The position numbers were made by a program, and so were the translations under genes. From assembly GCA_040882465.1 (NCBI GenBank), contig JBBEBG010000033.1:1-64000 (forward strand): a stretch of DNA of 64,000 nt. Reading direction: 5' to 3'. Under the pieces are notes generated by a model. The model ran no database searches and was not told the DNA's origin. It saw nothing but the letters and a program-made list of their open reading frames with translations. The DNA comes from Gemmatimonadota bacterium. Lineage in GTDB: Bacteria; Gemmatimonadota; Gemmatimonadetes; Longimicrobiales; Gaopeijiaceae. Below, piece after piece: positions 1-64,000 of this stretch (positions are counted from its first letter, which is position 1; every line of letters starts with the position of its first letter).

Positions 1-142
1 GGGCGGGCCCCCCCCCCCCCCAACGCCCCTTTTTCGTTCCCCCAGGAACCAGACTCTGGGTCTCCTCGCCGGCGCTCCGGTCCGGCGGGCGGCTCTCCCA
101 TGGCGTTCGGCTCGAATACACCTCGGGCGGGACCGCTTCCTC

Positions 143-171
143 TTGACCCTCCATGCGGGGGGGCCTAGGTT
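143..171 (+). promoter_or_regulatory. Candidate sigma70-like promoter of the imelysin operon
   Basis: TTGACC (143-148) and TAGGTT (166-171) are separated by exactly 17 nt. The predicted transcription start near 178 lies just before the palindrome at 182-198. The same TTGACC -35 hexamer with 17-nt spacing occurs upstream of the his leader peptide and vapB in this window. It is only a sequence match, and the 5' untranslated region to the imelysin start would be about 340 nt. Confidence 0.35.
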
Positions 172-181
172 GACCTCTCGG

Positions 182-198
182 TTGAGAACGGTTCTCAA
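182..198. promoter_or_regulatory. Fur-like 7-1-7 palindromic operator candidate
   Basis: TTGAGAAC-G-GTTCTCAA is a perfect inverted repeat with 8-bp arms around one central base. Its core TGAGAAC-n-GTTCTCA resembles the 7-1-7 layout of Fur boxes (TGAtAAT-n-ATTaTCA). It sits immediately downstream of a promoter-like pair and upstream of an operon encoding two imelysins and a di-heme protein, a gene set associated with iron in other bacteria. The position would allow repression. That a Fur-family protein binds it is inference. Confidence 0.4.
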
Positions 199-282
199 GA
201 TCAGGTCCGGTTTCACGGAACGCCACCTGTACGCCGGGATCGCGTGGACCCCCTTCGGGAGTCGGTGTCCGCGGCCAAATAG

Positions 283-522
283 ACTCGACCACACGATGCG
301 ACACGACACAAGCTCAACCTCCTTTGGAACGCGCCGGTTCTGGCACTCACCCAGGAGGACGACCTCGGCCCTGCCGAGGTGAGCTTCCTCATGGGCGACC
401 GCGTCGCTGACTACCGGTTCCAGGATGCGGCGCGAAAACTCGTGGAGCGTGGGGCCCAGCGGATCGTCGTCGTCCCGCTCCTCGCCTCCCGCTTCAGCGG
501 CCACTATGACCACCGTTCGCGA
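283..522 (+). pseudogene. Remnant of a CbiX/sirohydrochlorin-chelatase-like gene fused in frame to the imelysin ORF
   Basis: The frame upstream of the imelysin signal peptide is open from 283 (TAG at 280-282), with GTG at 379. From about 376 it encodes a stretch with ARKLVERGAQRIVVVPLLAS followed by SGHYDHR, which resembles the C-terminal part of each CbiX-type chelatase repeat (a conserved G-A-x-R-I-V-V-V-P segment followed by an S-x-H-Y region). The similarity ends abruptly where the imelysin lipoprotein signal begins at 523. I read it as the tail of a lost chelatase gene joined by deletion, or an assembly artefact near the contig end. A true fusion is unlikely, because it would bury the lipoprotein signal peptide. 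Confidence 0.4.
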
Positions 523-1695
523 ATGATGAAGAAGATGCGCCGTGGGCTGGGCGGCGTGGGAATCCTGCTCGCGGCGGCGGGGTGCGGCCGAGGCGAGGCG
601 GAGCTCGAAGCGATGAAGGGCGACGTCGTGGCCACGTACGCGGAGATCGTGCACGCGTCCTACGAGGACTCGTTCCGCGCAGTGGAGGAGATGGCGGCCG
701 CGATCGCGGTCCTGCTCGCGGCGCCGTCGGAGGAATCGTTGGCGGCAGCGCGCATCGCCTGGCTGGCGGCTCGCGAGCCGTACGGGCAGACGGAGGCGTA
801 CCGCTTCTACGGCGGACCGATCGACGCGGCCGGCGGGCCCGAGACGCTCCTGAACGCCTGGCCTCTCGACGAGGGGTACGTGGATTACGTAGAGGGGGCC
901 CCCGAGAGCGGGATCGTGAATGACGTGGCGGCTTATCCGAAGCTCGACCGGGAGCTCCTCGTCTTACTGAACGAGGCGGGGGCGGAGGAGAATCTGAGCG
1001 TGGGCTTCCACGCGATCGAGTTCCTGCTCTGGGGGCAAGACCTCTTCGCAGACGGGCCAGGGCGCCGGCCCTACACGGACTACGTCGCGGGAGTCGGGCG
1101 GAACGCCGAACGACGGATCGAATACCTGCGCATCGTCACGGAGCTCCAGGTGGAGAAGATGGAGGGGCTCGTGGCCGAGTGGGCACCGAACGATGCCACG
1201 AACTACCGCACCTCGTTCCTTGCGCTCCCTCGGGACGAGGCCGTGCGCCGAATCCTGGTCGGGATCGGGGTTCTCGCAAAGTCCGAGCTCGCCGGAGAGC
1301 GGATGTTCACGGCGTACGACAACCAGGACCAGGAGGACGAGCACTCCTGCTTCTCGGACAATACCCACCGCGACATCGCGGCGAACGCGCTCGGCTTGAT
1401 GAACGTTCTCCAGGGCCACTACCGGCGGTCCGACGGGAGCACGATCTCGGGCGTCGGCATGACCGCGCTCTTCAGAGAAGTGGACTCCGAGCTCGCGGAT
1501 GAGGTGGAGGCGCTCGCCACGCGGAGCCTGAGGGCAGTCGAGGCGATTCCCGTGCCCTTCGACCAGGCGATCGTGGATCCTGACTCGCGGCCCGCGGTAC
1601 TCGATGCGGTCTATGCCCTCATGGATCTCGGTGACCGCATCGCGGAAGGGGGGAGCGCGCTCGGTCTCACGATCAACACGGCGCTCCCGGGGTGA
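523..1695 (+). CDS. Imelysin-family (peptidase M75-like) lipoprotein, GxHxxE type
   Basis: This 390-residue protein starts at MMKKMRR, followed by a hydrophobic segment and a lipobox ending in Cys21 (L-A-A-A-G-C), so it is probably an outer-membrane or periplasmic-face lipoprotein. The imelysin hallmark GxHxxE is present as G-F-H-A-I-E with H163 and E166. Imelysin/IrpA/EfeO-like proteins are all-helical and linked to iron uptake or iron regulation; protease activity is doubtful for many of them. I chose 523 because the longer reading frame (GTG at 379) adds an unrelated chelatase-like segment before the signal peptide. No clear Shine-Dalgarno is visible. The stop at 1693-1695 is 3 nt before the next gene, so it heads an operon with the di-heme protein, a second imelysin and an HTTM protein. 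Confidence 0.85.
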   Translation: MMKKMRRGLGGVGILLAAAGCGRGEAELEAMKGDVVATYAEIVHASYEDSFRAVEEMAAAIAVLLAAPSEESLAAARIAWLAAREPYGQTEAYRFYGGPIDAAGGPETLLNAWPLDEGYVDYVEGAPESGIVNDVAAYPKLDRELLVLLNEAGAEENLSVGFHAIEFLLWGQDLFADGPGRRPYTDYVAGVGRNAERRIEYLRIVTELQVEKMEGLVAEWAPNDATNYRTSFLALPRDEAVRRILVGIGVLAKSELAGERMFTAYDNQDQEDEHSCFSDNTHRDIAANALGLMNVLQGHYRRSDGSTISGVGMTALFREVDSELADEVEALATRSLRAVEAIPVPFDQAIVDPDSRPAVLDAVYALMDLGDRIAEGGSALGLTINTALPG

Positions 1696-1698
1696 GTC

Positions 1699-3078
<1,380 letters not shown>

Positions 3079-3081
3079 GCC

Positions 3082-4194
3082 ATGCCCGGCACCTTTCCCG
3101 TTTTCGCGAGCACGGTGAGGCTTGGCCGCCTGGCATTGGCCCTGGCCCTCCTTTCTGTCCCGACCGCCTGTCGAGGACCGGATTTCGACCGCGGCGCGAT
3201 GCTGCACGCGATCGGGACGACGGTCATCCTCCCCGGCCAGGAGGCGCTTGTCCTCGAAGCCGAGCGGCTCGACGCGGCGGCCGCGGCCTTCGCGGCGGCG
3301 CCCACGGAAGAAGCGCTTCTCGAGCTTCGAGATCGGTGGCTCGCGACCGAGCTCGCGTGGAAGGGGGTCCAGCTCTTCCAGTTCGAGGGCCTCCTCATCC
3401 TGCACAACGCGATCGAGAAGCGCCCGGCGCGGGATGACTTCATCGAAGAGACCATCACGGCGCTGAACAGGGGTGCGCTCGTAGCGCTCGATACCGGGTT
3501 CATCGAAAGCGCGGGGGCCACCTCGAAGGGGCTCGGGGCGATCGAGCACCTGATCTTTCCGGCCGGGCTCGATCCGAGCGAAGTCGTGGCCGGCTTCGTG
3601 ATGCCCGGGCGTGGCGCCTATCTGCGCGCGACAGCCGAGAATCTCGTCGCGAAGACCCGGGAGTTGCAGGCGCATTGGGCGCCGGGTGAGGGCGGCTACC
3701 TCACCACCTTCGTCGCAAACGATTCGGATGGCGCGGATATCCGAGGCTCGGTGAGCCGCCTCGCCAACCGGATCATCGAGGCCCATGAGATCGCGACGCA
3801 GCATGGGCTGGGACGCCCGATGGGGCGCACGATGGATGGAGTTCCCCATCCCGAGGAAGTGGAGGCTCCATTGAGCGGGCATTCGCTCGAGCTCCTGGTC
3901 GCAACCGTGGAGACCCTTCGCCGAACGATGGACGCCGGCGTCGACGACTATCTGGACCACCTCGACCTCTCCGGAAACGCGGAGCCCCTCTCGGCTCGAA
4001 TCGCGGCGCAATATGCGGTCGCCCTGAACGCGCTCCGGGAAATCGAGGGCCCCCTGGAGGTCGCGGTGATCGCACGTCCCGCGCAAGTCGAGACCGCCTA
4101 CGAAGAGATGCGCGCGCTCATCGTCCTGCTCAAGACCGAGATGGCCGCCCAACTCGGGATCACGGTCACCTTCAGCGACACCGACGGGGACTGA
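3082..4194 (+). CDS. Second imelysin-family lipoprotein, variant motif
   Basis: This is a 370-residue protein with a lipoprotein-type signal (A-L-L-S-V-P-T-A-C, Cys near residue 30). It has the helical imelysin composition. The GxHxxE region instead reads K-G-L-G-A-I-E-H-L-I-F, as in the imelysin branch with K-G-L-x-A-x-E, so the Glu is kept but the preceding motif His is absent. It starts at ATG 3 nt after the DHOR stop and ends 2 nt before the HTTM gene. A pair of one GxHxxE and one K-G-L-x-A-x-E imelysin flanking a di-heme protein suggests two non-redundant partners of one complex. Substrate and activity are unknown. Confidence 0.82.
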   Translation: MPGTFPVFASTVRLGRLALALALLSVPTACRGPDFDRGAMLHAIGTTVILPGQEALVLEAERLDAAAAAFAAAPTEEALLELRDRWLATELAWKGVQLFQFEGLLILHNAIEKRPARDDFIEETITALNRGALVALDTGFIESAGATSKGLGAIEHLIFPAGLDPSEVVAGFVMPGRGAYLRATAENLVAKTRELQAHWAPGEGGYLTTFVANDSDGADIRGSVSRLANRIIEAHEIATQHGLGRPMGRTMDGVPHPEEVEAPLSGHSLELLVATVETLRRTMDAGVDDYLDHLDLSGNAEPLSARIAAQYAVALNALREIEGPLEVAVIARPAQVETAYEEMRALIVLLKTEMAAQLGITVTFSDTDGD

Positions 4195-4196
4195 GA

Positions 4197-5693
4197 ATGG
4201 AGTGGCGTGGGGGGGCCCTGGCGAAGGTGGCCTCCGCCTGGAACGGGCACCCTGTGTCTCCCCTCCCCCTCGTCGCCTTCCGACTCGTCTTCGGACTTCT
4301 GGCGTTCGCCGGAGCCGTTCGATTCGTCGCGAAGGGATGGGTCGAGACGTTGTATCTTGAACCCGAGTTCCTCTTCACGTACGCGTACCTCGATTGGATT
4401 CGCCCCCTTCCGGGGAATTGGCTCTATCTCGTTTTCGGCGTCCAGGCGGTATCGGCTCTCCTGATCGCGGCGGGGAGACTGTATCGCCCGGCCGCTGTCG
4501 CCTATTTCGTCTCCTTCACCTATGTGGAGCTCCTCGACAAGACGACGTACCTGAATCACTACGTCTTGGTCTCGTTCGTCGCCTTCCTCCTGATCTTTCT
4601 TCCCCTGGATCGGTGGGGGAGGCTCGAGTGGGGAGGAAATGGTCGGGGCCCCGCGCGCGAGCCCGGAGGAGAGGGGAGAGCGAAGCCGCGAGAGGACGAA
4701 GCGCGTTCGCGAAGGGCGGCGCGGGCGGCGCCCGGCTGGATCGCGAACGCGCTCCGCATCCAGATCGGGATCGTCTACCTCTTCGCGGGACTCGCCAAGC
4801 TGAACCCCGATTGGCTCTTCTCGGCGCTTCCACTCCGGATCTGGCTTTCGTCCCGGACGGGGACTCCCCTCGTCGGGCCCCTATTCGATGAGCCATGGGT
4901 GGCCATTGCGATGAGCTGGGGCGGCGCGGCTTTCGATCTCTCCATTCCGTTTCTTCTCTCGTGGAAGAGGACGCGTCCGTGGGCCTACCTCGCCGTCGTG
5001 GGTTTCCATGGCGCGACGGCCCTTCTTTTCCCGATCGGAATGTTTCCCTGGATCATGATCGGGGCGACCCTCGTCTTTTTCGAAGGGGACGAGCTCGCAC
5101 GGGTCGCACGAGTCTGGCGGAGGGCGGAGGGGATGCGGGACGCGCCGGCTCGGAACCGCGCCTGCCTCACGCCGGAAGTGCGCCTCATTCCTTGCGTTCG
5201 TCCGATCCTCGCCGCTTTTTTCGCGATTCAGCTTTTCCTCCCGCTCCGGCACCTCGCCTATCCGGGGGACGTGCTCTGGACCGAGGAGGGATATCGGTTT
5301 TCCTGGCGCGTCATGCTTCTGGAAAAGGCGGGAATGGTCCTCTACCGGGTGACCGATCCCGCTTCGGGGCGATCGTGGGACGTGAGTCCAGGGGATCATC
5401 TCACGATGCAGCAGGCGAAGCAGATGGCTTTCCAGCCCGACATGATCCTCGACTTCGCGCACCACCTGGCGGAGCGGCTCGCCGACGTAGGAATGTCCGG
5501 AGTGGAAATCCGAGCCGACGCTTACGTGAGCGTGAATGGGCGCCCCGGCGCCCTGCTCGTGGATCCGCGGGTGGATCTGGCGCGCATGCCGCGAGGTCTC
5601 GCACCGAAGGGCTGGATTCTTCCCGCGCCGGGCGCCCGGCCTGATCTCGTCATAGATTCGGAGGACAAGCTTTCCGGCGCCCTTCCGCTCTGA
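4197..5693 (+). CDS. HTTM-domain (vitamin K-dependent gamma-carboxylase-like) membrane protein
   Basis: The 498-residue protein has several hydrophobic helices in its first 360 residues. It contains signatures of the HTTM/VKGC-like family, such as an early segment around V-A-F-R-L-V-F-G, a Y-L-N-H-Y-V-L loop between helices and a later G-I-V-Y-L-F-A-G-L-A-K-L-N-P-D-W-L segment. A charged insert, rich in Arg, Glu and Gly, lies at about residues 143-180. Bacterial members are mostly uncharacterised. The gene is 2 nt after the second imelysin and ends the four-gene operon. HTTM genes commonly sit near imelysin genes in other phyla (my recollection), so it is likely the inner-membrane component of the same system. 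Carboxylase activity should not be assumed. Confidence 0.8.
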   Translation: MEWRGGALAKVASAWNGHPVSPLPLVAFRLVFGLLAFAGAVRFVAKGWVETLYLEPEFLFTYAYLDWIRPLPGNWLYLVFGVQAVSALLIAAGRLYRPAAVAYFVSFTYVELLDKTTYLNHYVLVSFVAFLLIFLPLDRWGRLEWGGNGRGPAREPGGEGRAKPREDEARSRRAARAAPGWIANALRIQIGIVYLFAGLAKLNPDWLFSALPLRIWLSSRTGTPLVGPLFDEPWVAIAMSWGGAAFDLSIPFLLSWKRTRPWAYLAVVGFHGATALLFPIGMFPWIMIGATLVFFEGDELARVARVWRRAEGMRDAPARNRACLTPEVRLIPCVRPILAAFFAIQLFLPLRHLAYPGDVLWTEEGYRFSWRVMLLEKAGMVLYRVTDPASGRSWDVSPGDHLTMQQAKQMAFQPDMILDFAHHLAERLADVGMSGVEIRADAYVSVNGRPGALLVDPRVDLARMPRGLAPKGWILPAPGARPDLVIDSEDKLSGALPL

Positions 5694-5704
5694 CCGAGGT
5701 CTGC

Positions 5705-6601
5705 GTGCCCGCGCTCGACCCGCATGATCCCCCGCAGTGGGTGGACAGGACTGCGTACCCGTTCGAGAGCCGTTGGTTGGAGCTTCCGAGCGGGTACCGG
5801 ATGCACTACGTGGACCAGGGGGAAGGGGAGACCCTCCTCTTCGTGCACGGCACTCCGACCTGGTCCTTCGAGTGGCGCCGGATCATCCAGGCGCTCGCGC
5901 CGCACGCTCGGTGCGTGGCACCGGACCTCTTGGGATTCGGCCTCTCGGGGAGGCCGCGGGACGGGGCGTACACTCCGGAATGGCACGCGGAGAACCTTGC
6001 GCACTTCGTCCACCGGCTCGGCCTCGATCACCTCACCCTCGTCGTGCATGACTACGGGGGCCCGATCGGGCTTCCGCTCGCCCTCCAGAATCCGGGACAC
6101 GTCCGCCGCCTCGTCGTGATGAACACCTTCATGTGGAGTCTGAAGGGAGACAAGCGCGTGGAGCGCGCCTCGAAGCTCGTCGGCGGATCGCTCGGGAGAC
6201 TCCTTTACCGCCGACTGAACTTCTCGCTCAAAGTCATCATGCCGAGCGCCTTCGCGGACAAGAAAAAGCTCACGCCCGAGCTCCATTCACAGTATCTCGC
6301 CCCCTTTCCGGACGCCTGGTCGAGGGGCGCGGTGCTCTGGCCGCTCGCGCACGCGCTCCTCGGGTCGGACGCCTTCTTCACGTCGCTTTGGGAGCGCCGT
6401 GAAGCTCTCAGGGCCTTTCCAGCCCTCGTGATCTGGGGCACGGAGGACCCGGCCTTTCCTCGCGATCACCTGAATCGGTGGAGGGAGGTCCTCCCGCATG
6501 CGCGCATCGCGGAGCTCCCGGTCGGTCACTGGCCCCAGGAGGAGGCTCCGGAAAAGGTCATTGCGGCGATGGAGGACTTCCTCGGGCTGGGACACGGATG
6601 A
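5705..6601 (+). CDS. Haloalkane-dehalogenase-like alpha/beta hydrolase
   Basis: The 298-residue protein starts with GTG 11 nt after the HTTM gene. It has H-G-T-P-T-W-S-F-E-W-R (oxyanion-hole region, compare H-G-N-P-T in dehalogenases) and V-V-H-D-Y-G-G, so the nucleophile is Asp116 rather than Ser. The catalytic His is in G-H-W-P-Q-E-E near residue 275, and the acid is probably in W-G-T-E-D-P. An Asp nucleophile in HD[WY]GG is typical of haloalkane dehalogenases and related epoxide-hydrolase-type enzymes. No signal peptide is visible, so it should be cytoplasmic. Substrate is unknown, and many such genes are annotated as dehalogenases without proof. Its stop is 10 nt before waaA. Confidence 0.8.
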   Translation: MPALDPHDPPQWVDRTAYPFESRWLELPSGYRMHYVDQGEGETLLFVHGTPTWSFEWRRIIQALAPHARCVAPDLLGFGLSGRPRDGAYTPEWHAENLAHFVHRLGLDHLTLVVHDYGGPIGLPLALQNPGHVRRLVVMNTFMWSLKGDKRVERASKLVGGSLGRLLYRRLNFSLKVIMPSAFADKKKLTPELHSQYLAPFPDAWSRGAVLWPLAHALLGSDAFFTSLWERREALRAFPALVIWGTEDPAFPRDHLNRWREVLPHARIAELPVGHWPQEEAPEKVIAAMEDFLGLGHG

Positions 6602-6611
6602 CGCGCAACCC

Positions 6612-7931
6612 GTGACGTCCCTGTCGGGCCTTCTCTACGATCCCTTCGTTCGCCTCCTTCGGGCCGCTTCCCCCCTCGTCGGCGGCGGGGAATCCAAGCT
6701 GGCCCGGAGCGTGCGGGGTCGCGAAGGTGCGGCGCTGCGGCTCGAGATGTGGGGACGCGACGCCCGCGATCGGGAGCGTTCCCTCATCTGGTTCCACGTG
6801 CCGTCGGTCGGGGAGGGACTCCAGGCGCGCGCCGTTCTCGACGCCCTGCGCGAACGGGGTGCGCCCTTCCAGAGCGTGCTCACTCACTTCTCCGCGTCGG
6901 CCGAAGATCTGGCCCGGAAGGCCCCGGTGGACGCGTCCGATTACCTCCCCTGGGACGTGCGCGCCGAGCTGCGCCCCCTCCTTGGGGCCGTGCGTCCGTC
7001 CGTCATCGCCTTCACCAGGACGGAGGTCTGGCCCGGACTCGCTGCCGAGGCCGTCGCGGCGGGTGTCCCGATCGTGCTCATCGCCGCGACCCTTCCCGCG
7101 CGGTCCTCCCGCCTGAATCCGCTCGTCCGACCTTTCCTCCGCCCCGCCTTCGGGACGCTCGCGCGCGTCTTCGCGATCTCCGACGAAGACGGGGCGCGCT
7201 TCCTCCGGCTCGGCGTCCCTGAAGACCGAATCGAGGTGACCGGCGATCCGGGCGTGGATTCGGCGTGGGCGCGGGTGCGGGCCGCGGATCCGGCGGCAGC
7301 GCACCTCCGTCCCTTCCGTGCCGATCCGCAGCCCACGCTCGTCGCCGGATCCACCTGGGGTGAAGACGAGGCCGTCCTGGTGCCCGCGCTCGCGGCGGTG
7401 CGGGAGCATTTCCCCGCGCTTCGCGCGATCTTGGCACCCCACGAGCCCGGGGAAGCGCACCTTCGGCGGCTCGAGGAGGCCCTCCGCGCGGCGGGGCTCC
7501 GATCCCGGCGTCTCGCGGAGGTCGAGCGGGAGGGGAGCGTTTCCGGGACCGACGTCGTCATCGTAGATCGGGTCGGGGTCCTCGCCTCGCTTTATACCGT
7601 AGGGGGGATCGCGTACGTGGGGGGAGGCTTCGGCACCGACGGGCTGCATTCGGTTCTGGAGCCGGCTGCGGCGGCACTCCCCACCCTCTTCGGCCCGCGG
7701 CACGAGGGGTCGAGAGGGGCGATGGACCTGATCCGGGCCCGGGGCGGGGCGGCGGTGGGAGACGCGCGGGAACTCGCGGACGCGCTCGAGAGTTGGCTCT
7801 CTACCCCTGCCCTCCGCGAGAAGGCCTCCGAACAGGCGCGGAGGTATATTGAGGCCCACCGCGGCGCGTCCCGACGAACGGCGGACGCGCTGTCTCGGTT
7901 TTTTTCTACTTCGCAGGGAGCGCGATCGTGA
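6612..7931 (+). CDS. waaA: 3-deoxy-D-manno-octulosonic acid (Kdo) transferase
   Basis: This is a 439-residue GT30 glycosyltransferase that transfers Kdo from CMP-Kdo to lipid A precursors, so the organism makes LPS with Kdo. Family signatures include the N-terminal W-F-H-V-P-S-V-G-E region, F-T-R-T-E-V-W-P-G-L near residue 135, and the C-terminal A-Y-V-G-G-G-F near residue 335 followed by a conserved H-S-V-L-E-P-A. I chose GTG 6612 because the longer frame upstream overlaps the hydrolase gene and reads Arg-rich nonsense. The stop overlaps the GTG of the rhodanese gene by 4 bp (GTGA), so the two are translationally coupled. Confidence 0.92.
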   Translation: MTSLSGLLYDPFVRLLRAASPLVGGGESKLARSVRGREGAALRLEMWGRDARDRERSLIWFHVPSVGEGLQARAVLDALRERGAPFQSVLTHFSASAEDLARKAPVDASDYLPWDVRAELRPLLGAVRPSVIAFTRTEVWPGLAAEAVAAGVPIVLIAATLPARSSRLNPLVRPFLRPAFGTLARVFAISDEDGARFLRLGVPEDRIEVTGDPGVDSAWARVRAADPAAAHLRPFRADPQPTLVAGSTWGEDEAVLVPALAAVREHFPALRAILAPHEPGEAHLRRLEEALRAAGLRSRRLAEVEREGSVSGTDVVIVDRVGVLASLYTVGGIAYVGGGFGTDGLHSVLEPAAAALPTLFGPRHEGSRGAMDLIRARGGAAVGDARELADALESWLSTPALREKASEQARRYIEAHRGASRRTADALSRFFSTSQGARS

Positions 7932-8281
7932 CGGACGGGAAGGCGCCGGGGAGCGAGATCCCCGAGATCACCCCGACGGAGTTGAACGAGCGGATGACGA
8001 AGGGGCAGCCGATCACCCTGGTGGACGTGCGTGAGCCGCACGAGCCGGAGATCGCCGATCTTCCCGCATGGGGGCAGAAGCTCATCCCCCTTCGGGAGCT
8101 CCCCGACCGATTGGACGAGCTCCAACATGACGAGCCGCTCGTGCTCTATTGCCGCTCCGGGTCGCGGAGCGGGTTCGCGACACGATTTCTCCGCGAGCAG
8201 GGATTCGAGAAGGTCTGGAATCTGAAGGGCGGGATGTTGGGGTGGAAAAGAGAGGTTGATCCGTCCATCCAGGAGTACTGA
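7928..8281 (+). CDS. Single-domain rhodanese-like protein
   Basis: The 117-residue cytoplasmic protein is a single rhodanese fold. It contains L-V-D-V-R-E-P-H-E (first signature) and the active-site loop C-R-S-G-S-R-S with Cys75. Members carry persulfide sulfur on this Cys and act in sulfur transfer or detoxification. It begins with GTG overlapping the waaA stop and ends 3 nt before the next gene. There is no functional link to LPS; coupling probably reflects genome compaction. Confidence 0.88.
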   Translation: MTDGKAPGSEIPEITPTELNERMTKGQPITLVDVREPHEPEIADLPAWGQKLIPLRELPDRLDELQHDEPLVLYCRSGSRSGFATRFLREQGFEKVWNLKGGMLGWKREVDPSIQEY

Positions 8282-8284
8282 GAG

Positions 8285-9436
8285 TTGCGTAGTCGCGTTC
8301 TCGCATGGGGAACCGGGGGGGCGGGGCTCGCCCTCGTCTTCGGGCTCTGGTGGGGGAGCACGGATCGTGTGCTCGAGCCCGCTCCGACGGCGGATTTGGA
8401 GGCGCCCCTGCACCGGCGCGGGATCCATGTGAACGCCTGGGCCGCCGGATCCGCACGGCGCTCGCAGGAGCTGATCGAGCTCGCCCGCAGGACCGAGCTG
8501 AACACCCTCGTGATTGATGTGAAGGACGCGACCGGATACGTCAGTTATCCCACCTCGGTCGCGCTCGCCCGCGAGATCGGCGCCGACCGGGACGTGCGCG
8601 TTCGCGACGTCCGCGACCTCCTCACGCGGATGGCCGAAGCGGGACTCTGGCCCGTCGCCCGCATCGTCGTCTTCAAGGATCCTCTCCTCGCCCGGGCCCG
8701 ACCGGACCACGCGGTACAGGGGCCCGAGGGAGGTGCCTGGGTGGACGGAAAGGGGGATCTCTGGGTGAATCCCTGGGATGTTCGCACCTGGGACTACCAT
8801 GTCGCGATCGCTCGGGAAGCGGTCGCGCTCGGATTTCGCGAGATCCAGTGGGATTACATCCGCTTCCCCGACCGGCCGGCGGAGGAAATGGCTTCCACGG
8901 TTTACCCAGGCGCCAACGGGCGCGCCCGGTCCGCGGCGGTCCGCGGCTTTCTCCTCCACGCCCGGGAGGGGCTCGAGGACCTCGGGGTCCCGGTCACGGC
9001 GGACGTCTTCGGCGTCACGACCACCTCAACGCGGGACGTCGGGATCGGCCAGGTCTGGGAGAGTTTCATCGATGTGGTGGACGCCGCCCTTCCCATGGTC
9101 TATCCCTCGCACTACTGGGAGGGGAGCTTCGGCTTCCAGAACCCGAACGCCTATCCGTACGAGATCGTCCGGCGCGCTCTCACGGACGCCCTTCGTCGAA
9201 CCGAACCGATCGAAGGCGCCGGTAAGATCGTCCCCTGGCTGCAGGCCTTCACCCTGGGCGCGCCGCCGTATGGCCCCGAGCGGGTGAGGGCCCAGATCCA
9301 GGCCGTCTACGATGTCGGACTGCACGAGTGGATGCTCTGGAACCCGGCGTCGGTTTACGCCGAAGCGGCGCTCGAGCCCGCGGCGGAAGCGATGTCCGTA
9401 GCGGACCCGGAGCAGTTGGACCCTCCGGGCTCTTGA
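8285..9436 (+). CDS. Putative glycoside hydrolase (DUF4015-type TIM barrel), membrane-anchored
   Basis: The 383-residue product starts at TTG 3 nt after the rhodanese stop and has an N-terminal hydrophobic segment (about residues 5-25) that could be an uncleaved anchor or signal. Motifs typical of DUF4015 glycosidase-like proteins are G-I-H-V-N-A-W near residue 46, L-V-I-D-V-K-D-A-T-G near 77, I-Q-W-D-Y-I-R-F-P-D near 190, and P-M-V-Y-P-S-H-Y near 270. The Asp residues of D-V-K-D and W-D-Y-I-R-F are candidate catalytic acids. It probably acts on an envelope or extracellular polysaccharide. The substrate is not predictable from sequence. Confidence 0.8.
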   Translation: MRSRVLAWGTGGAGLALVFGLWWGSTDRVLEPAPTADLEAPLHRRGIHVNAWAAGSARRSQELIELARRTELNTLVIDVKDATGYVSYPTSVALAREIGADRDVRVRDVRDLLTRMAEAGLWPVARIVVFKDPLLARARPDHAVQGPEGGAWVDGKGDLWVNPWDVRTWDYHVAIAREAVALGFREIQWDYIRFPDRPAEEMASTVYPGANGRARSAAVRGFLLHAREGLEDLGVPVTADVFGVTTTSTRDVGIGQVWESFIDVVDAALPMVYPSHYWEGSFGFQNPNAYPYEIVRRALTDALRRTEPIEGAGKIVPWLQAFTLGAPPYGPERVRAQIQAVYDVGLHEWMLWNPASVYAEAALEPAAEAMSVADPEQLDPPGS

Positions 9437-9443
9437 ATTAGCG

Positions 9444-10379
9444 GTGCTCGATCTCGACTCGGTCCAGGCAGCCGCTCGCAGGATCGCTCCCCATGTCTTC
9501 CGAACTCCGGTCCTCCGCAAGGAGCTTGGGTCCGGCGCGACCCTCTTTCTGAAGCCCGAGAACCTCCAGGTCACGGGGTCGTTCAAGGTACGAGGCGCCT
9601 TCAACCGGATGCTCCTGCTTCCCGCGGAGTGCCGGGGGATCGTCGCCCACTCCTCGGGAAACCACGCGCGGGCGGTGGCGCACGCGGGGAGGGTCCTCGC
9701 CATCCCGACGACCATCGTGGTTCCTTCGACGATCCCGGCGGCGAAGCGGGACCCCGTGGTGGAGGATGGGGCGACGGTCGTCACCGTGGGTCCCGACAGC
9801 GAGGAGCGGAAGGAACGGGCCATAGAGATCGCGGCGCGGGAAGGACTGTCGCTCGTCGCTCCGTACGACGATTTCGAGGTGATGGCGGGGCAGGGGACGA
9901 TGGTCGTCGAGCTCCTGGAGGACGCGGGAGCCCTGGACCGCCTCTACGCTCCGGTTTCGGGCGGGGGGCTGATCGCCGGGTGCGCCACCGCCTTCTCGGC
10001 CCTCGGCGGGGGCGCGACGATCGGCGTCGAGCCGGAGTCCGCGGACGACACGCGCCAAAGCCTGGCCGCCGGCCGGCGCGTGGGCATTCCTCCACCCGAA
10101 ACGATCGCGGACGGCCTTTGCGTGCGCATCCCGGGGGAAAAAACGTGGCCGATCGTCCAAGCCTTCGTCTCTCGCGTCGAGACGGTGACCGACGAGGAGA
10201 TCAGGGACGCGATGGCCTTCGCGCTCCATCGCCTGAAGCTCGTCGTCGAGCCCTCCGGAGCGGCGTCCCTTGCCTGTGCGCTCCGGGAAGGGGAGGGACG
10301 GTGCGGAGTGATCCTCAGTGGCGGAAATGTCGAACCGACGTTGCTCGCGGAGGTAGCGGACGGTCCGAGGCGCTGGTGA
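9444..10379 (+). CDS. PLP-dependent threonine/serine dehydratase-like enzyme
   Basis: This 311-residue fold-type II PLP enzyme starts with GTG. The PLP lysine is K48 in T-G-S-F-K-V-R-G-A, the substrate loop is S-S-G-N-H-A, and the phosphate-binding loop is S-G-G-G-L-I-A-G. There is no C-terminal ACT regulatory domain, so it resembles catabolic threonine dehydratase or serine racemase rather than biosynthetic IlvA. It ends 13 bp from the convergent threonine synthase stop. The two may act in opposite directions on threonine, but they lie on opposite strands and no shared control is visible. Confidence 0.85.
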   Translation: MLDLDSVQAAARRIAPHVFRTPVLRKELGSGATLFLKPENLQVTGSFKVRGAFNRMLLLPAECRGIVAHSSGNHARAVAHAGRVLAIPTTIVVPSTIPAAKRDPVVEDGATVVTVGPDSEERKERAIEIAAREGLSLVAPYDDFEVMAGQGTMVVELLEDAGALDRLYAPVSGGGLIAGCATAFSALGGGATIGVEPESADDTRQSLAAGRRVGIPPPETIADGLCVRIPGEKTWPIVQAFVSRVETVTDEEIRDAMAFALHRLKLVVEPSGAASLACALREGEGRCGVILSGGNVEPTLLAEVADGPRRW

Positions 10380-10392
10380 ACGCCCCGGGCGC

Positions 10393-11595
10393 TTATTCCT
10401 CCACGAGCTTCGCACCGGCGTATTTCAAGCCACTCCCGGTGTTGAACCCGACGACCTCGTCGGTCGGGAGGATCGCGCCGCGGTCCACCAACGCCTCCAC
10501 GGCCGCGACCGTCGCCCCCCCTTCGGGGGAAGCGAAGACCCCCGTATCCGCCCCGATGCGCGCGACCCACGACGCCATCACGCGGTCCTCCACCGCGACC
10601 GCACCGCCGCCCGACTCCCGGAGGGCACGGAGGATCAGGAAGTCGCCGATCGCCTTCGGGACCTTCAGTCCGGCGGCGTAGGTCTTCGGATTGTCCCAGG
10701 CGGCCGCCGTCTCGGCACCCGAATCCCACGCGCGGACGATCGGAGCGCAGCCTCTCGCCTGCACCGAGTACATACGAGGTCGCTCGCTCCCGATCCATCC
10801 GAGCTGCTCCATCTCGTCAAAGGCCTTCCACATCCCGATCAGGCCGGTCCCCCCTCCGGTCGGATACACGATCGCGTCGGGGAGGCGGTGGCCCAGCTGT
10901 TCGAAGATCTCGTAAGCCATCGTCTTTTTTCCCTCGATGCGATACGGCTCCCGGAGGGTGGAGAGGTCGAACCAACCTCGGCTCCGCGCTCCCTCGGACA
11001 CCACCTGGGCGCAATCGGTGATGAGCCCGTCGATCAGACGCAGGTCAGCGCCGAGTGCTGCGATTTCCTCGAGCACTGGAGCGGGAGTATCGCGGGGGAC
11101 GACGACGTGAACCGGAACTCCCGCGGCCGCCGCATAGGCCGCAGCGGCGCTCCCGGCGTTGCCGGCGGAGGGGATCGCGAGCTCGCGGGCCCCGAGCTCG
11201 ATGGCCCGGGACACGGCCAGGCAAAGTCCCCGAGCCTTGAAGCTCCCGGTGGGGTTCTGGCCCTCCTCCTTGATCCAGAGTCTCTTCAGCCCGAGTCGCG
11301 CGGCGGTGCGATGGGCATCGATGAGGGGTGTCCAACCCTCTCCGAGGGAAATCCGGGCGGCCGAATTCCGGACCGGGAGGACTTCCTCATATCGCCACAG
11401 GTCCGGGCTACGCCCCGAGACCGCATCCGGCGTGAAGTGCTTGGCGAGCGCCGACAGATCGTAGCGGGCGAAGAGAGGTCTCCCGGCAGGGGACAACCCG
11501 ATGAGCTGTTCGCTTTCGACGCGCTGGCCCGTGCCGGTGCACTCGAGATGGGAGGCGCCCGGGAGGACGCCCGAGATCATCGCCGGGTCCGCCAT
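10393..11595 (-). CDS. thrC: Threonine synthase
   Basis: The 400-residue PLP enzyme converts O-phosphohomoserine to threonine. K120 in N-P-T-G-S-F-K-A-R-G binds PLP; S-A-G-N-A-G-S and P-T-G-G-G-T-G-L follow. The N-terminus has the L-G-E-G-W-T-P-L motif of class II-like (archaeal/plant type) threonine synthases. The first 40 residues include C19, a remnant of the usual small Cys-containing N-terminal element. Its ATG is directly adjacent to the ABC transporter stop (11596), so it is the last gene of the his transcription unit unless an internal promoter exists. Confidence 0.88.
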   Translation of the reverse strand: MADPAMISGVLPGASHLECTGTGQRVESEQLIGLSPAGRPLFARYDLSALAKHFTPDAVSGRSPDLWRYEEVLPVRNSAARISLGEGWTPLIDAHRTAARLGLKRLWIKEEGQNPTGSFKARGLCLAVSRAIELGARELAIPSAGNAGSAAAAYAAAAGVPVHVVVPRDTPAPVLEEIAALGADLRLIDGLITDCAQVVSEGARSRGWFDLSTLREPYRIEGKKTMAYEIFEQLGHRLPDAIVYPTGGGTGLIGMWKAFDEMEQLGWIGSERPRMYSVQARGCAPIVRAWDSGAETAAAWDNPKTYAAGLKVPKAIGDFLILRALRESGGGAVAVEDRVMASWVARIGADTGVFASPEGGATVAAVEALVDRGAILPTDEVVGFNTGSGLKYAGAKLVEE

Positions 11596-13482
11596 TTATC
11601 CGCCTGGGGTGAGGGGGACGAACTGAAGCTCGTGGAGCTTCGCGTAGAGGCCGCCGCGGTCCAGAAGGGCCCTGTGGCTCCCCTCCTCTCGCAACTCTCC
11701 GTGGTGAAGAACGAGGATCCGGTCGGCGCCTTGCACGGTCGAGAGTCGGTGCGCGATAACGATCGAGGTCCGTCCCTCCATCAGCCGGGCGGTCGCCTCT
11801 TCGATGCGCGCCTCGAGCTCGGAGTCCACCGAGCTCGTCGCCTCATCCAGAACGAGGATTCGCGGGTCGAAGGCGAGGGCACGAGCGAAGGAGACGAGCT
11901 GGCGCTCCCCGACCGATAGCGAGTGGCCGCGCTCCCCCACGACCTCGCCGTATCCGCCCGGGAGCCGCGCCACGAAGGGGTCGGCGCCGACCTCCCGCGC
12001 CGCTTCCCGCACGCGTTCTTCGCCGATCTGCTCGTTGCCGAGGCGAATGTTGAAGCGCACATCCTCCGAAAAGAGAAAGACGTCCTGCGCGACGAGGGCG
12101 ACGTGACGCCGGAGCTCCTCCTGGCGAAGCTCCCGGAGCGGGATCCCGTCCAGGAGGACTTCTCCCCGCTGCGGGTCGTAGAAGCGCATGAGCAGGTTGA
12201 CGATCGTCGTCTTGCCGGCCCCCGTATGTCCGACGATGGCGACTTTCTCCCCCGGCGGGACGCGAAAGGAAAGACCTCTGAGCACCCATTCGGGTGCCTT
12301 CCGGGCCGAGCCGTCGTTGTGTGACGCCTCTTTCAACGAAACGGCGGCTCCCGGCGACACGCCGTCGCCCGCCTCGCTTCCATCGTAAGCGAACCAGACA
12401 TCGCGAAATTCGATCTCGCCCCGGGGAGTCTGGCCCAGCGTCCTGGGTGCCGGCGGGTCCTGGATCGCGGGCGCGCGGTCGAGGAGCCGAAAAACCCTCT
12501 CCGATGAAGCCATCGCGGCCTGGAGGAGGTTGTACTTCTCCGAGAGGTCCTGGATCGGACGGAAGAAGCGGCGCGCGTAAAGGAGAAAGGCCGCAACGAC
12601 TCCCACGGTCGTCCCTCCCGCGAGGACCGAGACGCCCCCGTACCAGACGATGAGCGCGAGCGAAATCGCGGAGAAGAGCTCGATGACGGGGAAAAAGAGG
12701 GCGTAATAACGAATCGAGCGCAGGTGCGCTTCGAGGTAGTCCTGATTCACCTCGTCCATCTGGCGTGCGTCCGCTCCCTCGCGATTGAAGAGCTGAATCA
12801 CGCGGACACCGGTGATCCTTTCGTGGAGGAAGGCGTTGATGCGTGCGGTCTGCACGCGGATGTCGCGATACGCGTTCCGGATCCGGCTCCGGAAAAGCGC
12901 CGCCGTCCACAACACGAGGGGGATGACGGCGAAGGTCACGAGCGCGAGCCGCCAATCCATGACGAACATGGCGGAGACGATAAAAAGTAGGGTGAAGAGG
13001 TCCCCGAAGATGGCGACGACGCCCGAGCTGAAGAGTTCGTTCAGTGTCTCCACGTCGGAGGTGAGACGCGTCATGAGGCGTCCCACGGGGTTCCGGTCGT
13101 AGAAGCGGAGATCGAGGCGCTGGAGCTTCTCGAAGACCTCGCCCCGGAGGTCGAACATCACCCGCTGGCCGAGCCAGGTCGTGAGAAGGGTCTGGGCGTA
13201 TTCGAGCCCGAAGCTGACGAGGCCGGCGGCGAAATATCCCGCCGCGAGGAGCCCGAGGAGGCGGGTGCCGGCCTCCGGGATCGCGACGTCGAGGGCGAGT
13301 TGGACGAGCCAGGGGCCGACGATCTGGACGGCAGCCGCGGAGACGAGGAGTGCGACGGCGCCCGCGACTTTCCAGCGGTAGGGCTTCAGGTAGCGCAGAA
13401 GGCGCCGCATCAGGCGTGCGTCGTACGCCTTTCCGAGCGCCTCCTCTTCCGGGACGAGCCCCTCGGACGGGGTCACCGCCAT
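11596..13482 (-). CDS. ABC transporter, fused permease/ATPase (MdlB/YheH-like exporter half)
   Basis: The 628-residue protein has an N-terminal six-helix type I exporter domain (about residues 35-320) and a C-terminal nucleotide-binding domain. Walker A is G-H-T-G-A-G-K-T, the Q-loop is V-A-Q-D-V-F-L-F, the signature is L-S-V-G-E rather than L-S-G-G-Q, and Walker B is I-L-V-L-D-E-A-T-S-S-V-D. The L-S-V-G-[EQ]-R-Q-L form is typical of MdlB/YheH-type halves of heterodimeric exporters. A partner half is not present in the window. An unusual 25-residue hydrophilic insert sits at the start of the ATPase domain after the W-F-A-Y-D strand. It follows hisIE with a 4-nt gap, so it is co-transcribed with histidine genes. 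Substrate unknown. Confidence 0.88.
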   Translation of the reverse strand: MAVTPSEGLVPEEEALGKAYDARLMRRLLRYLKPYRWKVAGAVALLVSAAAVQIVGPWLVQLALDVAIPEAGTRLLGLLAAGYFAAGLVSFGLEYAQTLLTTWLGQRVMFDLRGEVFEKLQRLDLRFYDRNPVGRLMTRLTSDVETLNELFSSGVVAIFGDLFTLLFIVSAMFVMDWRLALVTFAVIPLVLWTAALFRSRIRNAYRDIRVQTARINAFLHERITGVRVIQLFNREGADARQMDEVNQDYLEAHLRSIRYYALFFPVIELFSAISLALIVWYGGVSVLAGGTTVGVVAAFLLYARRFFRPIQDLSEKYNLLQAAMASSERVFRLLDRAPAIQDPPAPRTLGQTPRGEIEFRDVWFAYDGSEAGDGVSPGAAVSLKEASHNDGSARKAPEWVLRGLSFRVPPGEKVAIVGHTGAGKTTIVNLLMRFYDPQRGEVLLDGIPLRELRQEELRRHVALVAQDVFLFSEDVRFNIRLGNEQIGEERVREAAREVGADPFVARLPGGYGEVVGERGHSLSVGERQLVSFARALAFDPRILVLDEATSSVDSELEARIEEATARLMEGRTSIVIAHRLSTVQGADRILVLHHGELREEGSHRALLDRGGLYAKLHELQFVPLTPGG

Positions 13483-13486
13483 GCCA

Positions 13487-14164
13487 CTACCCCCTCCGCT
13501 TCCTGAGCTCCTCCTCGACTTCGGACCAACTCCGCCCCGCGCCCTTGAGGGCGACGAGAAGGTGATAGATCAGGTCGGCGGCCTCATCCGGGACGTTTGC
13601 GCCGCCGCTGGCGATCGCGCTGATGAGCTCCGCGGTTTCTTCGCCGAGCTTTTTCATCCGGCGATTCGGGTCGGAGAGGAGGCGGGTCGTGTAGCTCCCC
13701 TCGGGGCGCTCGCGGTCGCGGGCCTCGATTACCTCCCAGAGTTCCGCGAGAACCGAGGCCGAAGGGGCTGGATCCAGGCGGTCGGCCACGGCGTCTTTGT
13801 CCAGAAGCGCCCCCTCGCCGAAGCAGGTGCGCTCCCCCGTGTGGCACGCGGGTCCGGCCGGAACGACGCGCGCGAGCAGGGTGTCGCCGTCGCAGTCCGC
13901 GTGGAGCGAGGCGAGCGCCTGCGCATTTCCGGAGGTCTCCCCCTTCCGCCAGAGAGCGGCGCGCGACCGCGACCAGAAGTGCATGTCGCCCGTGGCGAGG
14001 GTTTTTTCGAGCGCCTCCCGGTTCGCCCATGCGACCATCAGCACATCCCCCGAGCCGGCGTCCTGGACGACGACGGGGAGGAGCCCGGCGCCGTCGAAAG
14101 TGAGGCCCTCGAGGTCGGTGGCCTTCTCGAGCCGGCGGTTGGTGAGGGAGGAAAGGGCGGTCAT
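13487..14164 (-). CDS. hisIE: Bifunctional phosphoribosyl-AMP cyclohydrolase / phosphoribosyl-ATP pyrophosphatase
   Basis: This 225-residue protein carries out steps 2 and 3 of histidine synthesis. The N-terminal HisI domain has M-V-A-W-A-N, W-S-R-S-R and the zinc Cys motifs D-C-D-G-D and C-H-T-G-E-R-T-C-F. The C-terminal HisE domain has [15 protein letters not shown] and E-A-A-D-L-I-Y-H. I chose the ATG at 14164, which overlaps the hisF stop by 4 bp (ATGA); the longer frame upstream is an antisense-like shadow of hisF. Confidence 0.93.
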
Positions 14165-14943
14165 GGGGTGCGCTCCAATGCCGCCGCGACTGGGCGCACG
14201 GGGATCCCCCACCCGGCGAGCGCCGCCTTCAACGCTCCCACCGTCGTGAGACCGTCGTGCAGGATCCCGGCAAGAAGGACGGCGGAAGCCTTCCCCTCGG
14301 TGAATCCGTCTCGGAGATGCTCGGGCGTCCCGGCGCCTCCGGAGGCGATCACGGGGACGGTCACGGCCTCCGCGACCGCGCGGGTCAGCTCGAGGTCGTA
14401 GCCGGTCCGCACCCCGTCGCGGTCCATCGAAGTGAGGAGGACTTCCCCCGCCCCACGCGCGACGCACTCCACGGCCCAAGGGACGGCCTCGAGATCCGTG
14501 CGCCGCCGCCCCCCGTGTGTGTAATGGAACCAGGTGTCGCCTTCGCGCTGGGCGTCGATCGAGATCACGACACACTGGCTCCCGAAACGGTCGGCCCCGC
14601 GGGTGAGGACAGAGGGATCTCGCACGGCGCCCGAGTTCACGCTGACCTTGTCCGCTCCCGCCCGGAGGAGCGCGTCCATGTCCTCGACCGTCCCCACTCC
14701 ACCTCCGACCGTCAGGGGGACGAAGAGGACCTCGGCCGTCCTTCGCACGGTGTCGAGAAGCGTGCCTCGCCCCTCGTGCGAGGCGGAGATATCGAGAAAT
14801 ACGATTTCGTCGGCACCCTCCTCCTCGTACCGGCGTGCGAGGGCCACCGGATCGCCCACGTCGCGGAGGCCCTTGAAACGGGTCCCCTTCACGACGCGGC
14901 CATCCGTGACGTCGAGGCAGACGATGACGCGCGGGCGGAGCAT
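14161..14943 (-). CDS. hisF: Imidazole glycerol phosphate synthase subunit HisF
   Basis: The 260-residue (beta/alpha)8 barrel forms the cyclase half of IGP synthase with HisH. The start [17 protein letters not shown] has the first catalytic Asp (usually L-D-V...G-R-V-V-K-G), and I-S-I-D-A-Q and [14 protein letters not shown] carry the second Asp. The gene lies 4 nt after hisB and overlaps hisIE by 4 bp. HisF ring-opening activity needs ammonia from HisH, encoded three genes upstream in the same operon. Confidence 0.95.
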
Positions 14944-14947
14944 CGCG

Positions 14948-15532
14948 TCAGCCCTTCCCCGACCCGCGCTTCGACGGCTTCGACCCGACGACGCCCTCCT
15001 CGATGGAAAGAGCCACGGCGCCCTTGGTGGAGAAGATCCCCTCCCCCTTCCGGAGCGCCTGCCGGAGTGCGAGGCCGGTGGCCTTCACCGCGGCCTCCAC
15101 GATGTGGTGGCGATCCCGCCCGCGGATCACCTTCAGGTGCAGCGTCGCTCCGAGGTTCACGGCGAACGATTGCAGGAAGTGCTCGTAGAGGGCCGAGGGG
15201 AGGCGGCCCCGGTAATAGGCCCGCCCACCCACGTCTATGGCCGCCTGCACGAGCGCCTCGTCCATTGGAACGAGCGCCCAGCCGTACCGCTCCGCCTGCG
15301 CCGGAACGTCTTCCCGCAGGGCGAGCCCGAGGGTGATCGCGACGTCCTCTACGAGGTGGTGGCGCAGGTCGCCCGTCGCTTCCACCTCGAGGGCGAGCCC
15401 GGCGTAGCGGGCCAGCGTCACGAGCATGTGGTCGAGGAAGGGGTCCCCCGTCGCGATTTCGACAGGACCATCCCCGATCCGGACCGCGAGGGCGATCCGT
15501 GTCTCCTTCGTTTCCCGCTCCATTCGGCTCAT
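14948..15532 (-). CDS. hisB: Imidazoleglycerol-phosphate dehydratase
   Basis: The 194-residue monofunctional HisB has the manganese-binding H-H motifs: [15 protein letters not shown] and R-D-R-H-H-I-V-E-A. There is no N-terminal HAD phosphatase domain, so histidinol-phosphate phosphatase must be encoded elsewhere. The ATG at 15532 ([10 protein letters not shown]) overlaps the hisA stop by 4 bp. ATG 15523 is the other possible start. Confidence 0.94.
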
Positions 15533-16242
15533 CGTCCAAACTCCTCGGCCACCGCGTCCGCATCCAGGGCCCCCGTGTAGAGGGCCATCCCCAGTACCGC
15601 GCCTTCCGCCCCTACTTCTCGGAGGAAGCGTAGCTCCTCCACCGTCGAGACGCCTCCCGAGATCCAGACCGGGTGCCTGGTCGCCGCGACGACCTCCGCG
15701 ACTCCCTCCCGGTCCACACCCTCGACGCGCCCTTCGCGGCCCACGTCCGTGCAGAGGACTCCAGCGAGGGGGATCTCGGCCACCTCGTTTAGGAATCGCC
15801 CGATCGCGAGATCCGTGGCTTCCGTCCACCCCCGCCGAAGAACCTGCCCTCCCCGGACATCCGCCGCCACGACGACCCGACCGGGGAAGCGGGCCGCGAG
15901 GGCGGCGAGCCACTCGCGGTCTTCCACCGCGCGGGTCCCCACGATCACCCGGTCCACCCCCGCGTCGAGGAGTGCCTCGGCACGGCCTTCGTCGCGGATC
16001 CCGCCGCCGACCTGGAGGTCTCCCGGCGCTTCGCGGGCGATCCTCGCCACCAGGGCCAAGTTCTCCCCGCGGTCGAGCGCGGCGTCCAGGTCCACGACGT
16101 GGAGCGTGCCGAACCCCCGCGCCCGCCACCCCTGCGCCACACCCACCGGATCGGGGAGAGAGACCCGCTCCTCCTCAGGGCGCCCGCCCACGAGCTGGAC
16201 GCATCGCCCCTCGAGGAGGTCCACCGCCGGGATCGCGATCAT
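15529..16242 (-). CDS. hisA: ProFAR isomerase
   Basis: The 237-residue barrel protein isomerises ProFAR to PRFAR, step 4 of the pathway. Key residues are visible in I-P-A-V-D-L-L-E-G-R-C-V-Q-L (Asp8-type base), L-H-V-V-D-L-D-A-A, Q-V-G-G-G-I-R and L-C-T-D-V-G-R-E-G (second Asp). It is paired with hisH upstream with a 57-nt gap, the only sizeable gap in the his cluster, and overlaps hisB by 4 bp. Confidence 0.94.
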   Translation of the reverse strand: MIAIPAVDLLEGRCVQLVGGRPEEERVSLPDPVGVAQGWRARGFGTLHVVDLDAALDRGENLALVARIAREAPGDLQVGGGIRDEGRAEALLDAGVDRVIVGTRAVEDREWLAALAARFPGRVVVAADVRGGQVLRRGWTEATDLAIGRFLNEVAEIPLAGVLCTDVGREGRVEGVDREGVAEVVAATRHPVWISGGVSTVEELRFLREVGAEGAVLGMALYTGALDADAVAEEFGR

Positions 16243-16299
16243 GCCGCGAACTCCCCGCTCCGCTCCGCGCTCACTTCGAGGCCCTCCCCGCCGTCCCGA

Positions 16300-16908
16300 T
16301 CACTTGGCCACCTCCTCCACGAAATTCGCGAGGAGACGAAGCCCGGGAGCCGAGCTCTTTTCCGGGTGAAACTGGAAGCCCAACGACTTCCCCTTCCGCA
16401 CCCCCGCGGCGAAGACTTCCCCCTCGTATTCGGAGTGGGCAATGATCGCTTCCTCCCCCTCCCCTTCGTCCATCTCGCAGACGAAGGAGTTCGCGTAATA
16501 CGCCGGAAAGGCATCGGCCCCCTCGAAGATCGGGTCTTCCCCGGTCTCCACGTCGTTCCACCCCATCTGAGGGACGATGCGCGAGTGCAGTCGCCGGACC
16601 CGTCCCGAAAAGAGGCCAATTCCGCGGCCCTGGGCTTCTTCACTCTCGGGAAAAAAGAGCTGCATTCCGAGGCAGATTCCGAGGCAGGGGAGGCCCGCCT
16701 CCAGCGCCGCCCGCACCCGGTCCGCCTCACCCTCGAGCCCCCGCACCGCGGCACCGAAGGATCCCACGCCGGGAAGGACGAGGCCATCCCGTCCGAGCGC
16801 TTGGTCCCAGTCGGCCGTGACCGTCACACGAGCGCCCCCCGCCTCGAGTCCCTTCTTCAGGGAGTGGAGATTTCCCGCGCCGTAGTCGAACAGGGCGAGG
16901 TGGATCAT
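16300..16908 (-). CDS. hisH: Imidazole glycerol phosphate synthase glutaminase subunit HisH
   Basis: This 202-residue class I glutamine amidotransferase has the nucleophile in C-L-G-I-C-L-G-M-Q (second Cys), the oxyanion strand L-P-G-V-G-S-F, and the catalytic His/Glu in F-Q-F-H-P-E-K-S. It supplies ammonia to HisF. The ATG at 16908 overlaps the hisC stop by 4 bp. A longer frame upstream is a shadow of hisC. Confidence 0.94.
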   Translation of the reverse strand: MIHLALFDYGAGNLHSLKKGLEAGGARVTVTADWDQALGRDGLVLPGVGSFGAAVRGLEGEADRVRAALEAGLPCLGICLGMQLFFPESEEAQGRGIGLFSGRVRRLHSRIVPQMGWNDVETGEDPIFEGADAFPAYYANSFVCEMDEGEGEEAIIAHSEYEGEVFAAGVRKGKSLGFQFHPEKSSAPGLRLLANFVEEVAK

Positions 16909-17969
16909 GCGAGGACCTCGTCCAGCGCCTCGAGAAAGCGCTCCATCTCTTCCCAGGGCCCGATGGAGATGCGGATCGTGTCGCCGATTCCGGGGAGGGT
17001 GGGGAAGGGACGCACCGCGACCCCTCGTTCGCGAAGCGCCGCGGTCGCCTCCGCAGCCGAATGGACTCCTCCCGCCATGTCGCCCAGGGGGAGGAGAAGG
17101 AAGTTGGCCCCCGAAGGAAGGGTCACCAGCCCCCGCGACTGAAGCTCGTCCTTGAGCCGGGCGCGCCCGGCACGGACCTCGGACACGACCTTCGGAATCC
17201 ACTTCTCCCGGTCTTCGAGCACTGCGATCCCGGCGAGCTCCGCCAGGCGGTTCACCTTGTAGGGACCCCGCGATTTCTCCACTTCGGCGATGACTTGGGG
17301 GCTCCCCACCGCGAATCCGACGCGGAGCCCCGCGAGGCCGTAAGCCTTGGATAAGGTGCGCACCACGAGCACCCGCGCGGAGGCGGCCGCCACCTTGAGG
17401 AAGTTGTCGTCGGCGAAGTCGGCGTACGCCTCGTCAATGAGGAGGATCGGACCCTCGTCCCCGATCGCCGCGATGAGGCGCTCGACCTTCTTCTTCGGCA
17501 GGACCTCTCCCGTCGGGTTGTTGGGGCGGCACAGGTAGAGGAGGGCGGGAGAGCCCTCGAGGAGGCGGGCCGGTTCGGCGATGGCTGCCGCCGGAAGGGG
17601 GCGTGGGACCATCCCGTTCATTCGCGCGAAGACCTCGACCATCGAGAAGGTCGGCGGAAAGTAGACGATCGCCTCCCCGGGCTCACCCGAGGCCCGGAAG
17701 GTGGAGTCCAGCATGTCGTCGGATCCGCAGCCGGTCGTGATGGACTTCTGGGGGACACCGAAACGGCGCGCGATGGCCGCGCGGAGCGCATCCGCGTACA
17801 CGGAGGGGTACCGGGTCAGGTCGCTCGCCTCCGCCTCGCGGATGGCGCGGAGAGCAGCCGGGTGGGCGCCCCACCGGTTGGTGTTGTCCGAGAGGTCCGC
17901 CTCGATCGGACGGCGATCGGGTGCATACCGGGCCAAGGGCCGATATGCCGGGCGGGGAAAGGGCGTCAT
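16905..17969 (-). CDS. hisC: Histidinol-phosphate aminotransferase
   Basis: The 354-residue fold-type I PLP aminotransferase has L-S-D-N-T-N near the N-terminus, G-C-G-S-D-D, R-P-N-N-P-T-G, I-D-E-A-Y-A-D-F, and the PLP lysine in R-T-L-S-K-A-Y-G-L-A-G-L-R-V-G. It belongs to the HisC subfamily by neighbourhood and length. The ATG at 17969 overlaps the hisD stop by 4 bp. Confidence 0.93.
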   Translation of the reverse strand: MTPFPRPAYRPLARYAPDRRPIEADLSDNTNRWGAHPAALRAIREAEASDLTRYPSVYADALRAAIARRFGVPQKSITTGCGSDDMLDSTFRASGEPGEAIVYFPPTFSMVEVFARMNGMVPRPLPAAAIAEPARLLEGSPALLYLCRPNNPTGEVLPKKKVERLIAAIGDEGPILLIDEAYADFADDNFLKVAAASARVLVVRTLSKAYGLAGLRVGFAVGSPQVIAEVEKSRGPYKVNRLAELAGIAVLEDREKWIPKVVSEVRAGRARLKDELQSRGLVTLPSGANFLLLPLGDMAGGVHSAAEATAALRERGVAVRPFPTLPGIGDTIRISIGPWEEMERFLEALDEVLA

Positions 17970-19282
17970 AAGACCTCCTCGGCCGCGCGGGCCCGCGCGG
18001 CGGCGGCGTGCGCTGGAAGGCGCTCGGCCTTCGCGAGCCTCTCCACATCCTTCGCCATCGCCGCCGCTCCGGCCGGAGAGATCTCCTGCCAGGTGAAGAA
18101 GCGGAGAAAGTCGAGGGTCGAAAGCCCGGAGAAGGAGCGGGCCCTTCCCGAGGTGGGAAGAACGTGGTTCGCCCCGGTGATGTAGTCTCCGAAGGAGACG
18201 GAGGCGGCATCCCCGAGGAAGACCGTTCCCGCCGTGGATTGCGTTTCCATGTCGCGGCGCGGATCGTCGGTATAGAGGGCCAGGTGCTCGGCCGCGTATT
18301 CCTCCGCGAAGTCGAGCGCCGCGCGCCGGTCGCGGGCGAGGAGGAGGGCGCCCCGGGAGGCGAAAGCAGCCTCCACGATGTTCCCCCTCGGCGCACGCGC
18401 GGCCCGGCGCCCGAGCTCGGCGCGAACTCCGTCGACGAGTTCCGAGCTCCAGCTCACGAGACCCACCGCCGCGTCCGGGTCGTGTTCGGCTTGGGCGATG
18501 AGCTCGAGGGCGATCCGCGTCGGATCCCCGGTTGCGTCCGCGACGACGAGGACCTCCGAGGGGCCGGCGGGCGAATCGATCCGGAGCTCGCCGGCGACCT
18601 GCCGCTTCGCCTCGGTCACCCAGCGGTTCCCGGGACCAACGATGGCGTCCACGCGGGGAACCGAGGCCGTCCCGTACGCCAGCGCTCCGATGGCTCCGGC
18701 CCCCCCGAGCGAAAAGAGCCGGGTCGCGCCCGCGATCGCACAGGCCGCGAGCACCTCCTCGGGGGGCTCTCCGTAGGGGCCGGGCGGCGAGCAAACCACG
18801 ATCTCGGTAACCCCCACCGCGCGGGCTGGAACAACTCCCATGAGGACGGACGAGGGATAGGCGGCTCGCCCTCCCGGCGCGTAGATCCCCACGGCGGCAA
18901 GGGGAACGGCCCGACGCCCGAGGAGGACACCCGGCTCGACCTCTAGGGAGAGCTCCTGCGGGAGCTGCGCCTCGTGAAAGGCGCGGATATTTCGTGCGGC
19001 CCGCTCGAGCGCGATCCGCACTGCGGGGTCGAGCTCATTCAGCGCCTTCTCCCAACGCTCCTGCGGGACCTCGAGCGCGTCCAGCTCGATCGAATCGAAT
19101 TCGCGGGCCATCTCGAGAAGGGCGGTGTCCCCATCCTCGCGAACCCGGTCGAGGATGCCGCGAACGGCCTCGCGGAGCCCCGCCTCGTCGGGAGGACGAC
19201 GCTCCAGAAGCAAGGCGCGCTGCTCGTGCGTCAAGTCTTCGATCCGCGCGTCCACGGCAATTCGAAGCGTCAGCGTGGTCAT
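17966..19282 (-). CDS. hisD: Histidinol dehydrogenase
   Basis: The 438-residue zinc and NAD-dependent enzyme performs the last two oxidation steps. Visible signatures are Y-A-P-G-G-R-A-A-Y-P-S-S-V-L-M, D-A-I-V-G-P-G-N-R-W-V-T-E-A-K-R, the zinc/catalytic D-S-P-A-G-P-S-E-V and Q-A-E-H-D-P-D-A, and A-E-H-L. It starts at ATG 19282 overlapping the hisG stop by 4 bp. Confidence 0.95.
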   Translation of the reverse strand: MTTLTLRIAVDARIEDLTHEQRALLLERRPPDEAGLREAVRGILDRVREDGDTALLEMAREFDSIELDALEVPQERWEKALNELDPAVRIALERAARNIRAFHEAQLPQELSLEVEPGVLLGRRAVPLAAVGIYAPGGRAAYPSSVLMGVVPARAVGVTEIVVCSPPGPYGEPPEEVLAACAIAGATRLFSLGGAGAIGALAYGTASVPRVDAIVGPGNRWVTEAKRQVAGELRIDSPAGPSEVLVVADATGDPTRIALELIAQAEHDPDAAVGLVSWSSELVDGVRAELGRRAARAPRGNIVEAAFASRGALLLARDRRAALDFAEEYAAEHLALYTDDPRRDMETQSTAGTVFLGDAASVSFGDYITGANHVLPTSGRARSFSGLSTLDFLRFFTWQEISPAGAAAMAKDVERLAKAERLPAHAAAARARAAEEVL

Positions 19283-20145
19283 GGCATGAGCCGCTCGATG
19301 CGGGTGACGAGAATTCCCTCGGCCCCGAGCGCCTTTAAGCGGGCGATGGTTTGATACACCTGACCCGCATCCACGACCGCGTGGGCCGCGACCCATGTCC
19401 CCCGGTCGAGGACATCCACGATGGTCGGCCCGGAAATCCCGGGGAGGACCTTGCGAACCTCCTCGAGTCGCGCCCGCGGGACGTTTGCCATCAGGTAGCG
19501 CTTTTCCCGGGCGCGGAGGACCGACTCGAGCGCCATCACGAGCTCGTCCCGGGATCGCCCAGACGTGGGATCCCCGAGCGCCTTCCGGTTCCCGATGAGG
19601 AGGGCGGATGAATCCAGAATCGTTCCGATTTCCTTGAGCCCGTTGACTCTGAGCGTCGATCCCGTCGAAACGAGGTCCACGATCGCGTCGGCGACTCCAA
19701 GGTGCGGGGCGATTTCGGCCGCTCCCGAGACGGGAACGATCTGGATCGAGTTTCCGAGACCTTCGAAGTACCTCCGGGCCAGCTTCGGGAAGGAGGTCGC
19801 CACCCGCGTTCCCTCGGGGAGCTCGCCCGGGGAGGCGACGGGGCTCTCGTCCCGCACCGCGACGATGAGCCGGCAGCGTCCGAAGCCCAAGTCGAGGAGT
19901 TCGACCACCTCGATCCGGCTAGACTCTTCGACCAGATCGCGCCCCGTGATTCCGAGCTCCGCGGCCCCGTCCGCCACAAATTCGGGGATATCTTGCGCCC
20001 GGACGAAAATCGCCTGGAATTCCGAGCCGAGCCTGGCAACGAGGGCGCGCTCGGCGCGAAACTCCGGCTTCAGCCCCGCGAGCTCGAAGGTCTCCAGGGC
20101 GCTGTCCGCCAGCCGCCCTTTGTTGGGAATCGCGATTCTCATCAT
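19279..20145 (-). CDS. hisG: ATP phosphoribosyltransferase, long form
   Basis: This 288-residue enzyme condenses ATP and PRPP, the committed and normally histidine-inhibited step. The N-terminus reads M-R-I-A-I-P-N-K-G-R-L, the PRPP loop is D-L-V-S-T-G-S-T-L, and the length including a C-terminal ACT-like HisG_C domain (about residues 210-288) is that of the long, self-sufficient form, so no HisZ is needed. Two ATGs in a row occur (20145 and 20142). G-G-A-G lies 5-8 nt upstream. The frame is open further upstream, but that part has no homology-like content and would overlap the leader region. Expression is probably set by the attenuator at 20208-20360 in addition to feedback inhibition. Confidence 0.94.
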   Translation of the reverse strand: MMRIAIPNKGRLADSALETFELAGLKPEFRAERALVARLGSEFQAIFVRAQDIPEFVADGAAELGITGRDLVEESSRIEVVELLDLGFGRCRLIVAVRDESPVASPGELPEGTRVATSFPKLARRYFEGLGNSIQIVPVSGAAEIAPHLGVADAIVDLVSTGSTLRVNGLKEIGTILDSSALLIGNRKALGDPTSGRSRDELVMALESVLRAREKRYLMANVPRARLEEVRKVLPGISGPTIVDVLDRGTWVAAHAVVDAGQVYQTIARLKALGAEGILVTRIERLMP

Positions 20146-20207
20146 TAGAACTCCAATTCTATTTGACTGCTCCGGCGCTCGATGCGATGTCTCCGGCACC
20201 CACCAAG

Positions 20208-20244
20208 AAAAAAAAATCGGCCCGTCCTCGGAAGGGACGGGCCG
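20208..20244 (-). terminator. Intrinsic terminator of the his attenuator
   Basis: On the minus strand a perfect 10-bp, GC-rich stem (20244-20235 pairing with 20227-20218, arms CGGCCCGTCC and GGACGGGCCG) closes a 7-nt loop and is followed by one A and nine consecutive T residues (20216-20208). It lies between the His-rich leader peptide and hisG, about 60 nt before the hisG start, with no other gene between. The left arm can alternatively pair with GGGACGGG at 20307-20300, so it can be disrupted by an antiterminator. Confidence 0.9.
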
Positions 20245-20276
20245 CGGGGCTCGGTCAGTTCAGGAGGCGCCAAACG

Positions 20277-20360
20277 TCAGGCGCGCACACCGACCTCCAC
20301 CCGTCCCGTCCGGGACCGGCGACGATGGGTGTGGAGGTGCTTCCGCGCATGCGTAATCAT
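20277..20360 (-). CDS. hisL: His operon leader peptide (27 residues, His-rich)
   Basis: This short frame begins MITHARKHLHTHRRR and ends in Ala before TGA at 20279-20277. His codons occur at positions 4, 8, 10 and 12 (CAT, CAC, CAC, CAT), three of them within five codons. It lies directly upstream of an intrinsic terminator and hisG, as expected for a transcription-attenuation leader. No Shine-Dalgarno is visible. The -10 element (20373-20368) ends 7 nt before the ATG, so the transcript probably begins at or next to the start codon (leaderless). The His-codon segment ACCTCCAC (20338-20331) pairs perfectly with GTGGAGGT (20300-20293). Symbol given by analogy to enterobacterial hisL. Confidence 0.75.
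   Translation of the reverse strand: MITHARKHLHTHRRRSRTGRVEVGVRA
20293..20338 (-). promoter_or_regulatory. His attenuator: pause hairpin (1:2) and antiterminator segment
   Basis: Segment 1, ACCTCCAC at 20338-20331, overlaps the His codons and pairs over 8 bp with segment 2, GTGGAGGT at 20300-20293. A smaller GTCCC/GGGAC hairpin (20316-20312 with 20307-20303) is nested inside. The sequence GGGACGGG (20307-20300) can instead pair over 8 bp with CCCGTCCC (20241-20234), the left side of the terminator. A ribosome stalled on His codons would cover segment 1 and the nested 5' arm, freeing the antiterminator. This is the logic of Trp/His attenuators. Pairings were read by eye. Confidence 0.75.
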
Positions 20361-20367
20361 GACCGGG

Positions 20368-20396
20368 AAGGTATCCTGCGCGCCTGGAGCGGTCAA
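20368..20396 (-). promoter_or_regulatory. Sigma70-like promoter of the his operon
   Basis: On the minus strand TTGACC (20396-20391) and TACCTT (20373-20368) are separated by exactly 17 nt. Seven bases separate the -10 from the ATG of the leader peptide, placing the likely +1 at or beside that ATG. The region between here and glnS (20397-20527) shows no other strong pair. Confidence 0.65.
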
Positions 20397-20527
20397 CGGG
20401 GAAGAGAGGACGCTTCCGCGAGTCCCGGACCGGAAACAAGGGGCGCCCGAGCCCTTTCAAGGGCCGCAGGTGCCCTCTACGTTTCATGGCCCTGTTTGCC
20501 CGTAGCCCGACCTGAAGATGGAGCCCC

Positions 20528-22978
20528 ATGACGGATCCGGATGGGATTGGATCCCAGACCGCCGGCCGCGACTTCATCCGGCAGATCATCGACCGGGATC
20601 TCGCTGAGGGGAAGGTCGAGGGAAAGGTCGTCACCCGGTTCCCTCCGGAGCCGAACGGCTTTCTCCATATCGGCCATGCGAAGTCCATCCTCCTGAACTT
20701 CGGGATCGCCCGCGAATACGGGGGCCGGTGCCACCTCCGCTTCGACGACACGAATCCGATCACCGAGGAGCATGTATACGCGGAAGCGATCAAGAAGGAC
20801 GTGCGCTGGCTCGGCTTCGACTGGGGGGAGCACCTCTACCACGCCGCCGACTACTTCGAGCGGATGTACGAGTTCGCGGAGTCGCTCATTCGGAGCGGCA
20901 AGGCATACGTGGATTCGGAGTCGGAAGAGGAGATTCGCGAAGGGCGGGGAACCGTGACCAACCCGGGGAGGGAGAGCGGCGGTCGGAGCCGGTCGGTTGA
21001 AGAAAATCTCGACCTCTTCCGGAGGATGAGGGCGGGAGAATTCGAGGACGGCGCGCACGTCCTGCGGGCTCGCATAGACATGACCTCGCCCAACATGCTC
21101 ATGCGCGATCCGATCCTCTACCGGATCCGCCATGCCAGCCACTACCGCACCGGCGACGAATGGTGCGTTTATCCTCTCTACGACTACGCGCACTGTCTGG
21201 AAGACGCGATCGAGGGAATCACGCACTCGCTCTGCACTCTCGAGTTCGCGAACAACCGGGAGCTCTACGACTGGATCCTGGACGAGGTTGGCTTCGAAGA
21301 ACCGCGCCCCCACCAGTACGAGTTCGGAAAGGGGCTCCTCGACTATACGGTCACCAGCAAACGGAAGCTCCTCCAGCTCGTCAAAGACAACCATGTCGAG
21401 GGGTGGGACGATCCGCGGATGCCGACCCTCGCAGCCTTTCGGCGGCGCGGCGTCCCTCCCGAAGCGGTGATCGGCTTCTGGACGATGGTCGGGGTGGCGC
21501 GCGCCGATGCCCGCATTGACATCGGCCGGCTCGAGTACGCAGTGCGGGACGAGCTCAACCGGAGCGCGCCTCGCGTCCTCGCGGTCCTCGACCCCCTGAA
21601 GGTCACGATCACAAACTGGCCGGCCGTCGAGTCTCGCGAGATCGAGGCGCCGTATTTCCCTCACGACATTCCCCGGGAGGGGACCCGCTCCCTCTCCTTC
21701 TCCCGGGCGCTCCTCATCGAAAGGAGCGACTTCGCGGAGGATCCGCCGAAGGGGTTCCGCCGCCTCGTTCCGGGAGGGGAGGTGCGCCTTCGCCACGGCT
21801 GTGTCATTCGGTGCGACGAAGTCGTGAAGGATCGGACCGGGAGGGTCCTCGAGCTCCGCTGCACGCACGACCCCGAGACCTGGGACGCCGCGCCTCCCGA
21901 CGGACGCAAGGTGGGAGGGACGATTCACTGGCTTTCGGCCCCCCACGCGGTCCCCTGCGAGGTTCGCCTATACGATCGGCTTTTCTCGGTCGCGGATCCC
22001 GAGTCCGAGGCAGTGGCGCGGGGTGGAGAGGGGAACTTCCGGGACTTCCTCAATCCCGACTCCATCACCGTGGTGGGAGGCGCCTTCGTGGAGCCCTCGG
22101 TCCTCGGGGACGATCTCGACACCCGGTACCAGTTCGAACGCCTCGGTTACTTCTGGCGCGATCCCGAGTTGGGACGGAGAGATCGTCTCGTCTTTAATCG
22201 TATCGTGACGCTCCGGGACACCTGGGCCGCCCGCGCCGCGGATGGGGGCGCCGGGAAGCGGGCCGGGATGCGGAAGGGGGAGCTCGAGGGGGCGGAATCG
22301 CCGGAGCTCGTCGCGGCCGCCGTCGCCGTAAAAGGCGGAGCCGGGGAACCCGCTCCCCGCGGCCGCGCCCCGAGGGTGAGCGCCGCCGGGGCTCCCGCGC
22401 CGCCTTCTCCCGAGGTGCGCGAAAGGGCGCGACTCTTGGTCGAGCGCTTCGCCCTCGAGGAAGTGGACGCCGAAATCCTCGCGCGTGACCCCGCCCTCGT
22501 CGCTTTTTTCGAGGGAACCGTGGATGGGCTGGCGGAGGGCGCTGCGGGGTCCGGTCGGGGCGGGGCAGGGGCGGCCTCCGCGGCAAACTGGATCATCAAC
22601 AGCCTCCCGCCCCTTCAGGCGGGACGGGCGCTCGCCGACCTCCCCTTCGGACCGGCGGAGCTCGCGGCCCTGATCGGCCTGGTCGAGGAGGGGACCGTGT
22701 CGCGCACCGGCGGGCACGAGATCCTGGAGGTCCTCGCCCAGGAGGGAGGGGATCCCCGCGCGATCGTCGAGCGCCTCGACGTTGCGCAAGTCAGCGACGC
22801 GGCCGTGATCCGTCCGGTCGCCGCCGAGGTCGTCGCCGCGAATCCGGCAAAGGTGCGGGAGTACCGGGAGGGAAAATCCGGCCTCATCGGCTTCTTCATG
22901 GGGCAGGTGATGCGCCGTACGGGCGGGAAAGCGGACCCCGAGCTAGCCCGCGCGCTCCTCAAGGAGCTTCTGGAGTGA
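20528..22978 (+). CDS. glnS: Glutaminyl-tRNA synthetase with C-terminal GatB/YqeY-like domain
   Basis: The 816-residue protein is much longer than the roughly 550-residue E. coli enzyme. The Rossmann catalytic core holds P-P-E-P-N-G-F-L-H-I-G-H (HIGH at 47-50) and the second signature T-V-T-S-K-R-K (274-280). The beta-barrel anticodon-binding part runs to about 565. A low-complexity Ala/Gly/Pro-rich linker (about 570-625) leads to a C-terminal GatB/YqeY-like domain (about 630-816) with G-R-A-L-A-D-L-P and an ending K-S-G-L-I-G-F-F-M-G-Q-V-M-R-R-T-G-G-K-A-D-P. Such a tail is known in Deinococcus GlnRS, where it helps tRNA binding. GGAG lies 4 nt before ATG. The gene diverges from the his operon and overlaps the 3' end of the opposite-strand GH-like gene by 20 bp. 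Confidence 0.93.
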   Translation: MTDPDGIGSQTAGRDFIRQIIDRDLAEGKVEGKVVTRFPPEPNGFLHIGHAKSILLNFGIAREYGGRCHLRFDDTNPITEEHVYAEAIKKDVRWLGFDWGEHLYHAADYFERMYEFAESLIRSGKAYVDSESEEEIREGRGTVTNPGRESGGRSRSVEENLDLFRRMRAGEFEDGAHVLRARIDMTSPNMLMRDPILYRIRHASHYRTGDEWCVYPLYDYAHCLEDAIEGITHSLCTLEFANNRELYDWILDEVGFEEPRPHQYEFGKGLLDYTVTSKRKLLQLVKDNHVEGWDDPRMPTLAAFRRRGVPPEAVIGFWTMVGVARADARIDIGRLEYAVRDELNRSAPRVLAVLDPLKVTITNWPAVESREIEAPYFPHDIPREGTRSLSFSRALLIERSDFAEDPPKGFRRLVPGGEVRLRHGCVIRCDEVVKDRTGRVLELRCTHDPETWDAAPPDGRKVGGTIHWLSAPHAVPCEVRLYDRLFSVADPESEAVARGGEGNFRDFLNPDSITVVGGAFVEPSVLGDDLDTRYQFERLGYFWRDPELGRRDRLVFNRIVTLRDTWAARAADGGAGKRAGMRKGELEGAESPELVAAAVAVKGGAGEPAPRGRAPRVSAAGAPAPPSPEVRERARLLVERFALEEVDAEILARDPALVAFFEGTVDGLAEGAAGSGRGGAGAASAANWIINSLPPLQAGRALADLPFGPAELAALIGLVEEGTVSRTGGHEILEVLAQEGGDPRAIVERLDVAQVSDAAVIRPVAAEVVAANPAKVREYREGKSGLIGFFMGQVMRRTGGKADPELARALLKELLE

Positions 22979-24104
22979 ACGCCTCCCAAACGTCGTAGAC
23001 CGGGCGCTCCTCCCCCGATGCCCGCCGGAGGGAGAGGGAGTGGAAGATGTTCCAGTCGAGCGGGGCGAGCCCTCCCGGCTCCGGAGCCACCGGAGGGTGA
23101 AGGAAGAGCCAGCTGACGAGGCGGGTCTCCCACCCTTCGAGAGCGTCCCCCAGCCTCTCCAGATACGTGACCTGGTGAGCCTCCGATGCCTCCCAAGGTG
23201 CCACGAATCCCTCCGCGATCTCGGCCGGCCACCCGGTTTCGGTGATCGCGATCGGGGTGTCCCCGATGTAGGGAAGGAGGGGGTCGAGGTACGTCGCCGG
23301 AACGGCGTTCGGCGTCGCATGCGCGAAGAAGGGATAGACCGTGAGCCCAAGCACATCGATCCGGTCGAAGTCGTGCATGGTCACCGCACCCCACTCCGAC
23401 TGGTTCATCCCCGCCAGGACGCCGATTCCGGCGGTCCGCTCGTATTGGAAGATCGGTCCCACAAGCGTCTCCGGCGAAGCCGACTTGATCGCGTCGTAGG
23501 CGTCGTTGTAGACCGCGATCCAGCGCGCGTAGTCCTCGGGATCGGTGCTGAAATACACACTGCTCTCGTTTCCAAGGAAGAGGAACGGCGGACGATAGGT
23601 GTCCGCCACCCCGGCGACGACCTCAACGTAGAGTGCGGCGGCCTCTTCGTTCGCCCAACTGTTGTCGGGATTCGAGGGAATTCGAATGTGGGGGCCTTCA
23701 TTGCCACGCCATCCAACGACGAGGATCGGCTCATACCCGTGCCCGGCGGCTTGTTGGAGCGTCAGGAGTGCCGCCCCGGGCGGAGTCCCGGCGTCTGTCC
23801 CCTCTTCGACGTCGTCTCGCCACGCTCCATTCCACAGGACGCCGGCATCGGAGAACGAGCCAGCCTCGTCGAGGAAATCGAGGATCTCGGCGAAGGATTC
23901 CGGGAATCCGCGAGGCGAGAGCGCGATCCCTTTGACCGTTCTGGCTCCGTCCTCTCGCGGCGGATCCGTGGGACCGGAGCCCTCGCACCCTGCCATGGGT
24001 CCGACGAGCACGAGGGAAACGAGCGCGAATAGGCCGCGCCCCTTGGTCCTTGCCAAGGTCGGTGGCGCCCAACTCCCACACCTCATCAGAAGAGCGGGCA
24101 TCAT
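22959..24104 (-). CDS. Glycoside-hydrolase clan GH-A-like lipoprotein
   Basis: The 381-residue product has a lipoprotein signal (A-L-V-S-L-V-L-V-G-P-M-A-G-C). The body resembles a TIM-barrel clan GH-A glycosidase: F-L-F-L-G-N-E-S-S-V-Y-F gives the Asn-Glu acid/base pair and I-A-I-T-E-T-G-W-P the nucleophile Glu, with D-V-L-G-L-T-V-Y-P-F near the usual strand 6. It may be distantly related to GH53 or GH10-like enzymes, but I cannot assign a family. I chose ATG 24104 because it overlaps the rlpA stop by 4 bp (ATGA); a GTG at 24140 is the longest alternative. Its operon partner RlpA acts on peptidoglycan glycans, so a wall or surface polysaccharide target is plausible. Confidence 0.7.
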   Translation of the reverse strand: MMPALLMRCGSWAPPTLARTKGRGLFALVSLVLVGPMAGCEGSGPTDPPREDGARTVKGIALSPRGFPESFAEILDFLDEAGSFSDAGVLWNGAWRDDVEEGTDAGTPPGAALLTLQQAAGHGYEPILVVGWRGNEGPHIRIPSNPDNSWANEEAAALYVEVVAGVADTYRPPFLFLGNESSVYFSTDPEDYARWIAVYNDAYDAIKSASPETLVGPIFQYERTAGIGVLAGMNQSEWGAVTMHDFDRIDVLGLTVYPFFAHATPNAVPATYLDPLLPYIGDTPIAITETGWPAEIAEGFVAPWEASEAHQVTYLERLGDALEGWETRLVSWLFLHPPVAPEPGGLAPLDWNIFHSLSLRRASGEERPVYDVWEAFTPEAP

Positions 24105-24886
24105 TGGGCGAGCGGGCATCCGACGACGAGCCCATCCCACGCGGAGGCGAGGCGGCGGGCCTCGTCGTGAGAGTGGATCGGACCGGCCCGGACGCGGAAG
24201 AGGGCGTCCTCGCCGATGGTCACCCGCGCCGCCATTCCGTCACGAGCGAGCCGCGTCCGGAGCTCTTCGGCACCCTCCCGCCGGGAAAACGCCCCCGCCT
24301 GCACTTCCCAACAGTTGAGTGCCTCCGGGCTCGTCACGATCGTGATCCGAACGCGGGCGGTTCCGGGCCCGATCATCCCGAGCTCGCGCGCGGCTCGCCG
24401 CGAGACGTCGAGCATGCGTCCGCCGGCGAAGGGCCCCCGGTCCGTGATGCGGAGCGTCACGTCCTGGCCGGAATCGAGATTCTCGACGAGGATCGTCGTG
24501 CCGAATGGAAGGGTCCGATGGGCGGCGGTCAGCCCTTCCATGTCGTAGAGCTCACCCGAGGCGGTCAGGCGTCCGTGAAAGGGCTCGCCGTACCAGGAGG
24601 CGACGCCGCTTTCCGACCAGCCCACAGGATCGGTGATGGGAGTCGGAGTGGGGAGGCGTGCAGGGGGGAGTCCGGTTGTCACGCGCATGCACCCGCCGAG
24701 GAGCGCCAGGAGAAGGAAGAGTCCAATGCCGGGGCGCCGGCGCGGCCTCGCGCCGGGGTCCGGTTCCCTTGCGCGGCGAAACCTGAAGCGGCCACCTCGT
24801 TCGCCGACAGCGTGCCTCGGACGAGGCGCGTGCGTCCGGCGCTCCCTGCGCGGAGCCGGGCTCAACCCTTTCCCCGTGATGGACAC
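24101..24886 (-). CDS. rlpA: RlpA-like septal/peptidoglycan lytic transglycosylase with SPOR domain
   Basis: This product of about 261 residues has an Arg-rich N-terminus, then a lipoprotein signal (L-F-L-L-L-A-L-L-G-G-C). The double-psi beta-barrel RlpA domain starts with G-V-A-S-W-Y-G-E-P-F-H-G-R-L-T-A-S-G-E and contains A-A-H-R-T-L-P-F-G-T and I-T-D-R-G-P-F. The motif Glu and Asp residues usual for RlpA are present. A C-terminal SPOR-like domain (about the last 75 residues, V-Q-A-G-A-F-S) should bind denuded glycan at the septum. I prefer GTG 24886, which sits 6 nt after a -10-like TATACG (24898-24893); ATG at 24928 is a longer option. Confidence 0.8.
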   Translation of the reverse strand: MSITGKGLSPAPRRERRTHAPRPRHAVGERGGRFRFRRAREPDPGARPRRRPGIGLFLLLALLGGCMRVTTGLPPARLPTPTPITDPVGWSESGVASWYGEPFHGRLTASGELYDMEGLTAAHRTLPFGTTILVENLDSGQDVTLRITDRGPFAGGRMLDVSRRAARELGMIGPGTARVRITIVTSPEALNCWEVQAGAFSRREGAEELRTRLARDGMAARVTIGEDALFRVRAGPIHSHDEARRLASAWDGLVVGCPLAQ

Positions 24887-24892
24887 AATCTT

Positions 24893-24923
24893 CGTATACG
24901 GCACCTTTCGGCCTGGGTTCCAA
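24893..24923 (-). promoter_or_regulatory. Candidate promoter of rlpA
   Basis: TTGGAA (24923-24918) and TATACG (24898-24893) on the minus strand are separated by 19 nt, longer than ideal. The -10 ends 6 nt before GTG 24886, repeating the near-leaderless layout seen at the his leader, vapB and the lysR gene. Weak evidence on its own. Confidence 0.3.
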
Positions 24924-24989
24924 GACAAAGCTCCCGCGGCTCGACGCGTACGAAGGCGTCGGCGAATCCCGGGATCATCCGCGGCGAGG

Positions 24990-26561
24990 TTATTCGCTCC
25001 CTGAGTCGAGGTTCGAGAGGGTGCGGGGTACGACGAAGCTTGCGGAGGCCGGCCTCAGCTCGGCGTCCAACTCGCGCCCGAGTCGGGCCACGATCTCGGG
25101 GAGGGCCTCGATGTCCGCCTGGGTCGTGTTGAAGTTCACGATACAGCAACGAAGGAGGTAGCGACCCCGAATCACCGCGTTCGAAACGAAGGCCTCGCCG
25201 GAGCGCTGGATTCGCTCGAGGAGCGCCTCGTTCAGCTCATCGAGGTAGGGGGCCGACGCGTCCGATCCGGCTTCGACTCGAAGGTCCGGCGGAAGGTACC
25301 GGAAGGTGTTGATGCTGAGGCATTGCGTGACCGCTTCGAGCTCCGGATGCGTGGAGATCAGCGCATGTAGCCGCTCGCTCAGCTGGATGTCGTCGCCGAT
25401 CGTTTTCACGTATCCCGCCCGCCCGGCGACTCCGAGGGCCAGCCAGACCTTCAGCGCCCGGAACCCTCGGGAGTTCTGTGGGCCGAAGTCGAAGTAGTTG
25501 GTCGCCTCCTCCCCGAAGTGGTAGTAGGGCGGGTGGTAGGAGAAGGCCTTTCGCAGCCCTTCCGGATCCCGGACCAACACGCATCCCGCCTCCAGCGGCG
25601 CGTATAGCCACTTGTGTGGATCCACGGCAACCGAGTCCGCGAGGGCGAGCGCCCCCAAATCATCGGAAGCGCCTGGAGCGGCCGCCGCAAAGGCGCCGTA
25701 AGCCCCGTCCACGTGGAACCAGACCTCGGCCTCCCGGCAGATCGCCCCGATCTCCCGGAGAGGATCCACCGTTCCCGTGCTCACCGAGCCCGCGTTCCCC
25801 ACGACCATCACCGGGCGCACTCCGCCAGCCAGGTCCCGGACGAGAGTCTCACGCAGCGCCACCGTGTCCATCCGAAGGTTGGCGTCCACCGGGATCCAAC
25901 GAATCGCCTCCGTTCCAATCCCGGAAAGATCGCACCCCTTCTGGATCCAGGTGTGAGTCTCGGCAGACGCGTAAGCACGAAGGGGTGGCTGGGCTGGGCC
26001 GGCCACCCCGGTGGCGCGCAGGTCCCAGTCCGCCGCCGCGACCCGGGCGGCGAAAAGCCCCACAATGTTGGCCATGTTTCCTCCGCTCACGAAGAGCCCC
26101 CCGCACGCCGAGGGATATCCGATGAGCTCGGCGATCCAACGGATGGTCTGGGCTTCGATCTCGGTCGCGACGGGCGCCAGCCGCCATGCCCCGACATTGG
26201 GATTGACCGCGGCCGCCAGGAGGTCGCCGAGCATCCCGATCGGAGCGGGAGACGAGGTGATGTACCCGAAGAAACGCGGGTGGCCGTTGAAGAGGGAGTG
26301 CTCGAAGAGGATGTCTCGTGCCTGGCGGAGGAGGGCCGCGGGCTCCGTTCCTTCCTCCGGAAGGGGGCGATCCGCCCCGATCAGTTCTCGTATCTTTCCC
26401 GGCGAGTCGTCGCGGGTGACGGGGCCATCCGGGATGCCTTCGAGGAAGTCCGCGATGGCTTCCACCAGCTCGTGACCCAGGCGGCGAAACTCGTCGCCGG
26501 CGAGGGTCAGCGGAGTGTCACGAAGGGACCGGGCCGGGCCGTCGCTTTCCTTCGACCTCAT
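24990..26561 (-). CDS. Pyridoxal-dependent decarboxylase, aromatic-L-amino-acid decarboxylase family
   Basis: The 523-residue group II decarboxylase has N-G-H-P-R-F-F-G-Y near residue 92, the H-T-W segment that stacks on PLP, V-D-G-A-Y-G-A-F and the PLP lysine in V-D-P-H-K-W-L-Y. The N-G-H-P-R-F-F-G and N-F-N-T-T motifs place it with AADC/tyrosine/tryptophan decarboxylase-like enzymes rather than glutamate decarboxylase. It would release CO2 from an aromatic or related amino acid. G-G-A-G precedes the ATG by 6 nt. It is 12 bp downstream of the metallo-beta-lactamase-like gene on the same strand, so they likely form an operon. Confidence 0.85.
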   Translation of the reverse strand: MRSKESDGPARSLRDTPLTLAGDEFRRLGHELVEAIADFLEGIPDGPVTRDDSPGKIRELIGADRPLPEEGTEPAALLRQARDILFEHSLFNGHPRFFGYITSSPAPIGMLGDLLAAAVNPNVGAWRLAPVATEIEAQTIRWIAELIGYPSACGGLFVSGGNMANIVGLFAARVAAADWDLRATGVAGPAQPPLRAYASAETHTWIQKGCDLSGIGTEAIRWIPVDANLRMDTVALRETLVRDLAGGVRPVMVVGNAGSVSTGTVDPLREIGAICREAEVWFHVDGAYGAFAAAAPGASDDLGALALADSVAVDPHKWLYAPLEAGCVLVRDPEGLRKAFSYHPPYYHFGEEATNYFDFGPQNSRGFRALKVWLALGVAGRAGYVKTIGDDIQLSERLHALISTHPELEAVTQCLSINTFRYLPPDLRVEAGSDASAPYLDELNEALLERIQRSGEAFVSNAVIRGRYLLRCCIVNFNTTQADIEALPEIVARLGRELDAELRPASASFVVPRTLSNLDSGSE

Positions 26562-26573
26562 GGATTCTCCACC

Positions 26574-27443
26574 CTATCCCGCGGCAAGGCCCGAACAGCC
26601 GCCTGCGAAGCCCTCCTCCGCGAGCGCGCGTTCAATGGAGGCACGCGCCGCGCTCAGATACTCGCGGTACATCCCTTGCTCCACGAAGGCCATCGCGTCG
26701 CCCGCCAAGCGTCGGGCGATCTTCTCGTCGAGCCTGAACCAGCTTCCGTGAGAGCCCAGGAAGATGTCCGGGTCGAGGCTCTCGAGATGCGTAAGGCTCG
26801 TACAGTAGTCCTTCGCCTGGCCCTCGTACGTCGGCTCGTCACCCCCGAGTGTGTAATAGGGGAGCACGGAGAGGCTGCACACGGATACGAATTCATACCG
26901 CTCACCCTCGATCTGGACCTCGCCGCCCCAGCTCGTGCAACCGGGCGTGTGCCCCGGGGTCAGATGTGCGGTAAGTGCGAGGTCGCCCAGCCGGACCGTC
27001 TCGAGATGTCCGATGGTGCGGGTGACGGTCGCGGGCGGATACCCCGCCGTGATGCCCTCCAGTCCGAAGTCTCGTCCGCTCCGCACGAAGGTAGCATCGG
27101 CCTCGGTCAGCACGAGCTCCGCACCGGTCGCCTCCAGCATGTCCGCCAGTCCACCGACATGATCGAAGTGGGCGTGACTCGCGACCTGGATACGAATGTC
27201 CGCGGGATCGAATCCGAGACTTCGGATGTTTTCGAGGATCAAAGGCACATTTGCCTGAAGCGGCGCGTCGATGAGGATGTGCCCCTCGCTGGAAGTGAAG
27301 AGGTACGAGGCGAGGCCCGCCGTCCCGACGTAGTAGAGTTGATCCGCGATCCGGACCGGGGTTCGAGGCTCCGTCCAGTCGGGGCTCTGCGCGAGGAGTC
27401 CGGAAGGGAGAGCGGCCAAGAGGGCGAAAACGGTACGAATCAT
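26574..27443 (-). CDS. Subclass B3-like metallo-beta-lactamase fold hydrolase, secreted
   Basis: The 289-residue protein has a cleavable signal peptide (about residues 1-19, ending L-L-A-Q-S). All B3-type zinc ligands appear: H90, H92, D94, H95 in S-H-A-H-F-D-H, H165 in T-P-G-H-T-P-G-C-T-S-W, and H232 in G-S-H-G-S-W. The T-P-G-H-T-P-G-C-T-S-W string is typical of B3 enzymes such as BJP-1 and THIN-B. A beta-lactam substrate is possible but environmental B3 proteins often have other or unknown roles. GGGAGG lies 4 nt upstream of ATG. I chose MIRTVF because upstream extension crosses into non-coding-like sequence. Confidence 0.85.
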   Translation of the reverse strand: MIRTVFALLAALPSGLLAQSPDWTEPRTPVRIADQLYYVGTAGLASYLFTSSEGHILIDAPLQANVPLILENIRSLGFDPADIRIQVASHAHFDHVGGLADMLEATGAELVLTEADATFVRSGRDFGLEGITAGYPPATVTRTIGHLETVRLGDLALTAHLTPGHTPGCTSWGGEVQIEGERYEFVSVCSLSVLPYYTLGGDEPTYEGQAKDYCTSLTHLESLDPDIFLGSHGSWFRLDEKIARRLAGDAMAFVEQGMYREYLSAARASIERALAEEGFAGGCSGLAAG

Positions 27444-27621
27444 CGTGCCTCCCGTTGAAAAGGGGCGTTCCTCCTCGCGGAGCCGAACCTTCAGCGGCGG
27501 CCCGCAACCCGGGTCATCGGGCCAGCGACCTAGCGAGGGAAACGGTGCGCTCCCGAATCTCTGGATCATTCCAGCGAAGATCAAATCCTCGCGCAAGCTG
27601 GGCGATCGGTCGGCCTCTGCC
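27444..27621. other. Divergent intergenic region between MBL-like gene and vapBC
   Basis: About 180 bp without a supported gene. It holds the Shine-Dalgarno of the minus-strand hydrolase and leads into the vapB promoter. I see no tRNA or strong terminator. Confidence 0.5.
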
Positions 27622-27656
27622 TTGACCGAAGTGCATGTATCATGCATAATGCATGC
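27622..27656 (+). promoter_or_regulatory. vapBC promoter with repeated ATGCAT operator-like motifs
   Basis: TTGACC (27622-27627) and CATAAT (27645-27650) are spaced by 17 nt. Only six bases separate the -10 from the ATG at 27657. Across 27632-27659 the palindromic hexamer ATGCAT and overlapping TGCAT units recur (TGCATGTATCATGCAT, then ATGCATGCATG). Such inverted repeats over the promoter are typical of antitoxin autoregulation. Confidence 0.6.
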
Positions 27657-27905
27657 ATGGCGACAAAGACCATCTCCCTGAAGATCGAGGCCTGGGAGCG
27701 ACTTCGACAGGCGCGTCGCACCCCGGATGAATCGTTCTCCGACGTGGTCCTGAGGGCGGAGTGGCCCGACCTGGGGCTCACGGCCCGGGAACTGCGAGCG
27801 GTCTATGAGCGCGAGGGGCCCCACCTCACTCGTGAGGCACTCGACCGGATCGACCAGGCGGCTCGGGAGGACGAGAGCCCGCGGGACAAATGGACGGGCC
27901 GCTGA
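27657..27905 (+). CDS. VapB-family antitoxin
   Basis: This small 82-residue protein starts M-A-T-K-T-I-S-L-K-I-E-A-W-E-R-L, the beginning typical of a ribbon-helix-helix or AbrB-like VapB antitoxin of PIN toxins (T-I-S-L-...-A-Y-E-R-L). The C-terminal acidic/basic half should wrap the toxin. Start at 27657 rather than 27642 because the -10 lies 6 nt upstream of it. It overlaps the PIN gene by 16 bp, ensuring coupled translation, as usual for toxin-antitoxin modules. It likely represses its own promoter. Confidence 0.8.
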   Translation: MATKTISLKIEAWERLRQARRTPDESFSDVVLRAEWPDLGLTARELRAVYEREGPHLTREALDRIDQAAREDESPRDKWTGR

Positions 27906-28288
27906 TCCTCGCGACCACCTTCCTGGTGGATCTTGAACGCGAAGCGCTTGCCGGGAGCCCGGGGCCCGCCCATGCCTTCCTCGCCGCCCATCCCGATCGG
28001 GTGCTGGCGATCACCCTCACAACGGCCGGCGAGCTGGCCTGCGGCCCCAACCTTTCGGAGAAGCAAGGTTGGGAAGCCCTGGTCCAAAGGTTTCGCATTC
28101 TTACCCCGGACCAGGAGGCGGCCTGGAAATATGGCCGCATTTATCAATACCTGCGCGACAATGGCCTCCTCATCGGAGGGAACGATCTTTGGATCGCCGC
28201 CACCGCGCTCGCCCACGGCCTCCCGGTCGTGACGCGGGATATCGAACACTATCGGCGTGTTCCCGGGCTGGAGGTCGTTTCCTATTGA
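27890..28288 (+). CDS. VapC-family PIN-domain toxin, first catalytic Asp replaced
   Basis: The 132-residue PIN domain protein is predicted to be an Mg2+-dependent RNase. The usual first active-site strand (L-x-D-T-[ST]-x-L-[IV]-D) reads I-L-A-T-T-F-L-V-D, so the leading Asp is Ala8. The rest of the acidic set is present: D14, E48 in T-T-A-G-E-L, D99 in N-D-L-W-I-A-A and D117 in V-T-R-D. Loss of the first Asp normally abolishes activity, so this could be an inactivated toxin tolerated in the genome, or a family variant. Confidence 0.8.
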   Translation: MDGPLILATTFLVDLEREALAGSPGPAHAFLAAHPDRVLAITLTTAGELACGPNLSEKQGWEALVQRFRILTPDQEAAWKYGRIYQYLRDNGLLIGGNDLWIAATALAHGLPVVTRDIEHYRRVPGLEVVSY

Positions 28289-28308
28289 GACCCCTCACAG
28301 GCTAACCC

Positions 28309-29700
28309 ATGTCTCGCACGCTCGAGACCGACTACCTCGTCATCGGCGGCGGCGCGGCCGGCTTGGCGTTCGTGGACACCCTCGTCGCGGAGTCGGATGC
28401 CCGCGTCGTCATCGTGGATCGGCGGGCGGCAGCGGGGGGGCACTGGAACGACGCCTATTCCTTCGTTCGCCTGCATCAGCCCTCGCTCTACTACGGGGTC
28501 AACTCGACGCCGCCCGGAACCGAGGCCGTGCAAACGGACGGGCCCGAGGCCGGTTGGTACGATCGTGCGACGGGCACCGAGATTCGCGCGTATTATGAGC
28601 GCGTCATGCAGAGGCACCTGATCCCCACGGGTCGTGTCCGCTTTTTTCCCAAGTGGGAGTTCGTGGGGGGACTCCGCATCGCCTCGTGCCTCACCGGCGA
28701 AGTCGTCGAGGTGAAGGTCCGCAAGAAAGTCGTGAATGCCGCCTACCTCTCGCCCTCCATCCCGGCCACGAGCCCGCCTCCCTTCGAAGTCGGGGCCGGG
28801 GCATCCGTGATTCCCATCGGTCGGCTTACGCAGGTCGGCCACCGGCCGGAACGGTTCGTCATCATCGGCGCGGGCAAGACCGCCATGGACGCCTGTGTGT
28901 GGCTTCTTCAGAGTGGAGTGGATCCGGAGCAAATCCAGTGGATCAAGCCGCGGGAATCATGGGTGATCAATCGCGCTTACACCCAGCCGGGCGAACTGGT
29001 CGCCAACCTGTTCGAAGGGATCACCCGCCAGATGGCGGCGGCGGCTCGGGCGACTTCCGTGGACGATCTCTTCGATCGCCTCGAGGCCGCCGCGCTGCTC
29101 CGGCGCGTGGACGCGAACGTTCAACCCACCATGTTCAGGAGCGCCACCGTCGGCGACTGGGAAATCGATCTCCTGCGCCGCATCGAGAAGGTGGTTCGGC
29201 TCGGCCACGTGCACCGTATCGAATGCGACCGGATCGTCCTCGACGAGGGGACGATGCCGACCACTCCCGGCCACCTACACGTTCACTGTGCGGCGGATGG
29301 CCTGCCGCGTTCGCCCGCGATCCCGATCTTCGGAGCCAACCGAATCACCCTGCAGCCGGTCCGGACCGGCCTCATTCCCTTCAATGCCGCGCTCGTCGCC
29401 TTCGTCGAGGCCCGCCGGGACGAGGAGGTCGAGAAAAACCGCCTGTGCCCTCCGAATCCACATCCGCGCACGGCGCTCGACTGGGCCCGAACGACCATCA
29501 TCCAACCGCAGGCGGAGCGGGCCTGGTCGCAGGAGACGGACATCGTGGAGTGGCTCGAGAGGTCGCGGCTGAATCCGTTGCGGGGGCTCAGCGCGCGAGC
29601 CGGAGACCCCGGGGTGCAGGCGGCCTCGAAGCGGTTCGTGGAGAACATCCGTCCCGGCCTGGGACGCCTGGCCGCGCTGACCGGAGGGGCGGCCGCCTGA
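28309..29700 (+). CDS. NAD(P)/FAD-dependent oxidoreductase, flavin monooxygenase-like
   Basis: The 463-residue protein has a near-N-terminal FAD-binding G-G-G-A-A-G-L, then G-G-H-W-N-D-A-Y as in flavin monooxygenase-like proteins, and a second nucleotide-binding motif I-I-G-A-G-K-T-A-M-D-A near residue 187. There is no signal peptide. The substrate cannot be inferred. It starts 20 nt after vapC on the same strand and is followed by uvrA after 96 nt. Confidence 0.75.
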   Translation: MSRTLETDYLVIGGGAAGLAFVDTLVAESDARVVIVDRRAAAGGHWNDAYSFVRLHQPSLYYGVNSTPPGTEAVQTDGPEAGWYDRATGTEIRAYYERVMQRHLIPTGRVRFFPKWEFVGGLRIASCLTGEVVEVKVRKKVVNAAYLSPSIPATSPPPFEVGAGASVIPIGRLTQVGHRPERFVIIGAGKTAMDACVWLLQSGVDPEQIQWIKPRESWVINRAYTQPGELVANLFEGITRQMAAAARATSVDDLFDRLEAAALLRRVDANVQPTMFRSATVGDWEIDLLRRIEKVVRLGHVHRIECDRIVLDEGTMPTTPGHLHVHCAADGLPRSPAIPIFGANRITLQPVRTGLIPFNAALVAFVEARRDEEVEKNRLCPPNPHPRTALDWARTTIIQPQAERAWSQETDIVEWLERSRLNPLRGLSARAGDPGVQAASKRFVENIRPGLGRLAALTGGAAA

Positions 29701-29796
29701 AGCGGCAGACCGGACCCCCCCGGTGCCCCCGAGGGTAGTGGCCAGGTTGGACCGACCGTCCCACCATCCTTTGAGCCCGGCCGCCTTTCCGAACGC

Positions 29797-32667
29797 ATGG
29801 ACACCCACATCCGGATCCGGGGCGCGCGCCAGCACAACCTCAAGAATTTCGATCTCGATCTCCCCCGGGATGCTCTCACGGTCATCACCGGGCCGTCGGG
29901 GTCGGGAAAGTCATCCCTCGCGCTCGACACCGTCTTCGCCGAGGGGCAGCGTCGTTACGTCGAGTCGCTTTCGACGTACGCGAAGCAGTTCCTCGACCGG
30001 ATGGAAAAGCCGGACGTGGACGCGATCGAAGGGATCTCTCCCTCCGTCGCGATCGAGCAGAAAAACCCCACCAAGACCAGCCGTTCCACCGTGGGCACGG
30101 CGACCGAGGTGGCCGACTATCTCCGGCTCCTCTACGCTCGAGTCGGAAGGACGATCTGCCCGGAGTGCGGGCGCCGCGTCCTTCCCGATACCGTTTCGGG
30201 AGCGGTAGACCGCGTCCTCGAGCTTCCCGCGGGGACGCGATTCATGGTCGCCTTCCCTCTCCCGCGGAGCGAACGCACGTCGCACGCGGCTCTTGTCGAG
30301 GGGCTCCGGACTCTTGGTTTCGTACGCCTTCTCGCGGATGGCGCGGCCGTGGACCTGGGCGGCGCGGGCGCCGACACGCCCGCGGGGCTGGGAACGGACC
30401 TGGGCGCCGCGAAGACCCTCCTCGTAGTCGTGGACCGGCTCAAAGTCGAGCCGGGCATGCGGGACCGGCTCGCCGACTCCGTCGGCACGGCGTTTCGCGA
30501 AGGCGAAGGCGAGGCCCTGATTCTCCTTCCCGGAAAGAAGGAGGAGGAAGCCCCCGCCACCCTCGCCTTCACGGAGCGCTTCCGCTGCCCGGATCACCCC
30601 GACCTCGAGTTTCCCGAGCCGTCGCCGCAACTCTTTTCTTTTAACTCACCCTTCGGTTCTTGCCCGAAGTGCACGGGGTTTGGCGCGACGCTCGAATACG
30701 ACGAAAAGCTTATCGTCCCGAACGCTTCACTCTCCCTCGACGAGGGGGCAGTGGATCCCTGGACCAAGCCCCGATATAGGCGCGAGCGCGCCCGACTCCG
30801 CCGCTTTGCGGAAGAACGGGGCGTTTCGGTATACGCGCCGTGGAGCGAGCTTCCCGCGGACTTCCGCAAGACGGTCCTCCGTGGAGAGTCCGGAAAAAAA
30901 GGGAGGCTCGGCGACGGCGCCTTCCTCGGCGTCTTCCCCTTCCTCAAGGCTCGAGAGAAGAAGCGCTACAAGCAGTACATCCGAGTTTTCCTGCGGAAAT
31001 ATCAGAGTCCGCGCCCGTGCTCCCGCTGCGAGGGAGCCCGCCTCCGCCCCGAGGCGCTGAACGTGCACGTCGCCGGTGCGACGATTGCGGAAGTGAGCCA
31101 GCTTCCCCTCGAGGAGCTCGCGCGATGGATCGCTTCGCTCGAGCTGGTAGGGGCGGAAAAGGAGATTGCCGAAACGATTCTGCGCGAGCTCTCGTCGCGC
31201 GTCTCCTTCCTCGTGGACGTGGGGCTCGGCTACCTGACTCTGGACCGCCAGGCCCGCTCCCTTTCCGGCGGCGAAGCGCAGCGGATCAGCCTCGCGAACT
31301 CGCTCGGGTCGAGCCTGGTGGACACCATCTACGTGTTGGACGAGCCTTCGATCGGCCTACACCCGAGGGACACCGCGGCCCTCCTGGGGCTTCTCGGCAG
31401 GCTCCGCGACGCCGGAAACACCGTGCTCGTCGTCGAACACGATCCCCAGGCGATTCGCGCCGCCGACCATGTGGTCGAACTCGGCCCAGCGTCGGGGGAG
31501 AAGGGCGGAAACGTCGTATTCGAGGGCACACCTGCGCGTCTCGAGGACGCGGACACCGTCACGGGGCGTTACCTGTCGGGGGTCGCGCCCATCGAGGTCC
31601 CCGAAAAGCGGCGACGGCCGCGTGGGGATTGGCTCGAGATTCGGGGGGCGTCGCTCCACAACGTCGAGGAACTCGACCTCTCCCTTCCCCTCGGGCTCCT
31701 GATCGCGGTGACCGGGGTCTCCGGCTCGGGAAAGTCCACTCTCGTGCACGATATCCTCTTCCGGGCGCTCGAGCGCGAGCTCGCCGGAGGAGGAAGCTCC
31801 GCGAAAGAGCACCTGGGAGAGCTGGTCGGGGATGTCGGGGAGATCGAAGGGGTCTCCCACCTCGAGGCCGTCGTCCTCGTGGATCAGAGTCCGATCGGAC
31901 GCACCCCTCGCTCGAATCCTGTCACCTACCTGCGCGCATGGGACGAGGTGCGTAAAGTCTTCGCGACCCAGCCACTCGCGCGACAGCGCGGTTACCAGGC
32001 GCGCCACTTCTCCTTCAACGTTGCGGGAGGGCGCTGCGAGGCGTGTAAGGGCGCCGGCCGGGTCGAGGTCGAGATGGTCTTCATGGCCGATGTCTTCGTC
32101 CCCTGCGACGTCTGCCGGGGGAAACGGTTCAAGCCAGAGGTGCTCGAAGTCCAGGTGAAGGGGAAGTCCATCGCCGACATCCTCGAGCTCACCGTGGACG
32201 AGGCGATTCGCTTCTTCGTGAAGGAGGACGAGCTGGGCGAGAGGCTCTGGCACCTGCAGGAGGTCGGATTGGGCTACCTCCGGCTCGGGCAGTCGGCCAC
32301 GACGTTGTCGGGAGGCGAGGCCCAGCGTCTCAAGATCGCGCGTGAGCTCGCGACAGCCTCGGGAAAGCGGGGAAGGAAACTCTACCTCCTGGACGAACCG
32401 ACGACCGGGCTCGCGGGCGAGGACGTGAAGAAACTCCTCGAGGTCTTCCAGCGGCTGGTGAAGGCGGGGAATACCGTCCTCGTGATCGAGCACAATCTGG
32501 ATCTGATCAAGTCCGCGGACTGGGTCGTGGACATGGGTCCGGGGGCGGGACCGCGCGGCGGGAAGATTGTCGTGGAGGGGACCCCGGAGGAGGTCGCGGC
32601 GCACCCGGGCTCGCTCACAGGACAGTTTCTCGCGGAAGTGTTGCGGACGGCGGTTCCGGCCGCGTAA
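29797..32667 (+). CDS. uvrA: Excinuclease ABC subunit A
   Basis: The 956-residue DNA damage sensor of nucleotide excision repair has Walker A1 G-P-S-G-S-G-K-S (32-39), the damage-region motifs, ABC signatures L-S-G-G-E-A-Q-R (twice) and Walker A2 G-V-S-G-S-G-K-S. The first zinc-finger-like element reads C-P-D-H (264-267) and C-P-K-C (289-292), so one canonical Cys is His. The second zinc element C-E-A-C...C-D-V-C is intact. No strong promoter or Shine-Dalgarno is visible in the 96-bp upstream gap. Confidence 0.95.
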   Translation: MDTHIRIRGARQHNLKNFDLDLPRDALTVITGPSGSGKSSLALDTVFAEGQRRYVESLSTYAKQFLDRMEKPDVDAIEGISPSVAIEQKNPTKTSRSTVGTATEVADYLRLLYARVGRTICPECGRRVLPDTVSGAVDRVLELPAGTRFMVAFPLPRSERTSHAALVEGLRTLGFVRLLADGAAVDLGGAGADTPAGLGTDLGAAKTLLVVVDRLKVEPGMRDRLADSVGTAFREGEGEALILLPGKKEEEAPATLAFTERFRCPDHPDLEFPEPSPQLFSFNSPFGSCPKCTGFGATLEYDEKLIVPNASLSLDEGAVDPWTKPRYRRERARLRRFAEERGVSVYAPWSELPADFRKTVLRGESGKKGRLGDGAFLGVFPFLKAREKKRYKQYIRVFLRKYQSPRPCSRCEGARLRPEALNVHVAGATIAEVSQLPLEELARWIASLELVGAEKEIAETILRELSSRVSFLVDVGLGYLTLDRQARSLSGGEAQRISLANSLGSSLVDTIYVLDEPSIGLHPRDTAALLGLLGRLRDAGNTVLVVEHDPQAIRAADHVVELGPASGEKGGNVVFEGTPARLEDADTVTGRYLSGVAPIEVPEKRRRPRGDWLEIRGASLHNVEELDLSLPLGLLIAVTGVSGSGKSTLVHDILFRALERELAGGGSSAKEHLGELVGDVGEIEGVSHLEAVVLVDQSPIGRTPRSNPVTYLRAWDEVRKVFATQPLARQRGYQARHFSFNVAGGRCEACKGAGRVEVEMVFMADVFVPCDVCRGKRFKPEVLEVQVKGKSIADILELTVDEAIRFFVKEDELGERLWHLQEVGLGYLRLGQSATTLSGGEAQRLKIARELATASGKRGRKLYLLDEPTTGLAGEDVKKLLEVFQRLVKAGNTVLVIEHNLDLIKSADWVVDMGPGAGPRGGKIVVEGTPEEVAAHPGSLTGQFLAEVLRTAVPAA

Positions 32668-32761
32668 TCGTGTCGCCCCGTGTGGCGCCGTGCGATCCCA
32701 GAGCCGATGGTGGGGTAGCACTCATAGGTTTGCCGGTCACCCCGCTTTCCGGAGACCAGCC

Positions 32762-33649
32762 ATGGCTCCTCGAGTGCTGGCACAACGCATTCCGCCCCTG
32801 GTGGTCGCCCTCCTGGCGGCGTGCAGCGACAGCACCGGCCCCGACGGGACGGGCAGAACCCTCGGAATCCTCCAGCTTGAGGCGACGGTTGCGGCCACGA
32901 GCGGGACCCCGGCTGGGGAGGCTGAGGCGGGGGGCGAGGACCCGATCCGCTGGAGCATCCCCCCCCGTGACTTCTCTCGATTCCCTCCGGAAGTCATCGC
33001 GGCCCCACGCACCGCGATCGTGGGCGAGCGCTTCGAGGTGACCGCCTACACGGTAGGACCCAACGGATGCTGGTCTGCCGACGGCATGGACGTCTCGGAG
33101 TCGGGGCGGGTGATCGAGATCACGCCCTGGGACCGGCACTCCGGTGGCGAGGCATGCACGATGATCTTCGGGTACCTCGGACACCCGACGACACTCACCC
33201 TCGATGAGGTTGGAGAGTGGACTCTCCGTATGCGAGGGCGACGCGTCCGCGGAGACGGGTCTCTCGACGACTCGGTGACGGCCGATCGCACCGTACTGGT
33301 GATTGAGGACCACGACTCCGATCCGCCGGTCGAGGTGACACTCCCAGTCAGCGAAGAGGTCAGCGTGGACGGCGTCTTCGGCGTTGCGTTCGTGCAAGTG
33401 GCCGAGGATTCGCGCTGCGCGACCGACGTCGTCTGCGTTTGGGAGGGGAATGCGGCGATCGTCCTCGGGCTCACCCTGGGATCCGGGCCTACCCACTCCT
33501 TCACCGTGAACACGGCATTCGAACCAGATGCCGCGGAACACGGAGGATACCGCGTCACCCTGCTGGAAGTGCTGCCCGCGCCCGTCTCGACTGCCCCGAT
33601 TCCTCCAGGGAGTTACCGGGCGCGGCTCCTCGTCGAGAAGTTGCCCTGA
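32762..33649 (+). CDS. Lipoprotein of unknown function
   Basis: The 295-residue protein starts M-A-P-R-V-L-A-Q-R and has a lipobox ending L-L-A-A-C (Cys20). The body is beta-rich and acidic, with an internal segment (about 205-245) around C-A-T-D-V-V-C-V-W-E-G-N-A that looks like a small domain with two Cys probably in a disulfide. I recognise no family with confidence. It follows uvrA by 94 bp and ends near the convergent gltD. A hairpin at 33713-33741 may terminate both. Confidence 0.7.
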   Translation: MAPRVLAQRIPPLVVALLAACSDSTGPDGTGRTLGILQLEATVAATSGTPAGEAEAGGEDPIRWSIPPRDFSRFPPEVIAAPRTAIVGERFEVTAYTVGPNGCWSADGMDVSESGRVIEITPWDRHSGGEACTMIFGYLGHPTTLTLDEVGEWTLRMRGRRVRGDGSLDDSVTADRTVLVIEDHDSDPPVEVTLPVSEEVSVDGVFGVAFVQVAEDSRCATDVVCVWEGNAAIVLGLTLGSGPTHSFTVNTAFEPDAAEHGGYRVTLLEVLPAPVSTAPIPPGSYRARLLVEKLP

Positions 33650-33712
33650 GGACGGAACGGGGCTGATCGGAGATCTCGCCCTCGAAGCCGCGACTTCGCA
33701 GCTTCTTGGAAA

Positions 33713-33741
33713 GTCCACGCTCCGCGGGCCCGGGCGTGGAC
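33713..33741. terminator. Hairpin between convergent lipoprotein and gltD genes
   Basis: GTCCACGC (33713-33720) pairs with GCGTGGAC (33734-33741) as a perfect 8-bp stem around a 13-nt GC-rich loop that may pair further. It lies between the ends of two convergent genes. On the minus strand only a short TTTCC follows, so it is a weak bidirectional terminator candidate. Confidence 0.4.
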
Positions 33742-33754
33742 CCGATTCCTTCCG

Positions 33755-35272
33755 CTAAACCCGCTGCGGCTGGCGCCGCGAGATGTGCGCGAGCGCCTTC
33801 GGCGCCGGCATCGGCGCCTCGAGCTGGGACGATCCCATGAGATAGCGATCAATCTCCCGCGCCGCGCCGCGCCCCTCCGCCATCGCCCAGACGATGAGGG
33901 AGGCTCCCCGCCGCATGTCGCCCGCGACGAACACGCCTTCTTCCGAAGTCGCGAAACGCCCCCACTCCGCGGGGACGAGGCCGCGCTCCTCCGTCACACC
34001 GAGCTGGCCAACCACTTCCGGCGCGTCGTGTCCGACGAACCCTATGGAGAGCAAAACGAGGTCGGCGGGAAGTACTGCGATGTCACCGGTCCGCGTCATC
34101 CGCGCGTCCCCGCCCTCCGCGGACTCCCATTGCAGGCGCTCGATCTTCACGCCGGTGAGGCGGCTTCCTTCTCCCAAGAACTCGAGGGGGAGGACCCCGT
34201 ATTCCCGCGGATCGCGTCCGAATACCGCCTGGCCTTCCTTGTGCGAATAGTCGAGGAAGTACTTCCCAGGTGGGCCGGGCCAGGGGTGATGGGGATCGCG
34301 CCCATCGGGCTCCTGATCTCGGCGCGTGATATTGAGGAGGGAGCGGCATCCCTGGCGGAGCGCGGTGGCGATGCAGTCGGCCCCGGTGTCTCCCCCTCCG
34401 ATCACAACGACGTCCCGGTCCCTCGCGTCAATGAAGCGGCCGTCCGCGAATCCCGAGTCGAGAAGGCTCTTCGTGACGCCGGAGAGGTAATCCATCGCGT
34501 AGTGGACGCCCGCGAGGCCGCGTCCGGGAATGTCGAGGTCCCGGTGCCGGAGGGCCCCACAGGCCAGGAGGATCGCGTCGTACTCGGAGCGGATCTCGCG
34601 CGCGTCCACGTCCACGCCGACGTCCGTATTGGTGACGAACTCGATCCCCTCCGCGGCGAGGAGATCCACCCGCCGCTGGACGATTTCCTTTTCCAGCTTC
34701 GGGTTCGGGACTCCGTACATGAGGAGGCCGCCGATCCGGTCGTCCCGTTCGAAGACGGTGACGAGATGTCCGGCCCGATTCAGCTGGTCCGCCGCGGTGA
34801 GTCCACCGGGGCCGCTCCCGACGATTGCGACACGTTTTCCCGTGCGGGTCGAGGGGGGCTGTGGCGTAACCCAGCCTTCCGCCCAGGCGCGTTCGATGAT
34901 CGCGCGCTCGATTCGCTTAATCGTGACGGGAGGATCGGTGATCCCGAGCACGCAGGCATCCTCACAGGGGGCCGGGCAGATCATGCCGGTCCACTCGGCG
35001 AAGTTGTTCGTACGCGCGAGCCGCTCGTACGCCTCCCGCCAACGGCCGCGGAAGACGAGGTCGTTCCACTCCGGAATCAGGTTGTTGATCGGGCATCCAG
35101 GATCCGCCTGGCAAAAAGGGACCCCGCAATCCATACAACGCGCGCCCTGGTCACGCAGCTCCGCTTCGGACTCCTCCGCGTAGATGTCGCGGAAGTCCTG
35201 GAGGCGCGCCTTCGGATCCCGCTCGGGAGTGCCGCGCCGCTCATGGTCGAGAAAGCCTCGATGCTTTTCCAT
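33755..35272 (-). CDS. gltD: Glutamate synthase small (beta) subunit
   Basis: The 505-residue flavoprotein moves electrons from NADPH to the large subunit. The N-terminal Fe-S region has C-M-D-C-G-V-P-F-C and C-P-A-P-C-E-D-A-C. FAD motif G-S-G-P-G-G-L appears near residue 148 and NADPH motif V-I-G-G-G-D-T-G-A-D-C near 290. The ATG at 35272 is 5 nt after the gltB stop. Reading frame upstream of it is only overlap with gltB. Confidence 0.94.
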   Translation of the reverse strand: MEKHRGFLDHERRGTPERDPKARLQDFRDIYAEESEAELRDQGARCMDCGVPFCQADPGCPINNLIPEWNDLVFRGRWREAYERLARTNNFAEWTGMICPAPCEDACVLGITDPPVTIKRIERAIIERAWAEGWVTPQPPSTRTGKRVAIVGSGPGGLTAADQLNRAGHLVTVFERDDRIGGLLMYGVPNPKLEKEIVQRRVDLLAAEGIEFVTNTDVGVDVDAREIRSEYDAILLACGALRHRDLDIPGRGLAGVHYAMDYLSGVTKSLLDSGFADGRFIDARDRDVVVIGGGDTGADCIATALRQGCRSLLNITRRDQEPDGRDPHHPWPGPPGKYFLDYSHKEGQAVFGRDPREYGVLPLEFLGEGSRLTGVKIERLQWESAEGGDARMTRTGDIAVLPADLVLLSIGFVGHDAPEVVGQLGVTEERGLVPAEWGRFATSEEGVFVAGDMRRGASLIVWAMAEGRGAAREIDRYLMGSSQLEAPMPAPKALAHISRRQPQRV

Positions 35273-35277
35273 GGGCG

Positions 35278-38200
35278 CTACGCGCGCGCCACCGGGAGGA
35301 CGCGGCCGGCCGCCCGGCTCGACTGCGGCTGGGATCGTTCGGATTCGAGCTTCGCTCTGCGCTCCCGCACCTTCCTGAAGTCGGTCGGGATCACGCGGAC
35401 GAACTCGCGTACGGCCTCGTCCCACCGGGCAAGGAATGCTCGCGCCCGGTGGGAGCCGGTGCGCCGGAGGTGCGCCTCGACGAGGCGCCGCAGATCCCGC
35501 TCGTCCCCTCGGAGCTCTTTTGTGCTCCGGTCCAGCGGCCCCAGCTCGACGAGATCCTGGTTGCACTTCCGCGGGAAGTCGCCCGCCGGATCCCAAACGA
35601 AAGCGATCCCGCCGCTCATCCCGGCCGCGAAATTGCGGCGCGTGGGCCCGAGGATCACCGCGCGGCCTCCCGTCATGTATTCACATCCATGTTCGCCGAC
35701 CCCTTCCACAACCGCGTTCGCGCCCGAGTTCCGGACGCAGAAACGCTCGCCCGCGAGACCGCGGAAAAAGGCTTCGCCGGAAGTGGCCCCGTAAAGCGCC
35801 ACGTTTCCAATGATGACGTTTTCCTCGGGAATGAAGGTGGCGGCTCTTGGCGGGCGCACCACGATCCGTCCTCCGGAAAGCCCCTTTCCGACGTAGTCGT
35901 TGGCGTCCCCCTCCAGGTCGATGCTCACGCCGCTCGCGAGCCAGGCCCCGAGGCTCTGTCCTGCCGAACCCGTGAATCGGAGCTGGATCGTCCCGTCGGG
36001 GAGTCCGGCGCCCCCATGCCGCTTCACGATCTCGTGACTTAGGAGCGTTCCCGTCGTGCGGTTTTCGTTGTGGATCTCGCGCTCGATCGTGACCGATTCC
36101 CTTCGCTCGAGGGCCGGCTCCGAGAGCCGGATCAACTCCCGATCGAGGATGTCGTCCAGCTTGTGTCGCTGCGGCTGGCGTTTCCAGGCACCGAGCTCGC
36201 CATTTGGACGTACGCCCGGCGTCAGGATCGGCGAGAGATCGATCTCCGCCGTGACCGCGGGACGCCGCTCCGGGTTCGGCTCGAGGAGGTCGGCGCGGCC
36301 GATCGCGTCGTTGAGCGTCCGGAAGCCGAGGCTCGCAAGAATCTCCCGCACTTCTTCCGCGACGAGGAAGAGATAGTTGATCACATGCTCCGGCGTCCCC
36401 CCGAAGCGCGCGCGGAGAACCGGATCCTGCGTGCAGACGCCCACCGGGCAGGTGTTCAGGTGGCACTTCCGCATCATGATGCACCCCATCGCGATTAGGG
36501 GCGCCGTCGAGAATCCGAATTCCTCGGCGCCCAGGAGGGCGGCGACCATGACGTCGCGACCGGTCTTGATCTGGCCGTCCACCTCGAGTCGGACCCGGTC
36601 CCTGAGCCCATTCATGGCGAGGGTCTGGTGCACGTCCGCGATCCCGAGCTCCCAGGGGAGCCCGGCGTGTTTGATGCTCGTGAGCGGGGAGGCGCCCGTT
36701 CCGCCGTCGTGACCGGACACGAGGATGTGGTCCGCCCGCGCCTTGGTGACTCCGGCGGCGACCGTCCCCACGCCCACCGCGGCCACGAGCTTCACACTCA
36801 CGTCCGCGTGTGGGTTGGCGTTCTTCAGGTCGAAGATGAGCTGGGCCAGGTCTTCGATCGAATAGATGTCGTGGTGCGGCGGCGGCGAGATCAGCATCAC
36901 CCCCGGCGTCGTGTGCCGGACACGCGCGATCTCCTCCGAGACCTTCTTTCCGGGGAGCTCTCCTCCCTCACCGGGCTTCGCCCCCTGCGCCATCTTGATC
37001 TGGAGCTGGTCGGCGTTCACGAGATACTCCATCGTCACACCGAACCGCCCCGAAGCGACCTGCTTGATCGCCGAGCGCCGGGAATCGCCGTTCGGGAGCA
37101 CGGGGAAACGCTCCGCGTCCTCGCCCCCCTCGCCGCTGTTCGACTTTCCGCCGATCCGATTCATCGCGAGGGCGAGCGTCTCGTGCGCTTCTTTCGACAG
37201 CGCTCCGAAGCTCATCGCGCCGGTAGTGAAGTGCTTTACGATCTCGCTCACCGGCTCGACCTCCTCGGGCGGGACCGGGTTCCCCTTTCGGAAGCGGATC
37301 AGGCTCCGGATCGTGCACCGGCTCTCGTCGCTGTCGTTCGCGAGCTCCGCGAATTCGCGGTAGCTCTCCATGGCCCCGGTCTCCGCCGCGCGCCGCGCCG
37401 CCGCGACCGTGCTCGGATTCCACATGCGGTGCTCGCCGCCCGCGCGCCAGTGGAATTCCCCGGGGTTCGCGAGTTGCCGGAAGCGTACGTCAGGTTTCGC
37501 GGCCCAAGCGAGCTCGTGCCGGCGGAAGGCCTCCTCTCCCAAGTCGTGGAAGCTGGCTCCACCGATTCGGCTGGCCGACCCGGCGAAGCAGCGGTCCATG
37601 ACTTCGGGCCCGACCCCCACGGCCTCGAAGATCTGGGCGCCGCGGTAGCTCGTGAGGCAGGAGATCCCCATCTTCGCCATCACCTTGAGGATCCCCTTCC
37701 CGAGCGCGTCGCGGTACCGCTCGATCAGCTCGGTCTCGCTCCAGATCTCGCGCAGATCCCCTTCCTTCGACATGACGCGAATGGCGTCGAAGGCGACGTA
37801 AGGGTTGATCGCGTCCGCCCCGTATCCGAGGAGGGCGCAAAAGTGGTGGACTTCGCGCGGCTCTCCGGTTTCGAGGAGGAGGCTCACCCGCGTCCGCTCC
37901 GCGGTCCGGACGAGGTGCTGGTGCACCGCGCCCGCCGCCATGAGCGCGCTCAGCGGGATCCGGTTCTGCCCCGCATTCCGGTCCGAGAGGACGAGGAGGC
38001 GGATGTCCTCCTGGATCCAGCGCGTCGCTTCCTCGCAGACCCGCTCGATGGCACGCTCCAGCCCGGCGGCCCCGGCTTCCCGCGGATAGGTGATATCAAT
38101 GACGGCGGACTGCCAGGGTCCATAGTCCACTCCGGCCAGCGTCGCCATGTCCTCGTCGGTCAGGATCGGATGGGGGAGCCAGAGGCGCTCCGCCTGCGCG

Positions 38201-39873
38201 GGCGTCGTCTCGAGGAGATTCCCTTCCGGCCCGACCGGAATGGCGAGCGACATGACCGCCGATTCGCGCGTCGAGTCGATCGGCGGGTTCGTCACCTGCG
38301 CGAAGAGCTGCTTGAAGTAGTCGTACAGGAGCCGGGGCCGCTCCGAGAGGAAGGCGAGCGCGGCATCGTTCCCCATCGAGCCGAGCGGGTCCTTTCCATC
38401 GTCCACCATCGGCTGGAGAAGGAAGCTCAGGTGCTCCTGCGTATACCCGAACATGCGGAGCCGAGCGAGATGGGACTCGGGATCGAGCGACTTCGCCGGG
38501 AGGCGCGGGAGCTCGGCGAGCTCCACCTTCCCGCGGGCGAGCCACTCCCCGTACGGGCGTGCGCGCGCCACCCGCTCCTTGATCTCCTCGTCCCCGATGA
38601 TGCGCCCCTCCTCGAAGTCCACGAGGAACATCCTGCCGGGTTGGAGGCGCCCTTTCTCCCGGATCTCCTCGGGAGGGACGTCGAGGACGCCGACCTCGCT
38701 CGAAAGGATCACCCGGCCCGCGTGGGTGACCCAGTAGCGACAGGGGCGGAGCCCATTCCGGTCCAGGACGGCGCCGGCCCAACGGCCGTCGGTGAAGAGG
38801 ACCGCGGCGGGACCGTCCCACGGCTCCATGAGGGAGGCGTGATACTTGTAGAAGGCGCGTTGGGTTTCCGACATCGCGTCGTCGTTTTCCCACGCTTCCG
38901 GGATGAGCATCATCACGGATTCGGGGAGGCTTCGTCCCGCCGAGACGAGGAGCTCAAGGACGTTGTCCAGAATCCCGGAGTCCGATGTCCCGCCGTCAAT
39001 GATCGGGTAGAGCTTCTCGAGCTCCCCTCCGAAGTGATCGCTCCGGAGCAAGCCTTGCCGCGCCTTCATCCAGTTGATGTTGCCCTGGAGGGTGTTGATC
39101 TCCCCGTTGTGGCAGAGCATGCGCATCGGCTGCGCGCGCCCCCAGCTCGGGAAGGTATTCGTGCTGAACCGGGCGTGGACGAGTGCGAGGTGACTCGCGA
39201 CGTCGGGCTCGCGCAGGTCCGGGTAATACCCGGGGAGCTGCTCGGGAGTGAGCTGGCCCTTGTAGACGATCACCCGCGACGAGAAGCTGCAGGTGATGTA
39301 GAGGTGGAACTCCGAGAGCTCTTTGCTCCGATTGTGCCGGTAGGCCTGTTTCCGGATGAGGTAGAGCTGGCGGTCGAAGTCGTCCCGGGACAGGTCGTCG
39401 GGCGCGGCCACGAAAACCTGCTCGACAGCGGGTTCTCCCGCGCGCGCCCCTTGGCCGAGCGAGGCGTTGTTCGTCGGGACCGGGCGCCATCCGAGGAGGC
39501 GTTGCCCCTGCTCCTCGATGTATTTTTCAATCCCCTCCTTGCACGCCGCGCGCTCGTCCGCGTCGCGGGGGAGGAAGATCATTCCGACCCCATAACGACC
39601 CTCGTCGGGAAGCTCGACACCCATCTCGTCGCGGGCCACGCGCCGGAAGAATGCGTCCGGAACGGCGAGAAGGATTCCGGCGCCGTCCCCAGTGTTCTCC
39701 TCCGGGCCGTTCGCGGACCGGTGGGACATCCGGATGAGGGCGGTGAGGCCGTCGGCCACGATTCCGTGGGAGCGCTCGCCGTGGACGTCCACGATGAGGG
39801 CCACACCGCACGCATCCTTCTCTTGCGCGGGGTCATAAAGACCCCTGGCTTCCGGGAATCCGGAGATCGCCAT
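35278..39873 (-). CDS. gltB: Glutamate synthase large (alpha) subunit
   Basis: The 1531-residue enzyme converts glutamine and 2-oxoglutarate to two glutamates. Cys22 in K-D-A-C-G-V-A is the N-terminal nucleophile exposed after propeptide removal. The FMN barrel contains G-G-E-L-P-G-K-K-V and the 3Fe-4S cluster motif C-H-L-N-T-C-P-V-G-V-C-T (with a preceding C). The start at M-A-I-S-G-F is preceded by A-A-G-G-A-G about 11 nt upstream. A long opposite-strand ORF here is a shadow. The gene is directly followed by gltD and preceded by a LysR-type gene on the same strand. Confidence 0.95.
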   Translation of the reverse strand: MAISGFPEARGLYDPAQEKDACGVALIVDVHGERSHGIVADGLTALIRMSHRSANGPEENTGDGAGILLAVPDAFFRRVARDEMGVELPDEGRYGVGMIFLPRDADERAACKEGIEKYIEEQGQRLLGWRPVPTNNASLGQGARAGEPAVEQVFVAAPDDLSRDDFDRQLYLIRKQAYRHNRSKELSEFHLYITCSFSSRVIVYKGQLTPEQLPGYYPDLREPDVASHLALVHARFSTNTFPSWGRAQPMRMLCHNGEINTLQGNINWMKARQGLLRSDHFGGELEKLYPIIDGGTSDSGILDNVLELLVSAGRSLPESVMMLIPEAWENDDAMSETQRAFYKYHASLMEPWDGPAAVLFTDGRWAGAVLDRNGLRPCRYWVTHAGRVILSSEVGVLDVPPEEIREKGRLQPGRMFLVDFEEGRIIGDEEIKERVARARPYGEWLARGKVELAELPRLPAKSLDPESHLARLRMFGYTQEHLSFLLQPMVDDGKDPLGSMGNDAALAFLSERPRLLYDYFKQLFAQVTNPPIDSTRESAVMSLAIPVGPEGNLLETTPAQAERLWLPHPILTDEDMATLAGVDYGPWQSAVIDITYPREAGAAGLERAIERVCEEATRWIQEDIRLLVLSDRNAGQNRIPLSALMAAGAVHQHLVRTAERTRVSLLLETGEPREVHHFCALLGYGADAINPYVAFDAIRVMSKEGDLREIWSETELIERYRDALGKGILKVMAKMGISCLTSYRGAQIFEAVGVGPEVMDRCFAGSASRIGGASFHDLGEEAFRRHELAWAAKPDVRFRQLANPGEFHWRAGGEHRMWNPSTVAAARRAAETGAMESYREFAELANDSDESRCTIRSLIRFRKGNPVPPEEVEPVSEIVKHFTTGAMSFGALSKEAHETLALAMNRIGGKSNSGEGGEDAERFPVLPNGDSRRSAIKQVASGRFGVTMEYLVNADQLQIKMAQGAKPGEGGELPGKKVSEEIARVRHTTPGVMLISPPPHHDIYSIEDLAQLIFDLKNANPHADVSVKLVAAVGVGTVAAGVTKARADHILVSGHDGGTGASPLTSIKHAGLPWELGIADVHQTLAMNGLRDRVRLEVDGQIKTGRDVMVAALLGAEEFGFSTAPLIAMGCIMMRKCHLNTCPVGVCTQDPVLRARFGGTPEHVINYLFLVAEEVREILASLGFRTLNDAIGRADLLEPNPERRPAVTAEIDLSPILTPGVRPNGELGAWKRQPQRHKLDDILDRELIRLSEPALERRESVTIEREIHNENRTTGTLLSHEIVKRHGGAGLPDGTIQLRFTGSAGQSLGAWLASGVSIDLEGDANDYVGKGLSGGRIVVRPPRAATFIPEENVIIGNVALYGATSGEAFFRGLAGERFCVRNSGANAVVEGVGEHGCEYMTGGRAVILGPTRRNFAAGMSGGIAFVWDPAGDFPRKCNQDLVELGPLDRSTKELRGDERDLRRLVEAHLRRTGSHRARAFLARWDEAVREFVRVIPTDFRKVRERRAKLESERSQPQSSRAAGRVLPVARA

Positions 39874-39898
39874 CGTCACCTCTCCTTGTCGCCGCGCA

Positions 39899-39919
39899 TC
39901 CGGCGCCAAACGCGCCGGA
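39899..39919 (-). promoter_or_regulatory. Perfect hairpin in the gltB leader
   Basis: TCCGGCGC (39919-39912 on the minus strand) and GCGCCGGA (39906-39899) form a perfect 8-bp stem with a 5-nt loop, about 25 nt upstream of the gltB ATG and between the LysR gene and gltB. There is no T run, so it may be an mRNA structure or weak terminator for the regulator. Function unknown. Confidence 0.35.
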
Positions 39920-39957
39920 CTCGTCTTGGCTCGTCCCGCTCCGAAGATCGGGGTCTT

Positions 39958-40878
39958 CTAGCCCGCCGGGACTTCGGCCGACGGGACTTCGACCGCGGGA
40001 AGGTCGTTCTCCCGCAAGTAGGTCACGAACGCGTCCTCCAGGGGCGACAACGGCCGGTCCCGCCGGTGCACGACACCGAGGGGACGGACCAGAGCGGGCT
40101 CGAGGTCGGCCGTCCGGAGAAGGCCCCGCGCGACCTCGATGCGGACGGTACGCTGGGGAAGCAGCCCCACGCCGTCGGTCTCGGCCACTGCCGCCTTGAT
40201 CGAATCGATGTTGTCGAACGAACTCTCCACAGTGGGCTGAACGCCGTGCCTCCGCAAATAGGAGCGGATCTCGCGTGAGATGCGGAGGTTCGCATCAAAG
40301 CCGATCAGGCGCTCCTGAGCGAGGTCCTTCGGAACGACTCGGCTCCGCTTGGCGAGGCGATGGCCCGAACGGAACACGGCAACCATCCGCTCATCGCGAA
40401 GAGGGATGTTCGCGAGGTCGGGCGAACGGTCCGGGTAAGAGAGTATCCCCAAGTCGCATTTCTCCGCCCTCACCCACTCCTCGATGCCCTGTGGCTGGAG
40501 GTAGTGGATGTGGATCTTCACCTGCGGGTGATCGGCCTGGAAGCCCTCGCGGATTTCGTTCAGGTGAGCGACGTCCGCCGAGTAGATCGAGGCGATGACA
40601 ACCGTCCCCCGGAGTGGGCCGGAACCTCCCGCAACCCGCCGCTCGAGCCGCTGATATCGGTCGAGGATATCGCGGCAACCCTCGTAATAGACCTTCCCCC
40701 ACGCGGTGAGCCCGCAGGGGCGCGTGGAGCGGTCCATGAGCTCGACGCCCAGCCCCTCTTCGAGGCCGCGAATCCGCTGGGAGGCGGCCGACTGCGTGAT
40801 CCCGTTCAGCTCCGCGCCACGGGAGAAGCTCCCGTGCTGGGCGACGTCGCAGAAGATCTTGATGGTGTCGAGCGGCAT
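39958..40878 (-). CDS. LysR-family transcriptional regulator upstream of gltBD
   Basis: The 306-residue protein has an N-terminal winged HTH (F-S-R-G-A-E-L-N-G-I-T-Q-S-A-A-S-Q-R-I-R-G-L-E) and a substrate-binding domain. I chose M-P-L-D-T-I at 40878, because the longer N-terminus would overlap the -35 element. It lies 84 bp upstream of gltB on the same strand, so it may regulate glutamate synthase (compare GltC), although it is not divergent from it as typical. Upstream sequence is AT-rich with promoter-like elements. Confidence 0.85.
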   Translation of the reverse strand: MPLDTIKIFCDVAQHGSFSRGAELNGITQSAASQRIRGLEEGLGVELMDRSTRPCGLTAWGKVYYEGCRDILDRYQRLERRVAGGSGPLRGTVVIASIYSADVAHLNEIREGFQADHPQVKIHIHYLQPQGIEEWVRAEKCDLGILSYPDRSPDLANIPLRDERMVAVFRSGHRLAKRSRVVPKDLAQERLIGFDANLRISREIRSYLRRHGVQPTVESSFDNIDSIKAAVAETDGVGLLPQRTVRIEVARGLLRTADLEPALVRPLGVVHRRDRPLSPLEDAFVTYLRENDLPAVEVPSAEVPAG

Positions 40879-40886
40879 AAGGAGAA

Positions 40887-40914
40887 AAGCTAGGATGAAT
40901 TTTGATAATGTCAA
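40887..40914 (-). promoter_or_regulatory. Promoter of the lysR-type gene
   Basis: TTGACA (40914-40909) and TAGCTT (40892-40887) lie 16 nt apart on the minus strand in an unusually AT-rich stretch. The -10 ends 8 nt before ATG 40878, so the message would have a leader of only about 0-3 nt. Confidence 0.5.
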
Positions 40915-41193
40915 TGTTTTTGTGCATTAGATGTACTGATACTATGCCGATGCGCCGCCAAAGGGTCCGGAGCGCCCTTCGAGACCCCACCCGATGCGCA
41001 CCGGTGAAGCCGCTCCCGCGAGGCCCCCAAGCCCCCTCCGACAGGGGTCCCGCAAGGTTGCCGTGAGGGTCACTTTTTCGTTATTTTTCAATGATTGTCG
41101 AGCCCCTCAAAATACCAGGCTCTCCAGCGCCTTCCGCCCCCTTCATCACCACCGGGGAGGTGGAAGGCTTCACCCTTTCGGACGATTTGATTC
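40915..41193. other. Divergent lysR-type gene/gyrA intergenic region
   Basis: About 280 bp with an AT-rich left part and a candidate gyrA promoter (TTGCCG 41058-41063, TTATTT 41081-41086, 17-nt spacer). I see no RNA gene. An ORF from 41091 overlaps the gyrA start in another frame and is not convincing. Confidence 0.5.
41058..41086 (+). promoter_or_regulatory. Candidate gyrA promoter
   Basis: TTGCCG (41058-41063) and TTATTT (41081-41086), spacer 17 nt, about 100 nt upstream of the gyrA ATG. The surrounding T-rich sequence is atypical for this GC-rich region. Confidence 0.4.
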
Positions 41194-43722
41194 ATGGACT
41201 CGGAAAACGGGCCATTGGATTTGGGGGACGGGCAAAAGGTTCTGGCTCGCCTCCTCGAAGACGAGATGCGGGAATCGTTCATCAACTACTCGATGAGCGT
41301 GATCGTCCAGCGGGCCCTCCCCGATGTTCGAGATGGACTGAAGCCGGTCCACCGCAGGATCCTCTTCGCGATGCACGGCCTCGGGCTGACCCCAGGACGG
41401 CCTTATAAAAAAAGTGCGACGGTCGTAGGGGACGTGCTCGGCAAATACCACCCGCACGGGGACTCGGCCGTCTACGACTCGATGGTACGGATGGTCCAGG
41501 ACTTCTCCCTGCGATATCCGCTCGTGGATGGCCAGGGGAACTTCGGCTCGATCGACGGCGACTCGGCTGCGGCCTACCGCTACACCGAGGCGCGGCTGAC
41601 CCCCATCGCGGTCGAGATGCTCGAGGACATCGAGCGCGAGACGGTGGATCACATCCCCAACTTCGACGGGCGAATCGACGAGCCCACCGTCCTTCCCGGG
41701 AAGTTCCCGAACCTCCTCGTGAACGGCTCCTCGGGAATCGCGGTCGGCATGGCGACGAATATTCCGCCCCACAACCTCAGGGAGATCACCTCGGCAGTGA
41801 TCGCCCTCATCGCCGATCCCGCGCTTCCCGACGAGGAGCTCGAGAAGATCGTGATCGCTCCGGACTTTCCGACCGGTGGATTCATCTGCGGAAGGGACGG
41901 GATCCAGGAAGCGTACCGGACCGGGCGGGGCCGGCTCGTCGTACGGGCTTCCACCGAAATCGAAGAGACGGCAACGGGGGGAGAGCGGATCGTGATCCGC
42001 GAGATCCCCTTCATGGTGAACAAGACCCGCCTCATCGAGCAGATCGCCGAGCTCGTCCGAGACAAGCGCATCACGGATATCTCCGTTCTGCGGGACGAGT
42101 CGGATCGCGAAGGGATGCGGATCGTCCTCGAGCTCAAGCGCGATGCCATCCACCAGGTGGTCCTGAACCAACTCTTCAAGCACACCCAGATGCAGTCCAC
42201 CTTCGGCACGATCCTCCTCGCGCTGGTGGATGGCGTTCCGCGGGTCCTCTCGCTCCGCCAGATGCTCCTGCACTTCATTGACCACCGCCACGAGGTGGTG
42301 GTGCGTCGAAGTGAGTTCGAGCTCCGGAAGGCGAAGGACCGCGAGCACATCCTGGAAGGTCTGAAGATCGCCGTAGACAACATTGACCAGGTCATCGAGA
42401 TCATCCGCGGGTCCGCGGATGTGCCCGCGGCCTCGGCGCGTCTCCAGGAAAACTTCGCCCTCAGCGAACTCCAGGCCGAGGCGATCCTCAACATGCGGCT
42501 GGCACGGCTCACCGGGCTCGAGATGGAGAAGCTCGAGGAAGAGCTCGGAGAGGTTCGCGCCAGGATCGCCGCGCTGGAAACGCTCCTCGCCGACCGGGAT
42601 CTCCGGATGACGGAGATCAAGAACGAGTTGAGTGCGATCGCCGAGAAGTATGGGGACGCGCGCCGGACCCGGGTTCTCGGGGAGCGCTCCGATCTGGAGA
42701 TGGAGGACCTCATCGCAGACGAGGAGATGGTCCTCACGATCTCCAGGCAGGGCTATGTGAAGCGGATCCCGGTCGTCACCTACCGCGCGCAGCGGCGGGG
42801 TGGGCGGGGGCTCCAGGGGATGGGGACGAAGGACGAGGATTGGGTCGAGCACCTCTTCGTTGCCTCGGCGCACGACTACCTCATGATCTTCACCCGCGAC
42901 GGTCAGTGCCACTGGCTCAAGGTCTGGGAGATTCCACCGGGGAGTCGGCAATCCCGGGGAAAGCCGATCGTGAACCTCCTGAACATCCCCGCGGAGTCCC
43001 GGATCGCGGCGGTCGTGCCGGTCCGCGAATTCAGCGAGGACCGGTACCTTCTTTTCTCGACGCGAAAGGGCGTCGTGAAAAAGACGGCGCTCTCCGCCTA
43101 CGGCAACATCCGGAGCGTCGGGCTGAACGCGATCAACATCCGGGAGGGCGACGAGCTCATTGACGTCCAGATCACGGGTGGGGACGATCAGATCATTCTC
43201 GCCACCCGCGAGGGACTCGCGATCCGTTTCCACGAGGGGGACTGCCGGACCATGGGCCGCGCGACCGAAGGCGTACGCGGCATCGCGCTTCGCAAGGACG
43301 ACGTGGTCGTCGGGATGGTCGTGGTTCGCCCCGACTCCACTCTCCTCGTGGTCACCGAAAGGGGGATGGGGAAACGTTCCGAAGTTGACGAATACCGCCT
43401 GCAGCACCGCGGCGGGAAGGGGGTCATCAACATGAAAGTGACCGCCAGGACCGGCCGCGTAGTTTCCATCAAGTCCGTGGTTCCCGGCGAAGAGCTCATG
43501 CTCATTACTCGGAACGGCGTCGTGAACCGCCAGAGCGTGGACGCGACCCGGATCATCGGGCGAGCGACCCAGGGCGTTCGTCTCGTCAGCCTCGATGAAG
43601 CGGATGCGATCGTGGATGTCGCCCGCATCATCCCCGAGGACGACGAGGAAGGGTTGGAGGGGGGCGACGTGGAGGGAGCGGAAGTCTCCGTCGTCGTGGA
43701 GGAGGAGGGGGAGGAGGCGTGA
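41194..43722 (+). CDS. gyrA: DNA gyrase subunit A
   Basis: The 842-residue type IIA topoisomerase subunit introduces negative supercoils with GyrB. The catalytic Tyr130 lies in [10 protein letters not shown]. The quinolone-resistance region reads [10 protein letters not shown] with Ser91 and Asp95, the susceptible-type residues. The GyrA box Q-R-R-G-G-R-G in the C-terminal beta-pinwheel distinguishes it from ParC. An acidic tail ends the protein. Start at M-D-S-E-N-G; no strong Shine-Dalgarno is visible. Confidence 0.95.
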
Positions 43723-43777
43723 CGCAGGTCGCGGCACCCGGGCACACCTTCCCGAGGTCGGGTCGCGCGCGAGGGTC

Positions 43778-44725
43778 ATGACGCGCCGGGACTCCCTGAC
43801 CGACGTGCCTGGCCTCGCGGTCGGCCATGCGGAGGTCCCGGGCGGGGGGAGTGGGTGCACGGTGATCCTCGGGCCCTTCCGGGCCCGGGTGGACCGGCGC
43901 GGGCCGGCGACTGGATCGCGGGAGCTCGAGGCGCTCCGGGAGGAGCACCCCGTCCCTCGCGCTGAAGCCCTTCTCCTCACCGGAGGCTCGGCCTTCGGGT
44001 TGGCCGCTGCGGACGGGGTCGTCGAGTGGCTCGAGGCGGCGGGTAGGGGCTACCAGACGCGGGTGGCACGTGTCCCGATCGTACCGGCCGCGGTCGTATA
44101 CGACCTCGCCCCCGGGCGGGCCCGGCCCGGGCGCACTGAAGGCCGGAAGGCATGTGAGGCCGCGTCGCAGTCGCCGGTTGCGGAAGGATCCCGGGGCGCG
44201 GGCACGGGGACGACGGTGGGAAAGCTCTTCGGAATCGAGCAGGCAAGTCGGGGCGGGGTCGGATCGTCTTCCCTGCGGGTGTCGGGATGGACCGTGGGTG
44301 CCCTCGTCGTGGTGAACGCGGTCGGCGACGTCCTCGCGGACGGGTGCGTTGCCGCCGGACCCCGGGCGGGGACGCCGGACTCCGAGATCACCCGGCGCGC
44401 GCTCGAGGGGTCGGACCTCGGGGGTGCGGGAGAGGAGGGCGACACCGGACCCGGGGCCATGGAGAACACGACACTCGCCGTGGTCGCGACGGACGCGCCC
44501 GTGGACGATCCGGGGCTCGTGAAGGTAGCCCGACTTGCCTCGACCGCTCTGGCCCGGAGAATCTCTCCCGTGCATACTCCCTTTGACGGGGATCTCACCT
44601 TCGCCCTCTCCACGGCCGAGCACGGCGACCGCCTGGAAGCCCGGCGACTTCTCCTCCTGGGGCTCGCGGCGCGCGAGGCGCTCGAAACAGCGATCCTGCG
44701 CGCCGTCGGCGGAGAGAGGAGCTGA
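43778..44725 (+). CDS. P1-family peptidase (DmpA/NylC-like N-terminal nucleophile hydrolase)
   Basis: The 315-residue protein belongs to the L-aminopeptidase/D-esterase group that self-cleaves to expose an N-terminal nucleophile. The family pattern is visible as L-L-T-G-G-S-A-F-G-L-A-A-A-D-G-V, G-T-G-T-T-V-G-K and the cleavage motif E-N-T-T-L-A-V-V-A-T-D, with Asn230-Thr231 the predicted cleavage site and Thr231 the nucleophile. I chose ATG 43778, since the longer frame begins inside gyrA. No signal peptide is visible. Confidence 0.85.
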   Translation: MTRRDSLTDVPGLAVGHAEVPGGGSGCTVILGPFRARVDRRGPATGSRELEALREEHPVPRAEALLLTGGSAFGLAAADGVVEWLEAAGRGYQTRVARVPIVPAAVVYDLAPGRARPGRTEGRKACEAASQSPVAEGSRGAGTGTTVGKLFGIEQASRGGVGSSSLRVSGWTVGALVVVNAVGDVLADGCVAAGPRAGTPDSEITRRALEGSDLGGAGEEGDTGPGAMENTTLAVVATDAPVDDPGLVKVARLASTALARRISPVHTPFDGDLTFALSTAEHGDRLEARRLLLLGLAAREALETAILRAVGGERS

Positions 44726-44733
44726 CGGCGACG

Positions 44734-45417
44734 ATGGACCGCCTCGTGCTGTTTGACATTGATGGGACCCTCCTCTCCGGAGGTCCCGCCAAAGACGCGT
44801 TCCACCGCGCCCTCGTCGAGGTTTTCGGGACGGCGGGACCCATCGGAGAGTGGGAGTTCTCGGGAAAGACGGATCCCCAGATCGCCCGGGAGCTTCTCGG
44901 CGAAGCGGGGCTCCGCGACGAGGAGATTGACGCCGGATTCCCGCGGCTCTGGAGCCGGTACCTCGCGGAGATGGAGAGTCGGCTCCCCGAGCGGCCCCCT
45001 CGCGCGCTCCCCGGCGTTCCCGAGCTCCTCATGGAGCTATCCGGACGCGGAACGGTCGCTCTGGCGCTCCTCACGGGAAATGTCGCGGAGGGCGCACGGC
45101 TGAAGCTCGCCGCGGCCGGGCTGGCGAGCTGGTTCGCGGTCGGGGCCTTCGGGTCGGACCGGGAGAAAAGGAACGAGCTTCCGACCATTGCGGTACGGAG
45201 AGCCCGGGATCACTGGGGTGTGGAGTTCTTGGCGCGGCGCGTAGTCGTCGTCGGGGACACCCCGAGGGACGTGGATTGCGGTCGTTGTCACGGGGCGCGG
45301 ACGGTTGCGGTGGCGACGGGCCGTTTCGGGGAAGGGGCGCTTCGGGAAACGGGAGCAGATGTGGTGCTCCGCGACCTGGGTGAGACGGCTGCGGCGCTGG
45401 ATGCGATTTTGAGCTGA
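44734..45417 (+). CDS. HAD-superfamily phosphatase (phosphoglycolate phosphatase-like)
   Basis: The 227-residue protein has HAD motif I L-F-D-I-D-G-T-L (Asp8, Asp10), motif II L-L-T-G-N, and motif IV V-V-G-D-T-P-R-D-V-D. The alpha-helical cap inserted after motif I fits subfamily I (Gph-like). Substrate is not defined by sequence. It starts 8 nt after the peptidase stop. Confidence 0.8.
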   Translation: MDRLVLFDIDGTLLSGGPAKDAFHRALVEVFGTAGPIGEWEFSGKTDPQIARELLGEAGLRDEEIDAGFPRLWSRYLAEMESRLPERPPRALPGVPELLMELSGRGTVALALLTGNVAEGARLKLAAAGLASWFAVGAFGSDREKRNELPTIAVRRARDHWGVEFLARRVVVVGDTPRDVDCGRCHGARTVAVATGRFGEGALRETGADVVLRDLGETAAALDAILS

Positions 45418-45468
45418 ACGACGGCGGCGGAGTGCCGCCGGGAATCATTCGAAACGGGGGAGTGACCG

Positions 45469-46305
45469 GTGGCGAACCGAGCGGAACGGCGGAGACAGGG
45501 ACGGGGCGGCCCCGCAGAGGGATCGTCGGGACGTTTGATCTGGATCCTGGGGGCCACCGCGCTCCTCGGGGTCGCGATCGTCGTGTGGAACCTCTATTCA
45601 TCCGCCGTGGACGAGACGGTTCGCGGGCCGATCCCCCTCGCCTATAACTCGCCGCAGGAGCTCGTGGAGCTGGCCCAGGGGATCACGGCTGGAAATCCGA
45701 ACGCCTCCGTGCGGATCATGGAGTTCGGCGACTACCAGTGCCCGACCTGCCTCCAGTTCTTCCAGGCCACCAAGCCCTTCCTCGACATGACGTACGTTCA
45801 GGGCGGCGCGGTGGCCTTCACCTTCCACGACTTCCCTCTCTACGAAGGGCACCCCCACGCCTTCCTCGCCGCGCGCGCGGCGAGGTGTGCCGGGGACCAG
45901 GATGCCTACTGGGGCTTCCACGATCATCTCTTTCAGAATCAGGCGCGGTGGTCCGCGCGCCCGGATCCGTCCGGAGACTTCATCGGCTTCGCGGAAGAGC
46001 TGGGACTGAACAGCGCGACATTCGAGAGTTGTCTCGCGAGTGACGCCCATGCCGAAGTCGTGATGGCCAACCGGCTCCTCGGAGAACAGCTCGGGGTCCA
46101 GGGAACGCCCACGATTCTCGTGGACACGGGAGAGGGGCGGGCAGTCCGCCTCGAAGACTTTGGCCTCGAGAGCATCCGCCGCGTGGTGGATGCGGCACTC
46201 CTGAGCGCGCAGCCTCCGGAAGACTCCGCCTCCGCAGAGGGCGACTCCGTGGGCGCGAGCTCGGCGGTGAGCGGGGGCGCCACGCCTTCCGGCGGAACGC
46301 CGTGA
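45469..46305 (+). CDS. DsbA-like thioredoxin-fold protein, membrane-anchored
   Basis: The 278-residue protein starts with GTG and has one N-terminal membrane helix (about 22-43). A DsbA-type thioredoxin domain follows with F-G-D-Y-Q-C-P-T-C (Cys91, Cys94), F-H-D-F-P-L and the cis-Pro loop G-T-P-T-I-L-V. The short C-terminal tail is Ser/Ala/Gly-rich and acidic. It is likely an extracytoplasmic thiol oxidoreductase for disulfide formation. The stop overlaps the next start by 4 bp (GTGA). Confidence 0.85.
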   Translation: MANRAERRRQGRGGPAEGSSGRLIWILGATALLGVAIVVWNLYSSAVDETVRGPIPLAYNSPQELVELAQGITAGNPNASVRIMEFGDYQCPTCLQFFQATKPFLDMTYVQGGAVAFTFHDFPLYEGHPHAFLAARAARCAGDQDAYWGFHDHLFQNQARWSARPDPSGDFIGFAEELGLNSATFESCLASDAHAEVVMANRLLGEQLGVQGTPTILVDTGEGRAVRLEDFGLESIRRVVDAALLSAQPPEDSASAEGDSVGASSAVSGGATPSGGTP

Positions 46306-46514
46306 GCCGGGCGGACGCGACTACGACCGTGCGCCTTCTCTTCGCGGACGAGGGGACGTACCGGGAGATGGAGATCGCGGTACCGACGGAGGCGCTCGAC
46401 CGGTATGACCGCCTGATCGATCTTCTCCAGGAGGAACCCGCCGTCCTCAAGAACCTTTACGTGGATCTTCGCCGCCTTTGTGCGGCGGAGGTCGCGAGCG
46501 GCCGAAAGAAGTAG
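46302..46514 (+). CDS. Small protein of unknown function coupled to the DsbA-like gene
   Basis: This 70-residue soluble protein starts with GTG overlapping the upstream stop. It is acidic in the middle (R-L-L-F-A-D-E-G-T-Y-R-E-M-E-I) with one Cys and a basic C-terminus. I recognise no family. Overlap with the DsbA-like gene and good codon pattern support it as real. Confidence 0.6.
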   Translation: MSRADATTTVRLLFADEGTYREMEIAVPTEALDRYDRLIDLLQEEPAVLKNLYVDLRRLCAAEVASGRKK

Positions 46515-46540
46515 CCGGCTACGCCTCCGCTACTCCCCCG

Positions 46541-47131
46541 CTACTCCGAAGAGGCGGCGCTCAGGCGGGCCAGGGCGCGCTCCCGCGTCCATTCATGTAC
46601 GACCGCGGGCGGCCAGCTTCCCGCCGCGGCCGCTTCTAGGAGGCGCCCCGCTTCGGCGCGGGCGCGACGCGCAGTGGCGCGATCCACCCATTCCTCGCGC
46701 TCGGCCTCTTCCAGCTCTTCCTCGTCGAGGAGGATCGCCGCGTCCGCGGGCCCGCTGTCCCCGCGTCCTTCCGCGGCCGGAATCCAAAGATCCAGAAAGA
46801 GATCGGTCGTCTCCCAGATTCCTCCCGGCCCGAACCGGCAAGGCGAGATGACGTTGGCGTAGATCCCGGTGAGCGAGCCGTCGGCACGGTGGAAACGACC
46901 GATGTCGTGCCAGGCTTCCGGAAAGGTGAACCAGACGGCGTCAGATCCCTCCTCCAGCGCGATCCGGCCGCCGATCCGCAGTGGGTCTTCCCGCTCCAGT
47001 CCGCGTGCGAGGGTGACCTTCACCGCCGCGTCCTCGTGTACCAGCGTCTGGACGAAGACGTCGATCCGCCCGGGGGGACGGAGGTACCGAATCCTGATTT
47101 CCGGGAGATCAGCCCCGCGCGGGGAAGGCAT
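46541..47131 (-). CDS. DUF402-domain protein
   Basis: The 196-residue protein has a DUF402-like core: A-V-W-F-T-F-P-E-A-W-H-D-I-G-R-F-H-R, G-I-Y-A-N-V-I-S-P and a D-L-F-L-D-L-W metal-site-like strand, followed by a Glu/Ala-rich helical tail. DUF402 proteins include nucleoside di/triphosphate phosphatases and FomD-like enzymes. I chose M-P-S-P-R-G at 47131. It overlaps the 3' end of the FadB/FadJ-like gene by 23 bp. Confidence 0.7.
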   Translation of the reverse strand: MPSPRGADLPEIRIRYLRPPGRIDVFVQTLVHEDAAVKVTLARGLEREDPLRIGGRIALEEGSDAVWFTFPEAWHDIGRFHRADGSLTGIYANVISPCRFGPGGIWETTDLFLDLWIPAAEGRGDSGPADAAILLDEEELEEAEREEWVDRATARRARAEAGRLLEAAAAGSWPPAVVHEWTRERALARLSAASSE

Positions 47132-49247
47132 CGTAGAACCCCCGGTCCTCTCGCGCGAGCTGGAGAAGGAGCGGCGCGGGAGCGAATCGAGAGGCCCCGT
47201 CGCGCTCGAACGTCGCGAGCCGCTCCGCGACCCAACGTGGGTGCCGCTCGTCGCCGAGGCGAAGGAGGCCTCCACGGAAGGGAGGGAATCCCGTTCCCAT
47301 GATCATCGCGAGGTCCACGTCCGCGGCGGCGGTGGCGACTTCGTCGGCGAGGATGCGCGCGGCTTCGTTGATCATCGTGAGGACGAGGCGGTCGCGAATC
47401 TCTTCGCGCGAGGGCCCGCCCCCCTGGGAGGGGGAACCCAGATTCATCGCTTCGTACGCACCTGGCTCCACTCCCTTTTCCCGGTCGTCCTCGTAGAGAT
47501 AGACGCCGACCCCACCCTTCCGACCCAGGCGCCCGGACGCGCCGAGGGCGACGAGGGGCGGGGAGGGCGCCATCCGGTCGCCCAGCGCCACGTGAAGGGC
47601 CTCTCCCGCATGGCCCATGATGTCAATGCCGATCTCGTCGATCAGCCGGAGGGGGCCCATCGGCATTCCGAACTGCCGTGCGACCCCGTCTACGGCAGCG
47701 ATGGACGCGCCTTCCTGAAGGAGGAAGCCGGCTTCGTTCAGGTAGGGTCCGAGGATTCGATTCACGAGAAAGCCGGGGCCGTCGCGGACGACGATGGGCA
47801 CCTTCCCGAGGCGGAGGGCGAAGGCATAGGTCACGGCGACCGCCTCGTTCGAGGTCGCGCGGCCGCGCACGACTTCGACGAGGGGCATCTTGTGGACCGG
47901 ATTGAAGAAGTGCATCCCGAGCAGTCGCTCGGGATGTTTCAGCGAGGCCGCGATGGCGTCCACGGAGAGGCTCGAGGTATTCGTGGCGAGGACACACTGC
48001 TTGGACACCCGCCCCTCCAGCTCGCGGAAGACGCCGCGCTTGACCTCGAGCTTCTCGACCACCGCTTCGATGACGAGATCGGCGGCTCCGAACCCCGCTC
48101 CGTCCACTCCGCCGGAGATCCGCTCCATTCCCTGTGCCGCTTCCCGCTTTTCCAACTTCCTTCGATTCACGGCTTTGTCGAACAACGAGCGCGCGTACCG
48201 GAGCGCCTGGGCCACCGCCTCGTGCCTCACGTCACGAAGTCGGACGCGCGCCCCGTGATATGCGGCGAGCTGGGCGATTCCCCCGCCCATTACCCCCGCC
48301 CCGACCACTCCGAGCGCCGTCACCCCCCTCGCCTCGGCGAGTCCCGGGACGTGTGACCCTCTTCGCGCGCGCTCCCGGAGCTGGAAGACGTGCACGAGGT
48401 GGGTCGAGACGGAGGACGCGATGAGCTCCCCCGCGGCGGTGGCTTCGAGGTCGAGGGCCGCTTCGAGCGACCGCCCGCGCGACGACTTCACCACCTCGAG
48501 AATGCGCCGCGGCGCTGGATAGTGACCGCCCGTTTCCTTTTCGATCCGCCGCCCCGCGGCCCGGAAGAGAATCCAACGGCCGAGCGCGGATCCTTCGAGG
48601 AGCCTTGCCGAAAAGGGGCGCGGGGAGGGCGTGGGAAGGGACGCGCCGCGGACGACGGCGCGGAGGAGGTCCTTCGCCGACTCGAGGAAGCCGCCGGCCG
48701 ACCGCATCTCGTCCACGAGCCCGAGGCGCTTTGCGCTCCGCGCGCTAAGGCTACGCCCGGAGAGAAGCAGGTCGAGGGCGGCCGGGAGCCCGATCAACCG
48801 GGGAAGGCGCGACGTCCCGCCCCACGCCGGGAGGATGCCGAGAAGAACCTCCGGAAAGGCCAGGCTCGTGTCGGGGTGGTCGGAGGCGATGCGGATGCGG
48901 CATGCCAGGGCGAGCTCGAGCCCTCCTCCGAGGCAGGTCCCATGAATCGCCGCTATGGTGGGGACGGGAAGCCGCTCGATCCCGAGGTAGACGACCTGCC
49001 CGGTCCGGGACCCTTCGGCGCCTTCGTCCGGACTCTCCACCTGCGCGATGGCCTCGATGTCCGCTCCGACGATGAAGGAGTGTGTTTTCGCGCTGGAAAA
49101 GAGGACGCCGCGAACCCGCCCCGACTCGGCATCGCGCCGAAGCTCGCGAACGATCTCGCCGAGGCGCCGCATAACCGGCTCGGTGAGGATATTGGCCGAC
49201 CGATTCGGGTCGTCGAAGGTGACGTGGGCGAGTCCTTCGTCGTCCAC
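47109..49247 (-). CDS. Multifunctional enoyl-CoA hydratase / 3-hydroxyacyl-CoA dehydrogenase (FadB/FadJ-like)
   Basis: The 712-residue protein combines an N-terminal crotonase domain with the catalytic pair E111 (G-G-G-L-E) and E133 (F-P-E-V-L-L-G), and a C-terminal dehydrogenase domain with the NAD motif G-A-G-V-M-G (316-321) and H-F-F-N-P-V-H-K-M. It performs two steps of fatty-acid beta-oxidation. No matching thiolase (FadA/FadI) gene is adjacent. GTG at 49247 is the best start; an in-frame stop lies about 70 nt upstream and no ATG is available. Confidence 0.9.
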   Translation of the reverse strand: MDDEGLAHVTFDDPNRSANILTEPVMRRLGEIVRELRRDAESGRVRGVLFSSAKTHSFIVGADIEAIAQVESPDEGAEGSRTGQVVYLGIERLPVPTIAAIHGTCLGGGLELALACRIRIASDHPDTSLAFPEVLLGILPAWGGTSRLPRLIGLPAALDLLLSGRSLSARSAKRLGLVDEMRSAGGFLESAKDLLRAVVRGASLPTPSPRPFSARLLEGSALGRWILFRAAGRRIEKETGGHYPAPRRILEVVKSSRGRSLEAALDLEATAAGELIASSVSTHLVHVFQLRERARRGSHVPGLAEARGVTALGVVGAGVMGGGIAQLAAYHGARVRLRDVRHEAVAQALRYARSLFDKAVNRRKLEKREAAQGMERISGGVDGAGFGAADLVIEAVVEKLEVKRGVFRELEGRVSKQCVLATNTSSLSVDAIAASLKHPERLLGMHFFNPVHKMPLVEVVRGRATSNEAVAVTYAFALRLGKVPIVVRDGPGFLVNRILGPYLNEAGFLLQEGASIAAVDGVARQFGMPMGPLRLIDEIGIDIMGHAGEALHVALGDRMAPSPPLVALGASGRLGRKGGVGVYLYEDDREKGVEPGAYEAMNLGSPSQGGGPSREEIRDRLVLTMINEAARILADEVATAAADVDLAMIMGTGFPPFRGGLLRLGDERHPRWVAERLATFERDGASRFAPAPLLLQLAREDRGFYDAFPARG

Positions 49248-49326
49248 AGAAAGGAGTGGGGTGGGGGAACCGGAGGCCGCGCTTTTGATGGTGCCCCCCT
49301 GGTCGGGACTCTAGGCCGGAGGAAAG

Positions 49327-49360
49327 ACCGCCCCGGAGACCCGAAGGCCCCCGGGGCGGT
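49327..49360 (-). terminator. GC-rich hairpin after the lipoprotein gene
   Basis: ACCGCCCCGG (49327-49336) and CCGGGGCGGT (49351-49360) form a perfect 10-bp stem with a 14-nt loop. In the minus direction it follows the lipoprotein stop at 49387, and TCTTTCC follows. It is a plausible but weak intrinsic terminator. Confidence 0.5.
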
Positions 49361-49386
49361 CGCGACCGCGTCGCGGCCTTCGAGGC

Positions 49387-50166
49387 TCAGTAGATCTCCC
49401 GGACCTCGGCGTTTTCGCGACTCAACCGGACCTGGACCGGATCGCCTCGCTGGACGTTCATCAATTCGTTCCAATAAAGCTCATGGGTCGCCTCAGGCTG
49501 GCGCGCGTGCACCCACCAGTCCCCGGGCGACACGGAGAAAAACGCCGCCCCGGACGCATCCGTCGTATCGGTCAAGATTTCCAGGCCGGAGGCATTCAGG
49601 CGCGCGGCCACGACCAATTCCCAGTCGGCGAATGCTTCGTCCTCCCAGGCCATGACTGACGCCGAGAACTGCTCGAGCTCGGCGAAGGCCTCCCGTTGCA
49701 TCCGGTCGAAGCTTTCGAACGCCTCGTCCTTCACGCGTTCGGCCTGGTTCGCCCGCGCTTCCTCCCGGTCGAACTCCTGCACCAGAATTCGGTACTGCGC
49801 CTCGGCGCGGCTGAATTGGGTGATCTCGTCCTGGATCTCCTGGAGCCGGTCGCGTGCCGCGAGCCATGCACCCTCGGCTTCCGTCCACGTCTGCCGGGCC
49901 TCCGCGATCGAATCACGCTTCGCCGCGAGGGCGGCCGGGAGTTGGGGCTCCGGGCTCGGCGCGGCCGCCGAAAGGGAATCGAAAATCAAGTCCCGGTCGA
50001 AGGGAAGAAGCTGTACCCGGAGATCCGTGAGAGGGCGAACGATGCGGTCCCCGGTCTCGGGATCCGGGAGGTCGAGCTCCGCGGTCACCGCGACCTGGCC
50101 CGAACCGCACGCCGACAGGACCAGAAGGGAAAGCGCCCCCGCGCACCAATGCTTCGCTCGATCCAT
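49387..50166 (-). CDS. Lipoprotein of unknown function with coiled coil
   Basis: The 259-residue protein has a lipobox (L-L-V-L-S-A-C, Cys17). The central region (about 75-175) is charged and likely coiled coil, with repeated A-x-x-x-x-x-A/Glu heptad-like runs. The C-terminus contains a short beta-sandwich-like stretch (F-F-S-V-S-P-G-D-W-W-V-H-A) seen in carboxypeptidase-regulatory-like domains. I see no enzyme signature. Start at M-D-R-A-K-H. Confidence 0.7.
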   Translation of the reverse strand: MDRAKHWCAGALSLLVLSACGSGQVAVTAELDLPDPETGDRIVRPLTDLRVQLLPFDRDLIFDSLSAAAPSPEPQLPAALAAKRDSIAEARQTWTEAEGAWLAARDRLQEIQDEITQFSRAEAQYRILVQEFDREEARANQAERVKDEAFESFDRMQREAFAELEQFSASVMAWEDEAFADWELVVAARLNASGLEILTDTTDASGAAFFSVSPGDWWVHARQPEATHELYWNELMNVQRGDPVQVRLSRENAEVREIY

Positions 50167-50283
50167 CAGCTCACTCCGCCATTGTGTGGGTGAAAGGTCA
50201 ACGCAAAGTACTATCGTTTCCGCCATTCCATCAAGCTCGAAGGGGCCCGCCCGAGTCCAGCCCCGGCGAGGGCCGTGATTCGG

Positions 50284-51639
50284 TCAGCGGCCAGTGAGTC
50301 CTTGGGGCCCGTAGAGGAGGGATCGGGGCGGCCCCGCGGCCTGAGCGGCCTCCGCTACTCCTTCACGCTCGAGTCGCCACAGCTCCACCTCGGGGTCGGC
50401 GAGGGGAACCCTCCCGAGCGACGCCTCGCGGACGATCCAACGGACGAGGTTCTCCGGAGCCGCGAGGTCGAGGAAAACCCTCGAACGGAATCTACGCCGC
50501 GTAAGCTCGAAGAAGGCACCCTCGGGCGGCGCCGAGCCCAGCGAATCGAAGGCGCTGCGTAGGCGCCCTTCCCACTCCTCGGCCCGGAACGGGTCCACGC
50601 TGGCGGAGATGACCACGACCGGCGCATCGCGGATCCGCTCGACCGAAACGTCGGCCTCGAAGAGACCCGGGTCCGGGGGGGTGCGGATGAGGTTCTCGAT
50701 CACCAGGTGAGCGAGGAAGTCGAGGAGGAAACCAGGCGACCCCGGCGGAAAGGGGAATGCGATCGCCATCCAGGTGGATGTGAGGCTTCGGTCGAGGACG
50801 ACACGTTCGGGAGTGCTCCAGGCGGGTGCTCCGGTCGCCGTTGCAGGCACCCTGAGAGGCGGAAGGCCCACTCCGTGCGTCCGCAGGACCGGGGGGGGAG
50901 GAAGGGTCGCGGTGCCGTCTGCTCCGGAGACGGGTGCGGCCGCCGCACCGGCCGCGTCCGCTGGGACCGGAAGCGGACGAGGGAGCGGCGCGCGGCCCAA
51001 GGTCACCAGCGATACGCTGGACTGGAAGGCCGCTTCGACCTCGGCCCGATCCACCGGACCGGTCAGGGCGGCGACACCCGAGCCGCGCGGGAGGTGTTCG
51101 GTCCGGAAGGCCGCGAGATCCGAGGGTTGGAGTCCCACGATCGTCCCGACCGTCCCCACCGCCGGACGGGCGGCGGGGTGCGTCGGCCCGAGGAGGAGAG
51201 CCGCACGCTCCCGTTCGAAGCCGCGAACCGGGGCACCCTCTTCGAACTGGAGGACCTGAGCCGCCTCCGCGCGCGCGGCATCCACCTCGGCCTGGGTGGG
51301 CACCCGGGTGTAGAGGAGCGCCTCGAGCTCCCGAAGGGCTTCGCGCCAACTGTCGGGGGCCGCGAGAAGAACGACCACGGTCTCCTCGGCCCCGACCTCC
51401 ACCAGGACCTGGGCCCCGTGTCCGATGAGCGGATCGGTGGCGGCTCGCTGGAGGACACGGCCGAAGAGGTGGGCCCGACCCTCCTGGCCAACGGGATCTT
51501 CCGCGGCGCCCGCCGGAAATCGAAGGGCTACAGCGACGACCCGGGATTCGGGATCGGGGAGAAAGTGGACGGCCTGATACGCCGCGGGGGCAGAGTCGCC
51601 GGCCAGCGCGGCGAGGGCGAGGAGGAGCGCGGCTCTCAC
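50284..51639 (-). CDS. M16-like (insulinase family) protein lacking HxxEH
   Basis: The 451-residue secreted protein has an N-terminal hydrophobic segment (about 1-18). The M16-like layout is visible, including F-P-A-G-A-A-E-D-P near the expected site, but where HxxEH should lie the sequence reads G-R-A-H-L-F-G-R-V-L. The Glu/His triad is missing, so it is probably a non-catalytic partner. GTG start at 51639 overlaps the upstream M16-like gene by 4 bp. Confidence 0.65.
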   Translation of the reverse strand: MRAALLLALAALAGDSAPAAYQAVHFLPDPESRVVAVALRFPAGAAEDPVGQEGRAHLFGRVLQRAATDPLIGHGAQVLVEVGAEETVVVLLAAPDSWREALRELEALLYTRVPTQAEVDAARAEAAQVLQFEEGAPVRGFERERAALLLGPTHPAARPAVGTVGTIVGLQPSDLAAFRTEHLPRGSGVAALTGPVDRAEVEAAFQSSVSLVTLGRAPLPRPLPVPADAAGAAAAPVSGADGTATLPPPPVLRTHGVGLPPLRVPATATGAPAWSTPERVVLDRSLTSTWMAIAFPFPPGSPGFLLDFLAHLVIENLIRTPPDPGLFEADVSVERIRDAPVVVISASVDPFRAEEWEGRLRSAFDSLGSAPPEGAFFELTRRRFRSRVFLDLAAPENLVRWIVREASLGRVPLADPEVELWRLEREGVAEAAQAAGPPRSLLYGPQGLTGR

Positions 51640-52832
51640 GGGCTCAGCGTCTCCCGTACGGGGGATGTGGCCGCGAGCGATTGCAGGAAGGCGATGACAT
51701 GGGCGTGCGTAAGTCCCTCGAGCTCGCCGAGCATGACTTCAGCGCCCCCCGGTCCCCGTCCCGAGTCCCACGCCTGGCCGACCAGGTCCGCGAGCCCCCA
51801 GGGTGTCCGGCCGACCAGGAGGATCTCGGCGCGGAGCGCGCCCGCGATGCGGCGCGTGTCCGCGTCGGTGATTTGACCGGCCGCGTCCGCGAGGACGGCC
51901 CGGATGCGCCGTTCCATCGCCTGGCGGCTGCGCGGATAGGCCGCCCCGGCCAGGACGAGGGCCCGGACGCCTCCCAGGTCCCAGATCTCGACCCCGGACT
52001 CGAAGTCGCCCGCCTCGGACGCGAGCAGCTCTCCCATCCACCGCGCCGCGACGAGAGCCACGGCTTCGGTGCCGGGGTCGAGCCGATACGCGTCCACGGT
52101 CCAGTTCCGGATGACCTGGGCGTTGGGGCGGGAAGCCCCCGTGCCCGGACCGGGAAAGGTGGCCGGAATTGGGGCGTCCTGCGGAAGCCCGACGGCCGTG
52201 AGCGCCGTGAGCACGAGCGCGGCGGGGAGGCGCGCGGCGACGACCACTCGCATCGCCTCACGACGGTGGCTCCTCGCCCAGACCGCCTCGAGCCTCTGTT
52301 GATCCATCCGGTCGAGCGAACCCTGCGAGCCGGGAAGGGGAGCGTTCGCGGGAACGAGCGCCTCCCGAATCCTCTGGAAGAGGACGCCCTGGGGGGTCTC
52401 GAGCTGGCGGTCCTGCTCCACTCTGAGCCGGCGCCGCGCGCCCTCGAAGGTGAGGGGGGAGGGCGCGGCTACCCCCTCCCGGAGAATCCACGCCAGAAAG
52501 TCGAGATCCGCGGAGGCCCCCGACACCTCGTAAACGACGGCCTGGGGCGTTCGGTGCACTTCCACGCGTGCACCGATCCGGGCGGCGAGCGACAACATCC
52601 GGTCCTCCGCCTGGATCCGCAGGAGCTGTCCGGCGCCGGCCTCATCCTGCGATTCTTCGAGTGGGACGGAGAGTCGAATCGAAACGACTTCGGGGGGGAC
52701 AGACCGGAAGATCGCGACCTCGGGCCCTCCCGGAGGGCTCAGCGTCTCGTCGGGGAGAAGAGTGGGCGGGCCCGCACCGATCCCTTGGAATACCGCGACG
52801 ATGCCCAGGAGCAGGGTGGAGGATACGGTCAT
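51636..52832 (-). CDS. M16-like secreted protein, also without active-site motif
   Basis: The 398-residue product has a signal peptide-like start (M-T-V-S-S-T-L-L-L-G-I-V-A-V-F) and a layout similar to M16B peptidase-like proteins: S-I-R-L-S-V-P-L-E-E, G-A-R-V-E-V-H-R, then a later repeat-like half. No HxxEH is visible (the region reads A-G-A-G-Q-L-L-R-I). It is coupled to the downstream M16-like gene by a 4-bp overlap, so the two likely form a heterodimer. Whether the pair has any catalysis is open. Confidence 0.6.
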   Translation of the reverse strand: MTVSSTLLLGIVAVFQGIGAGPPTLLPDETLSPPGGPEVAIFRSVPPEVVSIRLSVPLEESQDEAGAGQLLRIQAEDRMLSLAARIGARVEVHRTPQAVVYEVSGASADLDFLAWILREGVAAPSPLTFEGARRRLRVEQDRQLETPQGVLFQRIREALVPANAPLPGSQGSLDRMDQQRLEAVWARSHRREAMRVVVAARLPAALVLTALTAVGLPQDAPIPATFPGPGTGASRPNAQVIRNWTVDAYRLDPGTEAVALVAARWMGELLASEAGDFESGVEIWDLGGVRALVLAGAAYPRSRQAMERRIRAVLADAAGQITDADTRRIAGALRAEILLVGRTPWGLADLVGQAWDSGRGPGGAEVMLGELEGLTHAHVIAFLQSLAATSPVRETLSP

Positions 52833-52967
52833 CGGCCTACGGATGCTCCGCGAGCGCCTGTGCGGAGCCTTCCCTGCGAGCTTCGGTGAGCCACCCGTGT
52901 CTCGCTCCGGGTCATGGGTCCCTGGGGAAGGGAGGCGCCCTCGGGGCCTCCCCGGTCCCCGCTGGAT

Positions 52968-53897
52968 TCAGGGGACCACCCCGGAAAGTACAAAATTCAT
53001 CGGGTTCACGGGACGGTTCGCCACCCGGACCTCATAGTGGAGATGCGGCGAGGTTGCCAATCCGCTGCTTCCCACCTGGGCGATGACCTCGCCCCGCCGC
53101 ACCTGCTGACCCCGTGTCACCAGAAGCTTCGAGGCATGCCCGTACACGGTCGAATACCCGAACCCATGGTCGAGCTCCACCACCATTCCGTAGCCGCTCC
53201 GCTGCCCGGCGAAGACGACGCGCCCCTTCGCCGCCGCCATGATCGGCGTTCCGCGAGGGGCGGAGATGTCCACTCCCTCGTGAGGGAGGACCTGGTTGTG
53301 GATCGGGTGCATCCGGGCACTGGTGAAGCCCGAGCTGAGCCTTCCCGCCGTCGGCAGGATGGAAGGGGTCGAATCGAGAAGGTCCCGATGGGCGGCCAGC
53401 GAGTCCGACGCCTCGATGAGGCTCTCCTGGAGAAGCCGGGAGCGGCGCTCCAGGGCGTTCAGATCATAGGTCGCCGCGAAGGCCTGCTCCCCCGCGTCTT
53501 CGTTCAGCTCGAAGAGGGGGTGCGATTCGAGAGTCGGAGCTCCGGGACCCCCGACTCCCACCTGGAGGACCTCGGGGTCGATCGGGTCCAGCCCCGCCAT
53601 GACCCGAATCTCGGCGTCCCGTTGGGCGAGGAAATCGAGCTCGCCTTCGAGTTCGGTCACCCGGCTCCGGATCTGCTCGAGCTCGCCGACCAGGATCTCA
53701 CGTTCGCGTTCGATCTGGGTCGTGTGAAGCGCCTGGCCTCCACGCAGGCCGACGAGGCCCAGGACGGCGAAGACGGAAAGGCAACAGAAACCCGCCCCAC
53801 CGAGGGCGAGTCGGAGGGTACGGCTCCGAAATGTCAGCTGGCGAAACTCATCTCCGAGCTCGGAGATGAGGAGAAGGGTCCATTTCCCACGACGCAT
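52968..53897 (-). CDS. M23-family metallopeptidase (MepM-like)
   Basis: The 309-residue protein has an N-terminal membrane helix (about 28-50), a coiled-coil region (about 60-100) and a C-terminal LytM domain. Zinc/active residues are H206 and D210 in H-E-G-V-D, H254, and H285-L-H287 in H-L-H-Y-E. It should cleave peptidoglycan stem peptides or activate amidases at the cell wall. Flanking gaps are about 135 and 180 bp without other genes. Confidence 0.88.
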   Translation of the reverse strand: MRRGKWTLLLISELGDEFRQLTFRSRTLRLALGGAGFCCLSVFAVLGLVGLRGGQALHTTQIEREREILVGELEQIRSRVTELEGELDFLAQRDAEIRVMAGLDPIDPEVLQVGVGGPGAPTLESHPLFELNEDAGEQAFAATYDLNALERRSRLLQESLIEASDSLAAHRDLLDSTPSILPTAGRLSSGFTSARMHPIHNQVLPHEGVDISAPRGTPIMAAAKGRVVFAGQRSGYGMVVELDHGFGYSTVYGHASKLLVTRGQQVRRGEVIAQVGSSGLATSPHLHYEVRVANRPVNPMNFVLSGVVP

Positions 53898-54078
53898 GAC
53901 TCTCGCTCAGGCAAAAAGTGCCGAGTCCCGTCCCCCCCCATCCCACCCGCGCTCTTCCCGGTACAGCCGGTCCCCTCCGCACCCGCGCGGAGGCACGAAA
54001 ACTTCGGAAGCTAGGGGTGCCCCCAACGGAGTGTCAACCAGCGCTCCCGATGGCGGAATCCCGCCGTATGTTTCCCAT

Positions 54079-55620
54079 TCAGCGTTCCGGCTTGGGAAAA
54101 AGGGGCGGGCCCTTCCCGACCCGGAGGCCGGCGGGGGAGAGCCGGACCGCCTCGTCGAGCGAGGGAACACCCTCGAGCCCGAGGGAGCTCGCGAGCTCCT
54201 TCATCTTCCGGGGGGTCACGGGAAAAAAGAGTGCCGCGAGAACGATGAGGGTCCGGACGAGGGTCGCGAAAACCCGGTCCAGCTCGGCCGCCTTCGCCGA
54301 ATCGCGGGCGAGCGCCCAGGGTTCACTCGTTTCGATGAACCCGTTCGCGCTTCGCGCAAGCTCCATCGCGCACCCGAGGGCGTCGTGCACCCGAAGCTCC
54401 TCCATCGCCCCGTGGTATCCTTCGAGGGTGGACCGGATGGCGTCGGCCAACGCATCGGGAGCCGCGTCGGGGACGATTCCGTCGCGAAAACGGACGATCA
54501 TCGAAGTCGCGCGGCTCGCCAGATTTCCGAGGATGTTCGCGAGCTCGTCGAAGCGGGCGAGGAAGCGCTCGGGGGTGTACGAGGCGTCGGAGCCGGTCGG
54601 CATCTCGCGGAGGAGGTACCAGCGAACCGCGTCGGTTCCGAACTCCTCGCGGAGGCTCAGGGGGTCCACGACGTTTCCGAGCGACTTCGACATCTTCTCT
54701 TTCCCCGCCACCCACCACCCGTGGGCGAGGATCCGCTCGGGGAGGGGAAGCCCCGCTCCCATCAGGAGTGTGGGCCAATACACCGCATGGGTCGTGAGAA
54801 TGTCCTTTCCGATGATGTGCAGATCGGCGGGCCACCAGGACTCCGAGACGTCGTCGAACCCCTGCGCGCCTTCCGGCGCGTCGGGACGGATCGCGCCGGC
54901 CGCGGTGACATAGTTGATCAGCGCGTCCACCCAAACGTATGCGACATGATCTTCGTCGAAGGGGAGGGGAATCCCCCAGCTCACGCGGGAGCGCGGCCGG
55001 GAGATCGAAAGGTCTTCGAGCGGATTCTGGAGGAAGCCCAGGACCTCGTTTCGCCGCACCTCCGGAACGATCCAGCCCGGATGGGCCTGGATATGCTGGA
55101 CGAGCCGCTCCTGAAAGGTGCTCATCCGAAAGAAATAGTTCTTCTCCTCGATCTCGCGGACGGGGCGCCCACAGTCGGGGCAGTTCCCTTCGGGCGTCAG
55201 GTCCTTCTCCGTCCAATACCGTTCCTCGTGGACGCAGTACCACCCCTTGTAGAGATCCTCATAGATGAGGCCGCGCGCGTGCAGTCGGACGAGAAAGGCC
55301 AGCACGACGGCGCGGTGTTCGGCCTCGGTCGTCCGGATGAAGCGGTCGTATTCGATGTCGAGCTCCGACCAGGCTCCGACGAATCGCGCCGCCATCTCGT
55401 CGCAGAGCTGCTGCGGCTCCACTCCCCTCCGGGCGGCTTCTTCTTGGATCTTTTGACCGTGCTCGTCGGTCCCGGTCAGGAAGAGGACGCGGGCACCCGC
55501 TTGCCGGTAATACCGCGCGAGGGTGTCTGCCAGGAAAGTCGTGTAGGCGTGACCGATGTGAGGAGCGCCGGTCGCGTAATAGATCGGTGTCGTGAGATAC
55601 CTGCGGGAGGCTTCGGTCAA
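54079..55620 (-). CDS. metG: Methionyl-tRNA synthetase
   Basis: The 513-residue enzyme has HIGH at 21-24 (A-P-H-I-G-H), the K-M-S-K-S signature in K-E-K-M-S-K-S-L-G-N, and one zinc knuckle with N-C-P-D-C-G-R-P-V and a preceding W-Y-C. It lacks the C-terminal EMAP-like tRNA-binding domain. I chose TTG 55620, which overlaps the ricT stop (TTGA); the protein begins T-E-A-S-R-R-Y-L-T-T-P-I-Y-Y. No ATG is available near the conserved start. Confidence 0.93.
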   Translation of the reverse strand: MTEASRRYLTTPIYYATGAPHIGHAYTTFLADTLARYYRQAGARVLFLTGTDEHGQKIQEEAARRGVEPQQLCDEMAARFVGAWSELDIEYDRFIRTTEAEHRAVVLAFLVRLHARGLIYEDLYKGWYCVHEERYWTEKDLTPEGNCPDCGRPVREIEEKNYFFRMSTFQERLVQHIQAHPGWIVPEVRRNEVLGFLQNPLEDLSISRPRSRVSWGIPLPFDEDHVAYVWVDALINYVTAAGAIRPDAPEGAQGFDDVSESWWPADLHIIGKDILTTHAVYWPTLLMGAGLPLPERILAHGWWVAGKEKMSKSLGNVVDPLSLREEFGTDAVRWYLLREMPTGSDASYTPERFLARFDELANILGNLASRATSMIVRFRDGIVPDAAPDALADAIRSTLEGYHGAMEELRVHDALGCAMELARSANGFIETSEPWALARDSAKAAELDRVFATLVRTLIVLAALFFPVTPRKMKELASSLGLEGVPSLDEAVRLSPAGLRVGKGPPLFPKPER

Positions 55621-56456
55621 CGCCCCCCTCCCGAGGCTCCCTGGACTTCGACTTTGAGCGCCTCGAGTCCTAGGGTTCGGCGATCTCCGTCCTCGGTTCG
55701 CAGCGTGACCTGCTCGCCCCAAATGTCCACGGAGAGGACCTTTTCTTCGCCTCGGGTGGTGCGGAGCACACGCCCTTCCCGGGGGAATCGACGCCTGGCC
55801 TGGACGTACGTCTCGTGCTCGTACATCAGGCAACACATGAGCCGGCCGCAACAACCGGAGATCTGGGCCGGATTGAGGGAAAGACTCTGGTCCTTCGCGA
55901 GCTGGAGCGAGACCGGCTTCAGCTCGGGAAGCCAGGTGGAGCAACAGAGCTCCCGCCCGCACCGTCCCACGCCCCCCAGGAGTGCCGATTCATCCCGCAC
56001 CCCGATCTGCCTCAGCTCGATCCGGGTGCGGAAGGTGCGGGCGAGCTCGCGCACGAGCTCCCGGAAGTCCACGCGACGCTCGGCCGTGAAATAGATCGTC
56101 AGCTTCTTGCGATCGAACTGCCACTCGGCCTCGGTGACCTTCATCTTGAGCCCGAAGCGCTCGACCTGCCGGCGGGTCTCTCGCCGGACGCGGTGTTCGT
56201 CCTGGCGCAGGGTGTCCGCGGCACGGACCTCCTGGTCGCGCGCGACCCGCAAGACCTTACGTTCGGGGGTGGGGGTGGAGCATCCACTGGAGGACGAGCA
56301 CTTCCTCTCGGCGACCTGACCGAGTGCGAGCACCTCCCCCAGATCCTCCCCGCGGTCCGCCTCGACGATGACGTGGTGTCCCACGGCGAGGCTCATCGCG
56401 GAAGTGTAATAACCCTTCCGATTTCCCTTGAAGCCGATTTCTGCGAAGATTCCCAA
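55617..56456 (-). CDS. PSP1-domain protein, RicT (YaaT)-like
   Basis: The 279-residue protein has the RicT/PSP1 features: V-E-A-D-R-G near residue 35, F-D-R-K-K-L-T-I-Y-F, and the C-rich C-terminal half with V-G-R-C-G-R-E-L-C-C, I-S-G-C-C-G-R-L-M-C-C-L. In Bacillus such proteins act with YlbF and YmcA in a Fe-S-containing RNA-processing complex; here the role is unproven. The start at TTG 56456 is preceded by GGGGGGA. It lies between accA and metG with a 4-bp TTGA overlap downstream. Confidence 0.8.
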   Translation of the reverse strand: MGIFAEIGFKGNRKGYYTSAMSLAVGHHVIVEADRGEDLGEVLALGQVAERKCSSSSGCSTPTPERKVLRVARDQEVRAADTLRQDEHRVRRETRRQVERFGLKMKVTEAEWQFDRKKLTIYFTAERRVDFRELVRELARTFRTRIELRQIGVRDESALLGGVGRCGRELCCSTWLPELKPVSLQLAKDQSLSLNPAQISGCCGRLMCCLMYEHETYVQARRRFPREGRVLRTTRGEEKVLSVDIWGEQVTLRTEDGDRRTLGLEALKVEVQGASGGGR

Positions 56457-56472
56457 GCGTTCCCCCCGTCCG

Positions 56473-57444
56473 TCAGCTTTCTCGGGGCTCTCGCCAGGCC
56501 CCGATCGTCTCGAACTTCCGCCACCGCAGCGCGCGGCGCTCGTGTACGTCCATCCGGCGGAGCTCATCGAGATGCCGGACGAGCGCTTCCTTCACGGCCT
56601 CGGCCGTGCGGTCCCAGTCCGCGTGGGCGCCCCCCGGTGGCTCCGAAATCACCTCGTCCGCGACCCCGAGCTCGACGAGGTCGCGCGATGTGAGACGAAG
56701 GGCTTCGGCCGCCCGCCCCCGGTGCTCCGCAGATCGCCAGAGGATCGCGGCGCACCCCTCGGGCGAGATCACCGAATACACGGCGTGCTCGAGCATGAGG
56801 ATCCGATCCGTCACTCCCAGCGCGAGCGCGCCGCCCGAGCCGCCCTCGCCGATCACGACCGAGACGAGGGGAACCCGGAGCCGAGCCATCTCGCGGAGAT
56901 TCATCGCGATCGCCTCGGCCTGTCCCCGCTTTTCAGCCCCGATCCCGGGGTAGGCCCCCGGCGTGTCGATCAGGGTGACGACGGGGCGTCCGAACTTCTC
57001 CGCCATGCGCATGAGCCGGAGCGCCTTCCGGTACCCTTCCGGGTGAGGCATCCCGAAGTTGCGATGGAGGTTCTCCTTCATGTCCCGTCCCTTCTGGTGC
57101 CCGATCACCATGACCGGGTTCCCACCCAGGCGAGCCCACCCCCCGACGATCGCTGCGTCGTCCCGGAAGGAGCGGTCGCCGTGGAGCTCGATCCAGTCCG
57201 TGAAGGCCCGCGCGATGTAGTCGAGGGTGAACGGCCGGCGAGGATGCCGGGCAACTAGGACCTGCTCGAGCGGGGTGAGGTTTCGGTAGGTCTCGTCCCG
57301 CAGGACGGAGAGCTTGGCGCGGAGCTCACCCAGCTCCTCGGCGACATCCATCCCTTTTTTCTCGGCGAGCTCGAGGAGGTTTTCGATCTGCTCCTCCAAC
57401 TCGACCATATCCTTCTCGAAATCGAGATGGGGCGTGTTCGCCAA
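56473..57444 (-). CDS. accA: Acetyl-CoA carboxylase carboxyltransferase subunit alpha
   Basis: The 323-residue carboxyltransferase subunit has D-F-E-K at the N-terminus, P-F-T-L-D-Y-I near residue 70, I-G-H-Q-K-G-R-D and I-D-T-P-G-A-Y-P-G, with I-G-E-G-G-S-G-G-A-L-A and V-I-S-P-E-G-C-A-A-I-L. The beta subunit (accD) is not adjacent. It is upstream of ricT with a 16-nt gap. Confidence 0.94.
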   Translation of the reverse strand: MANTPHLDFEKDMVELEEQIENLLELAEKKGMDVAEELGELRAKLSVLRDETYRNLTPLEQVLVARHPRRPFTLDYIARAFTDWIELHGDRSFRDDAAIVGGWARLGGNPVMVIGHQKGRDMKENLHRNFGMPHPEGYRKALRLMRMAEKFGRPVVTLIDTPGAYPGIGAEKRGQAEAIAMNLREMARLRVPLVSVVIGEGGSGGALALGVTDRILMLEHAVYSVISPEGCAAILWRSAEHRGRAAEALRLTSRDLVELGVADEVISEPPGGAHADWDRTAEAVKEALVRHLDELRRMDVHERRALRWRKFETIGAWREPRES

Positions 57445-57621
57445 AGCGTCCTCCAGGTGCGTGAGGTCCCGCTCCCGGCGCCTTCGTGAGGGCGTGGGTC
57501 CTCCCGGTAGCGCTATTCTAACGGGGCTTCCCGGCGCCGGAGAAGGGTGGCGGGCCGGACTGCTTCGGGGGTTCCGACGCGCGGGCGTCCGGGTCCTGAG
57601 GGGATCTGGCCCGGTGGGCCC
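57445..57621. other. Intergenic region between accA and the response-regulator gene
   Basis: About 180 bp with no supported gene. No strong promoter, terminator or RNA signature seen by eye. Confidence 0.4.
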
Positions 57622-58686
57622 CTAACCGAGTCCAGCGGGGGGATCGCCCCGTACGACCTCGAAGGGCTCGGCCGGCTCGCCGCCCGTGCGCGCTGCCCAG
57701 AACCTCGCGCTGACCGAGGAAAAGTCCGGGTTGAGATGTTCGCCGTGGGTGGCCTCGAACTGAGCGAGGGCCTCACCTTTGCGCGCGATCCTACTCCCCA
57801 CCGGGACGAAGAAGGTAGGACGAAAGCTCGCGGTCGCGTCTCCCGGGTTGTAGGCGAGAATCGAGTGCGCGCCTACCGCCTCGCCGGCGATCGTCTCATG
57901 CACGATCCGGATCGGGGAGAATGCGTGGTTCTTGGTGGGAAGATAGAGGAGCTCCGGCCTCATCTCGCGGAGCGCGTCACGACAGATCCGGCGCAGATCT
58001 TCCTCCAGCGGGATTTCCGCGGACCCGGCATTCCCCACGAAATAACGCACGTCCATCGCGCGCCCGGCCGCCTTCGCGCTCTCCGCCAGCCGCCTCCCTT
58101 CCGTCGCTTCGACTCCGCGGGTCAGGGTGAGGAGCGTGACGCGGTCGCCTCGCTCTCGGTGAAGGAGGAGGGTCGCCCCACAGCCGGCCTCCGCATCGCC
58201 GGGCCGAACGCTTACGGCGAGAACCCGAAGCCGTAAGCGCCCTCCCACCGGAGTCGGATCCGCGTCGCTCTCGTCCAGCGTCACCCGCGGCCTCGGGCCG
58301 CGCGCGACGAGTCCCGCCACCTTGCTCAGGAGCTCGTCCTTCGAGAAGGGCTTCACGATGAGGTCGTCGGCGCTCCCCTCGAAGGCCTTCCAGTGCGGAT
58401 CGGCGCGGGCCTGCGATGTCGCCGCGAGGATGGGAGTCCCCGGCTGGTGGCGGCGGCTCGCCACGGCGACGGCGACCCCGTTTTGCCCCGGGAGATTCAG
58501 GTCGGTGATGACCAGATCCCACACTTCGCTCTGGACGAGTGAGGTCCCGCGCACGCCGTCCTGCACGAGGGTGACGACGTAACACCCCTCCGCTTCGAGG
58601 AGGAACTTGACGAGATGGGCCTGATCGAGGTCGTCCTCGACGAGAAGGACGCGACGGAGCGGCCGTTCGGCGGAGTCTTGCACCAT
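57622..58686 (-). CDS. Response regulator receiver fused to degenerate LmbE/PIG-L-like domain
   Basis: The 354-residue protein begins with a receiver domain: acidic E17-D18-D19, phospho-acceptor Asp62 in V-I-T-D-L-N-L-P, T90 and K112 in V-K-P-F-S. From about 150 it continues into a segment like LmbE/PIG-L deacetylases: V-L-A-V-S-V-R-P-G-D-A-E-A-G-C-G-A-T replaces the metal motif A-H-P-D-D-E-x-G-C-G-G-T, so His and one Asp are changed, and the later H-P-D-H is replaced by N-H-A-F-S. Metal-dependent deacetylase activity is doubtful. The start at M-V-Q-D-S-A fits the receiver domain. No histidine kinase is adjacent. Confidence 0.75.
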   Translation of the reverse strand: MVQDSAERPLRRVLLVEDDLDQAHLVKFLLEAEGCYVVTLVQDGVRGTSLVQSEVWDLVITDLNLPGQNGVAVAVASRRHQPGTPILAATSQARADPHWKAFEGSADDLIVKPFSKDELLSKVAGLVARGPRPRVTLDESDADPTPVGGRLRLRVLAVSVRPGDAEAGCGATLLLHRERGDRVTLLTLTRGVEATEGRRLAESAKAAGRAMDVRYFVGNAGSAEIPLEEDLRRICRDALREMRPELLYLPTKNHAFSPIRIVHETIAGEAVGAHSILAYNPGDATASFRPTFFVPVGSRIARKGEALAQFEATHGEHLNPDFSSVSARFWAARTGGEPAEPFEVVRGDPPAGLG

Positions 58687-58749
58687 GACCCGATTAGTGG
58701 CCCCCTTGGTCGGCGGGTGCAAGGGGCTCCCTCCCGTGGGTGCGCGTCC

Positions 58750-60033
58750 CTAGGGCAACTTCGGCGTCCCTCTTCCTCCGACCGCGATCCCACCTTCGGG
58801 GCGAAGGTCCTCCGGTCGCCCGCGTGCCTCCGGATCGGGTTCCGGGACGAGAAGCCAAACCATGAGCCCCATTCCCACGACGGAAATGGCGGCGAGGACC
58901 GTGTTGGCCCCGTACCCGGCCCGCGCGAAGAGGGGGCCCGCGAGGGTTCCTCCCACAGCGAAGCCGATCTGTCCGAGGGCCACGTTCAGCGACAGTAGCG
59001 TTCCGCGCCGGTCGTCCTCCACGAGTCCGGTCAGGAGGGCGGAAAAGGGGCTGACCCGCATCGCGACGAGCCCCATGACGAAGAAGAAGTAAATCATAGC
59101 CGCCAACGGGCTCCCCACCACGAAGGTCGTCAGCGCCATCGCGACGGATAAGCCGGCGCAGGAGACGAGGATGATCTGCTTCCGACCCGCCCGGTCCGAG
59201 ATTCGCCCGGCCTGCGGTCCGACGAGGACGTTCGCGACTCCGCCGATGAGAAAAAGCGTCGCGATCTGGTTGGGCGTGGCGCCGAGGTCGGTCTCGAGCC
59301 AGATCGGGAGATACACGACGTAGAGCGAGATTCCGAGAAAGGTGAGAAAAAAGGCGCCGACCGCTCCGAGGACTCCCGGGCGCCGCACCAGCGCGGCGTA
59401 GGCCCGGACGGTTCCGGCCGGAGTCACGGGATCGGGGCTCCGCGCGACGTCCGGTTGGGGGAGGCGGAAAAAAACGAGGAGGAAGGTGAGGCCGGTTGCC
59501 AGGGCGAACAGGTAAAAGGGAGCCCGGAAGCCGAATGCTCCCGCCAGAACCACGCCGAGCGGGATTCCGAGAATCTGCCCCACTCCCCACCCACTCATGA
59601 TCCACCCGGTGGCCCACCCCCGCCTCTCGTAAGGGAAGTAGTCCCCGACGTACGAGACGGCCGCCCCGCTCAGGACCCCTCCCGCCATCCCCGCGAGGAG
59701 GCGCACCCCGATAAAGCTGGCGTATCCGGTGACGAAGACGTGGAGGGCGAGAGCCACCGTCATCGTTCCCGTGCCGAGAAGGAGAATCCTCCTCCTCCCG
59801 ATCCGGTCCGAGAATGGTCCGGCGATCACCGCGAAGACCCCCACCATCAGGGAATACGCGGCGACGAGCGTTCCGAGGAGCGTCTCGCGGATCCCCAGAG
59901 CCGTCCCGACGAGGGGGAGGATGGGGGCGACGATCATCGTCTGGCTGCTGGCCGAAAAAACGAGGAGCCAGAGCGCGAATACGACGAGGGAGGGACTGGG
60001 GTGCCGCTCGGATGGGGTGATGGTTCGGGTCAC
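58750..60033 (-). CDS. Major facilitator superfamily transporter
   Basis: The 427-residue protein has about 12 hydrophobic segments and motif A as G-P-F-S-D-R-I-G-R-R-R-I in loop 2-3, a repeated G-R-I-S-D-R-A-G-R-K version after helix 8. It resembles drug or metabolite exporters (DHA-type). GTG 60033 overlaps the upstream dehydrogenase gene's stop by 4 bp (GTGA). Confidence 0.85.
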   Translation of the reverse strand: MTRTITPSERHPSPSLVVFALWLLVFSASSQTMIVAPILPLVGTALGIRETLLGTLVAAYSLMVGVFAVIAGPFSDRIGRRRILLLGTGTMTVALALHVFVTGYASFIGVRLLAGMAGGVLSGAAVSYVGDYFPYERRGWATGWIMSGWGVGQILGIPLGVVLAGAFGFRAPFYLFALATGLTFLLVFFRLPQPDVARSPDPVTPAGTVRAYAALVRRPGVLGAVGAFFLTFLGISLYVVYLPIWLETDLGATPNQIATLFLIGGVANVLVGPQAGRISDRAGRKQIILVSCAGLSVAMALTTFVVGSPLAAMIYFFFVMGLVAMRVSPFSALLTGLVEDDRRGTLLSLNVALGQIGFAVGGTLAGPLFARAGYGANTVLAAISVVGMGLMVWLLVPEPDPEARGRPEDLRPEGGIAVGGRGTPKLP

Positions 60034-62264
60034 CTCTCCGGAAGAGCGAACACGAGAAGGGTGTTCCCTCCCGAGGGGTGCCGCACGTCCTGGCTCACGT
60101 AACTCGGGACCTGGCGCGGACTCGTTCCGCCGACCCCGGCCGTGACCGCGATGTACTGGCGGCCGTCCGCGGAATACGAGATCACCGATCCCTGGGCGGA
60201 GGTGGGGAGCCGGGTCTCCCAGAGCGTCTCGCCGGTCTCGACATCGTAGGCGTGAAAGCCGCGGTCCAGATCCCCCGCGAAGGCGGTTCCGCCGGCCGTC
60301 GTGAGGACTCCGGTGATGAAGGACGCCCGCTGTTCGATCGCCCAGGCCTCTTCCATCGTTTCGACGTCGAAGGCGGCCAGGCGCCCGATCTTCCCACCCA
60401 CCCAGGGCATTTCGAACCACTGCCGGGCGGCCCCGACCGAGCCACCTCCTTCCGCGAGGTTCACCGCCTGTCCGCGGATCTCCATGCAGGTCTGGCTCAT
60501 GGGGACGACGATGAGGCCGGACTCGGGAGTATAGGACATCGGATGCCAGTTCTTCCCGCCCGCGGTCCCCGGGCAAACGGAGATCCAGTCGCCGACTCGC
60601 GCGTTCACGATGTCCTCGCGGTATCTCACCTCACCGGTGGCACGGTCGAGATGCTCGAAGGCGTTCTGCGGGAGCGCTTCCATGAGATCGATGTGGGCGC
60701 CGGTTTCGCGGTCGGTCTTCCAGAGGATCCCATGTTTTCCCATCGCGAGCATGGTCCGGCGGCCGCCCACGTCCACGAGCACCGGCTCGAAGGCCTCGTC
60801 GAGATCGAGCGCCTCGCCGGGCACGTATTGCCGGTACCATTGGAGCTCACCGGTGCCCGGGTCGAGGGCCAGGTGGGAGTTCGTGTAGAGGACGTTGTGG
60901 TCCACCGTGAGGCCGCGGCTCGCCGGCACCCAGGGTTTCGCGTTCGAAACCGGCCAGTAAATCAGCCCGAGCTCCGGGTCGTAGCCGCCGGCGATCCAGG
61001 AATCTCCTCCTCCGCGCAACTCGAGCGGGAGGTTGCCCCAGCTGTCCCCCCCGGGCTCGCCTGGGCGAGCGATGGTGTAAGTCCGCCATACTTCTTCCCC
61101 CGTCTCCGCGTCGTGCGCGGTGACGAAGCAGCTCTCGGCGGTGAAGCGTGTGCAGCCGTTGATCCCGTCCACGACCAGTCCTTCGATCACGAGCGGTCCG
61201 GCCGCATTCGTGAAACCGAGGCGCGAGTCCGCGACATCCGTGTCCCAGGCGACCTCACCGGTGTGGGCGTCCAGCGCCACGATGTTCGCGTCCCCCGTTG
61301 CCAGATAAATCCGCTCGCCATACAACGCGATGTTGCGGATGTGGCTCGCGCCCCCGGGTGAGTCCTCCGCGTAGGCGCGCCGGTACTCCCAGAGGATCTC
61401 GCCGGTCGCGGCGTCGAGAGCCTGGACGATGTCACGCGGGTTCGGAAGGAACATGATCCCGTCGAAGACGAGCGGTGCCCCCTGGTTGCTTCCCTCCTCC
61501 ATGGCCCAGGACCAAGCGAGCTGGAGGCCGCCGACGTTCTCGCGGGTGATCTGGTCGAGGGGCGAAAATCCCCAGTTGTCGTAAGTGCGTCGGTACATCG
61601 GCCAGTCGGCCGGGTCGGGATTGAGGAGTGCGGCTTCCGTCGCCGGCGCCATCGCGGCGCGCGTGTAAGTGGCGGTGACGGTGGCCGGGGGGGCCGCGCC
61701 GAAGCCGTCCCCTGCGGCCCCACCCCCCCCGCCTCCCCGCCCACCCCCCGCCGGTGCAGGGGGGCCTCCAGCTTGGGGGGCGCCCTGGGGAGGAGCGGCC
61801 GGCTGCGTCGCCGCGACGGGCGGAGCCGCGGCCGGCGGCTGGGCCGCGGGAGGAGCGGCCCTCGGCGCGAGGGAGATCCCCGCGAGCGGGGCCCCCGGCG
61901 TAAGGGCCGTATTCCCGGAGAGGAGCCCGTTCACGTTCAGGATGTGGGCCACGATGTCGGTCTTCGCCTCGGGGGAGATGCCGTTCGGGTTCCCCGGGGG
62001 CATCGTGAGCCGGATGCGGTCGTAAAGCTCCGCGGCGCTCCGGCTCGCCCAGTTGGACCGAAAGTCGGGACCCGCGAGGGCAACCGCCTCACCGATGCCC
62101 TGGAGATTGGGCTGGTGACAGGCGGCGCACGCCTGCGCATACGACTGCGCGCCGCGGCCCACCTGCATGGCGAGGGCTCCGCTCACGGGCTGCTGGGCCC
62201 GCGCTTCGGTGGGGATCGTCGCGACGAGGACGCCCAGAACGGTGACCAATCGTGTCAGTGTCAA
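60030..62264 (-). CDS. PQQ-dependent dehydrogenase with N-terminal cytochrome c domain
   Basis: The 744-residue periplasmic protein has a signal peptide (about 1-23), a cytochrome c domain with C-A-A-C-H (46-50) and a possible axial Met in L-T-M-P-P-G, a Pro/Ala/Gly-rich linker (about 115-215), and an eight-bladed PQQ propeller. Propeller signatures include A-T-G-D-A-N and C-P-G-T-A-G-G-K-N-W-H-P. Quinohemoprotein alcohol dehydrogenases usually carry the heme domain at the C-terminus, so the order is reversed here. I chose TTG 62264, which overlaps the CHRD stop (TTGA); ATG 62291 is an in-frame alternative. Confidence 0.85.
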   Translation of the reverse strand: MTLTRLVTVLGVLVATIPTEARAQQPVSGALAMQVGRGAQSYAQACAACHQPNLQGIGEAVALAGPDFRSNWASRSAAELYDRIRLTMPPGNPNGISPEAKTDIVAHILNVNGLLSGNTALTPGAPLAGISLAPRAAPPAAQPPAAAPPVAATQPAAPPQGAPQAGGPPAPAGGGRGGGGGGAAGDGFGAAPPATVTATYTRAAMAPATEAALLNPDPADWPMYRRTYDNWGFSPLDQITRENVGGLQLAWSWAMEEGSNQGAPLVFDGIMFLPNPRDIVQALDAATGEILWEYRRAYAEDSPGGASHIRNIALYGERIYLATGDANIVALDAHTGEVAWDTDVADSRLGFTNAAGPLVIEGLVVDGINGCTRFTAESCFVTAHDAETGEEVWRTYTIARPGEPGGDSWGNLPLELRGGGDSWIAGGYDPELGLIYWPVSNAKPWVPASRGLTVDHNVLYTNSHLALDPGTGELQWYRQYVPGEALDLDEAFEPVLVDVGGRRTMLAMGKHGILWKTDRETGAHIDLMEALPQNAFEHLDRATGEVRYREDIVNARVGDWISVCPGTAGGKNWHPMSYTPESGLIVVPMSQTCMEIRGQAVNLAEGGGSVGAARQWFEMPWVGGKIGRLAAFDVETMEEAWAIEQRASFITGVLTTAGGTAFAGDLDRGFHAYDVETGETLWETRLPTSAQGSVISYSADGRQYIAVTAGVGGTSPRQVPSYVSQDVRHPSGGNTLLVFALPER

Positions 62265-62722
62265 TTCTCCTCCCCCCGTGAAAAAAACCATCCCCGGATC
62301 GCCCCATCCGGGTTCGTTTCCGTGTAGACCTGGAGATAGAGATGCCCCAGCGCGAGAGCCTGGACCTGCTCTTCGGTGAGTTGGACGCGCCCCTCGATCC
62401 GCCCCTCTGTGGAGCCCGAGACGACGAGCGTGTGAAAGGCCGGGCCCCGGAATCCAGGGCCACCCTGGTGGAGGTCGGCTCGCGACACGGAAGACGCGAG
62501 GCCTTCGAAGGTACCCGCAATCTGGAGGATGCCTCCCTCGAGCGTCGCGGTCGCCTCTCCCACCCCACGCGTGCGGCGTGCCCCCCCCGCATCCACGGGG
62601 ACGAGCGAGAGGTGCGCGTGGTACGCGGCCCTCATCTGGGCGCCGAGCGCCGGAGGGAGCATCGCCCCTCCCGCGAGGGTGATCACGAGGGCCGAGGCCC
62701 CGAGGGTCAGGCGTGCGAACAT
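62261..62722 (-). CDS. CHRD-domain secreted protein
   Basis: The 153-residue protein has a signal peptide (to about residue 28) and one CHRD domain: A-Y-H-A-H-L-S-L, A-D-L-H-Q-G-G-P-G-F-R-G-P-A, and L-G-H-L-Y-L-Q-V-Y-T-E-T-N-P-D-G-A-I-R-G-W. The N-D-G-x-I-R-G type ending is typical of the domain. Function unknown. It is first in the minus-strand operon CHRD - PQQ dehydrogenase - MFS, coupled by 4-bp overlaps. Confidence 0.85.
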   Translation of the reverse strand: MFARLTLGASALVITLAGGAMLPPALGAQMRAAYHAHLSLVPVDAGGARRTRGVGEATATLEGGILQIAGTFEGLASSVSRADLHQGGPGFRGPAFHTLVVSGSTEGRIEGRVQLTEEQVQALALGHLYLQVYTETNPDGAIRGWFFSRGEEN

Positions 62723-62776
62723 CGTCTCTCGAAGTCGGTGGGGGTGGACCCGCGATCGGCGACGCCACAGAATATT

Positions 62777-62786
62777 GGTTATAACC
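62777..62786. promoter_or_regulatory. Palindrome in divergent CHRD/M14 promoter region
   Basis: GGTTATAACC is a perfect 10-bp palindrome within an AT-rich patch between the divergent genes. It may include a -10-like element (TTATAA) for either direction. It is too short to assign a regulator. Confidence 0.35.
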
Positions 62787-62839
62787 CGTACGAGACAGAG
62801 GATCCTTTCCTCCCCCTTCAGACGCGGCGCACCGTGCCC

Positions 62840-64000
62840 ATGGCGAATTCCACGAGACCTCGTTCGCCGCGAGACATTGTACTCGCTTTCTTCTGTCTTG
62901 CGGCCCTCCTCCTCGCCCCTGCGGGGGCGGCTTCGCTCCAGGAGATCCGCACCCAGGCCGAAAGCTCGGGCTTCACCGTATACACGGCTTACGACAGCAT
63001 GATGGTCTACCTGGGACGCGTGCAGGCGGGGAGCCCGGATATGCGGCTCGGGATCTACGGAGAGACCCATCAGGGACGGGCCCTTCCCTACGCGGTCTTT
63101 TCGCGCGCCGCGGTCACCGACCCCGAAGACGCGTGGAGGCTGGGCCGCCCCATCCTCGTGCTCGCCGCCGGAATCCACGGAGGCGAGCGCACGCTTCGAG
63201 AGTCCGTCCTGATCCTCGTGCGCGAGTTGGCGACGCCGGGCACACCGATGAACGCGACGCTCGACGAGCTCACGATCCTCGTCGTGCCGCAGATCAATCC
63301 CGACGGCTCCTCCGCGCAGACGCCCCAGCGCGGCAATCTCTGGGGCATAGACCTGAACCGGGACTTCATGAAGCTCGAGCAGCCCGAGATCCAGGGCTAC
63401 GTGGAAAACGTGATCCTCCGCTGGTCCCCGCACCTCTTCATAGATGGCCACAACGGGGGATCCTTTCCCTACAACATCAACTACCAGTGCCCCTCGCATC
63501 CCGCCGCCGATCCGCGGATCACGGCGCTCTGCGACGATCTGATCTTCCCGGCCATTGACGGCGCCCTCGAGGCGGATGGGTACCGCTCCTGGTATTACAC
63601 GGGCGGCAACGAAACCCGGTGGGAGGTCGGGGGACACGACCCCAGAATCGGCCGCAACTACGGCGGCCTCGCGAACACGGTCGCGATCCTCTTCGAGTCT
63701 CCCGGGAGCCAGGTGATGGAGGTCGGGGCTCGAAGCGGCCTCCTCGCGTACCAGACCGTGATCGCTTGGGCGCGGGACAACCCCGAGCTCCTCATGCGGA
63801 CAGTGAACGACGCTCGCCGCGAGACGGTCGCCCTCGGGAGCGCGCCCTCGGGGGAAGTGCCGATCGAAGTCGAATACGCGCCGGAGGACCGGCGCGTGGA
63901 GTACCTGATCGGGGTGGGAAGCGGCCAGGATCGCGAGATCGTCGCCGTCCAGAGCGACTCCCTGATGAAGCGGCCGGTCGTGACCCTCTCCCGTCCTCGC
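62840..64000 (+). CDS. M14-family zinc carboxypeptidase, secreted (truncated by window end)
   Basis: The visible 387 residues start with a signal peptide (about 1-31). M14 zinc/active features include A-G-I-H-G-G-E (H113, E116), I-N-P-D-G, D-L-N-R-D-F and D-G-H-N-G-G (third zinc His), plus L-F-E-S-P-G with the catalytic Glu. It should cleave C-terminal residues from peptides or peptidoglycan-derived substrates. The gene runs off the right edge; no stop is seen. Confidence 0.85.
   Translation, partial: MANSTRPRSPRDIVLAFFCLAALLLAPAGAASLQEIRTQAESSGFTVYTAYDSMMVYLGRVQAGSPDMRLGIYGETHQGRALPYAVFSRAAVTDPEDAWRLGRPILVLAAGIHGGERTLRESVLILVRELATPGTPMNATLDELTILVVPQINPDGSSAQTPQRGNLWGIDLNRDFMKLEQPEIQGYVENVILRWSPHLFIDGHNGGSFPYNINYQCPSHPAADPRITALCDDLIFPAIDGALEADGYRSWYYTGGNETRWEVGGHDPRIGRNYGGLANTVAILFESPGSQVMEVGARSGLLAYQTVIAWARDNPELLMRTVNDARRETVALGSAPSGEVPIEVEYAPEDRRVEYLIGVGSGQDREIVAVQSDSLMKRPVVTLSRPR

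What the first reader, a model, noticed from the sequence alone, without database searches (positions are those of the whole stretch)
182..5693. Imelysin - di-heme DHOR - imelysin - HTTM operon as a candidate metal-handling system
Four genes separated by 2-3 nt encode two different imelysins (one with GxHxxE, one lacking the His), a di-heme lipoprotein between them and an HTTM/VKGC-like membrane protein. The gene set and lipoprotein signals suggest an envelope complex linking metal capture with redox, plus a membrane component of unknown chemistry.
Basis: partly seen in the sequence, partly recalled or inferred. Interest (0 to 1): 0.62.

Follow-up and report, generated by a model that had tools for sequence, protein, structure and literature searches.

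The report
Iron-controlled imelysin–vitamin K carboxylase operon
This bacterial iron-controlled gene cluster pairs a surface iron-handling protein (an imelysin) with a relative of the vitamin K enzyme that activates human blood-clotting factors; the pair recurs across many bacterial phyla, which gives the first concrete candidate for what such bacterial enzymes act on.

Summary
The four genes exist as described (IML1 523-1695, DHOR 1699-3078, IML2 3082-4194, VKGC 4197-5693). The metal interpretation holds. A perfect Fur-type palindrome, TTGAGAACGGTTCTCAA (182-198), precedes the operon. Its core occurs at only one other place in the genome, between ferric-iron binding-protein and TonB-receptor genes, and it is kept upstream of IML1 in two relatives. 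The "HTTM membrane protein of unknown chemistry" is a full homologue of human vitamin K-dependent gamma-carboxylase (GGCX) with Lys218, His160, Asn159 and the quinone pocket retained.

The unit kept in evolution is the pair "His-less imelysin + class I VKGC", not the four-gene order. It was adjacent in 78 loci, from at least seven phyla plus the window. In 296 Bacteroidota genomes the two co-occur perfectly (62 with both, 234 with neither). Half of the Bacteroidota operons carry a near-exact Fur box, and a published Riemerella table lists the pair as Fur-regulated.

Most likely the VKGC uses menaquinol to modify the neighbouring imelysin, making malonate-type metal ligands. This step is inferred; no Glu is invariant in the linked imelysins, only an acidic DxDGD tail. 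New variant of a known iron operon; it makes bacterial VKGC function directly testable.

The parts
182..198 (.). Fur-type operator, perfect palindrome TTGAGAACGGTTCTCAA
   Evidence: core TGAGAAN3TTCTCA found at only 2 places in the 3.53 Mb genome (0.02 expected from base composition); near copies lie beside ferric-iron binding-protein and TonB-receptor genes; same operator upstream of IML1 in G276 and G602
301..520 (+). CbiX-like (metal chelatase family) fragment, in frame with and ahead of IML1; probably a relic
   Evidence: Pfam CbiX E 3e-4, just under the curated cut-off; no such insert between operator and IML1 in G276
523..1695 (+). IML1: imelysin (M75) lipoprotein with GxHxxE, ICMP/LruB type
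   Evidence: Pfam 3e-67; PDB 7xrx ICMP E 6e-65; NCBIfam LruB model E 7e-39, below its cut-off
1699..3078 (+). DHOR: di-heme oxidoreductase lipoprotein, two CxxCH
   Evidence: Pfam DHOR 2e-104; motifs
3082..4194 (+). IML2: imelysin lipoprotein without the motif His, IPPA/PA4372 type, acidic C-terminal tail DTDGD
   Evidence: Pfam 5e-30; PDB 3pf0; AlphaFold pLDDT 92, Foldseek best hit 3pf0
4177..4191 (+). codons of the conserved acidic tail DTDGD of IML2 (residues 366-370)
   Evidence: D370 in 81/81, D366 and D368 in 79/81 linked imelysins; residues 367-370 predicted disordered
4197..5693 (+). VKGC: class I bacterial homologue of vitamin K-dependent gamma-carboxylase (HTTM + lumenal domain)
   Evidence: Pfam; human GGCX phmmer 7e-38, profile 4e-71; Foldseek GGCX E 8e-23, TM 0.76; catalytic residues kept

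Best explanation
A Fur-repressed envelope iron-acquisition operon. SHOWN: iron-type operator control, family identities, an intact GGCX-type active site, and obligate genomic pairing of the VKGC with the His-less imelysin IML2. INFERRED: IML1 (lipoprotein), DHOR (c-type di-heme redox lipoprotein) and IML2 pass or reduce iron in the envelope. The inner-membrane VKGC faces the periplasm and uses menaquinol (made by the cell via MenD), O2 and CO2 to add a carboxyl group to an acidic residue of IML2, giving a malonate-type (Gla-like) metal ligand that lets IML2 hold or hand on iron. The acidic, predicted-disordered C-terminal tail (DxDGD) or lineage-specific Glu residues are the candidate sites. 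Steps not shown: carboxylation itself, which residue is modified, and metal binding.
For: VKGC identity: Pfam HTTM 2e-69 and VKGC lumenal domain 2e-49, human GGCX E 7e-38, Foldseek GGCX structures TM 0.76. Catalytic residues of human GGCX as defined in PMC12589487 map to N120, H121, K201, W206, F270, F278, F283, all invariant in 33 class I sequences. Pairing: imelysin directly adjacent in 78 loci, from seven or more named phyla plus the window, including 7 convergent pairs (Chloroflexota); 296 Bacteroidota genomes, class I VKGC and IPPA-type imelysin 62/62 and neither in 234; pair distances correlate, Mantel r 0.80. Iron: operator; neighbours of its other copies are FutA/FbpA ferric-binding proteins (PDB 2pt1 E 3e-114; 6g7n E 3e-111) and a TonB receptor; Fur box with 3 or fewer mismatches in 29 of 58 Bacteroidota operons against 0.1 expected; Riemerella VKGC, imelysin and TonB receptor listed as Fur-regulated (PMC5609570). 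Menaquinone: MenD E 3e-131 in this genome.
Against: No Glu is invariant in the linked imelysins and absent from unlinked ones. The DGD tail also occurs in proteobacterial imelysins without an adjacent VKGC; only D366 distinguishes them. The VKGC lacks the C-terminal half of the human propeptide-binding region, and K217, N158 and R436 are changed. No VKOR for epoxide recycling was found in this genome. From memory, the Leptospira VKGC was reported to have altered activity. PMC3143127 reports that recombinant IPPA showed no ferric-ion effect in a thermofluor assay.
Confidence: 0.5

Rival explanations
1. The VKGC is a menaquinol-oxidising or epoxidising partner that does not carboxylate protein: its quinol chemistry or electrons act directly on iron held by IML2 (a ferric-reductase-like role).
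For: Quinone pocket and Lys218 equivalent invariant; the substrate-recognition part of GGCX is missing and no universal Glu exists in the partner. DHOR, another redox protein, sits in the same operon. Class I alone has changes in the quinone tunnel (T for N290, V for M401).
Against: The Glu-binding residues Asn159 and His160 are also invariant, and Tyr395 is Y or F in 32 of 33; these are not needed for plain quinol oxidation.
Confidence: 0.22
2. The VKGC modifies another envelope partner (DHOR or IML1, or in Bacteroidota the DUF4856 lipoprotein or TonB receptor) or a small carboxylate iron chelator; IML2 is only co-regulated.
For: Bacteroidota operons carry DUF4856 (55 of 86 loci) and a TonB receptor (64 of 86). 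DHOR and IML1 have several invariant Glu.
Against: IML2 is the only partner present in every lineage. Bacteroidota pairs lack DHOR and IML1; the other phyla lack DUF4856 as a recurrent neighbour. The invariant Glu of DHOR and IML1 are mostly also present in VKGC-free proteobacterial operons.
Confidence: 0.18
3. VKGC and imelysin are merely co-inherited neighbours in an iron-regulated island without biochemical interaction.
For: Horizontal transfer of small operons is common, and VKGC presence is patchy (5 of 298 genomes of the window's phylum).
Against: Perfect co-occurrence in 296 genomes, maintenance across seven or more phyla at about 30% median imelysin identity, and pairing kept with a different gene orientation in Chloroflexota.
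Confidence: 0.1

Closest known systems
Pseudomonas aeruginosa PA4370-PA4373 (icmP-DHOR-imelysin), Fur-regulated imelysin operon (PMC3143127)
   Same: IML1-DHOR-IML2 order, protein types, iron control
   Different: Fourth gene is DUF1513 in the annotated alphaproteobacterial operons read here (a hypothetical protein holds the place); here it is a gamma-carboxylase homologue
Human vitamin K-dependent gamma-glutamyl carboxylase (GGCX)
   Same: Fold (TM 0.76), catalytic Lys218/His160/Asn159 and naphthoquinone pocket
   Different: No C-terminal half of the propeptide-binding region, no arch domain; K217 is Ala, N290 is Thr, M401 is Val; no known Gla substrate
Riemerella anatipestifer RAYM_09779-09794 (PMC5609570)
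   Same: Consecutive locus tags: TonB receptor, VKGC, imelysin and a hypothetical protein, all in the Fur-regulated table
   Different: No DHOR or IML1 listed beside them; no discussion of the carboxylase was found in the text searched
EfeUOB iron transporter (EfeO, imelysin-like domain)
   Same: Imelysin fold (Foldseek 7wgu and 7q1g hits for IML2)
   Different: No EfeU permease seen downstream of the operon and no cupredoxin domain found in the imelysins by Pfam
Class II bacterial VKGC (in Bacteroidota often next to ribF)
   Same: Same Pfam lumenal domain and catalytic Lys/His/Asn
   Different: Outside the class I clade (SH-aLRT 99), not next to an imelysin in the 19 loci read, N and M at the quinone-tunnel positions as in human

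Membership tests
Imelysin family M75, GxHxxE type (ICMP/LruB) | M75 domain with GxHxxE motif and export signal | tested here: met
   IML1: Pfam 3e-67, GFHAIE at 161, lipobox
IPPA-type imelysin (GxxxxE) | Imelysin fold, motif His absent | tested here: met
   IML2: GLGAIE at 150, Foldseek 3pf0 TM 0.71/0.82
DHOR (DUF1111) di-heme oxidoreductase | Two CxxCH heme sites and full domain | tested here: met
   Pfam residues 31-459 on profile 8-499; CAGCH and CAACH
DHOR (DUF1111) di-heme oxidoreductase | Redox activity on a physiological substrate | not testable with these tools
   -
Vitamin K-dependent gamma-carboxylase | HTTM membrane domain plus VKGC lumenal domain | tested here: met
   Both Pfam models far above cut-off; GGCX fold
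Vitamin K-dependent gamma-carboxylase | Catalytic Lys218, His160, Asn159 and quinone-pocket residues | tested here: met
   K201, H121, N120, W206, F270, F278, F283 invariant in 33 class I rows
Vitamin K-dependent gamma-carboxylase | Complete propeptide-binding domain as in human GGCX | tested here: not met
   Homology ends near human residue 503; protein is 498 aa. So it is filed as a homologue that keeps the catalytic core, not as a proven gamma-carboxylase
Vitamin K-dependent gamma-carboxylase | Glu to Gla conversion coupled to vitamin K epoxidation | not testable with these tools
   -
Fur regulon | Fur-type operator upstream, shared with other iron genes | tested here: met
Fur regulon | Binding by Fur and iron-dependent transcription in this organism | not testable with these tools
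   Only Riemerella transcript data exist (PMC5609570); a Fur gene was not searched for in this genome
EfeUOB | EfeU/Ftr1 permease in the operon | tested here: not met
   Downstream genes are an a/b hydrolase, KdtA-like, rhodanese and DUF4015; upstream lies off the contig

The most novel reading that the evidence does not exclude
Bacterial vitamin K (menaquinone)-dependent carboxylation exists and its substrate is an iron-handling lipoprotein: class I VKGCs post-translationally install malonate-type residues (Gla, or beta-carboxyaspartate in the conserved DxDGD tail) on IPPA-type imelysins, so that the clotting-factor chemistry of animals has a bacterial counterpart in iron acquisition.
Probability: 0.4. 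Interest if true: 0.93.

Novelty: new variant of a known kind. Interest (0 to 1): 0.76.

Why it matters
To my knowledge, bacterial relatives of the vitamin K-dependent carboxylase have had no known substrate or role. An obligate, Fur-controlled partner in many phyla gives a single named substrate candidate, a growth condition (iron starvation), active-site mutants to make and a mass shift (+44 Da) to look for. It also bears on two other open questions: what the His-less imelysins do, and how GGCX chemistry arose. The library searches returned no paper that makes the link; the only co-mention is in a table of a Riemerella Fur study.

Tried and rejected
1. Fixed Glu as Gla site in IML2: no Glu column is universal in linked and absent in unlinked imelysins. 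2. Natural IML-VKGC fusion as proof of contact: none found. 3. VKOR as epoxide-recycling partner: absent from this genome and from 7 of 11 genomes tested. 4. Futalosine route genes: not found in this genome, but MenD present. 5. L010 labelled 'Gammaproteobacteria' as a proteobacterial example: the class search around its genome re-finds a hit already seen in the window's class, so the label is likely wrong. 6. Four-gene order as the conserved unit: rejected, most Bacteroidota pairs lack DHOR and IML1. 7. All bacterial VKGC/HTTM proteins as one functional group: rejected, class II VKGCs are not beside an imelysin in the loci read.
Full report
What is there. The window starts at a contig end (G000:C33:1), so upstream context is cut. 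Four genes on the + strand, 2-3 nt apart, encode IML1 (523-1695), DHOR (1699-3078), IML2 (3082-4194) and a membrane protein (4197-5693). Pfam gives M75 3e-67, DHOR 2e-104, M75 5e-30, and HTTM 2e-69 plus VKGC_lumenal_dom 2e-49. IML1 keeps GxHxxE (GFHAIE), IML2 has GLGAIE without the His, and DHOR has CAGCH and CAACH. The first three have lipoboxes. Its start coordinate, 182, turns out to be a palindrome and not a gene.

The fourth gene. The 'HTTM' protein is not just a membrane protein of unknown chemistry. One-sequence phmmer matches human GGCX structures at 7e-38 over residues 17-465, and a four-sequence profile reaches 4e-71. An AlphaFold2 model (pLDDT 88) matches 16 GGCX structures and nothing else at E below 0.001, best TM 0.76. 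Using the residue roles given in PMC12589487, the human catalytic base Lys218 is K201, the Glu-binding Asn159 and His160 are N120 and H121, and the naphthoquinone pocket residues W223, F286, F294 and F299 are W206, F270, F278 and F283; all are invariant in 33 class I sequences. Lys217 is Ala, N158 is Leu, R436 is mostly Gln or Met. In class I, N290 is replaced by Thr and M401 almost always by Val, while class II keeps the human residues. Homology ends near human residue 503, so the full propeptide-binding domain is missing. Because the HTTM model alone covers mainly transmembrane helices, the lumenal domain, the active-site residues and the fold are the basis of the assignment.

The pairing. 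A scan of genome contigs with a VKGC alignment returned 80 loci. With the window and neighbours added, 78 VKGC genes have an imelysin directly next to them, 71 co-directional and 7 convergent; the exceptions are contig ends (L010, L053), L069, and the divergent VKGCs of L003/L007 and L004/L008. The phyla named in the record titles are Bacteroidota, Balneolota, Rhodothermota, Chloroflexota, Myxococcota, Acidobacteriota, Deinococcota and Gemmatimonadota (titles of MAGs can be wrong, and L010 'Gammaproteobacteria' belongs with the window's class). That scan picks the best matches, so I also took an even draw of 296 Bacteroidota genomes. VKGC was found in 69 and M75 in 71. IPPA-type imelysins (taken as Pfam score under 170) occur in 62 genomes and all 62 have VKGC. 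Of 80 VKGC genes, 60 lie within 5 kb of an imelysin. The 20 that do not were read: three score as class I (in all three genomes the imelysin lies elsewhere, one of them because of a contig edge), 17 are low-scoring class II. Class I VKGC and IPPA-type imelysin are therefore fully concordant (62 both, 234 neither; Fisher 2e-65; genomes are related, so this is not 296 independent events). In a tree class I forms one side of a branch with SH-aLRT 99. Distances of the two partners correlate (Mantel r 0.80), while their median pairwise identities are 30% (imelysin) and 47% (VKGC).

Operon types. Outside Bacteroidota the usual order is IML1-DHOR-IML2-VKGC, or VKGC convergent to it in Chloroflexota. 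In Bacteroidota the unit is DUF4856 lipoprotein (55 of 86 loci), imelysin, VKGC, TonB receptor (64 of 86), mostly without DHOR. In Proteobacteria read from plasmid records, the same IML1-DHOR-IML2 series is followed by DUF1513 and no VKGC is annotated. Class II VKGCs sit beside ribF in ten loci and have no imelysin.

Iron control. The palindrome TTGAGAACGGTTCTCAA lies at 182-198, about 325 bp before IML1. Its 15-bp core occurs at two places in 3.53 Mb, against 0.02 expected from base composition. With up to two mismatches in the 17-mer there are five places: this operon; two in the gap between a FutA/FbpA-type ferric-binding protein (PDB 6g7n E 3e-111) and a TonB receptor closest to FecA and siderophore-receptor models, below their cut-offs; one about 20 bp upstream of another FutA/FbpA-type protein (PDB 2pt1 E 3e-114) followed by a permease gene; and one non-palindromic site without an obvious iron gene. 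Relatives G276 (TTGAGAATGATTCTCAA) and G602 (TTGAGAATCATTCTCAA) keep the operator upstream of IML1; both fit the general Fur box TGAnAATnATTnTCA (from memory). In Bacteroidota and their neighbours, 29 of 58 operons have a match with at most 3 mismatches to the Fur box determined in Riemerella, where shuffled upstream regions give 0.1. PMC5609570 lists VKGC, imelysin, TonB receptor and a hypothetical gene with consecutive tags among Fur-regulated genes, VKGC ratio 2.64 for iron-poor against iron-rich wild type.

What the enzyme might do. The cell makes menaquinone by the Men route (MenD E 3e-131); no VKOR was found, so an epoxide would not be recycled by a known enzyme. I looked for the modified residue. 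No Glu is invariant in linked imelysins and missing in unlinked ones; E261 is 96% in Bacteroidota but also present in most controls, and E155 is Asp in most Bacteroidota. What is nearly invariant is the C-terminal DxDGD: D370 81/81, D366, D368 and G369 79/81 each. The last four residues are predicted disordered (pLDDT below 50). Proteobacterial and Psychrobacter controls also end in DGD but have A, E or S where linked ones have D366. So the tail predates or is independent of VKGC, with one added Asp in VKGC lineages; this contrast is confounded by phylogeny.

Judgement. Shown here: identities, iron-type control, intact active site, obligate pairing. Inferred: that the VKGC modifies IML2. I put about 0.5 on the statement as a whole, 0.22 on quinol chemistry without protein carboxylation, 0.18 on another substrate and 0.1 on mere neighbourhood. 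Against the leading reading stand the lack of a universal Glu and of the full substrate-binding domain. For it stand invariance of the Glu-pocket residues, and one dedicated partner.

Novelty. Imelysin-DHOR-imelysin iron operons are known (PMC3143127) and bacterial VKGC/HTTM homologues are known. The fixed pairing of class I VKGC with a His-less imelysin under Fur control was not described in any paper the library returned for the terms tried; preprints and subscription journals are mostly not held, so absence is not proof. From memory, and not tested, a Leptospira carboxylase was studied and reported to have altered activity.

Noticed in passing
window 301-520: CbiX-like chelatase fragment (Pfam E 3e-4) in frame ahead of IML1, between the operator and IML1; no such insert there in G276; probably a relic or an assembly effect at the contig end.
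   Followed up: partly
L174-L191 (Bacteroidota), L007, L008: A second, diverged VKGC class without imelysin; in ten Bacteroidota loci it directly follows or overlaps ribF (riboflavin kinase/FAD synthetase). Catalytic Lys/His/Asn kept; role unknown.
   Followed up: partly
L041:7583-8689 and equivalents: DUF4856 lipoprotein, weakly matching the FEA1-related lipoprotein model (E 2e-5, below cut-off), opens most Bacteroidota imelysin-VKGC operons and may be an iron-binding partner.
   Followed up: partly
L218 (Phaeobacter plasmid): Proteobacterial imelysin-DHOR-DUF1513 operon neighbours HemP, a (2Fe-2S) protein and bacterioferritin.
   Followed up: no
L217-L222 against the window: The fourth slot of imelysin-DHOR-imelysin operons is DUF1513 in the annotated Proteobacteria but VKGC in other phyla; a possible functional replacement worth testing against quinone type.
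   Followed up: no
window 5705-6601: Gene after the operon resembles haloalkane dehalogenases (NCBIfam PRK03204 E 1e-50, below cut-off); a/b hydrolase, 11 nt after the VKGC gene, so possibly co-transcribed.
   Followed up: no
L010 (JAHEKL010000035.1): MAG titled Gammaproteobacteria appears to belong to the window's class; likely a mislabelled record.
   Followed up: partly
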